Shown in pieces: positions 1 through 55,470 of a stretch of DNA of 55,470 bases. The stretch lies in assembly GCA_001567115.1 (NCBI GenBank), contig LMZT01000130.1:1-55470 (forward strand), given 5' to 3'. The DNA is from Candidatus Hinthialibacteria bacterium OLB16. GTDB lineage: Bacteria; Hinthialibacterota; Hinthialibacteria; OLB16. Position numbers and translations under genes: made by a program. Positions within the stretch are counted from its first letter, which is position 1. Every line of letters starts with the position of its first letter. Below the pieces are notes generated by a model that worked only from the letters and a program-made list of their open reading frames with translations, did no database searches and was not told the DNA's origin.

Positions 1-930
1 TTGTTTACAACCCGTGGCGGGCAGAGTTTCTCCTTTCTGATTTTCGCGACCCTGCTGGCCTTCATCTATGGTGCAGCCCATGCACTCGAGCCGGGGCATG
101 GAAAAACGATTGTGGCAGCCTATCTGGTCGGTTCGCATGGAACTGTATTCCATGCCCTGCTGCTGGCGGTGATTGTCACTTTCACCCACACCTTCTCGGT
201 TTACATCCTGGGGATCCTGGCTCTGGCCAATCTGGACCGGGTTCAGGGGGTCTATCTCCCCTGGCTCGAATGCGGCTCCTGGGCATTGATCATCGGGATG
301 GGCCTGATGCTTTTTCTTCGCTATTACCGCTTTTACATCCTCGGGCAGCTGGCTGATCCGGACTTTCATACCCATGGTCTCGGCCGGGGACATTCCCATA
401 TCAGGCACCCTCACACCCATGAAACCGCTCCGGAGCATTCCCACGAGCATCCTCATGACCATCACCACCATGATCATGGCCCTCATTCGCATCCCAATGA
501 TCACGATCATGATCACAGCCACCATGAACAGCATCCTCATTCCCACACCGGGGATCACCACCACCACACCCATTCGACTGAAGCCCCGCAGGTTCGATTC
601 TGGAATCTGCTGACCCTTGGTCTGACAGGTGGAATTGTTCCCTGCCCCGGAGCCTTGTTTGTAATGATGATGGCTTTGACCAGCGGACGGGCTGCAGTGG
701 GGCTTTACCTGATCACGGTGTTCAGCATCGGCCTGGCGGGCGCGCTGATGATCATCGGAGTGACCATGGTGAAATCACGGGGCTTGTTTAACCGGTTTTC
801 ACCCAACAGCCGCTTTGTCCAGCTCATTCCGGTGCTGTCCAGCCTGGTGATTCTGCTGGTGGGATGCATCTTCTTCATCAATGGGCTGATGAAACATGGA
901 ATCCTTCAGGTGCATCTCTACGGAAACTGA
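1..930 (+). CDS. NicO/RcnA-type nickel-cobalt efflux transporter, 5' partial
   Basis: Inner-membrane Ni2+/Co2+ exporter of the NicO/RcnA family. The frame is open from the first base and the first recognisable family motif, HALEPGHGKT at about residues 27-36, lies very close to the window edge, so the true start is probably upstream. Several hydrophobic helices flank a very long His/Asp-rich cytoplasmic-type loop at about residues 123-195, rich in HxH, HDHDH and HHHH patterns, which is the expected metal-sensing or binding loop. The second half carries the GGIVPCPGA motif typical of the family, followed by further membrane segments. The gene ends convergently with the GNAT gene. The family call is firm; metal specificity cannot be read from the sequence. 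Confidence 0.88.
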   Translation: MFTTRGGQSFSFLIFATLLAFIYGAAHALEPGHGKTIVAAYLVGSHGTVFHALLLAVIVTFTHTFSVYILGILALANLDRVQGVYLPWLECGSWALIIGMGLMLFLRYYRFYILGQLADPDFHTHGLGRGHSHIRHPHTHETAPEHSHEHPHDHHHHDHGPHSHPNDHDHDHSHHEQHPHSHTGDHHHHTHSTEAPQVRFWNLLTLGLTGGIVPCPGALFVMMMALTSGRAAVGLYLITVFSIGLAGALMIIGVTMVKSRGLFNRFSPNSRFVQLIPVLSSLVILLVGCIFFINGLMKHGILQVHLYGN

Positions 931-951
931 TAACAGGCACAGCCCACACCT

Positions 952-973
952 TTCGGCAGGCCTGCTGGCCGAA
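952..973. other. Hairpin between convergent genes, possible weak terminator
   Basis: TTCGGC at 952-957 pairs with GCCGAA at 968-973 around a 10-base loop, in the 57-base gap between the convergent transporter and GNAT genes. Position suggests a shared terminator, but neither side has a clear U-tract, so intrinsic termination is only a possibility. Confidence 0.3.
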
Positions 974-987
974 TCCCGGATCAAGTT

Positions 988-1959
988 TTACGACTGAAAG
1001 ACCAGCAGAGTCTGCCCTCCCGGAAAAAAGGAAGGGATCGAGCCTCGCAGGGACAGGCCGAGTTTTTCAAGCACCTCATTTTTCGGGTCCTCCGGGGTGG
1101 AATAGGAGCGGGTTCCTGCGGGGATGTCGATTGTCGGCAGCAAATGCATGGGCTTCTGCACGCCAGTTCGGGTGGACAAACAGGTCAAAGCACAGCGGGT
1201 GCGGCCCCAGTTGGGATCCCACATCAGGCTGATCCATCCGGCAGCATTTCCCCCGGAGGTTTCGAGAATCCAGGCCTGCCCGCGATAATCGGCATCCAGC
1301 CCCCAGAGCTGCCGGCGGTTGAAGATGAAAGGCCCTTCGACACTGCCCTGGCCATAAATCCGGATGCCGGCTGCACGAATCAGCACCGGGTCTTCCAGGA
1401 GGAACAACAGGTTGGCAGTGGGCCAGTGACGCCATTGCAAGGGAGCGATCTGGACTGTTGGCGCCTGATAGATCTCCTCCCAGAAACCAGGATTTTCTGA
1501 TTTCAGCATCGCACCGGGCGCACCTGGCACCCCCTCATACCCATGCTTCAGGTATATCTGGTATGGCATGGACTGGTAGCCAGTGTTCAGTGCCATCAAA
1601 TGGCCGGTGCGCCGAGCGAAATCCTGCTCCTGGAACCGCAGGAGGTGATTGGCCAGACCGAGCTGCCGCCAGTCAGGGTGTGTGTACACATGACCGAGAA
1701 TGCCGATTCCCTGAAATTCCCAGGTGCAGATATTGCCGATGCAGACACCCTCATGAAATGCCAGGTGAAAACGCCATTCCAGGCCTTCGATGATGCCTTC
1801 ATGGCTGTTCATCAAAAAATCATCGAAATGGCTGGAATAGGGGGATGGTTTGTGATGCAGGAGGTGGTGGATCTGAGGAATCAGATCCGATGGGGGATCC
1901 TGGATGAGACGAAGGGTTATTTCCCTTCCGTCCCGCAAACGGGCGGTTGTGCTGGTCAT
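988..1959 (-). CDS. GNAT family N-acetyltransferase
   Basis: 323 residues. The N-terminal half looks like a GCN5-related acetyltransferase fold that transfers an acyl group from acyl-CoA to an amine: a strand ending GHVYTHPDWRQLGLANHLL (residues about 89-107) matches motif A, with QLGLA as the acyl-CoA pyrophosphate loop. It is followed by YQIYLKHGYEGV, the usual beta5/alpha4 region near the end of the fold. The C-terminal half (about 165-323) is not a recognised GNAT unit and may be a degenerate second domain. The start is the ATG at 1959. It is transcribed divergently from the lipoprotein-lipase gene at 2192. Substrate unknown. Confidence 0.75.
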   Translation of the reverse strand: MTSTTARLRDGREITLRLIQDPPSDLIPQIHHLLHHKPSPYSSHFDDFLMNSHEGIIEGLEWRFHLAFHEGVCIGNICTWEFQGIGILGHVYTHPDWRQLGLANHLLRFQEQDFARRTGHLMALNTGYQSMPYQIYLKHGYEGVPGAPGAMLKSENPGFWEEIYQAPTVQIAPLQWRHWPTANLLFLLEDPVLIRAAGIRIYGQGSVEGPFIFNRRQLWGLDADYRGQAWILETSGGNAAGWISLMWDPNWGRTRCALTCLSTRTGVQKPMHLLPTIDIPAGTRSYSTPEDPKNEVLEKLGLSLRGSIPSFFPGGQTLLVFQS

Positions 1960-2191
1960 GCTCGCTGCATCCTCCTTGCCAGGGAGACATCATCCTGCAA
2001 TCTGCTGGAATCGAACAGGTGCACACGAATCTGGGCGGTGGAGGCATGGTTCTCGCAGCCGGAAAGGGGATGCCATTTTAAGCCCCTTCCAATTTCCTTC
2101 GAAACCAGTTGAACCCATTCACTGCGCTGGAATGGGATTCAGAATGCCGATAATCTGAATGGTGTGCCCGGGAATACCGTCAAAACCCTTT

Positions 2192-4269
2192 ATGTTTAGA
2201 CCTTCACCACGAGCCAGCAGGCACTTTCGGATCCTGGCAGGGCTACTGCTGCTGGCATTGGCCGGTCTCAGCCTCGACTGGCTGCCAGCTGCTCGGGATC
2301 CATTCGAACTGGGCGCGTGAAGGGATTGTCCTGGGAATGCGCGACCAGGCGAAATCCAACCAGCTGTCACGTGAAAGTCTGGAGGTTTTGTATAGGGAGA
2401 ATCTTCTCGATACATACCATCGGCACCCCGAGGAGGCCTTCAAACTCCTTCTCGAAACGATCCTTCACAACCCAGGCAATCAGGAAAACCCGAAACTTCT
2501 CTATACCGCGGCTGAATTCGCCAATGTCCTGGGGGAACGAAAAGCTCCTTTCTGGAACCGGCGTCCGTTCATCAAACGAAGGGGGCATAAAGCGGATCCA
2601 CATCCCAGGACCCCCGCCACCATCGAAGATCTTTCTCCCAATACCCAGGAAGTGCTTTCCTATTATGGCCTTTCGACTTATCTCTCCCATGCTTATCTCT
2701 CGGTGGTCTCAAAGAATCTGAACAGGGAAGCCTTCAATCCTCATTTCCGAATGGCCTGCGAGCTGTACAACTATTCTCTCGAACAGAACCTCCGGTTCAC
2801 GCTCAACAAGATTCCTTTTCATCCAAGGTCTTTCTACCGCCTGGATGACCCGCGTGGCGCAATCCCTTCCCGTTTCAAACTGGTCGGATTTGACTGGAAG
2901 GAAGAGGATATCCACGAGATTCTGCCCAGTGTCGACTACGAACCGCGTGAGGTGAAATATTCCTCCCGCCGCCAGGGGCTGGGAGTCCCGATGATCGCCA
3001 TCCGTTACAATGATCCGGAGCATGGCGATGATATCTACCCTCCGATTTGCGCCTTTCCAGCGACTGCCTTGTACATTCCCCAGGAGAAATACAACCTCGA
3101 AGCGACCGAATCACGGGATGTTTTTCATCTGGTCAATCCCTGGTCGCAGGAAGCTCTGAAGGTTGGAGAAAGTGAGATTCCCATCGAGGCGGATTTGACC
3201 ACTCCGCTCAACTACATGTTGACCCGCACCGGCTTTGAATATGATTACTGGGCGGGATTCGCGCGAAAGATGCCTCGATCCGCGGCACCACCTTCCTCAT
3301 TCAGCCTCATCATCCGGGCCGGATTCCGGTGATTCTGTGCCATGGCCTGCTGTCAAATGCCCAGCCCTGGGAAGCCCTGGTCAATGGCTGATGGATGATA
3401 CCTGGATTCGCAGGCATTATGAGTTCTGGTTCATGCAGTACCCGACTGGAAGGGGACTGCTGGACAATGCCGCCGACCTGCGCCGTTCCCTGTACCGCCT
3501 CTTTCGAAAGCTCGATCCGGACAGAGACTCCCGTTCCCTGCGCCACATGGTGATGGTCGGGCACAGCATGGGGGGATTGATGGCACGCCTGCTCACCCAG
3601 GACAGCGGCAATGCCTTCTGGAATCTGGCCTGGAGTGCTCCGATCGACCGCCTGGATCTGACAGCTGAGGAGAAGTCGATCCTGGAAGGCTCTTTGTTCT
3701 TCAAAGCAGTCCCTTTCATCGACCGTGTGATTTTCCTGGGAACCCCTCATGCCGGCACTCCGGCTGCTCAAACAACCCTCGGGTGGATCGCCGGAAAGTT
3801 TATTAACATTCCCAGCCCGAAGCTTTTGTTTGCCAAGTCGGTTCAGAATAAAAACCGTGAGTTCACGCGTTTCGATACCAATCAGGAATCGACCAAGAGT
3901 GTCAACCAGCTGCGACCGGATTCACCGCTGATTCAGACCATGAACAAGCTCCCGCGCCCGCCGAAAACTCATTACCACAACATCATTGGCAACCTCTATG
4001 AGGGGAGTGATGAGCCTGGAGATGGGTATGTGCCTGTGGCAAGCGCCAGATTTCCCTGGGCTGAATCAGAAATTGTGGTCCCCGCAGGACATACCGATAT
4101 CCAAGGGCACCCCCTGGCGATCAAAGAAATCAACCGGATACTCCGGGAACATTATGCGGCCATTTCAGGCGAACTCGGCTCCGCAACCGAGGCCATCGAA
4201 GCATCTCCCGAGATCATTCGACCCGAAACCGAATCTGATCGCCTGAACCACCGGGAACCACTGCCATGA
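2192..4269 (+). CDS. Lipase-like alpha/beta hydrolase lipoprotein, split by three frameshifts
   Basis: Predicted secreted esterase/lipase of about 692 residues. The ATG at 2192 opens a hydrophobic signal (LLLLALAGLSL); removal of one base near 2276 makes the lipobox LSLTGC and runs into GIHSNWAREGIVLGM. A second break near 3255 leads into IRGTTFLIQPHHPG and IPVILCHGLLSNAQPW, the usual strand before the nucleophile region. A third near 3388 restores the frame at WLMDDTWIRRHYEFWF. The nucleophile elbow is GHSMGG (Ser codon near 3564), with a candidate acid in DGYVPV near 4020 and candidate His in HTDIQGHPLA near 4090. Each break equals one base gained or lost while family-like residues continue, so the gene is probably intact in the organism. 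Its 3' end overlaps convergent pbpC by 56 bases. Confidence 0.72.
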
Positions 4270-6677
4270 GGATGTGCTCCCCGCGAACAAGCTCAAAGGG
4301 AGTCCGGTAAGGCGGCCCGGTCTGAGCGTATTCCATGCCATCGAGAAACCAGGTGACCGTCTCCAGGCTCCCATCCACTCGCGCCTCGAGACGGATGACC
4401 TGCGGTTCAGACCGTCGATGGTCAAGCAGAAAACAGTCCCCTTCGAGTGGATAAAGGATCCGGACCGTGCCTGGGGATGGAGAACCGGAGTTGGATATTC
4501 CGGAAGCCTCTCCGATCCGGATCGGGGATGAGGAAATCCCTGAGGGTGTTGAGGGTGCAGGAATGGGAGCAGGGGAGGAAGGCGCCGGCAGGTTTGGCGA
4601 GGTGACTTCGGGGTGGGCTGGAGATGATGGATCCGGCCCTTCCATTTCATTGGCCAGCAGAAGGCCAGGGTTTCCCTGCAGCCGATAGGGTGTGGTCTGC
4701 CCCCGGGCAATGCGGTCATACAACCAGCCGGCATAGGTGGGATTCAGTTCGTGGTAGAGCGTATCCCGGGTGTGGAAGGTGCAGCTGCGCAGGGGTGTCG
4801 ATTCGACCGGGAACCACTCCTTGCGCTGGAGTGGACAGTAGGGGGTGGGAAGCATTCCCGAATGGCTGCACACGGCGATCTGGCATACACCACTGGGTGG
4901 TTCGAAAGGTTCAGGCTGCGATTTTTTGGGATAGATGGCCTGGAAAATCTCAGAAAATAACGGGCCTGCACCCAAAGCTCCGCCCAGCTCCTCCATCGGC
5001 GAACCATCGAAATTACCCGCCCAGACACCCACTGTGTAGTCCGGAGTGTATCCGATAATCCAGCAGTCCCGATAATGGGTGCTGGTGCCTGTTTTGAATG
5101 CAATCCGATAGGGGAAGTTCAGGTCCGCAATCCCGCCGAAAGTGAGTGAGCGAGCACCGGGATCGGAAAGGATATCGGTGATAATGAAGCTGGTCTCCGG
5201 CTGGAGGATTTCGATTCCCGGATCCACCGGCTCTTCCCGGAGAAAGCGAAGAGGGCGCCATTTTCCACCGGAGGCCAGCATGGCATAGGCAGCCACCAGG
5301 TTCTCCAGGGTGACTTCCGGATTCCCGATCGCCAGCCCCAGGCCGAAAAACTCCGGACCCTTATCGGTATGATCCAGCAGATGAATCGATTTCAAAAGAG
5401 AATAAAAAGGCTTGACGCCGGTGAGATCGATCATCCGTATCGCCGACAGATTGAGGGAATTGCCGAGTGCCTGGCGGATGGTAATCGGGCCATATTCGCG
5501 TTGATCGAAATTGCGGGGGTAATATTCCCCCTGGGGGGCGCGGTAGTGGCGGCGGGTATCCTCCAGGAGGGTCGCTGCCGAATACCCGGCATCGAGCGCC
5601 ATGGCATACAGAAATGGTTTCAATGCGGAACCGGGGGAGCGCAGTGCAGTCAGGCCATTGTTGTTAGCCAAGGTTTTTTCGGAGTACTCGATCGACCCCA
5701 CATAAGCCAGCACTGCCATGTTGCGATTGCTCACCACCATGGCTGCCGCTTGAGTGGCGCCATGGGACATCAGGTCCATCTGGTGTGACCGCAGAACCGA
5801 TTCCACCTTCTCCTGGAGCGCCATGGCCAGGGTGGTCCGGATTTTCTGTTCGCCTGCGGATTCAGGCCTTTTTTTCGAGATCGCATGGACCAGGTGAGGG
5901 GCTTTCGTGTCAAATCGGATGGGCCGGACAGCCACAGGTTTTTCGAGTGCCTGCGCGAGGTTCAGGCTGGATAAATCACCCATTTCGTTCATCCGCTGAA
6001 GGACCCAGTTCCGCCGTGCCAGAAGGCGATCCTGCGGCTGGCGGTAGGGGTTCAGTCTCCCGGGCGCTTTTGGAAGAGCAGCCAGCATCGCGATTTCCTG
6101 ATCCTCGAGCTGAACCAGGCTTTTTCCAAAGTAGCATTGAGCCGCAAGCCGCACCCCGACAAGGTTGTTTCCCATCGGGATCCGGTTCAGGTACTGCTCG
6201 AGAATCTGCTCCTTGCTGAGGAGCCACTCCGCTTTTATCGCACGAATTATCTCGCACACCTTGCCCAGGTAAGTCCGAGGACGGGGATAGGCCGAACGCA
6301 CCAGCTGCTGGGTCAGGGTCGAGGCTCCGGACACCACCCGCCCCTCTCGCAGGTTGCTCCAGGCAGCACGAAGAATGGCGATGGGATCGAACCCCGGATG
6401 GTAATAAAAAACGTTGATCCTCGGCATCGATGAAAGCCTGGCGGACTTTCGGAGGGATCTCCTCGAGAGGCGCCCACAGACGGCGCTCTCCTCTTGCATC
6501 CGGGAGAAAACCGAGCCGCTCACCCTGGCGGTCTTCAACAATGATATTCCCGGGTGTCCGCAGCGCTTCTTCCGAAAAATCAAGCCGGTAAAAAAGGACT
6601 CCGGTGACAATCAGGCCAGCCAGGCCCAGCAGGGCGGATCCTCGACGGGCAAACCATAAAAATCTTTTACAGAACAT
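4214..6677 (-). CDS. pbpC: Penicillin-binding protein 1C, bifunctional transglycosylase/transpeptidase (one frameshift)
   Basis: Peptidoglycan polymerase anchored in the inner membrane, about 820 residues. The ATG at 6677 gives a short cytoplasmic stretch and one transmembrane segment (ALLGLAGLIVTGVLFY). The GT51 domain follows with the catalytic AEDQRF motif and GASTLTQQLVR. The transpeptidase domain has the SxxK box in SPGSALKPF, an SLN box in GNSLNLSAIRM, and KTGTS. A C-terminal domain matching the class C BiPBP_C region ends the protein after a Pro/Ser-rich linker. The frame breaks near 6411 in a run of six T (coding sense), where five T would join QRF to YYHPGFDP. It starts 13 bases after hpt, so the two are probably cotranscribed. 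Confidence 0.9.
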
Positions 6678-6690
6678 GGCTTGTATGATT

Positions 6691-7275
6691 CTATCCTGGC
6701 GGCCGGGCCTGTGCATCAGGAAGGGCATAAATGTCACGCAGGTTCCGATACCTCTCATCCAGGTCAAGCCCATACCCGATCAGCCACCGGTCCGGAACTG
6801 TAAAACCTGTGAAATCCGGTTGTATCCCCATCTTTTCACCCAATCCCTTCTTGGCAAGGAGAAAACACCAATGGACTCTGGCGGGTTGCCGGCTCTGAAA
6901 ATAACGGGTGAGCGCCTGGTGTGTCTGGCCTCGGTCGAGCACATCATCCAGCACAAGCACAATCCGGTTCTTGAGGCTGTAATTTCCAACCTCCAGGATC
7001 TCCGAATCGCCTTGAGGACTGGTCCCTGATGGATAAGTTCGCACTCGAATCCATTCCAGCGGTGGATCCCTCTGGAGCGCCCGGGCCAGATCAGAGGCAA
7101 AGTGAACCGAGCCTTTGAGGATCCCGACCAGAAGGAATTCCTGCCCCTGGAAGAATGAGCCGATCTCCTCTGCCAGGGTGTGGATCCGAGCCTGTATGGC
7201 CGCTTCATCGAGCAGGCGAACCGCACCATCAGGGGGATGATTCTCTGGAGGGGATGGATGGACAGGCTGTGGCAT
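6691..7275 (-). CDS. hpt: Hypoxanthine phosphoribosyltransferase
   Basis: Purine salvage enzyme converting hypoxanthine or guanine plus PRPP to IMP or GMP in the cytoplasm. About 194 residues from ATG 7275, close to the normal family length. Visible are LLDEAAIQARIHTLAEEI, the strand LLVGILKGSVHFASDL (pyrophosphate loop), the PRPP-binding motif VLVLDDVLDRGQT, and the C-terminal WLIGYGLDLDERYRNL region that contacts the base. An in-frame upstream extension to 7371 exists but its residues do not resemble the family. It lies directly upstream of pbpC in the same direction. Confidence 0.9.
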   Translation of the reverse strand: MPQPVHPSPPENHPPDGAVRLLDEAAIQARIHTLAEEIGSFFQGQEFLLVGILKGSVHFASDLARALQRDPPLEWIRVRTYPSGTSPQGDSEILEVGNYSLKNRIVLVLDDVLDRGQTHQALTRYFQSRQPARVHWCFLLAKKGLGEKMGIQPDFTGFTVPDRWLIGYGLDLDERYRNLRDIYALPDAQARPPG

Positions 7276-7613
7276 CAGGAAGGCATGATCCTTATCTTCA
7301 CCAGTTGCTGGCAATGTGAACAGTTTGGAAAAAAAAGGGTTTCCATTCAAGAAGCCTGTGGATTTCAGCAACAGTAAAACCTTGCCGGGAAGCGTAATCT
7401 TGACACTTGGCAGGCCTAATTTAGAATCTCAGACACTATGACCCAGGGGGGAGTGGTTGATCCCGTTTGGTTTTCCCCTCGGAAAGGTTGGTTTCAGAAG
7501 TTCCTCCATGAATCCGCCACAGACTGCTTCCGGACTCTTGAAGAAGCCGATTATGACGCACAAAAAAAGACCTCGGTGAAATCGCCCGGTCGGTTCAAAC
7601 CGAACTGGACCAG
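7276..7613. other. Divergent intergenic region between hpt and polyprenyl synthase
   Basis: This 338-base stretch holds the promoter for the rightward polyprenyl synthase gene (described separately) and must contain the leftward hpt-pbpC promoter, for which I see no clear match. Its right part (about 7508-7613) probably encodes the true N-terminus of the synthase behind a one-base frameshift in the seven-A run near 7562. Confidence 0.5.
7400..7427 (+). promoter_or_regulatory. Sigma70-like promoter for polyprenyl synthase
   Basis: TTGACA at 7400-7405, a 16-base spacer, then TAGAAT at 7422-7427. The -35 is a perfect consensus and the -10 matches five of six. It points towards the polyprenyl synthase gene. 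Confidence 0.6.
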
Positions 7614-8639
7614 GTGCGAACTTTGATCGCCGAACGGGTTTTCATGGAAGAAAGCTTCGGTGAACTTCTGGTGGCGACCGGAGAGAAGCTGGTGTGGGAA
7701 AAAATCACCCTGCCGAGCTGGCTGGAAAGCGTGGTATACAAGGACACTTATTCAACCGAATCCAGAAGCCAGCTGATGGCGCGCCACCTGGCCAGCCAGG
7801 GAGGCAAGTTGTTTCGTGCGACTTTGATCCTGCTGACTACCCAGGCCCTCAATCCCCGCGAAAACCGTTCACCCCGCCTGGCGACCGCCATGGAGCTGAT
7901 TCACCTGGCAACCCTGCTGCATGATGATGTCATCGATCGCGCCGAGGTTCGCCGGGGTTCCCCTTCGCTCCCTTCGATTTTCGATAATTCTCCGACAGTC
8001 CTGATGGGAGACCACCTCTTCGCCCGGGCTTTTGAGCTGATTGCGGAATGCGGTCTGATGAGCATCATTTCATCCTCCTGCCGTGCCACCTCGGCGATGT
8101 GCCGGGGAGAAATTGAACAGCTGCACTGGATCGGCAGGCTGGATGTCAATGAGGAAACCTATTTCCGGCTCATCGAGATGAAAACCGCAGCATTGATGGG
8201 ATCCTGCACTGAATCGGCAGCCCTGTTATGCGGCCAGGAAGCCTGCCAGGGAGACTGGTACCGTTTCGGGCTTAATCTGGGTCTGCTGTTCCAGATGACA
8301 GATGATCTTCTCGATCTGACCGGGGATGCGAATATCTTCGGCAAACAAACCGGCAGTGATTTTACCGCGGGGAAATACACCCTGCCTCTGATCCTGCTGC
8401 GGAATCGGCTGGGCAGCCCCGAAGCCCTGCAGAAACTGTTCGACTCCCCACAGGCAATGGCCGAGATTCAGATGGCGCTCCAGCAGCATGGAGTTCTCAA
8501 CGAGGTTCGTGACCATCTCAATGACCTGGTTGAATCCTGCCGCACGCTTCTGGCGCATCTGGGAGATCAGCTGGGCATGCGGGAATCGCTTGTTCCCCTC
8601 GAAGAACTGGTCGAGTTCGTTGTCTCGCGAGACCGCTGA
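7614..8639 (+). CDS. Polyprenyl diphosphate synthase (trans long-chain type)
   Basis: Condenses isopentenyl diphosphate onto allylic diphosphates to make the long-chain precursor of a quinone or carrier lipid. The first aspartate-rich motif is LLHDDVIDRAEVRRG and the second is FQMTDDLLDLTGD; GGKLFRA is the diphosphate-binding GK[R]xR-type region. Small residues before the first motif fit a long-chain (IspB-like) rather than C15 enzyme. The GTG at 7614 is the first start in this frame, but family-like sequence (DLGEIARSVQTELDQV) continues upstream to about 7565 and would join an ATG at 7508 or 7553 if one A were removed from the seven-A run at 7562. So the real start is probably further upstream. 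Confidence 0.85.
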   Translation: MRTLIAERVFMEESFGELLVATGEKLVWEKITLPSWLESVVYKDTYSTESRSQLMARHLASQGGKLFRATLILLTTQALNPRENRSPRLATAMELIHLATLLHDDVIDRAEVRRGSPSLPSIFDNSPTVLMGDHLFARAFELIAECGLMSIISSSCRATSAMCRGEIEQLHWIGRLDVNEETYFRLIEMKTAALMGSCTESAALLCGQEACQGDWYRFGLNLGLLFQMTDDLLDLTGDANIFGKQTGSDFTAGKYTLPLILLRNRLGSPEALQKLFDSPQAMAEIQMALQQHGVLNEVRDHLNDLVESCRTLLAHLGDQLGMRESLVPLEELVEFVVSRDR

Positions 8640-8653
8640 TCCCTTCAGTGCCT

Positions 8654-9631
8654 TCAGGCTCCCTGTTCCCCCAGGCTCACAATCAACCTGTTGAGATGAT
8701 CGATGATGGCATCACGGAAATCACCGGGTTGAAGAACGACCGCATCCGGCCCGAACTGCAGGACAAAAGATCGGAAATAGGGAAATCCGGCCACGGGGTA
8801 TTTCAGGAGGATGCTGTCATCGTTCTGATTGTCGATCAGGTTATCGGGCAGCAACTCCCGGATATAACGGGCTGATGGGGCAGCGAAACGGGTTTCTGTG
8901 TGCGTCAGTTTTCCATCCTCGAAAAGGAACAGCATCTGAGCTCCTTCGATACCGGGAAGCTGGGATGGTTCGAAGCCTTCGGGCTGAACCTGGCAGGCCC
9001 GGATGCGGTCGATCCGGAAGGATCTCCAGCCTCCATTACCTTCTTCAGCCGATGGATCATAAGCCCTGAGATAGAACATCCCCTCACGGAAATAGAGGCG
9101 GAATGGGAACACAACCCTGTCGCCGGTCACTCCCTGGTGCTGGGAGAAATAAGAAATCCTCAGTTTTCTCCTGGCCTGAATGGCATCAGCGCAATGCTGT
9201 ATCCACTCTTTTTTCGGATAGTCATCACAGAAGTGGACCGGGATATCATCAATCTGGATCGGCTGGTTCTGAAGGAAACCTCTGAATTTGGCCACAATGG
9301 ACCGGCATACGGTCTGGTCGAGAATCGACAGCCCGGAAAGGTAGTCGAGAGCCAGGCTGATCGAATAGGCTTCGAGAGTTGAAATGCAGACCGGCAAGGC
9401 CAGGCGCAGGTCGTAGTATAATTTGATGGTATCGCCTTCGATTTCAAAATCGAAGTAATCGTCAGATCCAAAAGGGGGGATTTTAACTTCCCGCAGAAGG
9501 TCGATGTACTTGATGATATCCTGCCGGGAAAAGCCCTCCCGATTGAGCTCGGAAAAAGTGACTCCATTTTCACGGTTGGCCAGCCGAATCAAATTGAGAA
9601 CTGTCAGGAAATTACTTTCAGGCAACTGCAC
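8654..9631 (-). CDS. WYL-domain transcriptional regulator (PafC-like)
   Basis: About 325 residues from the GTG at 9631. An N-terminal winged-helix region (VTFSELNREGFSRQDIIKYIDLLRE) is followed by a WYL-type sensor region, with KLRISYFSQHQGV...VVFPFRLYFREGMFYLRAYDP matching the WYL fold core, and a C-terminal WCX-like extension ending in DAIIDHLNRLIVSL. Proteins of this kind bind DNA, often with single-stranded nucleic acid as the signal. It overlaps the end of the upstream WYL gene by 14 bases, so the two are translationally coupled and probably act as a pair in the manner of PafB/PafC. The targets are unknown. Confidence 0.75.
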   Translation of the reverse strand: MQLPESNFLTVLNLIRLANRENGVTFSELNREGFSRQDIIKYIDLLREVKIPPFGSDDYFDFEIEGDTIKLYYDLRLALPVCISTLEAYSISLALDYLSGLSILDQTVCRSIVAKFRGFLQNQPIQIDDIPVHFCDDYPKKEWIQHCADAIQARRKLRISYFSQHQGVTGDRVVFPFRLYFREGMFYLRAYDPSAEEGNGGWRSFRIDRIRACQVQPEGFEPSQLPGIEGAQMLFLFEDGKLTHTETRFAAPSARYIRELLPDNLIDNQNDDSILLKYPVAGFPYFRSFVLQFGPDAVVLQPGDFRDAIIDHLNRLIVSLGEQGA

Positions 9632-10670
9632 TCGTGCTGTTCTCCTTGTAATTATCAAGTGTTTTCCGGACCAGTGTGCGATACCGGCTGACAAACTCCT
9701 CCGGCTGTTTCGGAATCATTCCTGAGCCAAAAGGAAGCATCCATCGGATCAGAGGATCGAAGTCGCGAACTTCGAGCTTCCACAGCCAGGCATCCCGGTC
9801 TGTTTCACTGACCTGGCCATGGTCCCTGCAGAAACCTTCCACCCGCCAGAAATCATCCCCGGATATCTCGATCGTTGCCTCGACAGGAGAATTTTCATAA
9901 AGGAAATTCCATGGAGGGACAGAAGAGTAATCTTTCATCCTGAAGTTATCGGGGATGGCATAAGAGCCTTGGGCAAGGGATTTCACTCCTTTCGGGTCGA
10001 TGCGGCTGACACGAAAAACCCGCACTGCATCCTTGTCGCAATCCCTGCCGACCATATACCACAGCCCTTTGCGTGTAAAAAATCCATACGGCTCGACACG
10101 TCTCTGGCTGACCTGGTTGGAATGAAAAGACTGATACCTGAAAGAGACAGTTTTATGGTCGGTTCCACATTTGAGGAGCTGATCGAGCAGATCGGGATCC
10201 TGTTGCGGCTGGGCAGGCTCCGGTGAGTGGGAGATCACATCCCCCAGGAGAGATTGCCCGGAAAGGCCGCTCCCCCTGGCGGACAGTTTCTGCAGAGCGA
10301 GAGCAATATGGGTGCGCAGGGGGAAATCTTCCTTCTGGGCAATATAGTGCCCCATCAGGCGGAGGGTTGCGTCCTCTTCATCGGTCAGGTTGAGGTTGCG
10401 CAGAACATACCTGCGGGGGAGGATATGATAGGTGTAGGCATTGACTTCCTCCTGCTGGCCCTCAGCGAACTGTGTGGTTTCATTCATTTCCAGGGGGATT
10501 CCGAATTCGCGGATGGTCTCCTTAAGCCTTTCGAAGGCTCGGCGATTGGCATCGGAAAGCTGCTCGACATCCGGTTCGACCATCCCGATCCCTTTCATCA
10601 GGTCGATTGCTCGCACTCCTTCGACTGGATTGTCCAGGAGGTAAGCGATCGCTTTGAGCACCTTCACCAT
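9618..10670 (-). CDS. WYL-domain transcriptional regulator (PafB-like)
   Basis: About 350 residues from the ATG at 10670, with a longer alternative at 10694. The N-terminus (MVKVLKAIAYLLDNPVEGVR, then AIDLMKGIG) is a helix-turn-helix arm, followed by a linker (RRYVLRNLNLTDEEDATLRLM). The WYL core is KTVSFRYQSFHSNQVSQRRV, then PYGFFTRKGLWYMVGRD and AVRVFRVSRIDP. The C-terminal region (WMLPFGSGMIPKQPEEF) matches the WCX extension. It is first in a two-gene unit with the next WYL gene. No DNA-damage or proteasome gene is nearby to show the regulon. Confidence 0.78.
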   Translation of the reverse strand: MVKVLKAIAYLLDNPVEGVRAIDLMKGIGMVEPDVEQLSDANRRAFERLKETIREFGIPLEMNETTQFAEGQQEEVNAYTYHILPRRYVLRNLNLTDEEDATLRLMGHYIAQKEDFPLRTHIALALQKLSARGSGLSGQSLLGDVISHSPEPAQPQQDPDLLDQLLKCGTDHKTVSFRYQSFHSNQVSQRRVEPYGFFTRKGLWYMVGRDCDKDAVRVFRVSRIDPKGVKSLAQGSYAIPDNFRMKDYSSVPPWNFLYENSPVEATIEISGDDFWRVEGFCRDHGQVSETDRDAWLWKLEVRDFDPLIRWMLPFGSGMIPKQPEEFVSRYRTLVRKTLDNYKENSTSAVA

Positions 10671-11160
10671 GGAGTCTCTATTCAGATTTCTCACAGCCCA
10701 TCAGCCTTTCGGATCAATCAGTTTGAGGATAGAAATTCAGCCAAAGTTTCCTGGAAAACCCCGGGTAAAAACGATAATCCAGGCACCCAGGGAACTTCCT
10801 CTCTCTGAAAACCTGCCGGCATGGTTCTTCCCCCTGTCCTATGCGCCTGAATCCTTGCCAAGGTCCCTGACCGATCCAATTTCCACCCCCGGAAGGAGAT
10901 CCGCTGATTCCTCCCCAACTGGAATCATACCAGACTGGTCTGACAAAGTTCTATCGGGCACCAATAAGTCCGGGATAAATGATTTCATAATAATCGGCGT
11001 ATACAGAGTAAAGTTTTTTCATTATTTTCAAAAATAAGTGAGTCACAAGCTGATGCTTTCATCAGGTCCCGGTCATTCCATTTTGGGGAATAACCGTTTA
11101 ACCTTCTCGTGCGAGGCAGCTGTTTCCGCTGTTATCGATAACTGGATAAGGAGTTTGGCA
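10671..11160. other. 490-base divergent intergenic region
   Basis: Lies between the leftward WYL pair and the rightward ferredoxin gene. The part from about 10960 to 11040 is clearly A/T-rich compared with the coding DNA and contains a perfect palindrome at 11022-11037. I found no convincing RNA gene or ORF with family resemblance in it, and no full-consensus promoter. Confidence 0.5.
11022..11037. promoter_or_regulatory. Perfect A/T-rich palindrome upstream of ferredoxin
   Basis: TTATTTT at 11022-11028 and AAAATAA at 11031-11037 are exact inverted copies separated by CA, 124 bases before the ferredoxin start. It follows an A/T-rich tract. It could be an operator for a Fur-, FNR- or LacI-like protein, or a stem in the leader RNA; nothing distinguishes these. 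Confidence 0.35.
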
Positions 11161-11391
11161 ATGGCACAGGCGAGTGACCGCTGGGAAGATAACGCTGAAG
11201 GTCCATATTATATCGATAAATCGTGTTCGATGTGCAACCTTTGTACAGAAATTGCCCCGGATAATATTAGAGAAGCACCTGAAGGAGATCACTGCTACAT
11301 TTCCAGACAACCCGAGGCAGGAGACGAAACAACCAATCTGCAGGATGCAATTGACCAGTGCCCCTGTGAGGCGATTGGAAAAGAGGAGTGA
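11161..11391 (+). CDS. Single-cluster 4Fe-4S ferredoxin
   Basis: A 76-residue soluble electron carrier. After ATG 11161 (with AAGGAGT ahead of it) the sequence YYIDKSCSMCNLCTEIAPDN gives three ligands spaced C-x2-C-x2-C, and the fourth is in QCPCEAIG near the C-terminus. Only one cluster motif is present, as in short Thermotoga/Desulfovibrio-type ferredoxins. The acidic middle segment (NIREAPEGDHCYISRQPEAG) is normal for the group. It lies 40 bases ahead of a LacI regulator and about 1.3 kb ahead of dxr in the same direction; the MEP enzymes IspG and IspH need reductants of this sort, but a functional link is only inference. Confidence 0.85.
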   Translation: MAQASDRWEDNAEGPYYIDKSCSMCNLCTEIAPDNIREAPEGDHCYISRQPEAGDETTNLQDAIDQCPCEAIGKEE

Positions 11392-11431
11392 AACAGTTGC
11401 AGACAAATCGACAGGATGAGAAACGGTTTAT

Positions 11432-12622
11432 ATGGCCAAGACCCTGACCGAGGATCCTCACTCCAGCAAAAGAGCGATCCTGCCCCGCACTCGTGTGACT
11501 ATGGCGGATGTGGCGCGTGCCGCTGATGTCAGCAAAGCCCTGGTTTCACGGGTTCTGAACAAAGTCGAATCCCAGATTCCGATTCCTCAGGAAACCATCC
11601 GCCGCATCGAAAGAATCGCCGCTGAGCTGAATTATGTTCCCTCACGCTCTGCGCGCTCCCTGAAACGGGGAAACCGCCTGAACCTGATTGGTGTCAGCAT
11701 ACGGACCGGCATTCCTCCCGGAATCCATCAGACCGAAGAGGAAATGCTGCCATCCAAACCCCTTCCGGAGGAGTACCGGCATACTCCAGTCCATGATGTC
11801 ATGGCGTATGAACGCAGTTTTTCAATCGGCCTGATTATCGATGCCTTATGGCAGAACAGTAATCCCACTGTCTGGGATCTGGTCATTCAGCATCGTCCGG
11901 AAACCTCCGAAGGCCCCTTGAGGGGGACTGACCTCGGGCTGGATCTGGTGGATGGGCTGCTCTATATGCAGCCCACACTCCAGCACAGGGAATACCTGAA
12001 TTTTGTGAGGTCAGGATATCCGATTGTGGTGATTGGCCATATTTCAGGCATCGAAGAAGATGTGTGTGCGGTTGGCATCGACAATCCGAAAGCCGCTGCT
12101 CTTCTGGTGGATCATCTCTACCGGCTGAATCGCCGCAAAATGGTGGCTCTCTGGCCGTATGGGGAGTATGTCGGCCTGACCATCGGGCGGAACAGGGGGT
12201 TCAATAACCGCTTATCCGCTTATGGGCTTGAACCCCTGGGGGTCAGTTTTATCGGCAGCGACCTCAGCCCGGCCCGGGGATACTGGATGACTCTGAGAAT
12301 GCTCGATCAGCACCCGGATCTGGATGCCATGGTGGTCGGGACCGATGATATCGCACGTGGCGCTATTTATGCTCTGCAGGAGCGTGGCAGACGAATCCCG
12401 GAAGATGTCTCGGTGGTCACGTTCGATGACAAACCGATCACGATTATCGAACCGCCCCTGATCACGGCCCTGCGCATCCCGTTCCCGGAGATCACACGCC
12501 AGGCGGTCAAGCTGTTGATGGACCTGATCCAGGGCAAGGTTCATGAACCGGTTCATATTGAGATCGAACCGGAGCTGGTTGTTCGCCAGTCCTGCGGTGC
12601 CGCCATGTTGAGCGGCATGTAA
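11432..12622 (+). CDS. LacI-family transcriptional regulator
   Basis: 396 residues. The DNA-binding headpiece is TMADVARAADVSKALVSRVL at about residues 23-42, with the hinge helix region NYVPSRSARSLKRG. The periplasmic-binding-protein-like effector domain contains SIGLIIDAL, DGLLYMQP, AMVVGTDDIARGAI and VSVVTFDDKP, and ends with the usual VHIEIEPELVVRQSC. A poorly conserved insertion (about residues 92-125) separates headpiece and core. The ligand is presumably a sugar, but no catabolic gene sits beside it; neighbours are a ferredoxin and dxr. An alternative start at the ATG of the headpiece (11501) is possible. Confidence 0.87.
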   Translation: MAKTLTEDPHSSKRAILPRTRVTMADVARAADVSKALVSRVLNKVESQIPIPQETIRRIERIAAELNYVPSRSARSLKRGNRLNLIGVSIRTGIPPGIHQTEEEMLPSKPLPEEYRHTPVHDVMAYERSFSIGLIIDALWQNSNPTVWDLVIQHRPETSEGPLRGTDLGLDLVDGLLYMQPTLQHREYLNFVRSGYPIVVIGHISGIEEDVCAVGIDNPKAAALLVDHLYRLNRRKMVALWPYGEYVGLTIGRNRGFNNRLSAYGLEPLGVSFIGSDLSPARGYWMTLRMLDQHPDLDAMVVGTDDIARGAIYALQERGRRIPEDVSVVTFDDKPITIIEPPLITALRIPFPEITRQAVKLLMDLIQGKVHEPVHIEIEPELVVRQSCGAAMLSGM

Positions 12623-12678
12623 AATAACTCCAGGTCCCTGCTTTCCCGTCACGCTCGAAAGTAGGATAATTTTCCTTC

Positions 12679-13842
12679 ATGAAAAGAAAGATCGCAATTC
12701 TTGGTTCTACCGGTTCGATCGGGACACAGACCCTGGAGGTGATCCGGGATCATTCGGATATCTTCGAGGTCATCGGCCTGGCGGCCTGCCGTAATGCTGA
12801 GCTGCTCCAGTTCCAGGCGCAGGCATTCCACCCACAGATACTCGCCCTGGACCGCCCGGAGAGGCTCAATGGCAGCCTGCCCGGCTGCCGTATTGCTTCA
12901 CCCGGTGTTGAAGGCCTGGTCGAGGTAGCCGCCCATCCGGAGGTGGACACAGTCGTGATTGCCACAGTGGGGGCTGCCGGGCTGATACCGACCCTCGCTG
13001 CCCTGCGTGCCGGAAAAAACATCGCTCTGGCAAATAAAGAGGTGCTGGTCATGGGAGGGGATATCCTCATGGCTGAAGCACGCCGCCTGTCCCGCCCGAT
13101 CATTCCCATCGATTCGGAACACAGCGCAATCCTGCAGTGCCTTCAGGGTGAGGATTACAACCGGATTCGAAGGATTGTCATTACCGCATCCGGAGGCCCC
13201 TTCCGCAACTGGTCCTTTGAGCAGATTCAGGCGGCGACTGTATCGGATGCTCTCAACCACCCCACCTGGTCGATGGGGCGCAAGATCACCATCGATTCAG
13301 CGACTTTGATGAACAAGGGGCTGGAGGTGATCGAAGCCCATCACCTATTCGATCTTCCAGTCGAAAAAATCGATGTTGTCATCCATCCCCAGTCGATCAT
13401 TCATTCGATGGTCGAGTTCACCGATGGAGCCGTGATGGCGCAGATGGGGCTGCCGGACATGAGGATCCCGATCCAGTTCGCCCTGGCTTTTCCGGAACGG
13501 CTGCCGAGGAATGATCCCCCGCTCGATCTGCCATCTCTGGGGCAATTGACTTTCGAGCCTCCCGATATGGAGCGCTTCCCCTGCCTTAGGATTGCACGGG
13601 AGGCATGCCGTTGCGGTGGCGGGTATCCGGCGGTGCTGTCCGTGGCCAATGAGGAAGCGGTCGCCGCTTTTCTGGCGGGCTGCATTTCTTTCGGACAGAT
13701 CAGTGAAATCATCCAATCGGAAATGGATAGTTTTTCCAATCCATCACGGCTCGACTTTGAAGCCATACTGGCCATCGAATCACAGACCCGTGAATCCATC
13801 CGTAAACGTTTCGGGCTGGCTGGACAGGCGCTTCGCCCATAA
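12679..13842 (+). CDS. dxr: 1-deoxy-D-xylulose 5-phosphate reductoisomerase
   Basis: Second enzyme of the MEP isoprenoid pathway: it rearranges and reduces DXP to 2-C-methyl-D-erythritol 4-phosphate with NADPH and a divalent metal. 387 residues, the normal length. The NADPH loop is ILGSTGSIGTQTLEV; the metal/substrate site shows IDSEHSAILQCL; then ITASGGPFRNW and KITIDSATLMNKGLEVIEAH. HPQSIIHSMVEFTDGAVMAQ leads to the C-terminal helical domain. All landmark residues are present and the gene is unbroken. Together with the polyprenyl synthase at 7.6 kb it shows isoprenoids are made by the MEP route. Confidence 0.97.
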   Translation: MKRKIAILGSTGSIGTQTLEVIRDHSDIFEVIGLAACRNAELLQFQAQAFHPQILALDRPERLNGSLPGCRIASPGVEGLVEVAAHPEVDTVVIATVGAAGLIPTLAALRAGKNIALANKEVLVMGGDILMAEARRLSRPIIPIDSEHSAILQCLQGEDYNRIRRIVITASGGPFRNWSFEQIQAATVSDALNHPTWSMGRKITIDSATLMNKGLEVIEAHHLFDLPVEKIDVVIHPQSIIHSMVEFTDGAVMAQMGLPDMRIPIQFALAFPERLPRNDPPLDLPSLGQLTFEPPDMERFPCLRIAREACRCGGGYPAVLSVANEEAVAAFLAGCISFGQISEIIQSEMDSFSNPSRLDFEAILAIESQTRESIRKRFGLAGQALRP

Positions 13843-13920
13843 AGTGATCACCATTTTCGCCTGCAGCTGTCCAGCGCGATGATGAGCCAGGCAACCTCCG
13901 CTGGAGCAGGAGCTGATTGA

Positions 13921-15155
13921 GTGCGGATCTTCGTCTTTGTTCCACAAATCCCTTATCCCGCAAAGAGCGGCGGCAGAATCGTGACCTGCCCGCTGGTCGA
14001 GGAACTGAGCAGGCTCCATGAGGTTCACCTCTTCACTCTCACTCATGGTGAAGCTGAGGAAAAAGCGGGGATCGACCATTTCTCGAACCTGTGCGCGGGT
14101 GTTTACACCGCTCCGGGAACCAGCCGGATCGATATCCCGGTTTTGGGCAGGTCTTTCTTCTCCAGGTACCCTTACAAGGTCCACCGCTTTACCAGCCGGG
14201 AACTGGCCCAGAAGGCGGCACGGGCTGCTGAAAAGCATCCTCCCGATGTGATCCATTGCCAGAATTTCTATATGGCGCTGTATGCACGGGACCTCGCGGC
14301 ACGCTGCAAGGTCCTTTATCAGGAGAACTTTGAAACACTGCTGCTGGAACGCTGGTGTGCCAATGCAGCCAACCCCATCCTGCGCCGGATGATCCAGATC
14401 GAGGCACGGCGGACTCGCAACTTCGAAATGGAATGTCCGGTGTGGTTTGACTGGCTGGCCACCATTTCCGGCGCCGATGAGATGCACTATCGCCAGGCAG
14501 CCGAGATGTTCCCGGGGACACGTGACCTGATCCATTCACGGATTGTCACAGTCCGCCCCGGCATCGATTTGTCTTACTACACCACCCGGCAGGAACAGAG
14601 CCTCTCGAATCCCTTTCCGCCACGGGCCATGAAGAACCTGGTTTTCACCGGCATGTTCGGATATGAAGCCAATGTCGATGGGGCAGTCTGGATGGTGAAG
14701 GAAATCATGCCCCTGCTCGAGCGTGAGAATCTCAGCCTGTGGCTGGTGGGCCAGAAACCAGCCGATACAGTGCGTGCCTTGCACAATCCACCCTGGATCC
14801 ATGTAACCGGGGCTGTCGAGGACATCCGCCCGTACCTCCACCATGCCGACCTGTCTGTTGTGCCATTGAGGATCGGGGGGGAATCCGGCTGAAGATTCTT
14901 GAGGCCCTGGCCATGGGCTGCCAGGTGGTCAGCACACCGGTTGGGTGCGAGGGGTTGTGGAGCCAGGAGGATCCCCCGGTCTGGTCCATCGCCGAGACAC
15001 CTGCTGACTTCGCTGAGTCGATCCGTGCCTGTCTCCATCAGGAAGTGGACAGGGCCGGACTGCGCCGCTGGGTGAGCGAGCGCTTTTCACCCACCCGGTT
15101 CATCGATGAGCTGACCAACCTTTACAGCTGTTCCACCCTGAAATCGACCACCTGA
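13921..15155 (+). CDS. Glycosyltransferase, GT4-like sugar transferase (one frameshift)
   Basis: About 411 residues of a GT-B fold enzyme that moves a sugar from a nucleotide donor, probably for exopolysaccharide. The GTG at 13921 follows AGGAG. The N-terminus (RIFVFVPQIPYPAKSGGRIV) resembles the sugar transferases linked to PEP-CTERM/EpsH clusters. The acceptor half contains DVIHCQNFYMALYA, the donor half VFTGMFGYEANVDGAVW and DLSVVPLRIGGG. The frame breaks at the seven-G run near 14877: one more G gives the expected join from IGGG to IRLKILEALAMGCQVVSTP. The 3' end overlaps the convergent phosphodiesterase gene by 34 bases. Confidence 0.82.
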
Positions 15156-16042
15156 AGCCGGTGGTCACTCCACCAGCTGGTTTCGAGACGGTAGTTGAGG
15201 AGGTCGACTGAACGGTCGTGCCAGGCATGGTCGAGCGCGACAAATGGAATCGGAAAAGGCCATGTGTAGGGCCATCCACTCCCGCGTTTCTCGTATGCAT
15301 GGGAAAAGGTCTTTCTCAGTGACCGGAAGCACACAGAATCCCGCGGGGTGTTGAAATCACCGATAATCATTGTAGGGCTTTCGCAGGTGGCGGAATCGAT
15401 CCAGCGTCCCAAATCCGCCAGGGGAATCGCACGATTCGCTAGAGGGTTGGCTCTGACATCCACAGCGATCAGGCGCAGCTCCCGGTCCTCGAGATTCAGC
15501 CGAACCTGCCAGGCGCGACCGCCGCGCATCGGGATGCCATTCTCACTGATTTTCGGAAACCGTGAGATCAGCCCCATTCTTTCAGCATAAAGTGTATCGG
15601 CCTGTGGCAGGAGGGTTTCGGCAAGATAATGGAAGTCGTTTTCTCCCGGCGGTTCTGAAAGAAGGACCACATCAGCATCAAATCTCGAAAGGGTGGAAAT
15701 GACCCTTTCAAGGCCAAAGGGGGCATGAGCACAATTCCAGTGCACCAGCCTGATCCGTGGACCCGCCGGGTCGATGGCTGAATTCCAGGCGAAGTCGATC
15801 AAAAGCATCTTCCCAAGTGACACAAGCCCCAGGCAGGCCCAGAACAGAATCATCCCGGCAGAGAGCCTTCTTCTGCGCAGAAACAACCAGAGAAAAGCAG
15901 CCATGCAGGCCAATAGCGCAGGAATGCAATAGAACACCCGGCTGAGAAAAAACTGGTCTCTGAAAAACAGCCCAGCCACCCACAGGATCGAAACACCGGG
16001 AAACAGGCAAACCAGGGACCTCAGGAATGGGTGGTTTTTCAT
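15122..16042 (-). CDS. Endonuclease/exonuclease/phosphatase-family membrane protein
   Basis: 306 residues. Three hydrophobic segments (about residues 10-28, 33-55 and 62-82) anchor a C-terminal EEP domain. Catalytic-type motifs are VHWNCAHAPFG (the first Asn), DVVLLSEPPGEND (metal-binding acid), MIIGDFNTP (Asp and Asn), and the end region ALDHAW with WWSDHRLQVVDF (His pair). Such proteins hydrolyse phosphodiesters or phosphomonoesters outside the membrane; related proteins have unknown substrates. It is the last gene of a minus-strand run with a methyltransferase and a membrane glycosyltransferase, suggesting envelope lipid or glycan work. Confidence 0.78.
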   Translation of the reverse strand: MKNHPFLRSLVCLFPGVSILWVAGLFFRDQFFLSRVFYCIPALLACMAAFLWLFLRRRRLSAGMILFWACLGLVSLGKMLLIDFAWNSAIDPAGPRIRLVHWNCAHAPFGLERVISTLSRFDADVVLLSEPPGENDFHYLAETLLPQADTLYAERMGLISRFPKISENGIPMRGGRAWQVRLNLEDRELRLIAVDVRANPLANRAIPLADLGRWIDSATCESPTMIIGDFNTPRDSVCFRSLRKTFSHAYEKRGSGWPYTWPFPIPFVALDHAWHDRSVDLLNYRLETSWWSDHRLQVVDFRVEQL

Positions 16043-16097
16043 CTGTTGCTGGCCATGAAATCCTGATTGAACCCGGAATGGAGTGATCCGGATATTT

Positions 16098-16823
16098 TTA
16101 ATGCAAGGGTTTCTTCGCCAGAATCGCCTGGTTGAGCATCACAGGCCCCAGGAGTCTTCCGGCATGATCGATTCGGCTCAGCAGAGAATTGGTCCAGGAA
16201 AATATGAATGGAAACAGGTGAAAGCCGAACTGATCGAGAACCTGGAGGCGCTGGCTTTGAGCCATCCTGCGCAGCTCCCCATACCCGACCCAGTTTTCAT
16301 GACCATCATAGGGGCGTGCTCCCAGCGCATTCCCCAGGCGGATGGCCCAGTGCCAGATCCGATTGGGGGTGGTCAAGGCCAGTGTCCCTCCAGGCTTCAG
16401 CACACGCACCAGTTCCTGAAAGGCCCGTTCAGGATCAGGGACATGCTCGATCACTTCACTCGAGATCACGATATCGAAAGAGCCCTCACGAAATGGGAGG
16501 TCACACAAACTGCCATTGCAGAGATCCGACTGGCACTTCAAGGCTGTCTGGCGGAGCAGGTTATAGCCAACATCGAGGCTGGTGACCTGCGCACCCCTCT
16601 GGACTGCATTCATCGAGAACCAGCCGGTCCCACAACCCCCATCCAGGATTCTTTTTCCTTTCAGGTCTTCACGGGAAAGCACATCGAAAATAATCTGAAC
16701 ACGCCGCTCGAGGTCATAACGGTTCATTTTCTGATCGAATTCTCCCGCGAACCGGTTGTAAAACAACTGCTTATCATCAACGGGTATAGAGGAAGCCGCC
16801 TCGGGTCGATCGGTTTTCACCAT
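16098..16823 (-). CDS. Class I SAM-dependent methyltransferase
   Basis: About 241 residues from ATG 16823. The SAM-binding motif I is RILDGGCGTGWFSM, the acidic motif II region is VTSLDVGYNLL, and the post-motif is FDIVISSEVIEHVPDP followed by RVLKPGGTLALTTPN, the standard UbiG/methyltransf_11 order. The C-terminal region (FHLFPFIFSWTN) is hydrophobic and may touch a lipid acceptor. It begins 17 bases after the membrane glycosyltransferase stop codon and is probably cotranscribed. Acceptor unknown. Confidence 0.85.
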   Translation of the reverse strand: MVKTDRPEAASSIPVDDKQLFYNRFAGEFDQKMNRYDLERRVQIIFDVLSREDLKGKRILDGGCGTGWFSMNAVQRGAQVTSLDVGYNLLRQTALKCQSDLCNGSLCDLPFREGSFDIVISSEVIEHVPDPERAFQELVRVLKPGGTLALTTPNRIWHWAIRLGNALGARPYDGHENWVGYGELRRMAQSQRLQVLDQFGFHLFPFIFSWTNSLLSRIDHAGRLLGPVMLNQAILAKKPLH

Positions 16824-16839
16824 TGATACAGTCTCCTTC

Positions 16840-18390
16840 TCAGGAAGGTGCCAAATCCACAATCTGGTACACCAGGCCATCTTTAATCACTTTGCCATGG
16901 CTTTGAACCCATCCAGCTGCGGGAGAACCCTTTTCCGGATCATAAAAATCAAATCCGGTGAAAGCCCCCTTTTCGCCCATGGTGTAGCTGGTGATGAGGA
17001 GATAATCCGCCCCATGCCGAACCATGGATTCAAGCGCTTCGGGGGTCAGTTCTTTCCAGTCGGTAACCCAGCCCCGGCGGTCGCAGAGGTAGATCAGGGC
17101 ATCCACATCGCGATCCACCACAAGGATGGCATCTGGATCAGTCAGCTCACGCACCCCACGCGATGCCGGGAGCCAGTGCTGGAGCCAGCCCACTTCGGTA
17201 TGCAGAAACTGTTTCTTCAGAGGACGGTCATACACCACCCAGCTCGCCAGCAGAAGCAACCCCAGGACAACAGAGGCGATCGATGCACCGACATGCGGAA
17301 AGCGCGGAGATTTCAGGCCGGCAATTTCGACCATCGCTCCTCCAGCCAGTCCAAAGGCCAGGCAGGCCGGAAAAAGCGCATGGACAAAGTAATAATCATG
17401 GACATGCATATAGATGGGGTAGTGATCGAAACCAAAATAGATAATCACGGTCAAAGCCCAGACCCGTGCGATCCAGGCCAGTGGAGACCTCCAGGCAATC
17501 AACAGCCCCACAAAGGCCAGAAAACATCCCAGCGGGGTGAGCAGCATGGTGGACAAGTGGGATCCGACACTTTCGAAAAAGTCGCTGTTCAGCCATTCGA
17601 GCCGAATGAATCGGCCCAGATCCCGCTGCTTGACTCCCCCTTCGCCTGTCATGAACCAGGCCCCGAATTCCATGGCGTGCTTCAGCCAGAGAACTGATGG
17701 GAAGAGCATCAGCCCGGCCAGGAGCCAGACCCGTCGATCGAAAAACCCCTTCACTCCCCGGATCAGAACCAGCGCACAGAGCATGGGGAGGCCGATATAG
17801 GCATTCGCGAAATTCATCAGGATCGAGAGGGCGCCAGAGAACAAGGCCCCGAACCAGAAACGCCACATTGGTTTCTGCAGCCACAGAATCCAGAGATAAA
17901 AACTGAGGATCATGAAGAAAAAAGCGGTTGGATGGCGCATCACGCAACGCCCCACATAGCTCCCCAGTGGCGACAGAATGAAAAGCGCAGTGCCCCACAC
18001 CGGGGTGGTGTTACGGCTCATGCGCCGCAGCAGGAGGTAACACACCAGCGCCGAGCCGAGCGATGCCGCCACACTGATCAGCCTGCCAAAAAGGACATGC
18101 TCGATCGCGATGCGGTAACAAAATGCCATTAAAGCCGGATAGAGCGGGAACTCATTGATAAACAGAAGCGGTTCAGCTGAATAACCATCGATCTTCGGGT
18201 ATTGAAGGAAGATGCCCTCACGCGCAAAGTGGCGCGCCATCATGGCTTCGGTCCCTTCGCGGAAACAGTGGTGATCGATCAGGTCAAGCCCGATTCCTTC
18301 AAAACGAATCAGGAATCCCACCAGCAGGAGCAGCGCCAGCGCCCACTTGTCATAACGGACCCAGTGGGTTTCCGATTCGCTGTTGTTCAT
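16840..18390 (-). CDS. Membrane glycosyltransferase, ArnT/PMT-like
   Basis: 516 residues with about ten hydrophobic helices, consistent with a polyprenyl-phosphate-sugar-dependent GT-C enzyme that adds sugars on the outer face of the inner membrane. The first loop after helix one (GIGLDLIDHHCFREGTEA) carries acidic residues where the GT39/GT83 catalytic Asp sits, with a following Arg/Glu. The protein ends in a soluble region (DPDAILVVDRDVDALIYL and ADYLLITSYTMGEKG), a common non-catalytic domain. It sits between fabH and a methyltransferase in the same direction. Confidence 0.75.
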   Translation of the reverse strand: MNNSESETHWVRYDKWALALLLLVGFLIRFEGIGLDLIDHHCFREGTEAMMARHFAREGIFLQYPKIDGYSAEPLLFINEFPLYPALMAFCYRIAIEHVLFGRLISVAASLGSALVCYLLLRRMSRNTTPVWGTALFILSPLGSYVGRCVMRHPTAFFFMILSFYLWILWLQKPMWRFWFGALFSGALSILMNFANAYIGLPMLCALVLIRGVKGFFDRRVWLLAGLMLFPSVLWLKHAMEFGAWFMTGEGGVKQRDLGRFIRLEWLNSDFFESVGSHLSTMLLTPLGCFLAFVGLLIAWRSPLAWIARVWALTVIIYFGFDHYPIYMHVHDYYFVHALFPACLAFGLAGGAMVEIAGLKSPRFPHVGASIASVVLGLLLLASWVVYDRPLKKQFLHTEVGWLQHWLPASRGVRELTDPDAILVVDRDVDALIYLCDRRGWVTDWKELTPEALESMVRHGADYLLITSYTMGEKGAFTGFDFYDPEKGSPAAGWVQSHGKVIKDGLVYQIVDLAPS

Positions 18391-18417
18391 GGAACCGGGA
18401 TCGATGGAGTTGTCATG

Positions 18418-19395
18418 CTACCAGTCCACCAGTGCGGATCCCCAGGTGAATCCTGCGCCAAAGGCCACCATGAGGACTTTCATGCCGGATACCAGGCGGC
18501 CCTGTTCGACCGCCTCATGCAGGCAGATCGGAATGGTGGCGGCGGAGGTGTTTCCGAATCTTTCAATGTTGCTCCACACCTTTTCCTTCGGGATGCCGAT
18601 CCGTTCCTGAACCGCATCGGTGATCCGCTGGTTGGCCTGATGGGGAACCAGCAGATCGATGTCATCGATCGTGAGGTTATTTTTTTTGAGGGTATTTTCT
18701 GTCAGCTCGATGGCATAACGAACCGCCAGTTTGTAAACCTCGCGCCCATCCAGGCAGGTGAAGTGGCGGTTCTGGGCAACTGTTTCCGGAGTGGTCGGAA
18801 AACGTGTTCCACCAGCCGGGATATAGATCAGCTCGGCATAGTTCCCATCCGAACCCATTTCCAGATAACGGACCCCGGGGCGATCCGAAGCACGCACCAG
18901 TGTGGCTCCAGCGCCATCCCCGAACAGCACACACGAGCCGCGATCCTGCCAGTTGAGGGTTTTGGTCAGGGCTTCCGATCCAATGATGAGAACATTTTCA
19001 TACAGGCCGGCGCGGATATATGCATCGGCAATCGAAAGCGCATAGACATACCCGCTGCAGGCCGCAGAGATATCGAATGCCATGGCGTTTTTCGCCCCGA
19101 TTTTGACTTGAGCCAGACAGGCCGAAGCCGGAAAAGGATGGTCCGGGGTGATGGTGGCGACAATCAGGGCCTGCAGGTCTTTCGGGTCCAGCCCTGCACG
19201 ATCGAGTGCCTGGAGTCCCGCTGCGGCGGCCAGATCGGAGGTCGCTTCCCGCTCATTGGCAACCTGGCGCTGATGGATGCCGGTCCGTGTGAAAATCCAT
19301 TCATCCGAGGTCTCGAGAGTCCTGGCTATTTCATCATTGGTAAGGGTTCGCTCAGGGAATGCCATCCCAGTCGATACAATTCGCGCATATTTCAT
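18418..19395 (-). CDS. fabH: 3-oxoacyl-ACP synthase III
   Basis: Starts type II fatty acid synthesis by condensing an acyl-CoA with malonyl-ACP. About 325 residues from ATG 19395, the usual length. The catalytic triad is complete: Cys in DISAACSGYVYAL, His in LVPHQANQRI and Asn in IERFGNTSAATIP. The entrance motif TSDEWIFTRTGIHQR and the C-terminal VLMVAFGAGFTWGSALV are typical. It is 117 bases after lepA. FabH-like paralogues also serve in specialised lipid pathways, so a housekeeping role is likely but not proven. Confidence 0.94.
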   Translation of the reverse strand: MKYARIVSTGMAFPERTLTNDEIARTLETSDEWIFTRTGIHQRQVANEREATSDLAAAAGLQALDRAGLDPKDLQALIVATITPDHPFPASACLAQVKIGAKNAMAFDISAACSGYVYALSIADAYIRAGLYENVLIIGSEALTKTLNWQDRGSCVLFGDGAGATLVRASDRPGVRYLEMGSDGNYAELIYIPAGGTRFPTTPETVAQNRHFTCLDGREVYKLAVRYAIELTENTLKKNNLTIDDIDLLVPHQANQRITDAVQERIGIPKEKVWSNIERFGNTSAATIPICLHEAVEQGRLVSGMKVLMVAFGAGFTWGSALVDW

Positions 19396-19512
19396 CAATC
19401 GGCATCCTCTACTGTTCTCGAAGGCTTTTGAGACTTTAGGGGCTCCATAACCGGACGGCAAGGACTGCTTTCGAAAGAGGTATAATCGAATCCCCAATGG
19501 AGAATTCTATCT

Positions 19513-21309
19513 CTATTCGACATTCAGGACGGCAAGGAAGGCATCCTGCGGCAACTCGACATTGCCCACCTGCTTCATCCGCCGCTTGCCCTCGCGCTGG
19601 CGCTGCAGCAGTTTCCGCTTGCGGGTGATATCCCCCCCATAACATTTGGCGGTGACATTTTTTCGAAGGGCACGGACATTTTCGCGGGCGATGACCTTGT
19701 TGCCGATGGCTGCCTGGATGGCCACATCGAACAGCTGGCGCGGGACAACCTGCCTTAACTTTTCAGCCAGGGCCTTGCCGCGCGAATAGGCTTTTTCCTC
19801 GTGGACAATCAGGGACAGCGCATCCACCGGCTCTCCATTGAGGAGGATATCCAGCTTGACCAACGGGCCGGCGCGAAAACCGATAACTTCGTAATCATAC
19901 GAGGCATAACCCCGCGAGACAGACTTGATCTTGTCATGAAAATCCAGAACGACCTCAGCCAGAGGAAGATCGTATCGCAGAATGACCCGGTTGCCTGGTA
20001 GATACTCCATGCCACGGGCTTCCCCGCGGCGATCGGAGCAGATCTTGAGAATGCCGCCGACTGACTCCTGGTCGGTCAGTATGGTGGCGTGGATATAAGG
20101 CTCGCGAAACTCCTCGATTTTGCCCGGGTTGGGCATCTGAGCGGGGTTGTCGATCTGCACCACCTCGCCATTGCTGAGCAGAATTTCATAGACCACATTC
20201 GGGGCGGTGATCACCAGGGAGAGATCATATTCACGCTCGAGGCGCTCCTGGGCGATGTCCATGTGAAGAGTCCCGAGGAATCCGCAACGGAACCCGAATC
20301 CAAGCGCGGTGCTGGTTTCCGGCTCGAACATGAAGCCCGAATCATTCAGATGGAGTTTGTCCAGAGCATCTCGAAGCTCTTCATACTCGCTCGACTCCAC
20401 CGGAAAAAGTCCGCAAAACACCACCGGTTTGACAGGCTCGTAGCCAGGCAGCATTTCACCTGCAGGAACACGCGCATCGGTGACTGTATCCCCCACACGC
20501 AGATCGGCGACTGTTTTGATGTTGGCAATGAAATACCCGACTTCGCCAGCCTCCAGCTTTCCGGTCCGGACCATCTTGGGGGTGAAAATCCCCACCTCGA
20601 GGACTTCATACTCCTGGTCGGTGGCCATCAGGCAGATTTTCTGCCCTTCAGTGATCTGGCCATCCACCACCCGGATGTAGGCCACCACACCGCGGTAGGT
20701 GTTGTAAATCGAATCGACCACCAGGCCACGCAGAGGGGCATCAGGTTTGCCGGAGGGCGGAGGAATTTTCCGCACCACCTCCTCGAGAACCACAGAAACC
20801 CCGCTGCCATCCTTTGCACTGACAGAAAAAATTTCATTTTCAAAGCAGCCGACCAGCTCCATGATCTGCTGCCGGGTGGATTCCGGGTCGGCATTCGGGA
20901 GGTCGATCTTGTTCATGACCGGAATGATTTCCAGCCCCTCATCCACTGCCTTGTAGAGGTTGGCGATGGTCTGTGCTTCGACACCCTGGGCTGCATCCAC
21001 CACCAGAATGGCTCCTTCGCAGGCAGCCAGAGAGCGGGACACTTCGTAGTGGAAGTCCACATGCCCGGGGGTGTCGATCAGATTGAGAACATAGGTCTGG
21101 CCATCCAATGACTGGTAGGAGATGCGTGCCGCCTGGGCCTTGATAGTGATTCCACGCTCACGTTCCAAATCCATCGAATCCAGCACCTGCTCACGCATTT
21201 CTCTTTCGGATAATGTGCGTGTGATTTCAAGGATCCGATCGGCCAGGGTGCTTTTTCCATGATCGATATGTGCAATAATTGAAAAGTTTCGTATCAATTC
21301 CTGAGGCAT
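19513..21309 (-). CDS. lepA: Elongation factor 4 (LepA) back-translocating GTPase
   Basis: 598 residues, full family length. GTP-binding motifs are [16 protein letters not shown] (G1), RGITIK (G2), DTPGHVDF (G3), NKIDLP (G4) and SAKDGSG (G5). The unique LepA C-terminal domain is present and ends [19 protein letters not shown]. The protein binds the ribosome and can reverse a translocation step. The ATG at 21309 is preceded by AAAGGGG. It is transcribed divergently from the sugar-nucleotide reductase operon and stands at the head of the minus run with fabH. Confidence 0.98.
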
Positions 21310-21438
21310 ACTCTTGATTCTATCCCCTTTAATCCGAAGCGTTTAGTATCATGTTCACAGGAGTTTGCGTAGGTGGGACACCTGAAAAAGGATTTTCCGC
21401 CCGATTCACCAAGAAACAAACACGAGAAGGAAGACTGT

Positions 21439-22423
21439 ATGAGCGAAGATGAATTGACTCCAGAATCAACCTCTGAGTCCACAAAGAAGCCACGAGTTCT
21501 CGTCACCGGAGCGACAGGCTTTCTTGGGCAAAGAGTGATCCGGGACCTGGCCGGTTCCTATGAAATCCATGCTACGCACCATGGCGGACTGGAGCCATCG
21601 GACAATGTCCAGCCGGTTCACTGGGGGGCTTCCTCGGCATCCCCGGAGGCGCTGGTGGCGTTGTCTTCTCCGGAAGTCCTGATCCATCTGATGGCTCTGG
21701 CGCGCACCGAGGCCTGTTCACAACAGCCCGAGCTGGCACACAGGCTGAATGTCGAGGTTGCCGGACGCCTGGCGCATGTCTGCTGCCTGCGCGGCATACC
21801 GATGATATTCACATCGACTGACCTGGTTTTCGATGGCACCAGGGGGATGTATGTGGAAGAGGATATTCCGGTCCCGATCAATACCTATGCTCGAACCAAG
21901 TGGGAAGCGGAGCAGCTCCTCACTCAAGAATTCGCTGACCAGCCGCACCTGCTGACCATTTTCCGCATCGGCCTGTCCTATGGATGGGGGGGATGAAGCC
22001 CACCCGGGGCCGGCCGGATGGGTGCTGAATGCTCTCCGTGCAGGCAGGAGTGTGCAGCTCTTTCAGGATGAATTCCGCAGCCCGATCTATCAGGGAGATG
22101 TATCCAGGGCGATTTCAGATGCCTTTGAAAATAAAATCTCCGGGTTGTTCCATCTCGGCGGACCGGAGCGAATCGACCGATATGCCCTCGGTGTTCTCAT
22201 GGCCGAAAAATTCGGCCTCGATCCGGCGCTGATTCAGTCCGGGTCTGTCACTGAATATCAGGGGCCTGAGCCGCGTTCGGCTGACTGTTCCATGGATAAC
22301 TCCCTCTTCAAAAAGACCTTTGGCTGGACACCCTCGACCATCACGGAGGGATTGGATCGAATGGCCAGTGATGCTGTTCACAACCAGCCTGAGGAACAGA
22401 TTTGCGCCGGGGCCAATGGATGA
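21439..22423 (+). CDS. RmlD-like sugar-nucleotide reductase, SDR family (one frameshift)
   Basis: NAD(P)-dependent reductase of the dTDP-4-dehydrorhamnose reductase type, about 327 residues. The cofactor loop is RVLVTGATGFLGQRVI; FTSTDLVFDGTRGMY carries the Ser/Thr of the active site, and the YARTK motif (YxxxK) provides Tyr and Lys. The frame breaks near 21990 where a seven-G run needs six to continue YGWGDEAHPG. The C-terminal half (DEFRSPIYQGDVSRAI, GLFHLGGPERIDRYAL) is typical of RmlD substrate domains. It begins a rightward operon and its stop overlaps the dgt start. Exact sugar unknown. Confidence 0.8.
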
Positions 22424-23622
22424 TGCACCTGCTGTCACGGGAGGAATCGGAAAAGCGTGAGAGGGACACCCTTTCACCGCTGGCGGCTCAGAGCGCCGAC
22501 ACACTGGGGAGATGCCATGGTGAAGAAGAACATCCCCTCCGGACCGCTTTCCAGCGTGACCGTGACCGCCTGATCCATTCCACCGCATTCCGCCGCCTGG
22601 AATATAAAACCCAGGTTTTCGTGAACCACGAAGGGGATTATTACCGAACCCGGCTCACCCACACCCTCGAGGTGGTTCAGATCGCGCGCTCCATGGCCCG
22701 CTTCCTTCGCCTGAATGAAGACCTGGCCGAGGCCATGGCCCTGGCGCATGATCTGGGGCATACCCCCTTCGGTCATTCGGTGGAGGCAGTGCTTCAGGAA
22801 CTCGTCATCGATGCCGGGGGATTTGAGCACAATGCCCAGGGGCTTCGTTGTGTCGATCTGCTCGAGACTCCCTATCCCGACTTTCCCGGGCTTAATCTGA
22901 CTTATGAAGTCCGTTCGATCTTCACCAAGAAATCCTCCATGGCGGAGCTGCTGCGGAAAGGGTATGCCGATCCCGGCTCGCAGCGTTTTATCCGGGGACC
23001 CCGCCAGCCCCTGCTCGAAGCCCAGATAGTCGACCTGGCCGACAGCATCGCCTATAACAGCCATGATGTGGATGATGGGATCAAGTCCGGACTGCTCTCC
23101 CCGGAGATGCTGGAGGAGGTTCCACTCTGGCGGGAGGTCTGGAAAAGTGTCCGTGGCCGGGATGAAAGCAGCTGCCGCCATGCGGCCATCCGGGAGCTGA
23201 TCAACCTGCAGGTGACCGATGCCGCCGAGGAATCTCTGCGCAGGATGTCACAGCCTTCCCAACCGATTCCGGTTCCGGAGTCTGGAGAATATCCGCCCCT
23301 TGGGGTTATTCCACGCCAGATTGAATTCAGCACCGCGATGAGGGATTCGGACAGATCCCTTAAGGATTATCTGCATTCCAATCTCTACCACCACCCACAG
23401 GTCACCAGGCAGATGGACCGTGCCCAGGAAATGATCCGCAGATTGTTTCAGGCCTATTTTCAAAGCCCTGAACAGATGGCCCCGCAGTTTCGCATGAGGC
23501 TTGCGAAAGAACCCAAGGCTCGTGTGGTTTGTGATTACATCGCAGGCATGACTGACCGGTTCGCCGAGGACGAATACATCAGCCTGTTTCTGCCTCCTTC
23601 TCTGGTGGCACGGAATCGATGA
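22420..23622 (+). CDS. dgt: Deoxyguanosinetriphosphate triphosphohydrolase-like protein (HD domain)
   Basis: 400 residues. Hydrolyses dNTPs to nucleoside and triphosphate, controlling dNTP pools and limiting phage DNA synthesis. The HD-domain metal site is complete: RLTHTLEVVQ, then MALAHDLGHTPFGHSVE, then DLADSIAYNSHDVDDG. The N-terminal signature FQRDRDRLIHSTAFRRLEYK, then TQVFV, is the substrate/allosteric region of the dNTPase family. It overlaps the upstream gene by four bases and its TGA overlaps the next ATG, so the three are translationally coupled. The short type-2 dGTPase-like group has broad dNTP specificity. Confidence 0.92.
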   Translation: MMHLLSREESEKRERDTLSPLAAQSADTLGRCHGEEEHPLRTAFQRDRDRLIHSTAFRRLEYKTQVFVNHEGDYYRTRLTHTLEVVQIARSMARFLRLNEDLAEAMALAHDLGHTPFGHSVEAVLQELVIDAGGFEHNAQGLRCVDLLETPYPDFPGLNLTYEVRSIFTKKSSMAELLRKGYADPGSQRFIRGPRQPLLEAQIVDLADSIAYNSHDVDDGIKSGLLSPEMLEEVPLWREVWKSVRGRDESSCRHAAIRELINLQVTDAAEESLRRMSQPSQPIPVPESGEYPPLGVIPRQIEFSTAMRDSDRSLKDYLHSNLYHHPQVTRQMDRAQEMIRRLFQAYFQSPEQMAPQFRMRLAKEPKARVVCDYIAGMTDRFAEDEYISLFLPPSLVARNR

Positions 23623-24594
23623 CCAGCGAAGAGCAGGCCCCGCTGCTGGTCCCAGGCCCTGAGGATGAAGAAAAGCGGATAGACCTGTTCCTCTCCGAAA
23701 GGCTGCCGGAGCTTTCACGCACACGCCTCCAGGACCTGATCAGCCAGGGCCAGGTTGAAACCAGCGCCGGGATCGTGCGGAAGCCGAGCTTCCGGTTGCG
23801 GCGTATCGGCTGGGTGGCGCATCCATGTTCCCGACCCGGCTGCAAGCCTGGTGCCTGCCGAAGATCTCCCGCTGGAGATTCTGTTCGAAGATTCCGACTT
23901 TGCAATTGTCAACAAACCGGCGGGAATGCCGACTCACCCCAGCTTCAGCCGTACCAGCGGGACTCTGGTAAATGCAACTGCTCTTTCCACCTCAAAGACC
24001 TCATCCGGAATCGGCGGGGTTCTGCGCCCGGGGATTGTTCACCGGCTGGATCGTGTCACCAGCGGACTTCTGATCATTGCCAAGAACCAGTTTGCCCATG
24101 AAAAGCTGGCCGATCAATTCCGCCGAAGGACTGTAAAGAAGACCTACCGTGCCCTGTGCCTCGGAGAGGATCCTGGAGAGTCAGGAATCATCGAGGGATT
24201 GATTGGGCGCCATCCCATCCGGCGGAAGAAAAGGGTCCTTGGCCAGGAGGGAAGGCCATCCCGGACATCCTATAGCAGAATTTTTTCCTGTCCTCCGCTG
24301 TATGGCCTTTACCTGTTCCCATACACCGGCCGCACCCATCAGCTGCGAACTCACCTTGAAAGCCTCCACTGCCCGATTGTCCTCGATCCGCTGTATGGTT
24401 ATGAGCCGCAGCGCTGGCCTTACCCGAAATTCAATCCACTGCTGAAAAATTATCCCGGCATCTTCCTTCATGCCGAAAAGCTGGAATTCCACCACCCGCG
24501 GGAGGGCATCGAGTGTGCTTTTTCTGTTCCACCGCCACAGCAGTTCCAGCTGCTGTGGGATGCGCTCAATCCCGGAGGGAAGGAGTCCCGTTGA
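23619..24594 (+). CDS. RluA-family pseudouridine synthase (one frameshift)
   Basis: Converts uridine to pseudouridine in structured RNA, about 324 residues. An N-terminal S4 RNA-binding domain (RIDLFLSERLPELSRTRLQD) is followed by the catalytic domain: FAIVNKPAGMPTHPS, the catalytic Asp in VHRLDRVTSGLLI, and YTGRTHQLRTHL. The frame changes within about 23795-23805, between KPSFRLR and SAGWRIHVPDPAAS, and equals one extra base. The start ATG overlaps the dgt stop (ATGA). It is closest to RluD/RluC-type enzymes acting on 23S rRNA, but the site cannot be deduced. Confidence 0.88.
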
Positions 24595-24656
24595 GGTTTC
24601 AACGGGGATGCCATGGCCACTTATCAAAACAGATGTGATTGGTGACAATTCACAAT

Positions 24657-25583
24657 ATGATCGACCTGAGAGATAAAAGCATCTGCCTGACTGGAGGGGC
24701 TGGATTCATCGGCAAGCACATCCAGCAGGGTCTGCTGGGCCGGGGGCTTGCCCCGGATCAGATCCGTGTTCCACGCAGCACGCAATGTGACCTCACCCAG
24801 CTGGATCAGGCGCGCAGAGCGGTCCAGGGCTGCGATGTGGTCATCCATGCCGCCGCGGTCGTTGGAGGAATCCACTACAACCAGGCCTTTCCGGGCGAAG
24901 TGTTTTATAAAAACATGCTGCTGAACCTTCAGGTGCTCGAGGCCTGCCGCCTGGAGAAAGTGGAAAAAGTGGTGTGTGTCAGCAGCGCCTGCGCTTATCC
25001 CCTCAAAGCCCCCACTCCGATCCATGAAGATTCGCTCTTCGAGGGAGAGCCGGAACCGACCAATGCGCCTTATGGGAATGCCAAGCGGATGCTGGTTGTC
25101 CAGGCCCAGGCTTACCAGGCCCAGTATGGAATGAACTGTGTTTCGGTGATCCCGTTCAATGCCTTCGGGCCAGGCGACAATTTCGACCCGAAAACCTCGC
25201 ATGTAATCCCGGCATTAATCCGGAAATGCTTCGAGCAGGATGAGCTGGTCGTGTGGGGCGATGGATCCCCGACACGCAACTTCCTTTATGTTGAAGACTT
25301 CGCCGAGGGGATCATCCTGGCCGCAGAAAAACTGGACCGGCCGGAGCCGGTGAATATCGGCACCCGCGAAGAAACCAGCATCCGGGAGCTGGTGGATCAC
25401 CTGGTTCGTGAAACCGGGTTCAAAGGACAGGTGCGGTTCGACACATCAAAGCCGAATGGCCAGCCAAGGCGTTCCGCAGATATCTCTCGGGCACAGGAGT
25501 GGCTGGGATTCCAGCCACGCTACACCTTTGTGGAAGGGCTTCGAAAAACAGTCGACTGGTATCGAAAGGCCTGCCTGTCATGA
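24657..25583 (+). CDS. NAD-dependent epimerase/reductase, GDP-L-fucose synthase-like
   Basis: 308 residues of the extended SDR family. The cofactor loop is CLTGGAGFIGKHIQ; CVSSACAYPL gives the catalytic Ser and YGNAK the Tyr/Lys pair. The segments VGGIHYNQAFPGEVFYKNM and EPTNAPYGNAKRM, then FNAFGPGDNFDPKTSHVIPA, match GDP-4-keto-6-deoxymannose epimerase/reductase (Fcl) closely. It would supply GDP-fucose or a related sugar for glycan synthesis. It starts at ATG 24657 and its TGA overlaps the following GT2 ATG. No mannose dehydratase (gmd) is in the window, so the exact product is uncertain. Confidence 0.8.
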   Translation: MIDLRDKSICLTGGAGFIGKHIQQGLLGRGLAPDQIRVPRSTQCDLTQLDQARRAVQGCDVVIHAAAVVGGIHYNQAFPGEVFYKNMLLNLQVLEACRLEKVEKVVCVSSACAYPLKAPTPIHEDSLFEGEPEPTNAPYGNAKRMLVVQAQAYQAQYGMNCVSVIPFNAFGPGDNFDPKTSHVIPALIRKCFEQDELVVWGDGSPTRNFLYVEDFAEGIILAAEKLDRPEPVNIGTREETSIRELVDHLVRETGFKGQVRFDTSKPNGQPRRSADISRAQEWLGFQPRYTFVEGLRKTVDWYRKACLS

Positions 25584-26311
25584 GCGCCCGCCAGCCTCGC
25601 ACCCTGGTGCTGCTGACACTCAATGAGATCGAGGGAATAACCGCCCTGCATGATCGCATTCCTTATGTTTGCGCCGATGAAGTCTTCGTGGTGGATGGCG
25701 GCAGCAGGGATGGCACTCGTGAGTTTTTCATCGGGCATGGCATCCGAGTGCTCGACCAGAAAAGCAAAGGCCGTGGAGAAGCCTTCCGCCTGGCGGTACA
25801 GGAAGCCCTCCATGACCATATCTTGTTCTTCTCGCCGGATGGCAATGAGGATCCCGCCGATATTCCAAAGCTGTTTGATCTGCTCGATGAAGGAGCCGAT
25901 ATCGCCATCGCACGCCGTTTCGGGCCGGGTGCCCACAATGAGGAAGATGACCAGACTTTCCGCTGGCGTGCCTGGACCAATCGGGCTTTTACTCTGGCGG
26001 TGAACCTGGTCTGGAATCGTGGAAGTTATGTCTACGACACCATCAATGGCTTCAGGGCTTTCAAGCGTTCCAGCTTCGAAAAGCTGAAGGTGGATGGCCC
26101 CGGGTTTGTCATCGAATTCCAGTCCACAATCCGCGCACTGAAACAGGGGATGAAGATCCGCGAGATTCCAACTTACGAAGGGGCGCGCATTGGCGGGGAA
26201 AGCACAGCGAAATCATTGCCGACCGGGGTGCTGTTTGTCCGGCATTTCATTCGGGAACTGCTGATCGGTAAAAGGTTCTCCCGCGGGCCGGACACTGGCG
26301 GCAGCCACTGA
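25580..26311 (+). CDS. GT2 family glycosyltransferase (dolichyl-phosphate-mannose-synthase-like)
   Basis: 243 residues of a GT-A fold enzyme. The nucleotide-sugar site is TLVLLTLNEIEGI then VFVVDGGSRDGTREFF; the metal-binding acidic motif is FFSPDGNEDPADIP. A later conserved segment is GFRAFKRSSFEKLKVDG. No C-terminal membrane helices are obvious, so it is a short soluble form. It overlaps the epimerase gene by four bases, which supports a shared role in making a surface glycan or polyprenyl-linked sugar. It lacks the RxxR/TM tail of the other GT2 genes in this window. Confidence 0.85.
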   Translation: MSARQPRTLVLLTLNEIEGITALHDRIPYVCADEVFVVDGGSRDGTREFFIGHGIRVLDQKSKGRGEAFRLAVQEALHDHILFFSPDGNEDPADIPKLFDLLDEGADIAIARRFGPGAHNEEDDQTFRWRAWTNRAFTLAVNLVWNRGSYVYDTINGFRAFKRSSFEKLKVDGPGFVIEFQSTIRALKQGMKIREIPTYEGARIGGESTAKSLPTGVLFVRHFIRELLIGKRFSRGPDTGGSH

Positions 26312-26322
26312 CCGCAGGTGTT

Positions 26323-27037
26323 ATGCGACCATCGAAAATCCTTCCAGCCGGCCTGACTCCCAAACAGGCGGTCCAGCTGCAGCGGGAACTCCTCGGACAG
26401 CTGATCTTCGGGCCTTTGCCGGATCCTCGGGACAAACTCCTGATCGCGGGGGCCGATTGCTCCTATGAGAAAAAGGCCCGGGATGGTTATGCGGCCCTGG
26501 TGGTCTGCAGGTGGCCGGGAATGGAGATTGTCGAAATCGCACGCTATGCCGGCCTGGTTTCATTTCCCTATGTTCCCGGGCTGCTCTCTTTTCGTGAGCT
26601 CCCGCTGCTGCATGCCGCCTGGCAGTTGCTTCGACGCAAGCCGGATTTGGTGGTGGTCGATGGCCAGGGATATGCCCACCCACGGCGTTTCGGGCTGGCC
26701 TGCCATGCCGGCCTGCTCTGGAAGAAGCCGACTCTCGGATGCGCCAAGTCCATCCTTGTGGGAGAGCATGGGGAACTGGGAGCCGAACGCGGGCAGAGGA
26801 GTGAGCTGATCCACAATGGCGAGGTCATCGGGATGGCGCTGCGAACACGCGCCCATGTTCGCCCGGTCTATCTCTCCAGTGGCTTCCGTTGCGATCTCCC
26901 CCAGCGCAGTCGACTGGATGCTTCGATTGACCGGCAGGTATCGCCAGTCCGAACTCATCCGGCTGGCGCATCGCGAGGTCAACATTCTGCGGAAAGCCGG
27001 CAGAGAGTCTCAGAACCAGCAGAATCCGGCTGCTTGA
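26323..27037 (+). CDS. nfi: Endonuclease V (one frameshift)
   Basis: DNA repair nuclease that nicks next to hypoxanthine (deaminated adenine), about 237 residues. Active-site landmarks are the Asp in AGADCSYEKK, PGLLSFRELPLL (FREL), and VVDGQGYAHPRRFGLACHAG (Asp and His). GCAKSIL follows. The frame breaks at a five-C run near 26903: one C fewer joins SSGFRCDLP to SAVDWMLRLTGRYRQ and gives the typical C-terminus. It closes the rightward operon, 11 bases after the GT2 gene, and ends 36 bases before the convergent histidine kinase. Confidence 0.88.
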
Positions 27038-27072
27038 GGCTTCACAGCCAGCCCCCCTGGAAGAAGGGGAAA

Positions 27073-28937
27073 TCAGCTGCTTCCATTGCCCGGATCAGTG
27101 GGCCTTGCACGAAGAAAAAGAAAAAAGGTCAACCCCTCTCCGGGATGATTCAAAACCTTCAGCCCGGCCTCATGGTCCTCAACAATACGTTTGACTACCA
27201 CCAGCCCCAGGCCGAACCCACCGGGTGTGCCTGTTTTGAAAGGCTCGAAAATTCCACGGACTTCATCTTCCCGGATCCCGCCGCCGGTATCGGACAATGA
27301 CAGGCACACGACAGGTTGCTGCAGCCCCTCACTGTCCCCAGCCTGGCTGAATGGAACGATGGTTTCACCCGGGATGCTGTCCATCTCCCTGCCCTCCATC
27401 CTCCAGGCATGCACCGAGATCCTTCCCCCCTGTGGCATGACATTCAGGGCATTCAGCAGCAGGTTCATGAGCAGCTGCCGCAGCTGCGATACATCCACAC
27501 GGACCTCCGGCAGCTCCTCCGGCAGATCGATCAGCAGGTCAATCCCCTGGTCACGCAGGCGCAGGCGCAGCAGCTGGAAAATCGCCTGGATTTCCCGCTC
27601 CAGCGTGATCCAGTCAAATTCCGACGGGCGCGGCCGTGCGACTTCCAGCAGCTGGGTGACGCAACGGTTGATGCCATGCAACTGGCTGGCGATCACCCGG
27701 ATGTCTTCCGCCTCTGCGGCATTATGCGACTCCCAGTTGTCAATCAGCATCTTTACAACCGCAAGTGGATTGCGGATTTCATGGGCCACACCGGCGGCCA
27801 GCTCCCCGATCATCGAGCGTTTATCCAGATCATGCACCTGCTCTTCCAGATGCTTCGCCTGGCTGAGTGTTCGCGCATTCTGGATCGCGATGGCGCTCTG
27901 GGATGCCAGAAGGGTGAGCAGGTATATGTTATCGGCGGTGTAACGGTAACGGCGTGCGGCATAGACATTCAATGCCCCCATGCAGCGGTCCCGCCAGCGC
28001 AATGGGACAGACAGAAGTGAGACCAGGCCCTCGCTGTGAGCCAGCTCACGATGCTGGTAGGCCTCGCAGGCCCTGACATCCCGAACCATGATCGGACGGC
28101 CCGATTTGACCACACGCCCGACCAGAGAGGTTTCGATATCCAGATTCGGCTTGCGGATATAGTCCGGGCTGGATCCATACACACTCTCCAGCACCAGCTC
28201 ATTTGTTTCCGGATTCACCAGCATCAGGCTGGCAGTCTTGGCTTTCATCAGCACAGTCGCCTGCTCGACCACAGACTGAAGAATGTCATGGATTTCGAGC
28301 TGGGAGGTGATGGTATTGCCGACCGCCTGGATGGCCTCCAGGATCCGTGTCCGCCGCGCCAGGCTCGCTTCGAGCTGCAGCCTTTCCCACTGGATGACAT
28401 GCTTTTTCCAGGCCTGCTCGAAAGCCGGCCCAAAGTCAGCTGGAGCAGCCGGCCCGGGTTCGACTGCAATCAGTCCAAGCATTTGCCTGCCATTGGCCAG
28501 GCGGCAGATCCACTGATAACGGCCCGCTGGTTCCGGCAGCCCGAGCAGCTCCACCGGCCGGCCGCCCAGAGGGACACACTCGCGCTGATCGCTTTCCATC
28601 AACCGATAGAGAAAGTCATCCTCAGGCAGGGTGCGGGGAAATCCGAGCGGGCACTGGAAGAATTCTGGAAAAACCGCCTCGAGAACCAGGGCGCGGTGAG
28701 CCGGGGCTTCCGGGTCGATCAGATCGACATCCTCCTCATCGATCAGGCCGGAAGGCTGGGGCTTCGTGCATCCCTGCTGCGGGAGCGCGGGCGCATGTAA
28801 CGGTTCCTGGGGGGGTCTTCCAGAAAATGGCGGCCATCCAGGCGCAGGATCCATAACGCCAGACGTTCGGCTTTCAAATCGGCAGCCAGGCTGGCTACCA
28901 GGGACTCCAGGATTGGACCGAGATCATCATACCACAC
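27073..28937 (-). CDS. GAF-domain sensor histidine kinase (one frameshift near the 5' end)
   Basis: About 621 residues, apparently cytosolic. The N-terminal part (YDDLGPILESLVASLAADLK, then AERLALWIL) is in another frame that changes between about 28745 and 28790. A GAF sensor follows (TASLMLVNPETNELVLESVY to LLSVPLRWRDRCMGALNVYA). The HisKA dimerisation helix has the phospho-acceptor in GVAHEIRNPLAVVK, and the ATPase has N-box LLMNLLLNALNVM, G1 LSDTGGGIRED and G2 GGFGLGLVVVKRI. The likely GTG start at 28937 overlaps the yjbQ stop region. No response regulator is adjacent, so the output is unknown. Confidence 0.85.
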
Positions 28938-29334
28938 CTGTCTCAACCACCTTGACCCAGGCACGGCGGTGGCGCGGGCCATCGAACTCGCAGAAATAAA
29001 TCCCCTGCCAGGTGCCGAACATCAGCCGACCCTGTTCCAGGATCACCTGAACGGAATGTCCAAGCAGAGAGCTTTTGATATGCGCGGCCGAGTTCCCCTC
29101 GATATGGCGGTATCCATCCTCGAATGGAACGATCCGTTCGAGCTCCATGAGCAGATCGCTGACCACATCCGGGTCGGCATTCTCCTGAATGGTTATTCCC
29201 GCAGTCGTGTGAGGAACAAAGACAGTCACCAGCCCATTCTGAGTCCTGGTTTCTTCGACAATCCTCTGAACCTGGCTGGTGATGTCCACCATCTGGCAGC
29301 GGGCGTTGGTATGAATCCGTATTTCAAAGGGCAT
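28927..29334 (-). CDS. YjbQ/UPF0047 family protein
   Basis: 135 residues, normal for the family; members complement thiamine-phosphate synthase defects in E. coli but have no settled natural role. Conserved landmarks are VFVPHTTAGITIQENADPDV, EGNSAAHIKSSLLG and MFGTWQGIYFCEFDGPR, including the two His residues of the trimeric active-site pocket. It is about 80 bases downstream of the rhomboid gene, and its end overlaps the probable histidine-kinase start by about 11 bases, so the three form a likely minus operon. Confidence 0.92.
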   Translation of the reverse strand: MPFEIRIHTNARCQMVDITSQVQRIVEETRTQNGLVTVFVPHTTAGITIQENADPDVVSDLLMELERIVPFEDGYRHIEGNSAAHIKSSLLGHSVQVILEQGRLMFGTWQGIYFCEFDGPRHRRAWVKVVETGVV

Positions 29335-29414
29335 GATCTTGATTATACCTGAGAAAGCGGCCGGTCGGGGAGCCGCATTCCTCCGGCTGGAGAAACCTCA
29401 TAACCGCCTGACTC

Positions 29415-30124
29415 TCAGGCCAGAAAAGGATCCTGCCGCTCGCGGGCACGCTTCGGGCTGAGAAAAGAAGAATACAGCCACATGCCTGCCAGAAAACCGC
29501 CGATATGCGCCCACCAGGCGATGCCACCCCCTTCAGAAGGCCCGAACAGCGAAGTCGCCCCGCTGAAGAACTGCAGCAGAAACCACATCAGGAGATAGAC
29601 GACCGCCGGGATCGGGATAAACAGGGGGAAGATCAGAATCGGGATCAGGGTAACCACCATCGCGTGTGGAAAGAGCAGGAAATAGGCCCCCATCACCCCC
29701 GCAATCGCCCCGGAGGCGCCAATGGCCGGATCGGTCGATCCCGGGTTGTCAGGGTGTGGCTGACCATGGCGATAACTCCGCAGAGAAGATAGAACAGGAG
29801 GAACCGAAAGGACCCCATGCGGTCCTCCACATTGTCACCGAATATCCACAGGGTCCACATGTTGCTGAGAATGTGGAGAAACCCGCCATGCAGGAACATG
29901 CTGGTCAGAAATGGCCAGTAGCCGAGAGCGTGGTAACCATGCAGCGCGGCGGTGGTGGGGTGTGTAAAAACGAACGGGACGACTCCAAAGAGATGAAAGA
30001 AGGCTTGAAGCTGGTGTTCGGGCAGCAGGATCTGGAAAATAAAAACCCCGATATTGGCAAAGATCAGAAGCCGTGTGACCACCGGCGGGTGACGGTTCGG
30101 GATGGTGTCTCGGATGGGGAACAC
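29415..30124 (-). CDS. Rhomboid family intramembrane serine protease (one frameshift)
   Basis: About 236 residues with six to seven hydrophobic helices. After GTG 30124 the first helix is VTRLLIFANIGVFIFQILL; FLTSMFLHGGFLHILSNMWT is the loop/helix 2 signature with the His and Asn of the oxyanion site. The catalytic Ser lies in GASGAIAGVMGAYF and the His in AHIGGFLAGMWLY. The frame breaks near 29742, where one missing base separates HTLT from PGSTDPAIGASG. All catalytic residues are present, so this is likely an active membrane protease. It starts a probable operon with yjbQ. Confidence 0.85.
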
Positions 30125-30128
30125 AGGG

Positions 30129-30147
30129 TTATCGCCTCAGGCGATAA
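30129..30147. other. Perfect 8-bp hairpin just upstream of the rhomboid gene
   Basis: TTATCGCC at 30129-30136 and GGCGATAA at 30140-30147 form an exact stem with a 3-base loop. It sits 5 bases before the GTG start of the leftward rhomboid gene and downstream of the membrane-protein gene. It could mark the end of the ABC operon or block the rhomboid ribosome site; there is no U-tract after it in the leftward direction. Confidence 0.4.
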
Positions 30148-30283
30148 AAATACCACAGAAACCTTCACGCAGGAAATGGATTTCTGCCCCAGGCCGGGCT
30201 GGAATCTTCTTTTTGTTCCCAGGTTAAACGGGATGTTCAATCCCGCTCTGGAAAGCCTGCCGGATTCGCCACCCCACCTCTTT

Positions 30284-31885
30284 TCAGGTGGCATCGATGA
30301 TCTCGATCCCTCTGGGTTCGGGAATTGGAAGGCTCTTCCCGCAGTGAAGGCAATGATCTCTGGTGACTGCTGTCGGTCGCCCACAACTCCGGCAGGTCTC
30401 CTCAACCGGCCATGCACGGTGGGCTAAAAACCCCACCCACCCACACAATCCGCACACATAAACAAAGCCTGTCCAGTAACGGACCTCTCCCGCCGAAAGG
30501 CCCGCACGCCGCATTCGCTTCCAGGCCAGCCCGCCCCACAAAAGCGGGAATAAATGTGAAACCAGAAAAAACGAAACGAAAGAAATCTGAAAACTCTGAC
30601 TGATATCTTTCCAGTCAGCATGAATACCCTCCCGAATCGGTGTTCCCTCCATCATCATAAACACTGGCGACAGCAACAGTGCCCCATCCATCAAAAGCGG
30701 ACAGGCCAGCAGCCAGATACTCGCCATGCTCCACTTCATCGACTGCAGGGGAACCAGCCTGACTGGCAATGCGATCTCATGATATGAGACAACACTTCCA
30801 TCCGGCTGGAAGCGGGTTATGCCCACCTGTTTGATTTGGCACAGGCAGATGCTTTCCCTGCCTTCTCCTTCGGCAAGGATCGCCCTGGCTCCCGGAGGAA
30901 AATCTTCAGCGTGGATTTCCTCAAAAGGTTTCTGGACCAAAGTTTCAGTTGTTGCAATCAGGCGATCATCTGCAACCTTGAACAATGAAAAAGATTTCGA
31001 CCCGGCGATTTTCGCTGGCAATTTCACCCGGCTGGTTTCCTTCCCCTCCGGATCGAGCAGGACCACCTGGCTGGCAGTCCGAATGCCAAGGCTGCGCTCT
31101 TTCTGAGAGTCAACTCCCTGAAGCAAGGGACCGAAATCCACAGCCAATATCGGGTCACCCACTGACTCGAATACCTTTTGAACCAAGTGGGTGTTCAGAT
31201 CAACCCGGTAGATGCTCGTTTCTGCATTCAGATAAAGAACATGCCCCGGCTGAATGCCATAAGCCCCCTGGATCAGATAGGCATAATGATTTGTCCAGAT
31301 ATTTGTGCCGACAATCCGGTTTGATAATGACCCGTTTTTGGAAACAACCGGAAACATCTCCTCGGCGGGAACTTCAGTTTCCCGAAAACCCCCGGTGCCA
31401 AGGAATCCAATGCGCCGCCGCGTTTCATACTCATATCCGACAAAGAATCCCCTTCCATGGGCTTGGCCATCATGAAGGAAGTACCAGAGGTTATTGGCCG
31501 AACCGGTTCTTGTTCTGAATATGAGCATTCTCTCAGGCCAGGAAATATCCTGGTTTTCGACCCCCTGATAAAAACTGAGGCCCCCCAGCCATCGCCGGGA
31601 GGTGATGTTGGCAATTTCATGTCCCTCCAAATCCTGGTGAATGCTCATCATGGCCGTGACCCCTTGGCCCTGATACTGAAAGCCTGAGAGAAATGGAGAA
31701 CCATCCACATTGAATTGGATGGATTCGATGGTCGTTGCATTCTCTGGTTCGGTATCCGCCTGCTGCAGCCGGAGAAACCAAACTTCAGCCAACCAGATCC
31801 AGAAAAGCACCAGAACGACACTGAACCCAAAACCAACAAGAATGGCTTTGATGGTCCTGCAAAGATGTGTAGTAACTGTTCGCAT
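30284..31885 (-). CDS. Unknown membrane protein with C-terminal zinc ribbon
   Basis: 533 residues with no recognised catalytic family. One N-terminal membrane helix (AILVGFGFSVVLVLFWIWL) is followed by a soluble region of about 350 residues with repeated short beta-like segments. Then come three C-terminal hydrophobic segments (around residues 388-415, 433-458 and 470-492), and finally a zinc-ribbon-like CRSCG...HCLHCG (C-x2-C and C-x2-C) in the last 39 residues. It ends an operon with GntR, an ABC ATPase and an ABC permease, starting 12 bases after the permease stop. The arrangement suggests it modifies or couples to the transporter; the substrate is unknown. Confidence 0.6.
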   Translation of the reverse strand: MRTVTTHLCRTIKAILVGFGFSVVLVLFWIWLAEVWFLRLQQADTEPENATTIESIQFNVDGSPFLSGFQYQGQGVTAMMSIHQDLEGHEIANITSRRWLGGLSFYQGVENQDISWPERMLIFRTRTGSANNLWYFLHDGQAHGRGFFVGYEYETRRRIGFLGTGGFRETEVPAEEMFPVVSKNGSLSNRIVGTNIWTNHYAYLIQGAYGIQPGHVLYLNAETSIYRVDLNTHLVQKVFESVGDPILAVDFGPLLQGVDSQKERSLGIRTASQVVLLDPEGKETSRVKLPAKIAGSKSFSLFKVADDRLIATTETLVQKPFEEIHAEDFPPGARAILAEGEGRESICLCQIKQVGITRFQPDGSVVSYHEIALPVRLVPLQSMKWSMASIWLLACPLLMDGALLLSPVFMMMEGTPIREGIHADWKDISQSFQISFVSFFLVSHLFPLLWGGLAWKRMRRAGLSAGEVRYWTGFVYVCGLCGWVGFLAHRAWPVEETCRSCGRPTAVTRDHCLHCGKSLPIPEPRGIEIIDAT

Positions 31886-31896
31886 GATGATGCCTC

Positions 31897-32577
31897 CTAA
31901 AAATCTCGTTCTTCGGCCAGGTTGCAGATCACCAGGATCAAGGCGGCTTCAATCAACACAATCAGCAGAAATCTCCACAGCCACCACAGGCTGAAATCAA
32001 AGCAGACAAACATGAGAAAGGTTGCTGTGACCAATGGCAAAAGGCGCATGCCGAAGTTGATGCCCTGGAGCAGGTAGATGATCATCCAGGTGAAATACAG
32101 AATCGGAAGCGAGAAAATCAGCCAGAACGGCCGATCGAGCATTGACCAGTCAAATGGACTCGGATGATGTCCCGGAACAGATGCCCACCAGCCATAAACA
32201 AGAACCGGTGCCAGCAGAACAGGAAAATAGACCCCCATGGCGGCAATCATCTTGGTCAGGAACAACTCAACTCGGGAAAAGGGCAGATGGAGGAGGAACG
32301 GGAAAGTTCCCTGTCGCTCAGCGGCCAGAGTCTGCCAGAAAGCCATGCATGCCAGCAGTGCTCCCCCAACCAGCGCCAGGCCGGTATGCATCCTGCCATC
32401 CTGAAAAGGAACACTTGCCAGCTCTCCAAGATGGATTTTGAACAGAGAGAACAGCGGAACACGGGTCAGAAACGACCAGTGAGTCAGGAGGCCCACCTGA
32501 AAAAGCAGGACTGCAAGCGCTATCAAACCCGGATAGAAGAGTTCAGAGATCTCTTTCTTTACAAGCGCCATTCTCAT
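31897..32577 (-). CDS. ABC transporter permease, ABC-2 type
   Basis: 226 residues, nearly all in about six membrane helices; typical of single-domain ABC-2-like permeases encoded after a GntR/YtrA-type regulator. Segments such as GLIALAVLLFQVGLLTHWSF, ALVGGALLACMAFW and AAMGVYFPVLLAPVLVYGW are clear helices. ERQGTFPFLLHLPFSRVELF is a conserved cytosolic loop in this group. Its ATG overlaps the upstream ATPase stop by four bases (ATGA), showing translational coupling. It forms a transporter with that ATPase; whether it exports a peptide, lipid or antibiotic is unknown. Confidence 0.8.
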   Translation of the reverse strand: MRMALVKKEISELFYPGLIALAVLLFQVGLLTHWSFLTRVPLFSLFKIHLGELASVPFQDGRMHTGLALVGGALLACMAFWQTLAAERQGTFPFLLHLPFSRVELFLTKMIAAMGVYFPVLLAPVLVYGWWASVPGHHPSPFDWSMLDRPFWLIFSLPILYFTWMIIYLLQGINFGMRLLPLVTATFLMFVCFDFSLWWLWRFLLIVLIEAALILVICNLAEERDF

Positions 32578-33506
32578 TTCGCTCCTCCTGGTGAGTGTTC
32601 TTCAAACAGAAGATGAACACTGTTATTGCTGGAACGGGTGTATTCGATAAATGCGTCTTCAAGATTCATTTCGATTTCAACGATCCGGCATGGAGCAAGC
32701 ACCTCGAGCTGGGCGCGATGGGTTTCGTTGTATCCTGCAATGACCAGCTCGCAGCGACTGCTGCCAGATTTGGCCCCCACCAGCCATGAATGTCGGGCAA
32801 GCATGGAGGTGTTCCAGAAAACTTCCAGAACCACCTTTCGCAGCGATTCCTTGAATTGCTCAGTCGAACAATCAACCCTGAGGACACCATCGACCAGGAT
32901 TCCAATTCGATCAGCAATTCGTTCGACATCCCCCAGGATATGGGAACTGAACAAAATGGTCCGACCGCTGCGTTGAATGATCTGGATCAGGGATTCAAGA
33001 AACTCACGCCGCACTACAGTATCCAGCCCAAGGGTGGGATCATCGAGAATAAAGACATCCGGATCAGGGGCGACTGCCAGGGCCAGGGCCGCTTGCGCAC
33101 GCTGTCCCCGCGAGAGAGAACGGATGCGCTTTTTCAATGGCAGTTTGAAATGATCCAGGAGACGCAGAACCAGATCGTTATTCCAGGCCGGGTAAAAAGA
33201 ACGAGAGAAATCCACCGCTCCCTGCACAGTCATCCAGCCGAACAGAGGGTGCCCCTCTGGCATGTAGGCCACATTCTGCCGCCAGTCGGGAGAGAGTTCA
33301 GAAAAATCCTTGCCCCGGATTCGGATTCTTCCCCGATCCGGAAATATCACTCCCATGAGCATCTTGATCAGGGTTGTTTTCCCGGCGCCATTCCTTCCCA
33401 GTAATCCATACACACACCCCCTGGGGATTCGCAGATTGACGGTATCGACAACCTTCTGGTGGCCATAAAAGCGAGTCAGCCCTTCGGTTTCGATGATCCA
33501 TTCCAT
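32574..33506 (-). CDS. ABC transporter ATP-binding protein
   Basis: 310 residues. Walker A is LLGRNGAGKTTLIKML, the Q-loop region follows, the signature is LSRGQRAQAALAL and Walker B is VFILDDPTLGLD, with a switch His in LFSSHILGDVERI. This is a CcmA/YtrB-like drug- or envelope-related ATPase. It starts two bases after the GntR stop codon. After about residue 210 there is an accessory domain (LRKVVLEVFWNTSMLARHSW) common in the YtrB group. It energises the neighbouring permease and is probably repressed by the adjacent GntR protein. Confidence 0.93.
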   Translation of the reverse strand: MEWIIETEGLTRFYGHQKVVDTVNLRIPRGCVYGLLGRNGAGKTTLIKMLMGVIFPDRGRIRIRGKDFSELSPDWRQNVAYMPEGHPLFGWMTVQGAVDFSRSFYPAWNNDLVLRLLDHFKLPLKKRIRSLSRGQRAQAALALAVAPDPDVFILDDPTLGLDTVVRREFLESLIQIIQRSGRTILFSSHILGDVERIADRIGILVDGVLRVDCSTEQFKESLRKVVLEVFWNTSMLARHSWLVGAKSGSSRCELVIAGYNETHRAQLEVLAPCRIVEIEMNLEDAFIEYTRSSNNSVHLLFEEHSPGGAK

Positions 33507-33508
33507 CT

Positions 33509-33928
33509 CTAGTCCCTCCTGTTCTTCTTTGCTGGTGTGGATGAATGATCCCACTGGAAAGCGCGGGAACGGTCTTCGATCAGGCGGATGACCTCTTCAC
33601 GGTTGAAGCCGAGATGCACCGCTTCGGTAAGCAATCGGTCGATCCCCTCCTTGAGCCGTTCAGAACGGATGTCATGCAGCAGCTCCGAGCGTGGCTGAGC
33701 GGCAAAGACCCCCAGGCCGGGGCGAGTGTTCAGGATCCCCTGGCGTTCAAGCTCGGTATAAGCCTTTGCGATCGTATTGGGATTGACCACCAGATCACGT
33801 GACATCTCCCTGACCGAGGGAAGCCGTTCCCCCACCTGGATCAACCCGCGTGCGATCCCCTCGCGGATTTGGGTGACAATCTGCTGGTAGACCGGCACAC
33901 GACTGGATGTTTCGATAATGACTTTCAT
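33509..33928 (-). CDS. GntR-family regulator, YtrA subfamily
   Basis: 139 residues from ATG 33928. The winged-helix part is VPVYQQIVTQIREGIARGLI then GERLPSVREMSRDLVVNPNT and YTELERQGILNTRPGLGVFA, exactly the YtrA pattern; only a short C-terminal helical tail follows, with no large effector domain. YtrA proteins usually autoregulate and repress a linked ABC transporter, which fits this operon. A 19-bp palindrome spans the -10 of its promoter. It heads the operon GntR - ATPase - permease - zinc-ribbon membrane protein. Confidence 0.9.
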   Translation of the reverse strand: MKVIIETSSRVPVYQQIVTQIREGIARGLIQVGERLPSVREMSRDLVVNPNTIAKAYTELERQGILNTRPGLGVFAAQPRSELLHDIRSERLKEGIDRLLTEAVHLGFNREEVIRLIEDRSRAFQWDHSSTPAKKNRRD

Positions 33929-33941
33929 GGTCGTATCAACC

Positions 33942-33960
33942 GTACTAGTAGTAATAGTAC
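33942..33960. promoter_or_regulatory. GTACTA-N7-TAGTAC operator palindrome for the GntR gene
   Basis: GTACTA at 33942-33947 and TAGTAC at 33955-33960 are perfect inverted copies around seven bases. The site lies 14 bases upstream of the GntR start codon and covers the proposed -10 box at 33951-33956. Sites of this form are usual for YtrA-type regulators, so autoregulation is the simple reading. Confidence 0.7.
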
Positions 33961-33979
33961 AGCTATTTTGGAATGTCAA
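33951..33979 (-). promoter_or_regulatory. Sigma70-like promoter of the GntR-ABC operon
   Basis: Read leftwards: TTGACA at 33979-33974 (perfect -35), a 17-base spacer, then TATTAC at 33956-33951 (four of six -10 matches). The -10 lies inside the operator palindrome, so bound repressor would block polymerase. Confidence 0.65.
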
Positions 33980-34086
33980 GATCTTTTTTTGGTTTTTTTC
34001 ACTCAACGCAAAAACATCCCCAGCGACAGATCGCGGTGGCATGGGCTGGTTGTTTCCATCCTGAAACAATCCGATAAAATACCGCT

Positions 34087-34671
34087 ATGAGTGATCTGCG
34101 ATTCCTGCCACGGCGCGACTTCCTCAAAATTACCGCCACCGGACTGGTGGCCGGTTCAACCCTTGGGTGTCTTTCGGAGTCTGAAGGGTGGTGGTTTTTC
34201 ACCTCCGAAGAAGCGCGGATGTGCTATGCCCTGTGCGATCAGATCATCCCTCCGGATGATTTTCCCGGAGCGGGAGAGGCCGGGGTGGCCTCCTTCATCG
34301 ATCGCCAGCTCTACGGGCCATACAGTGAACACCAGAAAACCTACCGGCTGGGGCTGGCGTCGCTCGATAAGACCAGCCAGGCCCTGTTCCAGACATGTTT
34401 CCCTGACCTCGAAAGTCACCGAGCAATCGAACTGCTGAAGCTGCTGGAGAAAGGGGATGTCTCCGCTGAGCTCTGGAAAGGGCAATCGCCTGTGCGCTTC
34501 TTCAATCTGGCGATCGATCACACCCATCAGGGGTATTATGGCAGCCCGCGCCATGGCGGAAACCAGGAAATCGCGGGGTACCGCCTGCTTGGAATCGAGC
34601 ACCCGCCCCTGCGCAGTCGAAGGCAATCTCAGGCTCCCATTCTGCCAGATCACAACGAGAAGCAGGGCTGA
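34087..34671 (+). CDS. Tat-exported small subunit of a GMC dehydrogenase (gluconate 2-dehydrogenase subunit 3 family)
   Basis: 194 residues. A twin-arginine signal (LPRRDFLKITATGLVAGSTL) is followed by a Cys that could be a lipid site (TLGCLSES). The mature part (SEEARMCYALCDQIIPPDDF, then PGAGEAGVASFIDRQL) matches the gluconate 2-dehydrogenase subunit 3 / FAD-GDH gamma family, which acts as the hitch-hiker chaperone to export the FAD subunit. The catalytic GMC gene follows after two bases. No dihaem cytochrome subunit gene is beside them. It is divergent from the GntR gene, with about 160 bases between. Confidence 0.85.
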   Translation: MSDLRFLPRRDFLKITATGLVAGSTLGCLSESEGWWFFTSEEARMCYALCDQIIPPDDFPGAGEAGVASFIDRQLYGPYSEHQKTYRLGLASLDKTSQALFQTCFPDLESHRAIELLKLLEKGDVSAELWKGQSPVRFFNLAIDHTHQGYYGSPRHGGNQEIAGYRLLGIEHPPLRSRRQSQAPILPDHNEKQG

Positions 34672-34673
34672 GA

Positions 34674-36314
34674 ATGGGCCACAAGCATGTCAATGCAATC
34701 ATCATCGGAGCGGGAGCGGGTGGCGGGGTCACAGCCAAAGTCCTCTGCCAGGCCGGATTGAGTGTGGTGCTGCTGGAAGCAGGCCCCTGGTATAGCGCTT
34801 CCGATTTTCAGAAGGATGAACTCCAGAACACACGGCGCGCTTATCTCGGCAATGCTTACGCCCCCGATCCGGCGAAAAACCCGCGTGTGCTTGTGAATGC
34901 GGAGGGCCGCCAGAATATTGGCGGACATGGTTATGTGGCGGAATGTGTCGGCGGCGGGACTCAGAGTTATGGCGCTCTGGCTTACCGTTACCTGCCGCAG
35001 GATTTCCGAATGAAATCCACCTATGGCGCAGTGGAAGGAAGCACTCTCGAGGATTGGCCGATCAGTTATGAAGACCTCGAGCCTTATTATGAAAAGGCGG
35101 AATGGGAGATCGGGGTTTCTGGTGATTACAGCGGCAACCCGTTTCATCCGCCGAGCAACCGTTCACTCCCAATGCCGCCGCTGCCTCCAAATCGTGCCTG
35201 GGAGATTCTGAAGCCTGCCGCACAACAGCTTGGCTGGCATCCCTTCGATACGCCCATGCTGCGCAACAGCATCCCCTATGAAGGCCGTGCTGCCTGCATG
35301 CGCTGCCGCTGGTGTGTCGGGTTCATCTGTGAAGTCGATGCAAAGAATGGAACCCAGAATACAGTCATCCCCAAGGCCCTGAAAACCGGCCTGTGTGAGT
35401 TGCGAACCGGCTGCCGGGTGCGTGAAATACAGATGGCCTCCGCCACAAAGGCCCGAGGTGTGATCTACCATGGTCCGGATGGACGCCTGCAGACCCAGAC
35501 CGCGGATCTCGTGATCGTCTCCACCAGTGCTGTGGAGGCGGCACGGCTTCTGCTGAATTCCAGGAGCACCGCCTTTCCGGAAGGACTGGGAAACCGTTAT
35601 GACTGTGTCGGGCGCAACCTGCAGAGCCATGCCTATGCCGGAGCCGAGGCGATCTTTCCTGAGGAGGTCCAGGATGATCTAGGCCCGGGAGCCTCGATTG
35701 CCGTGTGTGATTTCAACCATGGCAATCCGGGGCTGATCGGGGGGGGTGTCATTGCGAATGATTTCATCAAACTGCCGATTCAGTTCACAAACATCCTTCC
35801 CCCGGGAACACCCCGCTGGGGAAAGGCCCACAAGGACCACATGCGCCAGAATTACCGTCGCTTCCTCGGGGTAAAAAGCCCGATCCAGGAAATGCCGATG
35901 TGGGACATGCGGGTCGAGCTCGACCCGGTGGTCCGGGACTACTGGGGGGTGCCGGTTCCGCGCATTTCCGGGGTGCGCCACCCGCAGGATGTCCAACTGG
36001 GGCGCTTCATGGCGGACCGTTGCGAAGAATGGCTTCGCGAAGCGGGGGCAAGCCAGGTCTGGAAAGGGAGTGTTTCGCGCAAAGAAGCCAGCCTGGGACA
36101 GCACCAGTCAGGAACCTGCCGGATGGGCACAGATCCAACCACTTCGGTTGTAGATCCTCAGGGTCGGGTGCATGATGTCGATAATGTCCATGTGATCAGC
36201 GGGGCGGTTCATGTGACCAATGGCGGATTCAATCCGGTCCTGACCATCCTGGCCCTGGCGTATCGTTCGGCTGAAAAGTTATGTGAAAACTGGCGTTCGG
36301 GAAAATGGAGTTAA
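34674..36314 (+). CDS. GMC-family FAD-dependent sugar/alcohol dehydrogenase
   Basis: 546 residues. The FAD loop is IIIGAGAGGGVTAKVLCQAG; the active-site region is HQSGTCRMGTD with the proton-handling His, and the C-terminal substrate motif is GGFNPVLTILALAYR with an Asn where many GMC enzymes have His. A four-Cys motif, CMRCRWCVGFIC (C-x2-C-x2-C-x4-C, near residues 208-219), resembles the iron-sulfur site of bacterial FAD-glucose dehydrogenases. The small subunit precedes it. It would oxidise a sugar or sugar acid in the periplasm, but the electron acceptor is not evident from neighbours. Confidence 0.9.
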   Translation: MGHKHVNAIIIGAGAGGGVTAKVLCQAGLSVVLLEAGPWYSASDFQKDELQNTRRAYLGNAYAPDPAKNPRVLVNAEGRQNIGGHGYVAECVGGGTQSYGALAYRYLPQDFRMKSTYGAVEGSTLEDWPISYEDLEPYYEKAEWEIGVSGDYSGNPFHPPSNRSLPMPPLPPNRAWEILKPAAQQLGWHPFDTPMLRNSIPYEGRAACMRCRWCVGFICEVDAKNGTQNTVIPKALKTGLCELRTGCRVREIQMASATKARGVIYHGPDGRLQTQTADLVIVSTSAVEAARLLLNSRSTAFPEGLGNRYDCVGRNLQSHAYAGAEAIFPEEVQDDLGPGASIAVCDFNHGNPGLIGGGVIANDFIKLPIQFTNILPPGTPRWGKAHKDHMRQNYRRFLGVKSPIQEMPMWDMRVELDPVVRDYWGVPVPRISGVRHPQDVQLGRFMADRCEEWLREAGASQVWKGSVSRKEASLGQHQSGTCRMGTDPTTSVVDPQGRVHDVDNVHVISGAVHVTNGGFNPVLTILALAYRSAEKLCENWRSGKWS

Positions 36315-36316
36315 GC

Positions 36317-36544
36317 GTGAGCAGAAAAAAAGATTGGCCGGCATGCACACTGGTTCTGGGAGGGATTTTCCTGGGGGGCCTGTTCAGTCTGTCCGGCTGC
36401 ACCCGGGCGGAAAAAGAATCCCCTCCGCCGATAGTACGTTCACCCAATGCGCGCACCATTGAAAAGCAGAAAAAGGCCATACGAGAAGAGAACAGAAAGA
36501 CGGGAGAGGAGTGGACCAAACCCAATAAGTCCTACACTTTTTAG
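36317..36544 (+). CDS. Small predicted lipoprotein
   Basis: About 75 residues from the GTG at 36317, which has TGGAG placed well ahead of it; an ATG at 36305 overlaps the GMC stop. A basic start (SRKKDW) and one hydrophobic stretch (LVLGGIFLGGLF) lead to the lipobox LSGC, then a short charged mature part of about 45 residues (KESPPPIVRSPNART) with no recognised domain. It follows the dehydrogenase directly and may belong to the same unit, but no function can be assigned. Confidence 0.6.
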   Translation: MSRKKDWPACTLVLGGIFLGGLFSLSGCTRAEKESPPPIVRSPNARTIEKQKKAIREENRKTGEEWTKPNKSYTF

Positions 36545-36585
36545 CGCCCTTCTCCCATTCTCGCTTCTTCATTAAACTGCCTGCC

Positions 36586-37553
36586 ATGGTTCCGGTCCTG
36601 TCGATTGTCATCCCCGCTTACAATGAAGAAGGCTGCCTGGCCGAGCTGCTCAACCGGCTGAAACCTGTTCTTGAAAGCCTGGGTGCTCCCTATGAAATCA
36701 TCTTCATCGATGATGGCAGCCGGGACAGAACCTACTCCCTGTTGTGTGAGCTGGCACAGAAATACCCTGAAATTGCCGCGGTTCGCCTGTCTCGCAACTT
36801 CGGCCATCAGGCGGCACTGACTGCCGGATTGACCCTGGCGCGAGGCCAGGCTGTCATTTCGATGGATGCCGATCTCCAGCATCCACCCGAATTGATCCCC
36901 CAGATGGTGGATTTGTGGAAACAGGGGAATCAGGTGGTCGCGACAATCCGGACCGAAACCCGTGATGCGGATGCCTCAAAAAAGCTGACTTCAACCCTTT
37001 TTATAAGCTTATAAACCTGCTGTCTCCCATGCCGATTATTCCGGGTGCCGCTGATTTTCGCCTGCTGGACCGTTGCGCAGTCGATGCCCTCAATTCCATG
37101 CCGGAGAAAACACGTTTCCTGCGTGGGCTGATCCCCTGGATCGGCTTCAAGCAAACCCAGATTCCCTTCAGTGCGCCTGAAAGATTCGCAGGAAAGAGCC
37201 AGTACAGCTATCGAAAGATGGTCAGTTTTGCCCTGAATGGGATCCTCTCCCTGTCGGCTTTCCCTCTCAGGCTGGCCTCGATCATTGGCCTTGGAGTCCT
37301 GTTCATTGGGGTGATTTATGGGATCTATGTGGTCTGGACCGCCCTGACAAATCCCCTCAGCCAGCCCGGCTGGGCATCGGTTATCCTGGTCCTGTTGTTG
37401 CTTGGCGGGATGCAGGTATTCGCGATTGGAATCGTCGGTGAGTATCTGGCGCGGGTTTTCGATGAAGTCAAAGCACGGCCGCTCTTTCTGATCGCTGAAA
37501 TAGTCAAAGGAAACAGGGATGAAACAGATCCTCCAGAATCTCAGAACCGGTGA
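36586..37553 (+). CDS. GT2 family glycosyltransferase with C-terminal membrane helices (one frameshift)
   Basis: About 322 residues, DPM1/GtrB-like: transfers a sugar to polyprenyl phosphate at the inner face of the membrane. The donor site is SIVIPAYNEEGCLAELL and FIDDGSRDRTY; the metal motif is VISMDADLQHPPEL. After FRLLDR and FAGKSQYSYRKM come two helices (SIIGLGVLFIGVIYGIYVV and VILVLLLLGGMQVFAIGIVG). The frame breaks near 37004: a five-T run needs six to give TLFYKLINLLSP. Its end overlaps the bi-domain dehydrogenase start by 35 bases. Confidence 0.88.
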
Positions 37554-39701
37554 GCTGGCCCTGCGGGAGGTTCCCGCGCCGGCCTGCCCTCCCGGCCATG
37601 TCCTGGTAAAAACAGCTTATTCGTTTGTCTCTCCCGGGACTGAACGCGCCTTTCGAGATCTGGCACGCAGCAGTCTGCTCTCCAAAGCACGCCAGCGCCC
37701 TGACCAGGTCAGAAAAGTCATCGATCGGGTTCGGTCTGAAGGGCTGCTGGCTACACTGGAGAAAGTGCGCACCAAACTCGAGGAGCCGGTCCCGCTCGGA
37801 TACAGCAGCGCAGGGTGTGTTATCGAATGCGGGGCTGGGGTGGAGCATGTTTCACCGGGGAGCTGGGTTGCCTGCGCGGGAGCGGGCTATGCCAACCATG
37901 CCGAAATGGTCTGTGTCCCCAGGAACCTGGTGGTTCCAGTTCCCGATGGTGTCTCTGTGGATGAAGCCAGCTGCGCCACACTCTGCTCGATAGCCATGCA
38001 GGGGGTGCGTGTCGGGGGAGGCAGTGCTCGGGGGAAATCGTGGGTGTCATCGGATTGGGGCTGTTGGGGCAGATTACAATCCAGCTGCTGCGCGCAGCGG
38101 GTTGCCGGGTTTTCGGAATCGATGTGGATGAACGCATGGTGCAGCAGGCGCTGGCCATGGGTGCCGATCAGGCCGTGCATCGATCCGGACCGGTCGAGGA
38201 TATTGCACTCTCGATGAGCGGCGGCCAGGGTCTCGATGCAGTAATCGTCACAGCTGCCTCGAGGAGCAACGATCCCGTCGAGCTCGCTGGCAGACTCGCC
38301 AGAAAACGGGGCCGGATCATCGCAGTAGGGGATTTCTCGATGGAGATCCCGCGCCGCACCTATTATCCCAAGGAGCTGCAGCTGCGTCTTTCGACTTCTT
38401 ATGGCCCGGGAAGGTATGATCCCAGTTATGAAGAGAAGGGCCAGGATTATCCTTATGCCTATGTCCGTTTCACCGAACAGCGCAACATGGCGTCCTGTCT
38501 CGATCTGATGAGGGATGGCAGGCTCAAGATCACTCCACTGATCAGCCATCGGTACCCATTCAATCAGGCGCTTGAGGCTTACCAGCTGCTGGATTCAAAA
38601 TCCGGCGAACGGCCTCTCGGCATCCTGCTGGATTATGGGTGTGCGCCGCAGGATCCCATTCGGCAGGCTCCGCTGGTGACGATCGAGCCACCAGAGGAAA
38701 AAGCTGAAATTAGTCCGATCCGTTCCAGGAAACTGGATTCGATCCGTCTGGGCATCCTGGGTGCCGGGCAGTTCGCAGCGGGTGTCCTGCTGCCGCGGAT
38801 CGCCAAGATTCCGGGTGTGAAAATGGCACGGCTTGTGACTGCGCGCGGGGCTTCCGCTGAAGCCACAGCCCGTCGATTCGGAATTCCTGGTTTCTCCTGC
38901 CAGGAAGAAGATCTTTATTCAGATCCGGGAATCGATGCGATCCTGATTGCAACCCGCCATCATCTGCATGCCTCCCAGGTGATCCGTGCGCTCCGTTCTG
39001 GGAAACATGTCTTTGTTGAAAAACCTCTTGCGATGAACCTCCAGGAACTTGAGGAAATCGCCCAGGTTGTCGAAGAAACCGGGCTGACATTGATGGTGGG
39101 TTTCAACCGTCGCTATGCCCCCCTTTCTTCACGGCTGAAGGCCTGGTTCTCTCCGAGGGAGTGGCCACTCTGTCTTCTGGGACGAATCAACGCCGGAAGG
39201 CTTCCGGAAGGCTCCTGGTTGACAGACCCGGAAATCGGAGGAGGAAGGATCCTCGGGGAGGTCTGCCATTTTGTGGATCTTTTTCATGAATGGACCGGCT
39301 CCTCAGTGTCCGCTCTATCAGTCCAGGGCCTTGGAAGCCCCACAGATTTTCCGCATCGCTCTGAGAACATCCAGGTGCTTCTGGGCTTCCGGGATGGCTC
39401 TCAAGCTGTGCTGATCTATTCCAGCGAGGGGGGATCCTCTCTCGGCAAGGAGTGGTATGAAGTCCATGGAGGGAATCGCAGCGCAGTGCTGGATGATTTC
39501 AGAACACTCGATCTATACCAGGGCACCCGGCATGAACGCATCCGTGAACGCCACCAGGACAAGGGCCACACCGGCGAGCTGGAAGACTTTTTTTCGAGCC
39601 TGAAAGAGGGGCGCTCTCCCCGTCTGGACTTTTTCAGCTGCCTTGCCAGCTCAAAAGTAACCTGCGAAATCCAGTCGGCTTTAAATAAACCATTGGGCTG
39701 A
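37519..39701 (+). CDS. Bi-domain oxidoreductase: zinc-type alcohol dehydrogenase fused to Gfo/Idh/MocA dehydrogenase (one frameshift)
   Basis: About 727 residues. The first half has the medium-chain dehydrogenase/reductase fold (GHVLVKTAYSFVSPGTERA, PLGYSSAGCVIECGAG, then the Rossmann loop GVIGLGLLGQITIQLL), but the usual catalytic Cys-His zinc ligands are not seen. The second half (from about residue 410) is a Gfo/Idh/MocA fold with IRLGILGAGQFAAGVLLPRI, AILIATRHHLHASQVI and HVFVEKPLAMN, including the EKP motif. The frame changes at the five-G run near 38033. Such fusions occur in polysaccharide or sialic-acid-like sugar clusters, which fits the overlapping GT2 gene. Confidence 0.85.
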
Positions 39702-39753
39702 GGCCTGCATTCTGGCCAGTCTGGTTGAAGGATCAGGCAGCCCATTCAAGTGG

Positions 39754-39774
39754 ATCCCCGGTCAAGCCGGGGAT
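39754..39774. repeat. Palindromic intergenic repeat
   Basis: ATCCCCGG (39754-39761) and CCGGGGAT (39767-39774) are perfect inverted copies with loop TCAAG. This 'GGATCCCCGGTCAAGCCGGG' style unit resembles the short palindromic repeats scattered between genes in many bacteria. It is in the 284-base gap between the bi-domain gene and mtnA. Confidence 0.6.
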
Positions 39775-39819
39775 GACGGTTCGTGGCCTGGCGGTGACAG
39801 GCGCTGGGCCGGGGATGAG

Positions 39820-39873
39820 GGGCGCCATAGTCCACGGGCGCCATAGGTCCACGGGCGCCATGAATGTCGCCCC
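39820..39873. repeat. Three-unit tandem repeat GGGCGCCAT
   Basis: GGGCGCCAT occurs at 39820-39828, 39836-39844 and 39853-39861, with near-identical spacers (AGTCCAC and AGGTCCAC), giving a 16-17-base period. The third unit runs into GAATGTCGCCCC, so GGGCG (39853) can pair with CGCCC (39868). It probably belongs to a repeated intergenic element. Confidence 0.65.
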
Positions 39874-39985
39874 TACACCAGGCTCTCTCCCATGGCCTCC
39901 TCCTGACTCAGTGGCAAATGGCTGATAGGTTACCAATCATGTAATCAAGAACCGCCGGATCAAAGAATCGGAAGGCTTTCGCGTT

Positions 39986-41059
39986 ATGAAAAAAGAATCC
40001 ACCCATCCACCCATCATCTCATGGGAAGGCCAGGCTGTTGGGCTTCTCGATCAGACCCTGCTGCCTCATGAGGAGAAATTCATCCTCTGTGATACCCTCC
40101 CGGCGCTCTGGGAGGCGATCAAGTCGCTGCGTGTTCGTGGAGCACCGGCAATCGGAGTCTCCGCAGCCTATGGGGTGGTGCTGGCGGCGGAGCTGTGCCG
40201 AACCATGGATCCGGATGTGTTTGCCCGTGAGGTTCATGAAGGCATCGATTACCTTGCCACCTCCCGTCCCACTGCGGTGAACCTCTTCTGGGCACTGGAG
40301 CGGATGCGGGGCTGTCTCGATTCGATGGCGGGCAGCGGTGTGGCACAGCAGAAGGCGCATCTGCTTGAGGAGGCGCGGCGAATTGAAGCGGAAAACAACC
40401 AGGTCTGTGAAACACTTTCGGAAGCCGGCGCAAATCTCCTCAAGGATGGTTTCCGGGTCATCACTCACTGCAATGCCGGGGGGCTGGCCTGCGGCAATTT
40501 TTATGGAACCGCTCTGGGTGTGATTCTCAAAGCTTCAGAACAGGGGAAGAGGATTTCTGTCTATGCCGATGAAACCCGTCCGCTTCTCCAGGGGAGCCGG
40601 CTGACCGCTTATGAGCTTCACAAAGCGGGGGTTCCGGTCACTCTGCTGTGTGACAACATGGCCGGGCATGTGATGCGGACAATCGGGGTCGATGCAGTTA
40701 TTTTCGGGGCCGATCGGATCGCTGCCAATGGGGATACCGCAAACAAAATCGGCAGCTACTCGCTTTCTGTGCTGGCCAGGGAACATGGAGTTCCTGTCTA
40801 TGTCGCTGCCCCTCTTTCCACAGTCGATTTCACTTTATCCAGCGGGGAGCTGATTCCGATTGAGGTGCGCAACTCCGCTGAGGTGGCAGGATTCGCCGGA
40901 ATTCGTACCGCTCCTGAGGGAGTCGAGGTGTATAACCCCGCTTTTGATGTCACTCCGGCTCGATACATCACAGCCATCATTACTGAAGCGGGAGTCCTCT
41001 ATCCCCCGTTTGAAAAGTCATTGGGGCGGCTGGCTCCGGGCTATTCGACCGTGTCATAA
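39986..41059 (+). CDS. mtnA: S-methyl-5-thioribose-1-phosphate isomerase
   Basis: 357 residues, the normal length. Isomerises methylthioribose 1-phosphate to the ribulose form in methionine salvage. Landmarks: SLRVRGAPAIGVSAAYGV, the catalytic Cys in ITHCNAGGLACG, then ISVYADETRPLLQGSRLTAY and the catalytic Asp in FGADRIAANGDTANKIG. The related eIF2B-like ribose-1,5-bisphosphate isomerases have slightly different motifs, so MtnA is preferred. No other salvage gene is next to it; it stands between an intergenic repeat and a hydrolase remnant. Confidence 0.93.
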   Translation: MKKESTHPPIISWEGQAVGLLDQTLLPHEEKFILCDTLPALWEAIKSLRVRGAPAIGVSAAYGVVLAAELCRTMDPDVFAREVHEGIDYLATSRPTAVNLFWALERMRGCLDSMAGSGVAQQKAHLLEEARRIEAENNQVCETLSEAGANLLKDGFRVITHCNAGGLACGNFYGTALGVILKASEQGKRISVYADETRPLLQGSRLTAYELHKAGVPVTLLCDNMAGHVMRTIGVDAVIFGADRIAANGDTANKIGSYSLSVLAREHGVPVYVAAPLSTVDFTLSSGELIPIEVRNSAEVAGFAGIRTAPEGVEVYNPAFDVTPARYITAIITEAGVLYPPFEKSLGRLAPGYSTVS

Positions 41060-41260
41060 CCATCCCAGTGATTTCCGCCGGGATCGATCCCCCAGCCATC
41101 ATCGAAAAGAAAACCGGATTTCACCGGGCGATGCAAAACAACCGTGTGCATCCTGGATCGCGCAGATAAAGCTGTGTGTCGCCAGCCAGTCACCCAGCTC
41201 CGCCAGATCCTCTTTTCCATAAGGGGTGCGGATCAGCACAGCTGATTCATTCATCGACAT
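41041..41260 (-). pseudogene. Remnant of a CocE/NonD (S15-type) hydrolase
   Basis: Reading leftwards from 41260 a fragment starts MSMNESAVLIRTPYGKEDLA and continues to ATHSFICAIQDAHG and CFASPGEI, which match the strand and loop before the catalytic region of X-Pro dipeptidyl-peptidase/cocaine-esterase-like enzymes (RTPYGK, QD.RG, S.G). Near 41105 the frame changes and the match goes on as FLFDDGWGIDPGGNHWDGYD, then stops at 41041 inside the 3' end of mtnA. The upstream start and the rest of the enzyme are missing. I read it as a leftover gene piece, not a functional gene. Confidence 0.5.
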
Positions 41261-41363
41261 CCCGCCTCATGATCTGGTATTCTGGATGAACTGATTTCTC
41301 CTGGAGTTGTAAAAAGTCCCGCCCGCATCAGGGATAAATCCCGGAATTCTGGAGGGTGAAGAG

Positions 41364-43802
41364 ATGAAGGCACGCCATTTCCTGCAGTTGTTCGGAATCC
41401 TGTTCCTGATTCAGGATCCCATCCATGTCCAGGCGGAGGGAAGCATGAACAAGCTCTGGTATCGCAAGCCGGCAAGGGTCTGGGAGGAAGCATTGCCATT
41501 GGGAAATGGACGCCTGGGCGCCATGGTTTTTGGAGGCGGCACACACGATCGCCTTCAGCTCAATGAAGACACACTCTGGTCGGGGGAGCCGAAGGACTGG
41601 AACAACCCCGATGCACCCAACTGGCTGCCGAAGGTTCGGGAAGCCCTCTTCAATGGAGACTATGTCCTTGCCGACCGGCTCTCGAAAAATATGCAGGGGC
41701 CATACAACCAATCCTACCAGCCTCTTGGTGATCTCTCGATCGACTTCGACTCACCGTCAGAGCCGGCGGACTTGTATCGGGAGCTGGATCTTGAGTCGGG
41801 CGTTGCACTGACACGCTTCAATCTGGCTGGAGTGCAGATCGAACAGAAGGTTTTCATCAGCTTTCCAGACCAGGTTCTCGCAGTTCTTCTCACTGCAGAC
41901 AAACCGGGAGGTTTGTCTTTTTCCACACACATGACCTCGGATCTCCATCACCAGGTGATTTCAGAAGGGTCAAATACCCTCGCAATGCGTGGCAAAGCTC
42001 CGGCTCATGTGGAACCCGCATACAAGAAGGCGGAACCGTCGATTGTGTATGAAGATTCCCCGGAAGGGAGAGGGATGCGTTTCTCCGTTTTTTTGCGGGC
42101 GATCCCGCAGGGGGGGCATGTCAAAGTGGATCCTTCGGGGAAACTGATTCTCGAAAAGGCCGATTCAGTTTGTCTGCTGCTGGCTGCAGATACCAGCTTC
42201 AATGGATTTAACCGTTCTCCGAGCAGAGAAGGGGTCAATCCCGATATCGAGGCTCTGAAGTTTCTAGATCAGGCCACACACACATCCCCCGGTGAGCTGC
42301 TCAACAGGCATATCAATGACCATGCCTCGCTTTTTCGGAGGGTCACTCTCGATCTGGGACAGCCAGCGGATCATCTGCCGACCGATGAGAGGGTGCTGGC
42401 CTTTATGCAGGGGAACCAGGATCCAGGCCTGGCGGCATTGATTTTTCAATATGGGAGATACCTGCTCATGGCCAGCTCCAGGCCTGGAACCCAGCCGGCC
42501 AATCTGCAGGGAATCTGGAACCATGAGATTCGCCCCCCCCTGGTCCAGCAACTGGACCCTCAACATCAATGCCCAGATGAATTACTGGCCAGCAGAAAAC
42601 TGCAACCTGAGTGAGTGCCATCACCCAATGCTCGCATATATTGCCGAGCTTGCTGAGAACGGAAAGGAGACCGCCCGAGTCAATTACCAGCTGCCGGGGT
42701 GGGTGTCTCATCATAATGGGGATCTGTGGCGGCAGTCGGCTCCGGTGGGGAACTATGGGCAGGGCAGCCCGCAGTGGGCCATGTTCAACATGAGCGCCGC
42801 CTGGCTGTGCATGGATCTGTGGGAGCACTATGCCTTCAACCAGGATGAGGGCTTCCTGCGGAATGAGGCCTATCCGCTGATGAAAGGAGCCGCTGAATTC
42901 TGTCTGGCCTGGCTGATTCCCGGCCCGGATGGACACCTGGTGACCGCCCCTTCCACCTCCACTGAGAACAGTTTTTTCACTCCGGATGGCCAGGCCGCGC
43001 AGCTCAGCATTGCCTCGGCACAGGATATGGCATTAATCTGGGATTTGTTCACCAACTGCATTGAAGCCAGCCGAATTCTGGGTATCGATCAGGACTTTTC
43101 CGCGCAAGTCCAAAAAGCACGTGAAAAACTTTTCCCATACCAGGTTGGCTCCCAGGGCCAGCTCCAGGAGTGGTCGGTGGATTTCAAGGAACCCGAGCCT
43201 CACCATCGCCACATGTCTCACCTGATCGGTTTTTTCCTGGCAGCCAGATCACCCCGGAAAACGATCCGCGTCTGACTGATGCGGTTCGACGCTCCCTTGA
43301 GCTCCGCACCGATGACAGCACCGGCTGGTCCATGGCCTGGAAGCTGAACCTGTATGCACGCCTTATGGATGGGGATCATGCCCACAAGATGCTGGGTTAC
43401 CTGTTGCGGCTGGTGGACAGGAACGAGATCCGGTCCCATGGGGGCGGAGTCTATCCCAACCTGTTCGATGCCCATCCCCCTTTTCAGATCGATGGCAATT
43501 TCGGAGCCACTGCCGGCATCGCGGAAATGCTTCTGCAGTCACACCGTCGCACACCGGAGGGGGGGTACATTCTTGATCTCATTCCGGCATTGCCGGCCGC
43601 CTGGCCTGCTCTCAGAGTCACCGGATTGCGAGCGCGTGGGGGAGTCACAGTCGGCCTGACCTGCCGGGATGGGAAGCTGACAGAGGCCCAGCTCCTCTCA
43701 GACCGTGATGGAACCTTTACAGTTTCGATCAAAGGGCATCAGCAGCAGGTCACTCTGGTCAAAGGCATCCCGATGATAATCACCCCGAAGCCAGGCGGCT
43801 GA
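41364..43802 (+). CDS. Glycoside hydrolase family 95 (alpha-L-fucosidase-type), two frameshifts
   Basis: About 812 residues. A signal peptide (FLQLFGILFLIQDPIHVQA) indicates export. The N-terminal GH95 signature is KLWYRKPARVWEEALPLGNG followed by RLGAMVFGG and LNEDTLWSGEP. The catalytic (alpha/alpha)6 barrel has NIN-type QMNYWPAEN, the GDGSTGW-like DDSTGWSMAWKLN and IDGNFGATAGIAEMLLQSH. The frame breaks at 42532-42540 (eight C, seven expected, joining RPPWSSNWT) and near 43236 (six T, seven expected, joining FFPGSQITPEN). Removes fucose or galactose from plant or algal polysaccharide. Intact apart from these indels. Confidence 0.9.
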
Positions 43803-43857
43803 TAAAAGCGGGGGGTATTCTCCTCCGGGATTGCCACCTGATTTACCGGAGAGGGGT

Positions 43858-44319
43858 TCAGATGAAATACATCAAGGCTGCCTTCTCGTCCTGAGAGAGA
43901 ATCTCGACCCGGTGCAGGGCATCCTCAAGAGTGGTGGCATCCAGAATCTGGGCGGTGGCATCGCGAACATCCTTCATCACCACACGGATGCCGCAGGCAT
44001 GTTCATCCACACACTCATCACACTTGTGGTAGGCGGTCTGGCTGACACATGGCAGAGGAGCCAGGGGGCCATCCAGCAGTCGAATCACCTGCCCGAAAGT
44101 GATCAGGCCGGGGGATCTTCCGAGCATGTATCCCCCATGTTTGCCTTTCTTGCTCTGGAGTATCCCGCTGTTTTTCAACTCCAGCAGAATCAGTTCGAGA
44201 AACTTTTTGGGGATGTTTTCTTTTTCAGCAATCTCGGAAATCAGGATCGGACCTTTTCCATAGGATTCCGCAAGACTGAGCAGGGCTTTCAGTGCATATT
44301 TGGTTTTTTTGGTCAGCAT
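43858..44319 (-). CDS. Rrf2-family transcriptional regulator with Cys cluster
   Basis: 153 residues. The winged helix is TKKTKYALKALLSLAES then ILISEIAEKENIPKKFLELI and KKGKHGGYMLGRSP, the Rrf2/IscR/NsrR pattern. The C-terminal loop PLPCVSQTAYHKCDECVDEH then ACGI supplies Cys residues at the position where IscR/NsrR bind an iron-sulfur cluster, so it may sense redox, NO or cysteine status. It is convergent with the GH95 gene and precedes the MerR gene in the same direction. Target genes are not evident. Confidence 0.9.
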   Translation of the reverse strand: MLTKKTKYALKALLSLAESYGKGPILISEIAEKENIPKKFLELILLELKNSGILQSKKGKHGGYMLGRSPGLITFGQVIRLLDGPLAPLPCVSQTAYHKCDECVDEHACGIRVVMKDVRDATAQILDATTLEDALHRVEILSQDEKAALMYFI

Positions 44320-44381
44320 GAAAACAGACTTCAGGCGAACAACAGCTTGTAAATGAAGGGGATTGGGGCTTCCCCCGATCT

Positions 44382-44723
44382 TTATACCAGCAGCTCGAGG
44401 ATCCCTTCGAGCTCCCGTTTCATCAGTGAGATTTCTCTCTGAAGCCCCTCGGGAGTCGTTTCGACTTCGATTCCGGTCGCGAGTTTCTTTTCGGCTCCCT
44501 CGAGGGTGTATCCCTGGTTGTACAGCAGGTCGATGATCTGAAACAGGATTTCGAGGTCATTGCGTGAATACTTGCGCTGATTCCCTCCCACACGCCGCGG
44601 GCGTAGACGGCTGAATTTGGTTTCCCAGTAGCGCAGCACATGTGGTTCAACACCGGTGTATTCGCTGACCTCGCTGATCGAGTAGTACACCTTATCCGGG
44701 ATATCCGCTCGCATTCTCACCAT
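44382..44723 (-). CDS. MerR-family transcriptional regulator
   Basis: 113 residues from ATG 44723 (GCAGGAAC ahead). The helix-turn-helix is VYYSISEVSEYTGVEPHVLR then YWETKFSRLRPRRVGGNQRK, and YSRNDLEILFQIIDLLYNQG continues the family fold. Only a short coiled C-terminal helix follows, with no effector-binding domain or metal-binding Cys, as in the widespread minimal MerR proteins that often sit near ihf or phenylalanyl-tRNA genes. A longer form from 44768 lacks support. It is transcribed divergently from a GT2 gene. Confidence 0.87.
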   Translation of the reverse strand: MVRMRADIPDKVYYSISEVSEYTGVEPHVLRYWETKFSRLRPRRVGGNQRKYSRNDLEILFQIIDLLYNQGYTLEGAEKKLATGIEVETTPEGLQREISLMKRELEGILELLV

Positions 44724-44867
44724 GTTCCTGCATTCCTTACCCTTCGATTTGATGACTGAAAAAGACAAACGACACTATGGGCGATCCCGGAACGAACTCC
44801 ATCCCTCGCACCCTGAAATTGAAACCATTCCATGTCCTCACTGGAAGATTACACCAAAAACCGAACC

Positions 44868-44880
44868 AGGGTCTAACCCT
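44868..44880. promoter_or_regulatory. Short palindrome in the MerR/GT2 divergent region
   Basis: AGGGT-CTA-ACCCT is a perfect inverted repeat 53 bases before the GT2 start and 145 bases before the MerR start. It could be a regulator site, but five-base arms occur often by chance. Confidence 0.25.
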
Positions 44881-44932
44881 CTTTTCCCATCGGGATAGAG
44901 ATAGAAACTGGAAAGAGGTATTTTTATGTTCC

Positions 44933-45892
44933 ATGCAGACAGCCACCCTTCCTGAAATCAGTGTTGTGATCCCGGCTCTCAATGAGGTTGAGAACCTCGA
45001 TACCTTGTTTGCCAGCCTGACCCGAACTCTGGATTCCCTCGAGCGGCCTTATGAAATTATTGTGGTCGATGATGGCAGCACCGATGGAACCTTTGAAAAG
45101 GTGGTGGAGCATTCGAAGCACAACCCCAGGATTCGGGGAGCGAAGCTGCGGCGCAACTATGGGAAATCCAGCGCTCTTGCCAGCGGATTCGATCTGGCCA
45201 TTGGCTCGATTGTCCTGACACTCGATGCCGACAATCAGGATGACCCCACTGAGATTCCACGCTTCCTTGAAAAGCTCGAGCAGGGATACGATCTGGTTTC
45301 CGGCTGGAAACGGAACCGGCAGGATCCCGGCACCCGTGTCCATGCCTCCCACCTGTTCAACGGGGTCATTCGGATGCTTACCGGGATTCGGCTGCATGAT
45401 TTCAACTGCGGCTTCAAAGCCTGCCGTGCCGAGGTGGTCAAAACAGTTCCCTTATATGGCGAATGGCACCGCTTCATTCCAGTCCTAGCTGCTGACCTTG
45501 GCTTCCGTGTCACCGAAGTGGAGGTTCACCACCAGCCCCGCACCCATGGAAAATCACGGTATGGCCTTGAACGCTATTTCCGTGGCTTTGCCGACTGCCT
45601 GTCCCTGATGGTTTTATCGCGGTATGCCGAACGCCCCGGGCATCTGTTCATGGGGATCGGTTTTTCACTCTTCCTGCTCGGGCTGGTGCTGGTGGGATTG
45701 ATGCTGCTGTTTCAGGCCAGCTCGAAGGGATGGTTTTTCTTCGGGCTTTTCAGTGTGATGTCCCTGCAGTTCATTCTCATCGGCATGATCGCAGAGCTTC
45801 TGGTCAGCCGGATCGGCCTGAGGCGCCATCGCAATGCAATTCGGGAAACAGTGGGATTTCCAAAGGATTCCGAACCGAATGATCTGGGGTGA
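44933..45892 (+). CDS. GT2 family glycosyltransferase with two C-terminal membrane helices
   Basis: 319 residues from ATG 44933, the first in-frame start that sits just before the conserved fold. Nucleotide-sugar site: ISVVIPALNEVENLDTL, YEIIVVDDGSTDGTFEK; the metal motif is VLTLDADNQDDPTEI; then LHDFNCGFKACRAEVV and HGKSRYGLERYFRGFADCLS. Two hydrophobic helices follow (LFMGIGFSLFLLGLVLVGLM and FFFGLFSVMSLQFILIGMIA). This is the polyprenyl-phosphate glycosyltransferase (GtrB/ArnC-like) layout. It is complete and unbroken, unlike the similar gene at 36.6 kb. Confidence 0.92.
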   Translation: MQTATLPEISVVIPALNEVENLDTLFASLTRTLDSLERPYEIIVVDDGSTDGTFEKVVEHSKHNPRIRGAKLRRNYGKSSALASGFDLAIGSIVLTLDADNQDDPTEIPRFLEKLEQGYDLVSGWKRNRQDPGTRVHASHLFNGVIRMLTGIRLHDFNCGFKACRAEVVKTVPLYGEWHRFIPVLAADLGFRVTEVEVHHQPRTHGKSRYGLERYFRGFADCLSLMVLSRYAERPGHLFMGIGFSLFLLGLVLVGLMLLFQASSKGWFFFGLFSVMSLQFILIGMIAELLVSRIGLRRHRNAIRETVGFPKDSEPNDLG

Positions 45893-45903
45893 TTTTCAGC
45901 AGG

Positions 45904-46206
45904 TCAGGTTTCAGAGGCTTTGCGCCGGCCGAGATTGACCAGCTCAGCGAGCATTTCATCCTCTGTCCGGATGATACCGGCCTGCATCTGGATGAAACGT
46001 TTCGCCAGCAGGAGCGACACCATGTCTTCTTCAAGCCCGGGTTCCCCGGCTGCCACCAGTTTATCGGATACCGATTCCGGAGCTGAGGGGGTGAGGTTCT
46101 CGCTTGCAGGAACTGCCGCAGGCTGGGAGAGGCGGTTCGCAATGCCCTCGACCTGCTGCACATTCCTCTGGATTCCAGGAAGAATGGATGAGATGGATTG
46201 AATCAT
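45904..46206 (-). CDS. Miniature flagellar rod/hook-like protein
   Basis: 100 residues from ATG 46206. The first 28 residues (SILPGIQRNVQQVEGIANRL) resemble the N-terminal helix of FlgB/C/F/G-type rod and hook proteins, and the last 40 (LEEDMVSLLLAKRFIQMQAG then IIRTEDEMLAELVNL) match their C-terminal helix (the EMVNLI...ADEML signature). The middle is only a short flexible linker, so the central domain of the family is absent. No flagellar gene is nearby. Either it is a minimal axial-type coiled-coil protein or a domestication of the fold; the role is unknown. Confidence 0.65.
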   Translation of the reverse strand: MIQSISSILPGIQRNVQQVEGIANRLSQPAAVPASENLTPSAPESVSDKLVAAGEPGLEEDMVSLLLAKRFIQMQAGIIRTEDEMLAELVNLGRRKASET

Positions 46207-46283
46207 GAGTTTTTCGATCCTGCAAATCATTGTAAGGCAATCATAATTTAGATTTCAATCATTTCTTGTGGAGGTTCCTGCGA

Positions 46284-48167
46284 ATGTTTTATTGGAGATG
46301 CTTGGAAAATTGCCAGATTCTAGCCCTTTTTATGCTGTTTTTCCTGACTCTCGCTCAAGCTCAGGATTCGCCACAACCCTCGGGGACAATTTCGGTCCTG
46401 GATTTCGGGGCGGTTGGGGATGGGCTGGCTGACAATACGCAGGCATTTCAGGCCGCCCTGAACAGTGCGGGAGAAGCCGGCGGTGGAGTGGTGCAGGTGC
46501 CGGTCGGGAAGTTTCTGATCAAGGGCCACCTTGTCATTCCAAGGAATGTCACACTCGAGGGGGCCTGGCGTGCACCGCAGCGTGGAGTTCCTGTGGATGG
46601 GGGAACCACACTTCTGGCAGTGGAAGGCAAAGGAAATCCGGATGGAACTCCCTTTATCACCCTTCGGACTGGGGCAACCCTCTCAGGCATATCGGTTTTC
46701 TACCCGGAACAGATCATCGCCGATCCGCCTCATGCCTACCCATGGACCATCCAGTCCAATTCCGAAGGGGATCCAGTCGATCCAGGCAGTGTCGACAATT
46801 GCTCGATTCTCAATGTCACTCTGATCAATCCATACCAGGCGGTGGACTTCGGCACCCATGTCACCGGCAGGCACTGGATTCAGGGGCTGTATGCCCAGGC
46901 GCTCTATCGGGGGCTGTTTATCGACAAGTGTTATGATGTCGGTCGGATTGAAAATATCCACTTCTGGCCTTTCTGGGATGTCAACCCCAACAGCCCTCTG
47001 TGGAAATTCACCGGCCGGGAAGGAACCGCCTTTCTCATCGGGCGGACCGATGGAGAAATGGCCTTCAACCTGTTCTCGATTTTCTACAACAAAGGGATGC
47101 ACTTCGTGAATCGGGGTTCACAGCCGGGTTCGGGGGTTTATACCCACTGCTATATGGATATTTCTCCCTGTGCGGTCCAGGTGGATGCAGTGATGGAAAA
47201 TGCCGGCATCTCCTTTGTGAATGGGATGTTCATGTCCACAGTCCGGGTTGGAAAAGACAACCCCGGCCAGGTCAAATTTACCGGTTGTGGTTTCTGGGCC
47301 ACAATGGAGTGCACCTCCCATGCCATTCTCGATGGGCTGGGAGCTGTCTTTTTCGAGTCCTGCCATTTCAGCAACTGGGACCGGACAAAACAGGGAGAAG
47401 CCTGCATCACTGCAGAAAACCGCCGCCTGGTTGTCACCGGGTGCGAGTTCTCAACACAGAATGATGAAGACTGGAAAATCCGGCTCGGAAAAGGGGTCCG
47501 CTCGGCGGTTATCCAGGGGAATCTGATGCCGGGCAGTGAGGGTATTCTGAACATGTCTCTTCCCAATGCCGATGTTCAGATTGAGGGAAATTCTGTTGAA
47601 AAGCACACCGGTTTTCTGGGCGACTGGCTGCTCCTGGGTGGTTTTCCAAATCCAGCCATTGAATCCTCATCGCCAGAAATTTTGAACCGTGCGGGTTTGG
47701 CAACCGATTACCTGCAGGCAATGGGGGGTGAATCGAAGGCTGTCCTTGCCCCACAAACCTCTGTTTCTTTTCTGGATATCGACAATGCCACCCGGGAGGT
47801 AACATCACGGCCTGCGGCAGCCGGACGAGACCATCGCATCAACCTGAAAAATCCACTGCAGTCCCGCCCGCGTGTCACCTATGCCTTTACCTGGATTGAG
47901 TCGGCCACCGAAACCGAGGCGGTTTTCTTTTTCGGTTCGAATGATTCGGCAAGGGTCTGGCTGAATGGCAAACTGATTCATGAAGCCCTGGCACCCGGTG
48001 GCCGCCCCTGCCTGGTGGGAAATGATTCCTTTACCGGCCAGCTGAAAAAAGGCTGGAACCCTCTGCTGGTCAAAGTCGAAGATGGAGGGGGTCATGCCTG
48101 GGAATTTACAATCGAAGGATACGATTCCTCAGGAAAGCCTCTGGCATGTCGCAGCCGGAGGGAATAA
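46284..48167 (+). CDS. Secreted pectate-lyase-like (beta-helix) protein
   Basis: 627 residues from ATG 46284, which has TGGAGG before it. A signal peptide (CQILALFMLFFLTLAQAQD) shows export. The N-terminal signature ISVLDFGAVGDGLADNTQAF is the Pectate_lyase_3 / GH55-type start, and many short turns suggest a right-handed beta-helix up to about residue 440. From about 510 to the end there is a separate beta-sandwich-like domain (AVFFFGSNDSARVWLNGKLI, LKKGWNPLLVKVED) of the kind found attached to glycosidases. It probably acts on an extracellular polysaccharide; catalytic residues cannot be picked out with confidence. Confidence 0.75.
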   Translation: MFYWRCLENCQILALFMLFFLTLAQAQDSPQPSGTISVLDFGAVGDGLADNTQAFQAALNSAGEAGGGVVQVPVGKFLIKGHLVIPRNVTLEGAWRAPQRGVPVDGGTTLLAVEGKGNPDGTPFITLRTGATLSGISVFYPEQIIADPPHAYPWTIQSNSEGDPVDPGSVDNCSILNVTLINPYQAVDFGTHVTGRHWIQGLYAQALYRGLFIDKCYDVGRIENIHFWPFWDVNPNSPLWKFTGREGTAFLIGRTDGEMAFNLFSIFYNKGMHFVNRGSQPGSGVYTHCYMDISPCAVQVDAVMENAGISFVNGMFMSTVRVGKDNPGQVKFTGCGFWATMECTSHAILDGLGAVFFESCHFSNWDRTKQGEACITAENRRLVVTGCEFSTQNDEDWKIRLGKGVRSAVIQGNLMPGSEGILNMSLPNADVQIEGNSVEKHTGFLGDWLLLGGFPNPAIESSSPEILNRAGLATDYLQAMGGESKAVLAPQTSVSFLDIDNATREVTSRPAAAGRDHRINLKNPLQSRPRVTYAFTWIESATETEAVFFFGSNDSARVWLNGKLIHEALAPGGRPCLVGNDSFTGQLKKGWNPLLVKVEDGGGHAWEFTIEGYDSSGKPLACRSRRE

Positions 48168-48259
48168 GGCTGGGGGAATCATGATCTCGATCGCGGAAGG
48201 AAGCACCAGCTCCGGAAACACTCCATAAACCCTGTTCCGGTGTGTTACGATGCCGTGCT

Positions 48260-48949
48260 ATGCCTGCGGAGCTTCCCAGTCTTCATGCAATTTACCGCCT
48301 GCTGCGAAAACACTTCGGGCATCGTGACTGGTGGCCGGGAGAAACCCCTCTCGAAGTCATTGTTGGAGCGATTCTGACTCAGAACACCGCCTGGAAGAAT
48401 GTCGAAAAGGCGATAGGAAAGCTCAAGGAAGAAAAACTCCTTTCCATCCCACGCCTGCGCGAGATCGATGAACAGATACTGGCCGGCTGTCTGCGCTCCT
48501 CAGGCTACTACAACCAGAAGGCGAAAAAGATCAAGGCCTTCATCGCTTTCCTGGATGAGAATTATCACGGCAGCCTGTCCCAGATGAAAAAAGCGCCACT
48601 CGAACGGCTTCGTCATGAGCTCCTGCAGGTTCATGGGATCGGTCCGGAGACAGCGGACAGCATCCTCCTGTATGCCCTCGAGAAACCGATTTTTGTGATT
48701 GATGCCTACACACGGCGCATCTTCACACGGCACTTTTATTTTTCAAGTGAGCCTTCGTATGCCCAGGCTCAGGATTTTTTTCAGGCACACTGCCCGGAAG
48801 ATATCGCGCTTTATAATGATTACCACGCCCAGATTGTGGCCTGCGGGAACCGTTACTGCAAACCAACTCCCCGCTGTGAGGGATGCCCGCTCGAGCACCT
48901 GCCCCATCGGGTCGAAACAAAGTATACAAAAACAGGAGAAAAGCCATGA
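48260..48949 (+). CDS. Endonuclease III-related HhH-GPD protein (COG2231 type)
   Basis: 229 residues from ATG 48260. The glycosylase fold shows VIVGAILTQNTAWKNVEKAI, the helix-hairpin-helix LLQVHGIGPETADSILLYAL and FVIDAYTRRIF with the conserved Asp. The Lys that EndoIII uses for AP-lyase chemistry is replaced (GPETADS), so a monofunctional glycosylase is more likely. The C-terminal Cys motif ACGNRYCKPTPRCEGCPL has C-x4-C-x5-C-x2-C, probably a 4Fe-4S site with non-EndoIII spacing. Removes damaged bases, perhaps alkylated purines. The stop overlaps the next ATG. Confidence 0.85.
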   Translation: MPAELPSLHAIYRLLRKHFGHRDWWPGETPLEVIVGAILTQNTAWKNVEKAIGKLKEEKLLSIPRLREIDEQILAGCLRSSGYYNQKAKKIKAFIAFLDENYHGSLSQMKKAPLERLRHELLQVHGIGPETADSILLYALEKPIFVIDAYTRRIFTRHFYFSSEPSYAQAQDFFQAHCPEDIALYNDYHAQIVACGNRYCKPTPRCEGCPLEHLPHRVETKYTKTGEKP

Positions 48950-49149
48950 CCGAATTTCAGGGAAAGGTACGCCTTCAGGATGCTGTTCTGGCCAATATGG
49001 TCACCCTGTCAGCGATTCTGGAGTACCTCGATCAGATGCATCCGGGGGCTAAAGATATCATCGACCGCCGTGCGGTTGAAATCGCGCACAACCTCAAGGC
49101 CTCCCAGCCTTCTTTTTCAGATCAGGATGCGGATCATGGACAGGATTGA
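48946..49149 (+). CDS. Small conserved-looking protein of unknown function
   Basis: 67 residues. The ATG at 48946 overlaps the glycosylase stop (ATGA) and is preceded by CAGGAGAAAAG, so translation is well supported. The sequence is helical and amphipathic (RLQDAVLANMVTLSAILEYL then HPGAKDIIDRRAVEIAHNLK) with an acidic tail. No domain is recognised. Its end overlaps the M24-fold gene by 14 bases. Tight placement between a DNA glycosylase and a peptidase-fold gene suggests it is expressed with them. Confidence 0.65.
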   Translation: MTEFQGKVRLQDAVLANMVTLSAILEYLDQMHPGAKDIIDRRAVEIAHNLKASQPSFSDQDADHGQD

Positions 49150-50238
49150 GGAATTCCAAGCCAAGCGCCAACGGCTTCTGGGGCTGCTGGATCGCCACCA
49201 GCTGGCGGCTGTGGTGCTTACACGGCGCAGCAACTTCGCCTGGCTGACCTGTGGTGGGCAGAACTATGTGGGGACAGCGACTGAAATGGGTGTGGGCAGC
49301 CTGGTGGTTACTCATGATCAGGTCTGCCTGCTCTCAAGCAACATCGAGAATGCACGCCTGCTCGAAGAGGAGTGCCGGGACCTTCCACTGAAACCCATGG
49401 TCCTCGAATGGCCCACCGAAGGAGCCGGCAGAGAAAAAGCATTGCAGCAATTCCGCCTTAACGGTCCAGTCGGTGCCGATTCAGGAATCGCCGATATCGA
49501 TCTGAGCCGTGAGCTGATGCTTCAGCGTCGGCCTTTGCTATCCGGTGAAATCGCACGATATCGGTCCCTTGGCCGGGATGCCGGATCGGTCATGAACCGT
49601 GCAGCCCTGGCGCTCAGGCCCGGAATGAGCGAACTGGCAGCCGCTTCCCTCCTGGTTGGAGCGGCACTTGAAATGGGCATTGAAGCCACTGTGCGCCTGG
49701 TGGCTTTCGATGAACGCATCGACCGTTACCGGCATCCCATCCCGACATCGAAAACTCTAACCGGCCGCGCCTGCTGGTGCTCGGAGCACGGCGCCATGGC
49801 CTGATCACAAGCCTGTCACGCATGGTCAGCTTTGGAAAAGTTTCGAATGAACTCCGTCATAAACAGGAAGCGGTTTGCCGGGTTGATACTGTGCTGAACC
49901 TTGCCAGCACCCCAGGCACACCCCTTTCGGAGGTCCTGCAGCAGGGAATCGAGCAGTATGCGCTGGAAGGATTTTCTGATGAATGGCATCACCACCACCA
50001 GGGTGGCCTGACCGGTTATGAAGGACGGGATGTTCGAGCCACGCCGGATGCTCCGGATCTCATTCAAGCACCCGATGCAGTCGCCTGGAATCCAAGCATC
50101 ACCGGTGTCAAATCCGAGGATACTTTCCTGGTCAGAGATAAGGGTGTTGAAAATCTGACCCTGTCAGAGGACTGGCCACAGATTACCTCATCGACTTCTC
50201 TGGGAACTCTGGCGCGCCCGGATATTCTGGAAAGGTGA
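49136..50238 (+). CDS. M24 (pita-bread fold) peptidase-like protein, divergent metal site (one frameshift)
   Basis: About 367 residues from ATG 49136. The N-terminal domain shows NFAWLTCGGQNYVGTATEMG, typical of Xaa-Pro-type proteins. The frame breaks near 49765, after which ARRHGLITSLSRMVSFGKVS continues the fold. The later motifs are WHHHHQGGLTGYEGRD and AVAWNPSITGVKSEDTFLV. In standard M24 enzymes the latter is EPG...ED with Glu ligands; here the first Glu is Asn and the two upstream Asp ligands are not evident, so the dinuclear metal site may be lost, as in creatinase. Its 3' end overlaps the convergent kinase by 56 bases. Confidence 0.7.
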
Positions 50239-50947
50239 TGCGAAAAGTGGACCCTTTCCCGGGGTTGGACTCCACCTCGATGCCTGCTCCCATGCTCCTG
50301 GCCAATTGGCGGGTAATGAATAACCCCAGCCCTTTTCCCGGCCCCATGGACTGACCCGGGCTGCTGCCGCCGCGTTCAAAGAGATGCTCCAGCATTTCTG
50401 AAGGAATCCCGCAGCCGGTATCGGCAACCATCAGGCTCATCTGATTCTCATTCTTTTCGAGCACTATTCTGACATGTCCCGCTTCGGGTGTGTGGTTCAG
50501 GGCATTGGTGAGGAGGTTGTCCAGAATCCGGCCAACAGAACCTTGAGGCCCCCTGGCAAGGACAGGGAAAGGAGGATGAGAGGCCTCCAGCTGAATCCCT
50601 TTCATCAAAGCGGCCCCGGAAAAGCGATCCACTGCATCCAGTATCTCCCGGTTCAAATCGATCTCCGTGTCCTGCCCTCGTGGCGAGTGGATTCCCAGCC
50701 ATTCGAGCAGGTTGTCAGCCATCATCTGAAGCTGGGAGCAATTGCTTCTGATTGACTGAAGCGACTGTTCCTGAGGAGCACCCTGAATTTTTCGTTCCAG
50801 CAGAGCCACTGTTGTCAGGATTCGTGTCAGCAGAGATCGAGTGTCATGGTGGAAGTCTTCAAAAACTTCTTTCAGGGAGTCATCGATCCGCTGGCGGTCA
50901 CACAGCGGCCTGCTTTGATCTGAATCGGATTCAGGCGCCGCTACCAT
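50183..50947 (-). CDS. Histidine kinase without an evident sensor domain
   Basis: 254 residues from ATG 50947, which overlaps the SGNH stop (ATGGTAG). A short N-terminal leader is followed by a HisKA helix with FHHDTRSLLTRILTTVALLE (candidate phospho-His) and the ATPase core: N box RILDNLLTNALNHTPE, G1 VADTGCGIPSEMLEHL, F-type box FERGGSS and G2 GPGKGLGLFITRQLA. It is the last gene of a metabolic operon, without a linked response regulator. It may read the state of that pathway by an unknown route, or act with a distant regulator. Confidence 0.8.
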   Translation of the reverse strand: MVAAPESDSDQSRPLCDRQRIDDSLKEVFEDFHHDTRSLLTRILTTVALLERKIQGAPQEQSLQSIRSNCSQLQMMADNLLEWLGIHSPRGQDTEIDLNREILDAVDRFSGAALMKGIQLEASHPPFPVLARGPQGSVGRILDNLLTNALNHTPEAGHVRIVLEKNENQMSLMVADTGCGIPSEMLEHLFERGGSSPGQSMGPGKGLGLFITRQLARSMGAGIEVESNPGKGSTFRITFPEYPGAPEFPEKSMR

Positions 50948-51696
50948 GTTTTCGTAAAAGGATCGCCTACATGGGACCGGCTCTGTGTGGTGTCGGATGT
51001 CCACCGAGTAGGCAAATCCTCCTCGAAAATCTTCTCAGCCAGGCCGCTGGAGTGGCGTGCGATCGCTTCGAAAATTTTTTGGGCGATGATGAGATTTCCG
51101 AGGCGGTTGGCATGGACTCCATCATAGTGGATGAACCAGTCCGGTCCCGCCTCAGCCGACCAGACATCGGCCAGGATGCAGTCATATTCGGCTGCCAGGC
51201 CACGAATGCAGTCATTATAGCGAAGGGTGAGCTCCACACTGCCCTTGTCATAAGGGGGAAAGCTTTTCCATCCAGTCATGTAATACACGGTGGTCAGCAC
51301 AGTGACCGGAGCGCAGGCTTTACGGACTTCTTCAATAATCGTGGCCATGTCGGCGCGGAAGTCGCTCAGGGGCATTCCCGCACGCATGTCATTAAGCCCA
51401 TAGGCGAGGATGAACAGGTCTGGCTGGTTGTCGATGACATCTTTCCGGTATCGTTCCATGGCACTCGGCTTGCGTGAGTCGGCGTATCCCGGGCTGCGTG
51501 GGGAAATGGCATTTGCCCCAATGCCCTTATTGATAGACTCGATCGGTTCACCCTGGCATTCCGAGATAAGACGAGCCAGGATATCGGCATAACGGTCTTC
51601 AGTCTTCGGCAGCCAGGGTCCTCCCTCGACTGTGCTCTCTCCCAGAATGACCAGCCGTTTATAAGGGGTTTTCCGGTAATCCTTCGGATGTTCCAT
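50941..51696 (-). CDS. SGNH/GDSL-type hydrolase
   Basis: 251 residues from ATG 51696 (AAGGAGGAGG well placed). Block I is LVILGESTVEGGPW with Ser as nucleophile (GES in place of GDS), block III is LFILAYGLNDMRAG (Gly-x-Asn-Asp) and the C-terminal DWFIHYDGVHANRLGNLI gives the Asp-x-x-His pair. So the catalytic set is complete. No signal peptide is present, which points to an intracellular deacylase acting on a sugar ester, in keeping with the two dehydrogenases and epimerase upstream. Confidence 0.88.
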   Translation of the reverse strand: MEHPKDYRKTPYKRLVILGESTVEGGPWLPKTEDRYADILARLISECQGEPIESINKGIGANAISPRSPGYADSRKPSAMERYRKDVIDNQPDLFILAYGLNDMRAGMPLSDFRADMATIIEEVRKACAPVTVLTTVYYMTGWKSFPPYDKGSVELTLRYNDCIRGLAAEYDCILADVWSAEAGPDWFIHYDGVHANRLGNLIIAQKIFEAIARHSSGLAEKIFEEDLPTRWTSDTTQSRSHVGDPFTKTW

Positions 51697-51716
51697 GTGA
51701 GTATCCTCCTCCTTCT

Positions 51717-52761
51717 TCAGGCTTGAGGGTGAACAACAATCTTCATTCCCTGGCGGGACTCCATGGCCTCGAAGGCTTCATGGATGCGCGACAGTGGGAA
51801 GTGATGTGTGATGATCGGTTCGGTCCGCACAGATCCATTTTCCAGCAGGCGGACAGCGATTTCATGGTGGCGCGGCACGCAGCCATGCGAGCCGGTCACA
51901 AAGCATTCCTTGTAATGAATTGTGTTGGAGAGCACGCTCATCGGGCGAGTTCCCTTGGGGAGTCCGCCGAACAGGTTGACATACCCGCGATGGGACACCA
52001 TCTCGATGGCCTGTTCATGTGCTTCGACCGATCCGGAGGTGGTCACGACAATATTGGGACCCTCTCCACCGGTTTCCTCCCGGCAGCGCTGGACCACATC
52101 CTCATCTTCGGTGCAGATATACACATCCGCATTATAGGCTTTGGCGATTTCGAGGCGTTTTGCGGCTGCGTTGAATGGCGATGACCTTGACTGCCCCCAT
52201 CACCCGCGCCAGGTCGATCATCATGCAGCCGATCGGCCCAAGCCCCATGATGGCCACTGTCCTGCCGATGGACATGTTCACAATCTCGAGGCCATTGATG
52301 GCGCACCCCAGGGGTTCCGCCAGCGAGGCGGTATCAAAGGTGATCTTATCCGAAAAGGGGGTGACAGGCCCTTCCTCAAGCAGCAGGCGGGGCAGTTTCA
52401 TGTACTGGGCGAAGGCGCCCGGGATCTGATAACCCACCGCATAATTGATCGCGCAGTTATTGCCATATCCATTCCGGCACCACCAGCATTGGCCACACGG
52501 AACATCCGCACCAATCGCCACACGGTCTCCCTCCTTCACCCGGGTGACATTCTCCCCCACCTTGACCACCACACCGCTGGTTTCATGCCCGATTATCGCT
52601 GGTGGAACCACGCGCGGATTGCCATGGCGAAATATGCGGATATCGGATCCGCACACAGAAACCGATTCGACCCGCAACAAGGCGGAGTCTGCATCGATCT
52701 CCGGAGTGGGGAGCTCTTTGAGGGTCAACTGGTTGAGGTCTTCAAGAACAGCAGCAAGCAT
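51717..52761 (-). CDS. Zinc-dependent alcohol (polyol) dehydrogenase, sorbitol-dehydrogenase-like (one frameshift)
   Basis: About 347 residues of the medium-chain dehydrogenase family. Catalytic zinc ligands are the Cys in SVCGSDIRIF and the His-Glu of IIGHETSGVV; the structural zinc is held by ADVPCGQCWWCRNGYGNNC. The cofactor loop is AIMGLGPIGCMM. The frame changes near 52175, where one base too many interrupts VIAI...AAKRLEIAKAYNADVY. Starts at ATG 52761 with GGAAAGG before it. Oxidises a polyol or sugar hydroxyl with NAD(P). It is 19 bases after the second dehydrogenase and in the same operon. Confidence 0.88.
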
Positions 52762-52780
52762 CTGGATGATCCTTTCCGGG

Positions 52781-53840
52781 TTAATTTGTTTGATCGGGAG
52801 TTATGAGAACCTTTGAAAAAAATTCTGTGCGATCTCGCATCATGGAAAATGCCCCGGCTCCCGCATTCAGTGCGATTCGATGAGTAACAAGTTTCGAGAG
52901 ATGGATCCGATGTGAGGCCAGCGCTTCGAGAACATCGCTCCAGTCATTCCGGTTGCCGGTGTGGCTGTATTCGGAGTTCCAGGTCCCGCAGATGCGGACC
53001 TCGCGTCGCATCACCTGTGAAATCAGTTCCATCGGAAGAGTGACATCCCCGGATGGATTTCCGAGCAGGACCACCCTCCCGCCGCGGGCAGCCGCAGCGA
53101 GGGCCTGAAGGGTTGTGGGAGGACATCCAGCCGCCTCGATTGCCAGATCGACTCCGCGTTTGCCAGTGAGGTGGTTGAGAACCGACAGAGGATCCTCCAT
53201 GCGAGAGTCAAAGACATGCTCAAATCCCAGATCATGCGCCAGGGCCAGCTTTTCCGGAATGATATCGAATAAAATGATCTGCGAAGCTCCCAGGGCACGC
53301 GCCCACTGGGCTGCCATCACCCCGATCGGCCCGGCGCCGAAAATCGCCACACTCTCCCCGATGCCGGTCCCACCTCCACAACGCACCGCATGAAGCGCCA
53401 CTGCCGCCGGTTCGGTCATCGAAGCCTCTTCGAGAGACACCCCCGGCGGGAATCTTCAGAAGGTTTCTCTCCGGGGCGATGACATATTCTGCAAACCCCC
53501 CATCGCTGCGTGAACCGAGGTAATCATAATCATGGCACATGACATACTTTCCCTGCTCGCAGGCAGCGCATCTTCCGCACCACAGCAAAGGAAAGACAGC
53601 CACCGGATCGCCAACCTGAAAACGGGTGACTCCCTCGCCCAGTTCTTCCACCACTCCGGCAAATTCATGCCCTGGTATGGTTGGAAAGCGATAGGTTCCT
53701 TTGACAAACACCCTCGGGATATCGGATCCGCACACCCCGCAGAAGGCGATCCGAACCTTCACTTCACCCCAAGCAGGGCCGGGCTGAGGAACCTCCTCGT
53801 ATCGCAGATCGCCAACTGAATGCAGCACCAGCGCGTGCAT
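52781..53840 (-). CDS. Zinc-dependent dehydrogenase, galactitol-1-phosphate 5-dehydrogenase-like (one frameshift)
   Basis: About 352 residues from ATG 53840 (GAGGGG five bases before); an in-frame ATG at 53861 overlaps the upstream stop. Catalytic zinc: FCGVCGSDIPRVF and TIPGHEFAGVVEELGEG; structural zinc: WCGRCAACEQGKYVMC. The cofactor loop is VAIFGAGPIGVMAAQW. The frame breaks at a five-G run near 53446 (four would join LLKIPAGVSLEEASMTEPAA). GatD/TdH-like in order and length. It probably oxidises a phosphorylated or free polyol passed to the neighbouring isomerase/epimerase; the exact substrate is not deducible. Confidence 0.87.
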
Positions 53841-53857
53841 CCGATCCCCTCGATTTT

Positions 53858-55470
53858 TCATGACCGATCCGCCATGCCCTTTCCCGCGGGTTTGAGCCCC
53901 AATTGAATGGAATCAAGCGTCTTAAGGTAATTTTCCCTGAGTGACCCCTCAGGATGGAAGAGGCTGCTGGTCCCCGCAACAAGGATGTCGGCGCCAGATG
54001 CCACCATGCGGGGGATATTTTCGAAACTCACATTCCCATCCACCTCGATGGGAATCCTGCGGTTTTTTTCATCCAGATATTTTCGGCAGGCCTCGATCTT
54101 GCCGAGTGCGGAAGCCACCAGCTTCTGCCCGGCATACCCCGGGTTGACTGTCATCAGCAGGATAAAATCGAGCTTATCCAGGACATAATCCATAACCGAC
54201 AGCGGGGTTGCAGGATTGAGCGCCAGGCCGGCCAGGATGCCCTGCTCACGGATCAGGCTGAGTGTACGATCGAGGTGAATGGAGGACTCCGCATGAACTG
54301 AAATCATCTGCACCCCGATTGCCGCCACTTCTCGAATGAAGAAGTCATTGTTTTCAACCATCAGGTGAACATCGAATGGGAGGCTTGTTTTGGGGCGCAG
54401 CTGCCTCAGGGTTTCCAGGCCCAGGGGCATGTTTGGAACAAAGTGGGCATCCATGATGTCCATGTGCAGCAGGTCGATTCCGAGTTTTTCCAGCCTGCGA
54501 GCCGATTCCTCGAGGTGGCACAGGTCGGCACACATGATTGATGGAGCGATACAAATCCTCCTGCCGGCTCCATCAGTCGGAGTTATTTCCACTGGGAGCG
54601 GTCGAACCATTTCGGCCGACACGGGGCCACGGGAGACAAAAACCCCTTTCAGGTACTGTAAGGAGTCACGCAGTTCGCCTTCGAGATGCTCATCGGTATA
54701 ATCCCTCCCTGTTTTTGGACCGCCGATCTCCAGGTAACCCACAAGTTCGGAAACCGGCAGCTGGCCGGCATGGGCATACAGGCAATCGACCACCTTTGGA
54801 ATATCGACAATGCCTCTGGCACGCTGTCCTTCCGAAAATCCGAAGGTTGAGTTGAAGAGGGCATCGGTGTTTTTCAGGTGGAGTTCGGTGGTGAACGGCA
54901 GGGCAGCCTCGAGCAGCTGCATGTTGTCCCACACGACCCTCTTTTCCCGATCGGCATAACCATGCGCCACATCGACACAATAACCGATCGAGCTGGTTGT
55001 TTCCGGATGTTCCTGATGATAAGCGAGCAGTTCTTCCGCCATATCGCTCATCTCATCGGGCAGAGTGGGGGGTTCGGCCAGGCAGGACATCGGCTCGATG
55101 CCCAGGACCGGCACCCCCTTCGAATGGGCGAAGCGCATCAGGGCTTTCATGTGGTCGATGTAGCACCGTATGCCCTGGTTCTTCAGGCCCATCCGATCTC
55201 TCAGGACCGCTCCGGGATTGGAGCCAACCGATCTGGCTCCAACCAGGCCGCCCACCTCGATCAGGCGTTCGAAGTTCCGGCGGGCCACATCGACAAAGCC
55301 GGCTTCGGGCCTGAAGAATCCTCCGAGTTCGCGATGTGCGGTGAAGAGGCTCGATATTGAAATGTCGAAATGGTCCGCCTCATGCCTCAGTTGTTTGAAG
55401 AAATCATCCGGCAGCTGGTAAATTTCGAAAAATGTTCCCAGCTGGACATGATGGATTCCTTCTTCAGCGA
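53858..55470 (-). CDS. Fusion of sugar-phosphate isomerase-type TIM barrel and ribulose-phosphate 3-epimerase, 5' partial
   Basis: At least 536 residues; the frame stays open to the window edge, beyond the GTG at 55288. The first part (about residues 1-305 as visible) is a xylose-isomerase-like (AP endonuclease 2) TIM barrel: VLGIEPMSCL, IGYCVDVAHGYAD, TELHLKNTDALF and VGYLEIGGP, with Glu/Asp/His residues placed as metal ligands. The second is a complete pentulose-phosphate epimerase: IAPSIMCADLCHLEESARRL, LLHMDIMDAHFVPNMPLG, DVHLMVENND, LLMTVNPGYAGQKLV and EVDGNVSFENIPRMVASGAD, with both catalytic Asp residues and the metal His residues. It likely interconverts a ketose-phosphate in the operon's pathway. 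Confidence 0.88.
   Translation of the reverse strand, partial: AEEGIHHVQLGTFFEIYQLPDDFFKQLRHEADHFDISISSLFTAHRELGGFFRPEAGFVDVARRNFERLIEVGGLVGARSVGSNPGAVLRDRMGLKNQGIRCYIDHMKALMRFAHSKGVPVLGIEPMSCLAEPPTLPDEMSDMAEELLAYHQEHPETTSSIGYCVDVAHGYADREKRVVWDNMQLLEAALPFTTELHLKNTDALFNSTFGFSEGQRARGIVDIPKVVDCLYAHAGQLPVSELVGYLEIGGPKTGRDYTDEHLEGELRDSLQYLKGVFVSRGPVSAEMVRPLPVEITPTDGAGRRICIAPSIMCADLCHLEESARRLEKLGIDLLHMDIMDAHFVPNMPLGLETLRQLRPKTSLPFDVHLMVENNDFFIREVAAIGVQMISVHAESSIHLDRTLSLIREQGILAGLALNPATPLSVMDYVLDKLDFILLMTVNPGYAGQKLVASALGKIEACRKYLDEKNRRIPIEVDGNVSFENIPRMVASGADILVAGTSSLFHPEGSLRENYLKTLDSIQLGLKPAGKGMADRS

Follow-up and report, generated by a model that had tools for sequence, protein, structure and literature searches.

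A gene joining a xylose-isomerase-like barrel to a ribulose-phosphate 3-epimerase-type barrel, with two linked dehydrogenases, in several bacterial phyla

The window, the 55,470-nucleotide stretch of DNA analyzed here, carries at its right end a reading frame that the original prediction described as two different TIM barrels fused to each other. This raises the questions of whether the two enzymes are genuinely joined in one protein and which pathway such a protein could serve.

The fused gene and its occurrence

The window spans an entire contig (G000:C130), part of a metagenome-type assembly of 4.05 Mb in 181 contigs that is estimated to be 92.6% complete. Since the contig ends here, the fused open reading frame (53858-55468, minus strand, 536 amino acids) is open at its 5' end. 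The gene (53858..55470) retains 536 codons with the stop at 53858-53860, and full-length homologues have their start some 27-30 residues beyond the contig edge, so that about 27 residues are missing from the N-terminus of the window copy. Within this one frame, a xylose-isomerase-like barrel of the PF01261 superfamily (N barrel; residues 1-277, 54638..55468, minus strand) is followed by a linker (54557..54637, minus strand) and a barrel of the ribulose-phosphate 3-epimerase (RPE) family, PF00834 (C barrel; residues 305-525, 53894..54556, minus strand). The fusion of two different TIM barrels was thus borne out by the PF00834 match, by PF01261 matches of homologues of the N half and by the predicted fold.

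The original prediction had proposed a search for the same domain order in other genomes, and an uninterrupted N+C frame was indeed found in 10 further assemblies, giving 11 carriers in total (the window, L005, L023, L024, L025, L026, L027, L028, L121, L122, and L123). The fused homologues are 52-68% identical to the window protein or to L005. Within the same phylum, five genomes besides that of the window carry the fusion (G001, G002, G008, G012, G013). Outside it, the fusion was detected in L024, labeled Planctomycetota, and in L028, a Verrucomicrobiia record, through whose phylum (Verrucomicrobiota) the three fusion genomes L121, L122, and L123 were reached. Six of 14 genomes of the window's own phylum were positive and, wherever the N barrel occurred in them, it was fused to the C barrel, so that the refuting case of separate genes in all relatives does not hold. 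In a wide draw of 386 genomes, a strong match to any part was obtained in only 8, and 6 of these were fusions. A plasmid collection yielded matches only to separate rpe-type genes, none over 80% of the query.

Neither the sequence nor the length of the linker is constant among genomes. In the genus represented by L025-L027, an interspersed DNA repeat forms part of the linker while the frame is kept (L025 8829-8939; L026 1929-2021; L027 5348-5503), and these loci hold further copies of the repeat elsewhere (L027 9211-9243 and 11746-11780; L025 9644-9681). In a tree of the concatenated N and C barrels, a single clade of fused genes was neither rejected (p-AU 0.351) nor resolved.

An artefact of assembly or sequencing that joined two adjoining genes has practically no probability left: although several genes on the contig, both dehydrogenases included, are split by frame changes and Chloroflexota relatives carry N and C as two adjacent genes, the same fusion with unrelated linkers, its frame uninterrupted across both barrels, recurs in 10 other independent assemblies, which rules out an origin by an assembly indel and makes it neither chance nor an assembly slip. 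We therefore regard the fusion as genuine; it joins two known enzyme kinds across several phyla and is undescribed as far as the literature searched shows. The statement that such a bifunctional enzyme had not been described agrees with our search, since no description was found in the open-access papers searched, which is a weak negative limited to open access.

Family and metal sites of the two barrels

The N half of the window protein alone (the first 280 or so residues) gave no Pfam match, and PF01261 was matched by 7 of 10 homologues (best E 1.4e-14). Structure prediction had also been suggested at the outset, and AF2 models the N half of L005 as a barrel (pLDDT 86.8, pTM 0.88) with Z scores of 24-28 to the xylose-isomerase-like superfamily. 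In the full-length model of the L005 homologue, the pTM of 0.61 concerns the placement of the barrels relative to each other, and the linker is disordered (residues 312-332, pLDDT <50). The best fold match of the N barrel was 3qxb (Z 28.4), ahead of EryC (4k3z, Z 25.6), followed by Art22 and UlaE (3cqi, Z 24.2) and by the D-psicose/D-tagatose 3-epimerases at Z about 24, where rows less than 1 Z apart count as ties. Foldseek was concordant on the top two, and searching the PDB sequences with a profile of N returned 3qxb as the sole match (E 0.014). Identity to characterized enzymes is only 10-19%; all values being below 20%, the substrate of the N barrel cannot be read off from them, and the 18-19% shared with EryC is no close sequence relationship.

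A Glu-Asp-His-Glu set at the C-terminal ends of the strands is the metal-site arrangement of ketose 3-epimerases. The N barrel appears to keep this site, with Glu125 (E155 in L005; 55094..55096), Asp166 (D196; 54971..54973), His197 (H227; 54878..54880), and Glu247 (E277; 54728..54730), all encoded on the minus strand, as its predicted metal ligands. Each of the four is invariant in 15/15 N sequences, and in the L005 N-half model they are located at or near barrel strand ends. Since EryC and UlaE are phosphate-sugar enzymes, phosphorylated ketoses would be at least as likely substrates of the N barrel as free ketoses. With these two among the nearest folds, the original view of a substrate among the free ketoses or the sugar acids is not the one to prefer.

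In the C barrel, residues 307-500 of the window protein match PF00834 with E 1.4e-67 (227 bits against a cut-off of 21.1), the NCBIfam rpe equivalog TIGR01163 is passed with 230.4 bits (cut-off 212.6), and RPE structures match at a target TM of 0.9. The metal and catalytic residues described for RPE (PMC9978339) are matched by His365, Asp367, His398, and Asp507 in L005 numbering, all invariant in 17/17 C sequences, which confirms the original claim that the catalytic and metal residues are kept. In the window, they lie in His335-x-Asp337 (metal ligands and catalytic Asp; 54458..54466), in the metal ligand His368 (54365..54367), and in Asp477-Gly-Asn479 (54032..54040), which holds the catalytic/metal Asp and an Asn typical of the subfamily, all on the minus strand. 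Ser340, Met369, and Met400 (L005 numbering) are likewise invariant in the 17 sequences, and the third Met of the barrel is replaced by Leu in L025 and L027.

Asn509 of L005, which follows Asp507-Gly, gives the motif VDGN in 17/17 C sequences, whereas the separate rpe genes in the sampled genomes, that of the window genome (at C66) included, have DGG, and one (L010) has DGC. The C barrel thus does not carry the VDGG signature of ordinary Rpe, a trait of the ordinary rpe genes in this comparison and not of all PF00834 members. In a tree, which is rough owing to the badly trimmed row L097, the C group stands apart from ordinary rpe (support 96/87).

Gene neighborhoods and separate halves

Downstream of the fusion, two zinc medium-chain dehydrogenases are encoded on the same minus strand: DH1 (52781..53861) and the Tdh/IolM-like DH2 (51717..52761). 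The fusion and DH1 share an ATGA overlap (53858-53861), an arrangement that speaks for an operon. The predicted operon with two polyol-type dehydrogenases is therefore upheld by gene order and overlap, although both dehydrogenases are broken in the window assembly, DH1 near 53440 at a GGGGG run and DH2 near 52160 at an AAAA run. Both are intact in relatives. Since other genes on the contig also look split (rhomboid-like, 29415-30082; glycosyltransferase-like, 36586-37553; GH95-like, 41364-43802; peptidase-like, 49127-50238), the two breaks, each at a homopolymer, are likely sequencing or assembly errors, and the split genes suggest frequent one-base indels in this assembly. Directly downstream of DH2 lies a GDSL-type hydrolase gene (50941..51696, minus strand), whose membership in the module is doubtful because the relatives examined show none next to the module.

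The nearest solved structure to DH1 of the relatives is the galactitol-1-phosphate 5-dehydrogenase GatD (4a2c, E 2.8e-65). The GatD model NF007642 nevertheless does not give DH1 that name, as the L005 protein reaches 268.5 bits with it, well below the cut-off of 550. Homologues of DH1 at E 1e-60 were found in 14 of the 17 genomes searched, all of them N or C carriers; none was found at this threshold in G008, G012, and G013, which carry the fusion and belong to the genus of L025-L027. Some module clusters also hold an adjoining pair of a long dehydrogenase, judged by eye to resemble L-sorbose-1-phosphate reductase, and a sorbitol-6-phosphate-dehydrogenase-like short-chain dehydrogenase (SDR) (L131 13456-15356; L133 66-2679; L122 9425-11991; only the SDR of L131 was checked by model). 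URO-D/MtaA-like genes were seen around the module in Chloroflexota and in one Verrucomicrobiota genome (L030, L031, L132, L134, L135), with only L030 11839-12996 checked by model.

Other genomes carry the halves apart. Two Chloroflexota loci, L030 and L031, have adjacent N and C genes that overlap by ATGA, and in two Verrucomicrobiota genomes (L124, L125) N is clustered with a divergent C. In G062, N and C are on different contigs, and C-DH1-DH2 is followed by genes for a DeoR regulator and a sugar ABC transporter. Poribacteria have C alone with the two dehydrogenases behind it, the order C-DH1-DH2 being conserved across loci, and the N barrel was not found in the 2 Poribacteria genomes searched. 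In G984, conversely, N adjoins a gene for a short-chain dehydrogenase, and the search for C gave no match at the threshold used. Since Poribacteria have C but no N, and G984 has N but gave no C match, the two activities do not have to follow one another, and the proposed succession of isomerization steps is conjectural.

Two details of the separate halves were also noted. A lone N barrel in a 1.9-Mb genome overlaps an upstream short-chain dehydrogenase gene (L172 9357-11056). In Poribacteria (L034, L040, and about 30 other loci), C-DH1-DH2 continues into genes named by eye as adenine phosphoribosyltransferase-like, SecD-like, and SecF-like, and a Gfo/Idh/MocA-like oxidoreductase gene often lies just upstream.

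Proposed function and relation to known enzymes

The fused protein is probably a bifunctional enzyme in which two tethered metal-dependent epimerases serve one sugar or polyol catabolic route. This reading builds on the fusion in 11 assemblies, on residue conservation, on the predicted folds, and on gene neighborhoods, from which we infer both epimerase activities, phosphorylated substrates, and the direction of flow. The N barrel, similar to EryC, UlaE, and D-tagatose 3-epimerase, would most likely invert the carbon beside the carbonyl in a ketose that is probably phosphorylated, while the RPE-like C barrel would most likely invert C3 of a D-ketose 5- or 6-phosphate. The product of the latter would be a central metabolite, either D-xylulose-5-phosphate or, if the barrel resembles allulose-6-phosphate epimerase, D-fructose-6-phosphate. 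DH1 and DH2 most likely interconvert ketoses and polyols or their phosphates. Points against this reading are the three fused genomes without a close DH1 homologue, the low identity of N to characterized enzymes, and the low score of DH1 with the GatD model. Since no kinase gene was seen adjoining the fusion in the fused genomes, phosphorylated substrates are proposed on the basis of family resemblance.

An undescribed route that leads from an L-ketose or its phosphate, with a polyol phosphate as intermediate, to the phosphate of a D-pentulose or D-hexulose can be drawn up from these four proteins, although in this particular form it is doubtful. An L-ketose-1-phosphate, of the type made by RhaA and RhaB, would be epimerized by the N barrel; one dehydrogenase would reduce the product to a polyol phosphate, which DH1 would re-oxidize at the other end to a D-ketose 5- or 6-phosphate, the putative substrate of the C barrel. 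N and C would then bracket the redox pair instead of catalyzing consecutive steps. The stereochemical outline would fit, for example, L-ribulose-1-phosphate to ribitol phosphate, D-ribulose-5-phosphate, and D-xylulose-5-phosphate. The pair of L-sorbose-1-phosphate reductase and sorbitol-6-phosphate dehydrogenase follows the same logic without epimerases.

It is possible, if somewhat unlikely, that the N barrel acts on a free ketose in the manner of D-tagatose, D-allulose, or L-ribulose 3-epimerases and the C barrel later on the phosphate made by a kinase with a gene located elsewhere, the fusion then only co-regulating two non-consecutive steps. The folds of D-psicose/D-tagatose 3-epimerases match the N barrel nearly as well as those of EryC and UlaE (Z 24 versus 24-26), rhamnulokinase-like kinases are located elsewhere in G000 and G002, and no C match accompanies N in G984, just as N and C lie far apart in G062. 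Against this, the top sequence and fold matches are 3qxb and EryC, and the substrate of EryC is a phosphate.

The breakdown of a 6-deoxy sugar, L-rhamnose or L-fucose, by a new branch appears improbable. It is suggested by two Chloroflexota genomes (G063, G064) in which N-C-DH1-DH2 lies inside L-rhamnose-type clusters with L-rhamnose mutarotase (rhaM), rhaA or rhaI, a rhamnulokinase-like kinase, and a class II aldolase, by two Verrucomicrobiota genomes (L124, L125) with rhaA about 30 bases from N, and by GH95-type and pectin-lyase-like genes in the window. Those Chloroflexota clusters already have canonical rhaA or rhaI and kinase genes, however, rhaA was not found in 5 of the 6 fused genomes of the window's phylum, and the RPE-type site expects a terminal phosphate, which a 6-deoxyhexulose cannot carry at C6. 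The presence of rhaA in all 6 N carriers of Verrucomicrobiota was dropped as proof of a role in rhamnose use, given its base rate of 169/288 (59%) in the sample of that phylum (0.59^6 = 0.04). A function of N as a substitute for L-rhamnose isomerase was likewise rejected, since it is not needed where N occurs beside rhaI (G064) or rhaA (G063). The G063 cluster also contains a strong sorbitol-6-phosphate-dehydrogenase homologue, checked by model.

It is likewise improbable that one barrel is only a structural or regulatory partner, C being an ordinary RPE and N catalytically dead, or the reverse. Other enzyme families do include fused proteins of which one half is dead, and the C barrel scores over the RPE equivalog cut-off. 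Yet none of the four N ligands, and none of the metal and catalytic residues of C, varies across phyla, whether the barrels are fused or separate.

For two tethered epimerases, the covalent link is itself good evidence of service in one pathway. In several phyla represented chiefly by metagenome data, it couples the N barrel to a barrel of RPE type, to which gene order adds the two dehydrogenases, and these four proteins form a small, testable set for a sugar or sugar-alcohol pathway. The VDGN subfamily is thereby split off from what annotation calls ordinary ribulose-phosphate 3-epimerase, and the module points to an undescribed route of sugar or sugar-alcohol breakdown. Should the linked route be confirmed, its first and last enzymes would be covalently joined in several phyla, which would raise the interest of the module.

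Among known systems, the closest to the N barrel in both fold and profile is the putative xylose isomerase 3qxb of Rhodospirillum rubrum, at only 17% identity. Brucella EryC has a similar fold over 292 residues (Foldseek E 1.4e-12) and also belongs to a polyol-phosphate pathway, but it is a single-domain protein from an erythritol operon with a kinase, and at 18-19% identity the likeness is one of fold only. Its structure 4k3z was deposited as a D-erythrulose 4-phosphate dehydrogenase, and EryC is a tetrulose-4-phosphate racemase (PMC11508834, PMC5992420). E. coli UlaE, an L-xylulose-5-phosphate 3-epimerase crystallized with Zn and with sulfate (3cqi/3cqj), shares the fold as well, but is a separate protein of the ascorbate pathway with 12-13% identity to N. 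The C barrel shares with Rpe the TIGR01163 match, the His-Asp-His-Asp set, and the Met positions, and differs from it by Asn in place of Gly, by its own branch, by being fused or linked to dehydrogenases, and by residing in a genome with another rpe. D-allulose-6-phosphate 3-epimerase (AlsE, 3ct7) has the same fold and 37% identity to the C barrel, which scores 186 bits against the AlsE model, below its cut-off of 271. The nearest parallel to the fusion as a whole is RhaEW, a bifunctional rhamnulose-1-phosphate aldolase/lactaldehyde dehydrogenase (PMC3870299), which likewise unites two catabolic steps in a single polypeptide and is encoded in sugar clusters of Chloroflexi and other groups, although its domains and reactions are unrelated to those of the fusion.
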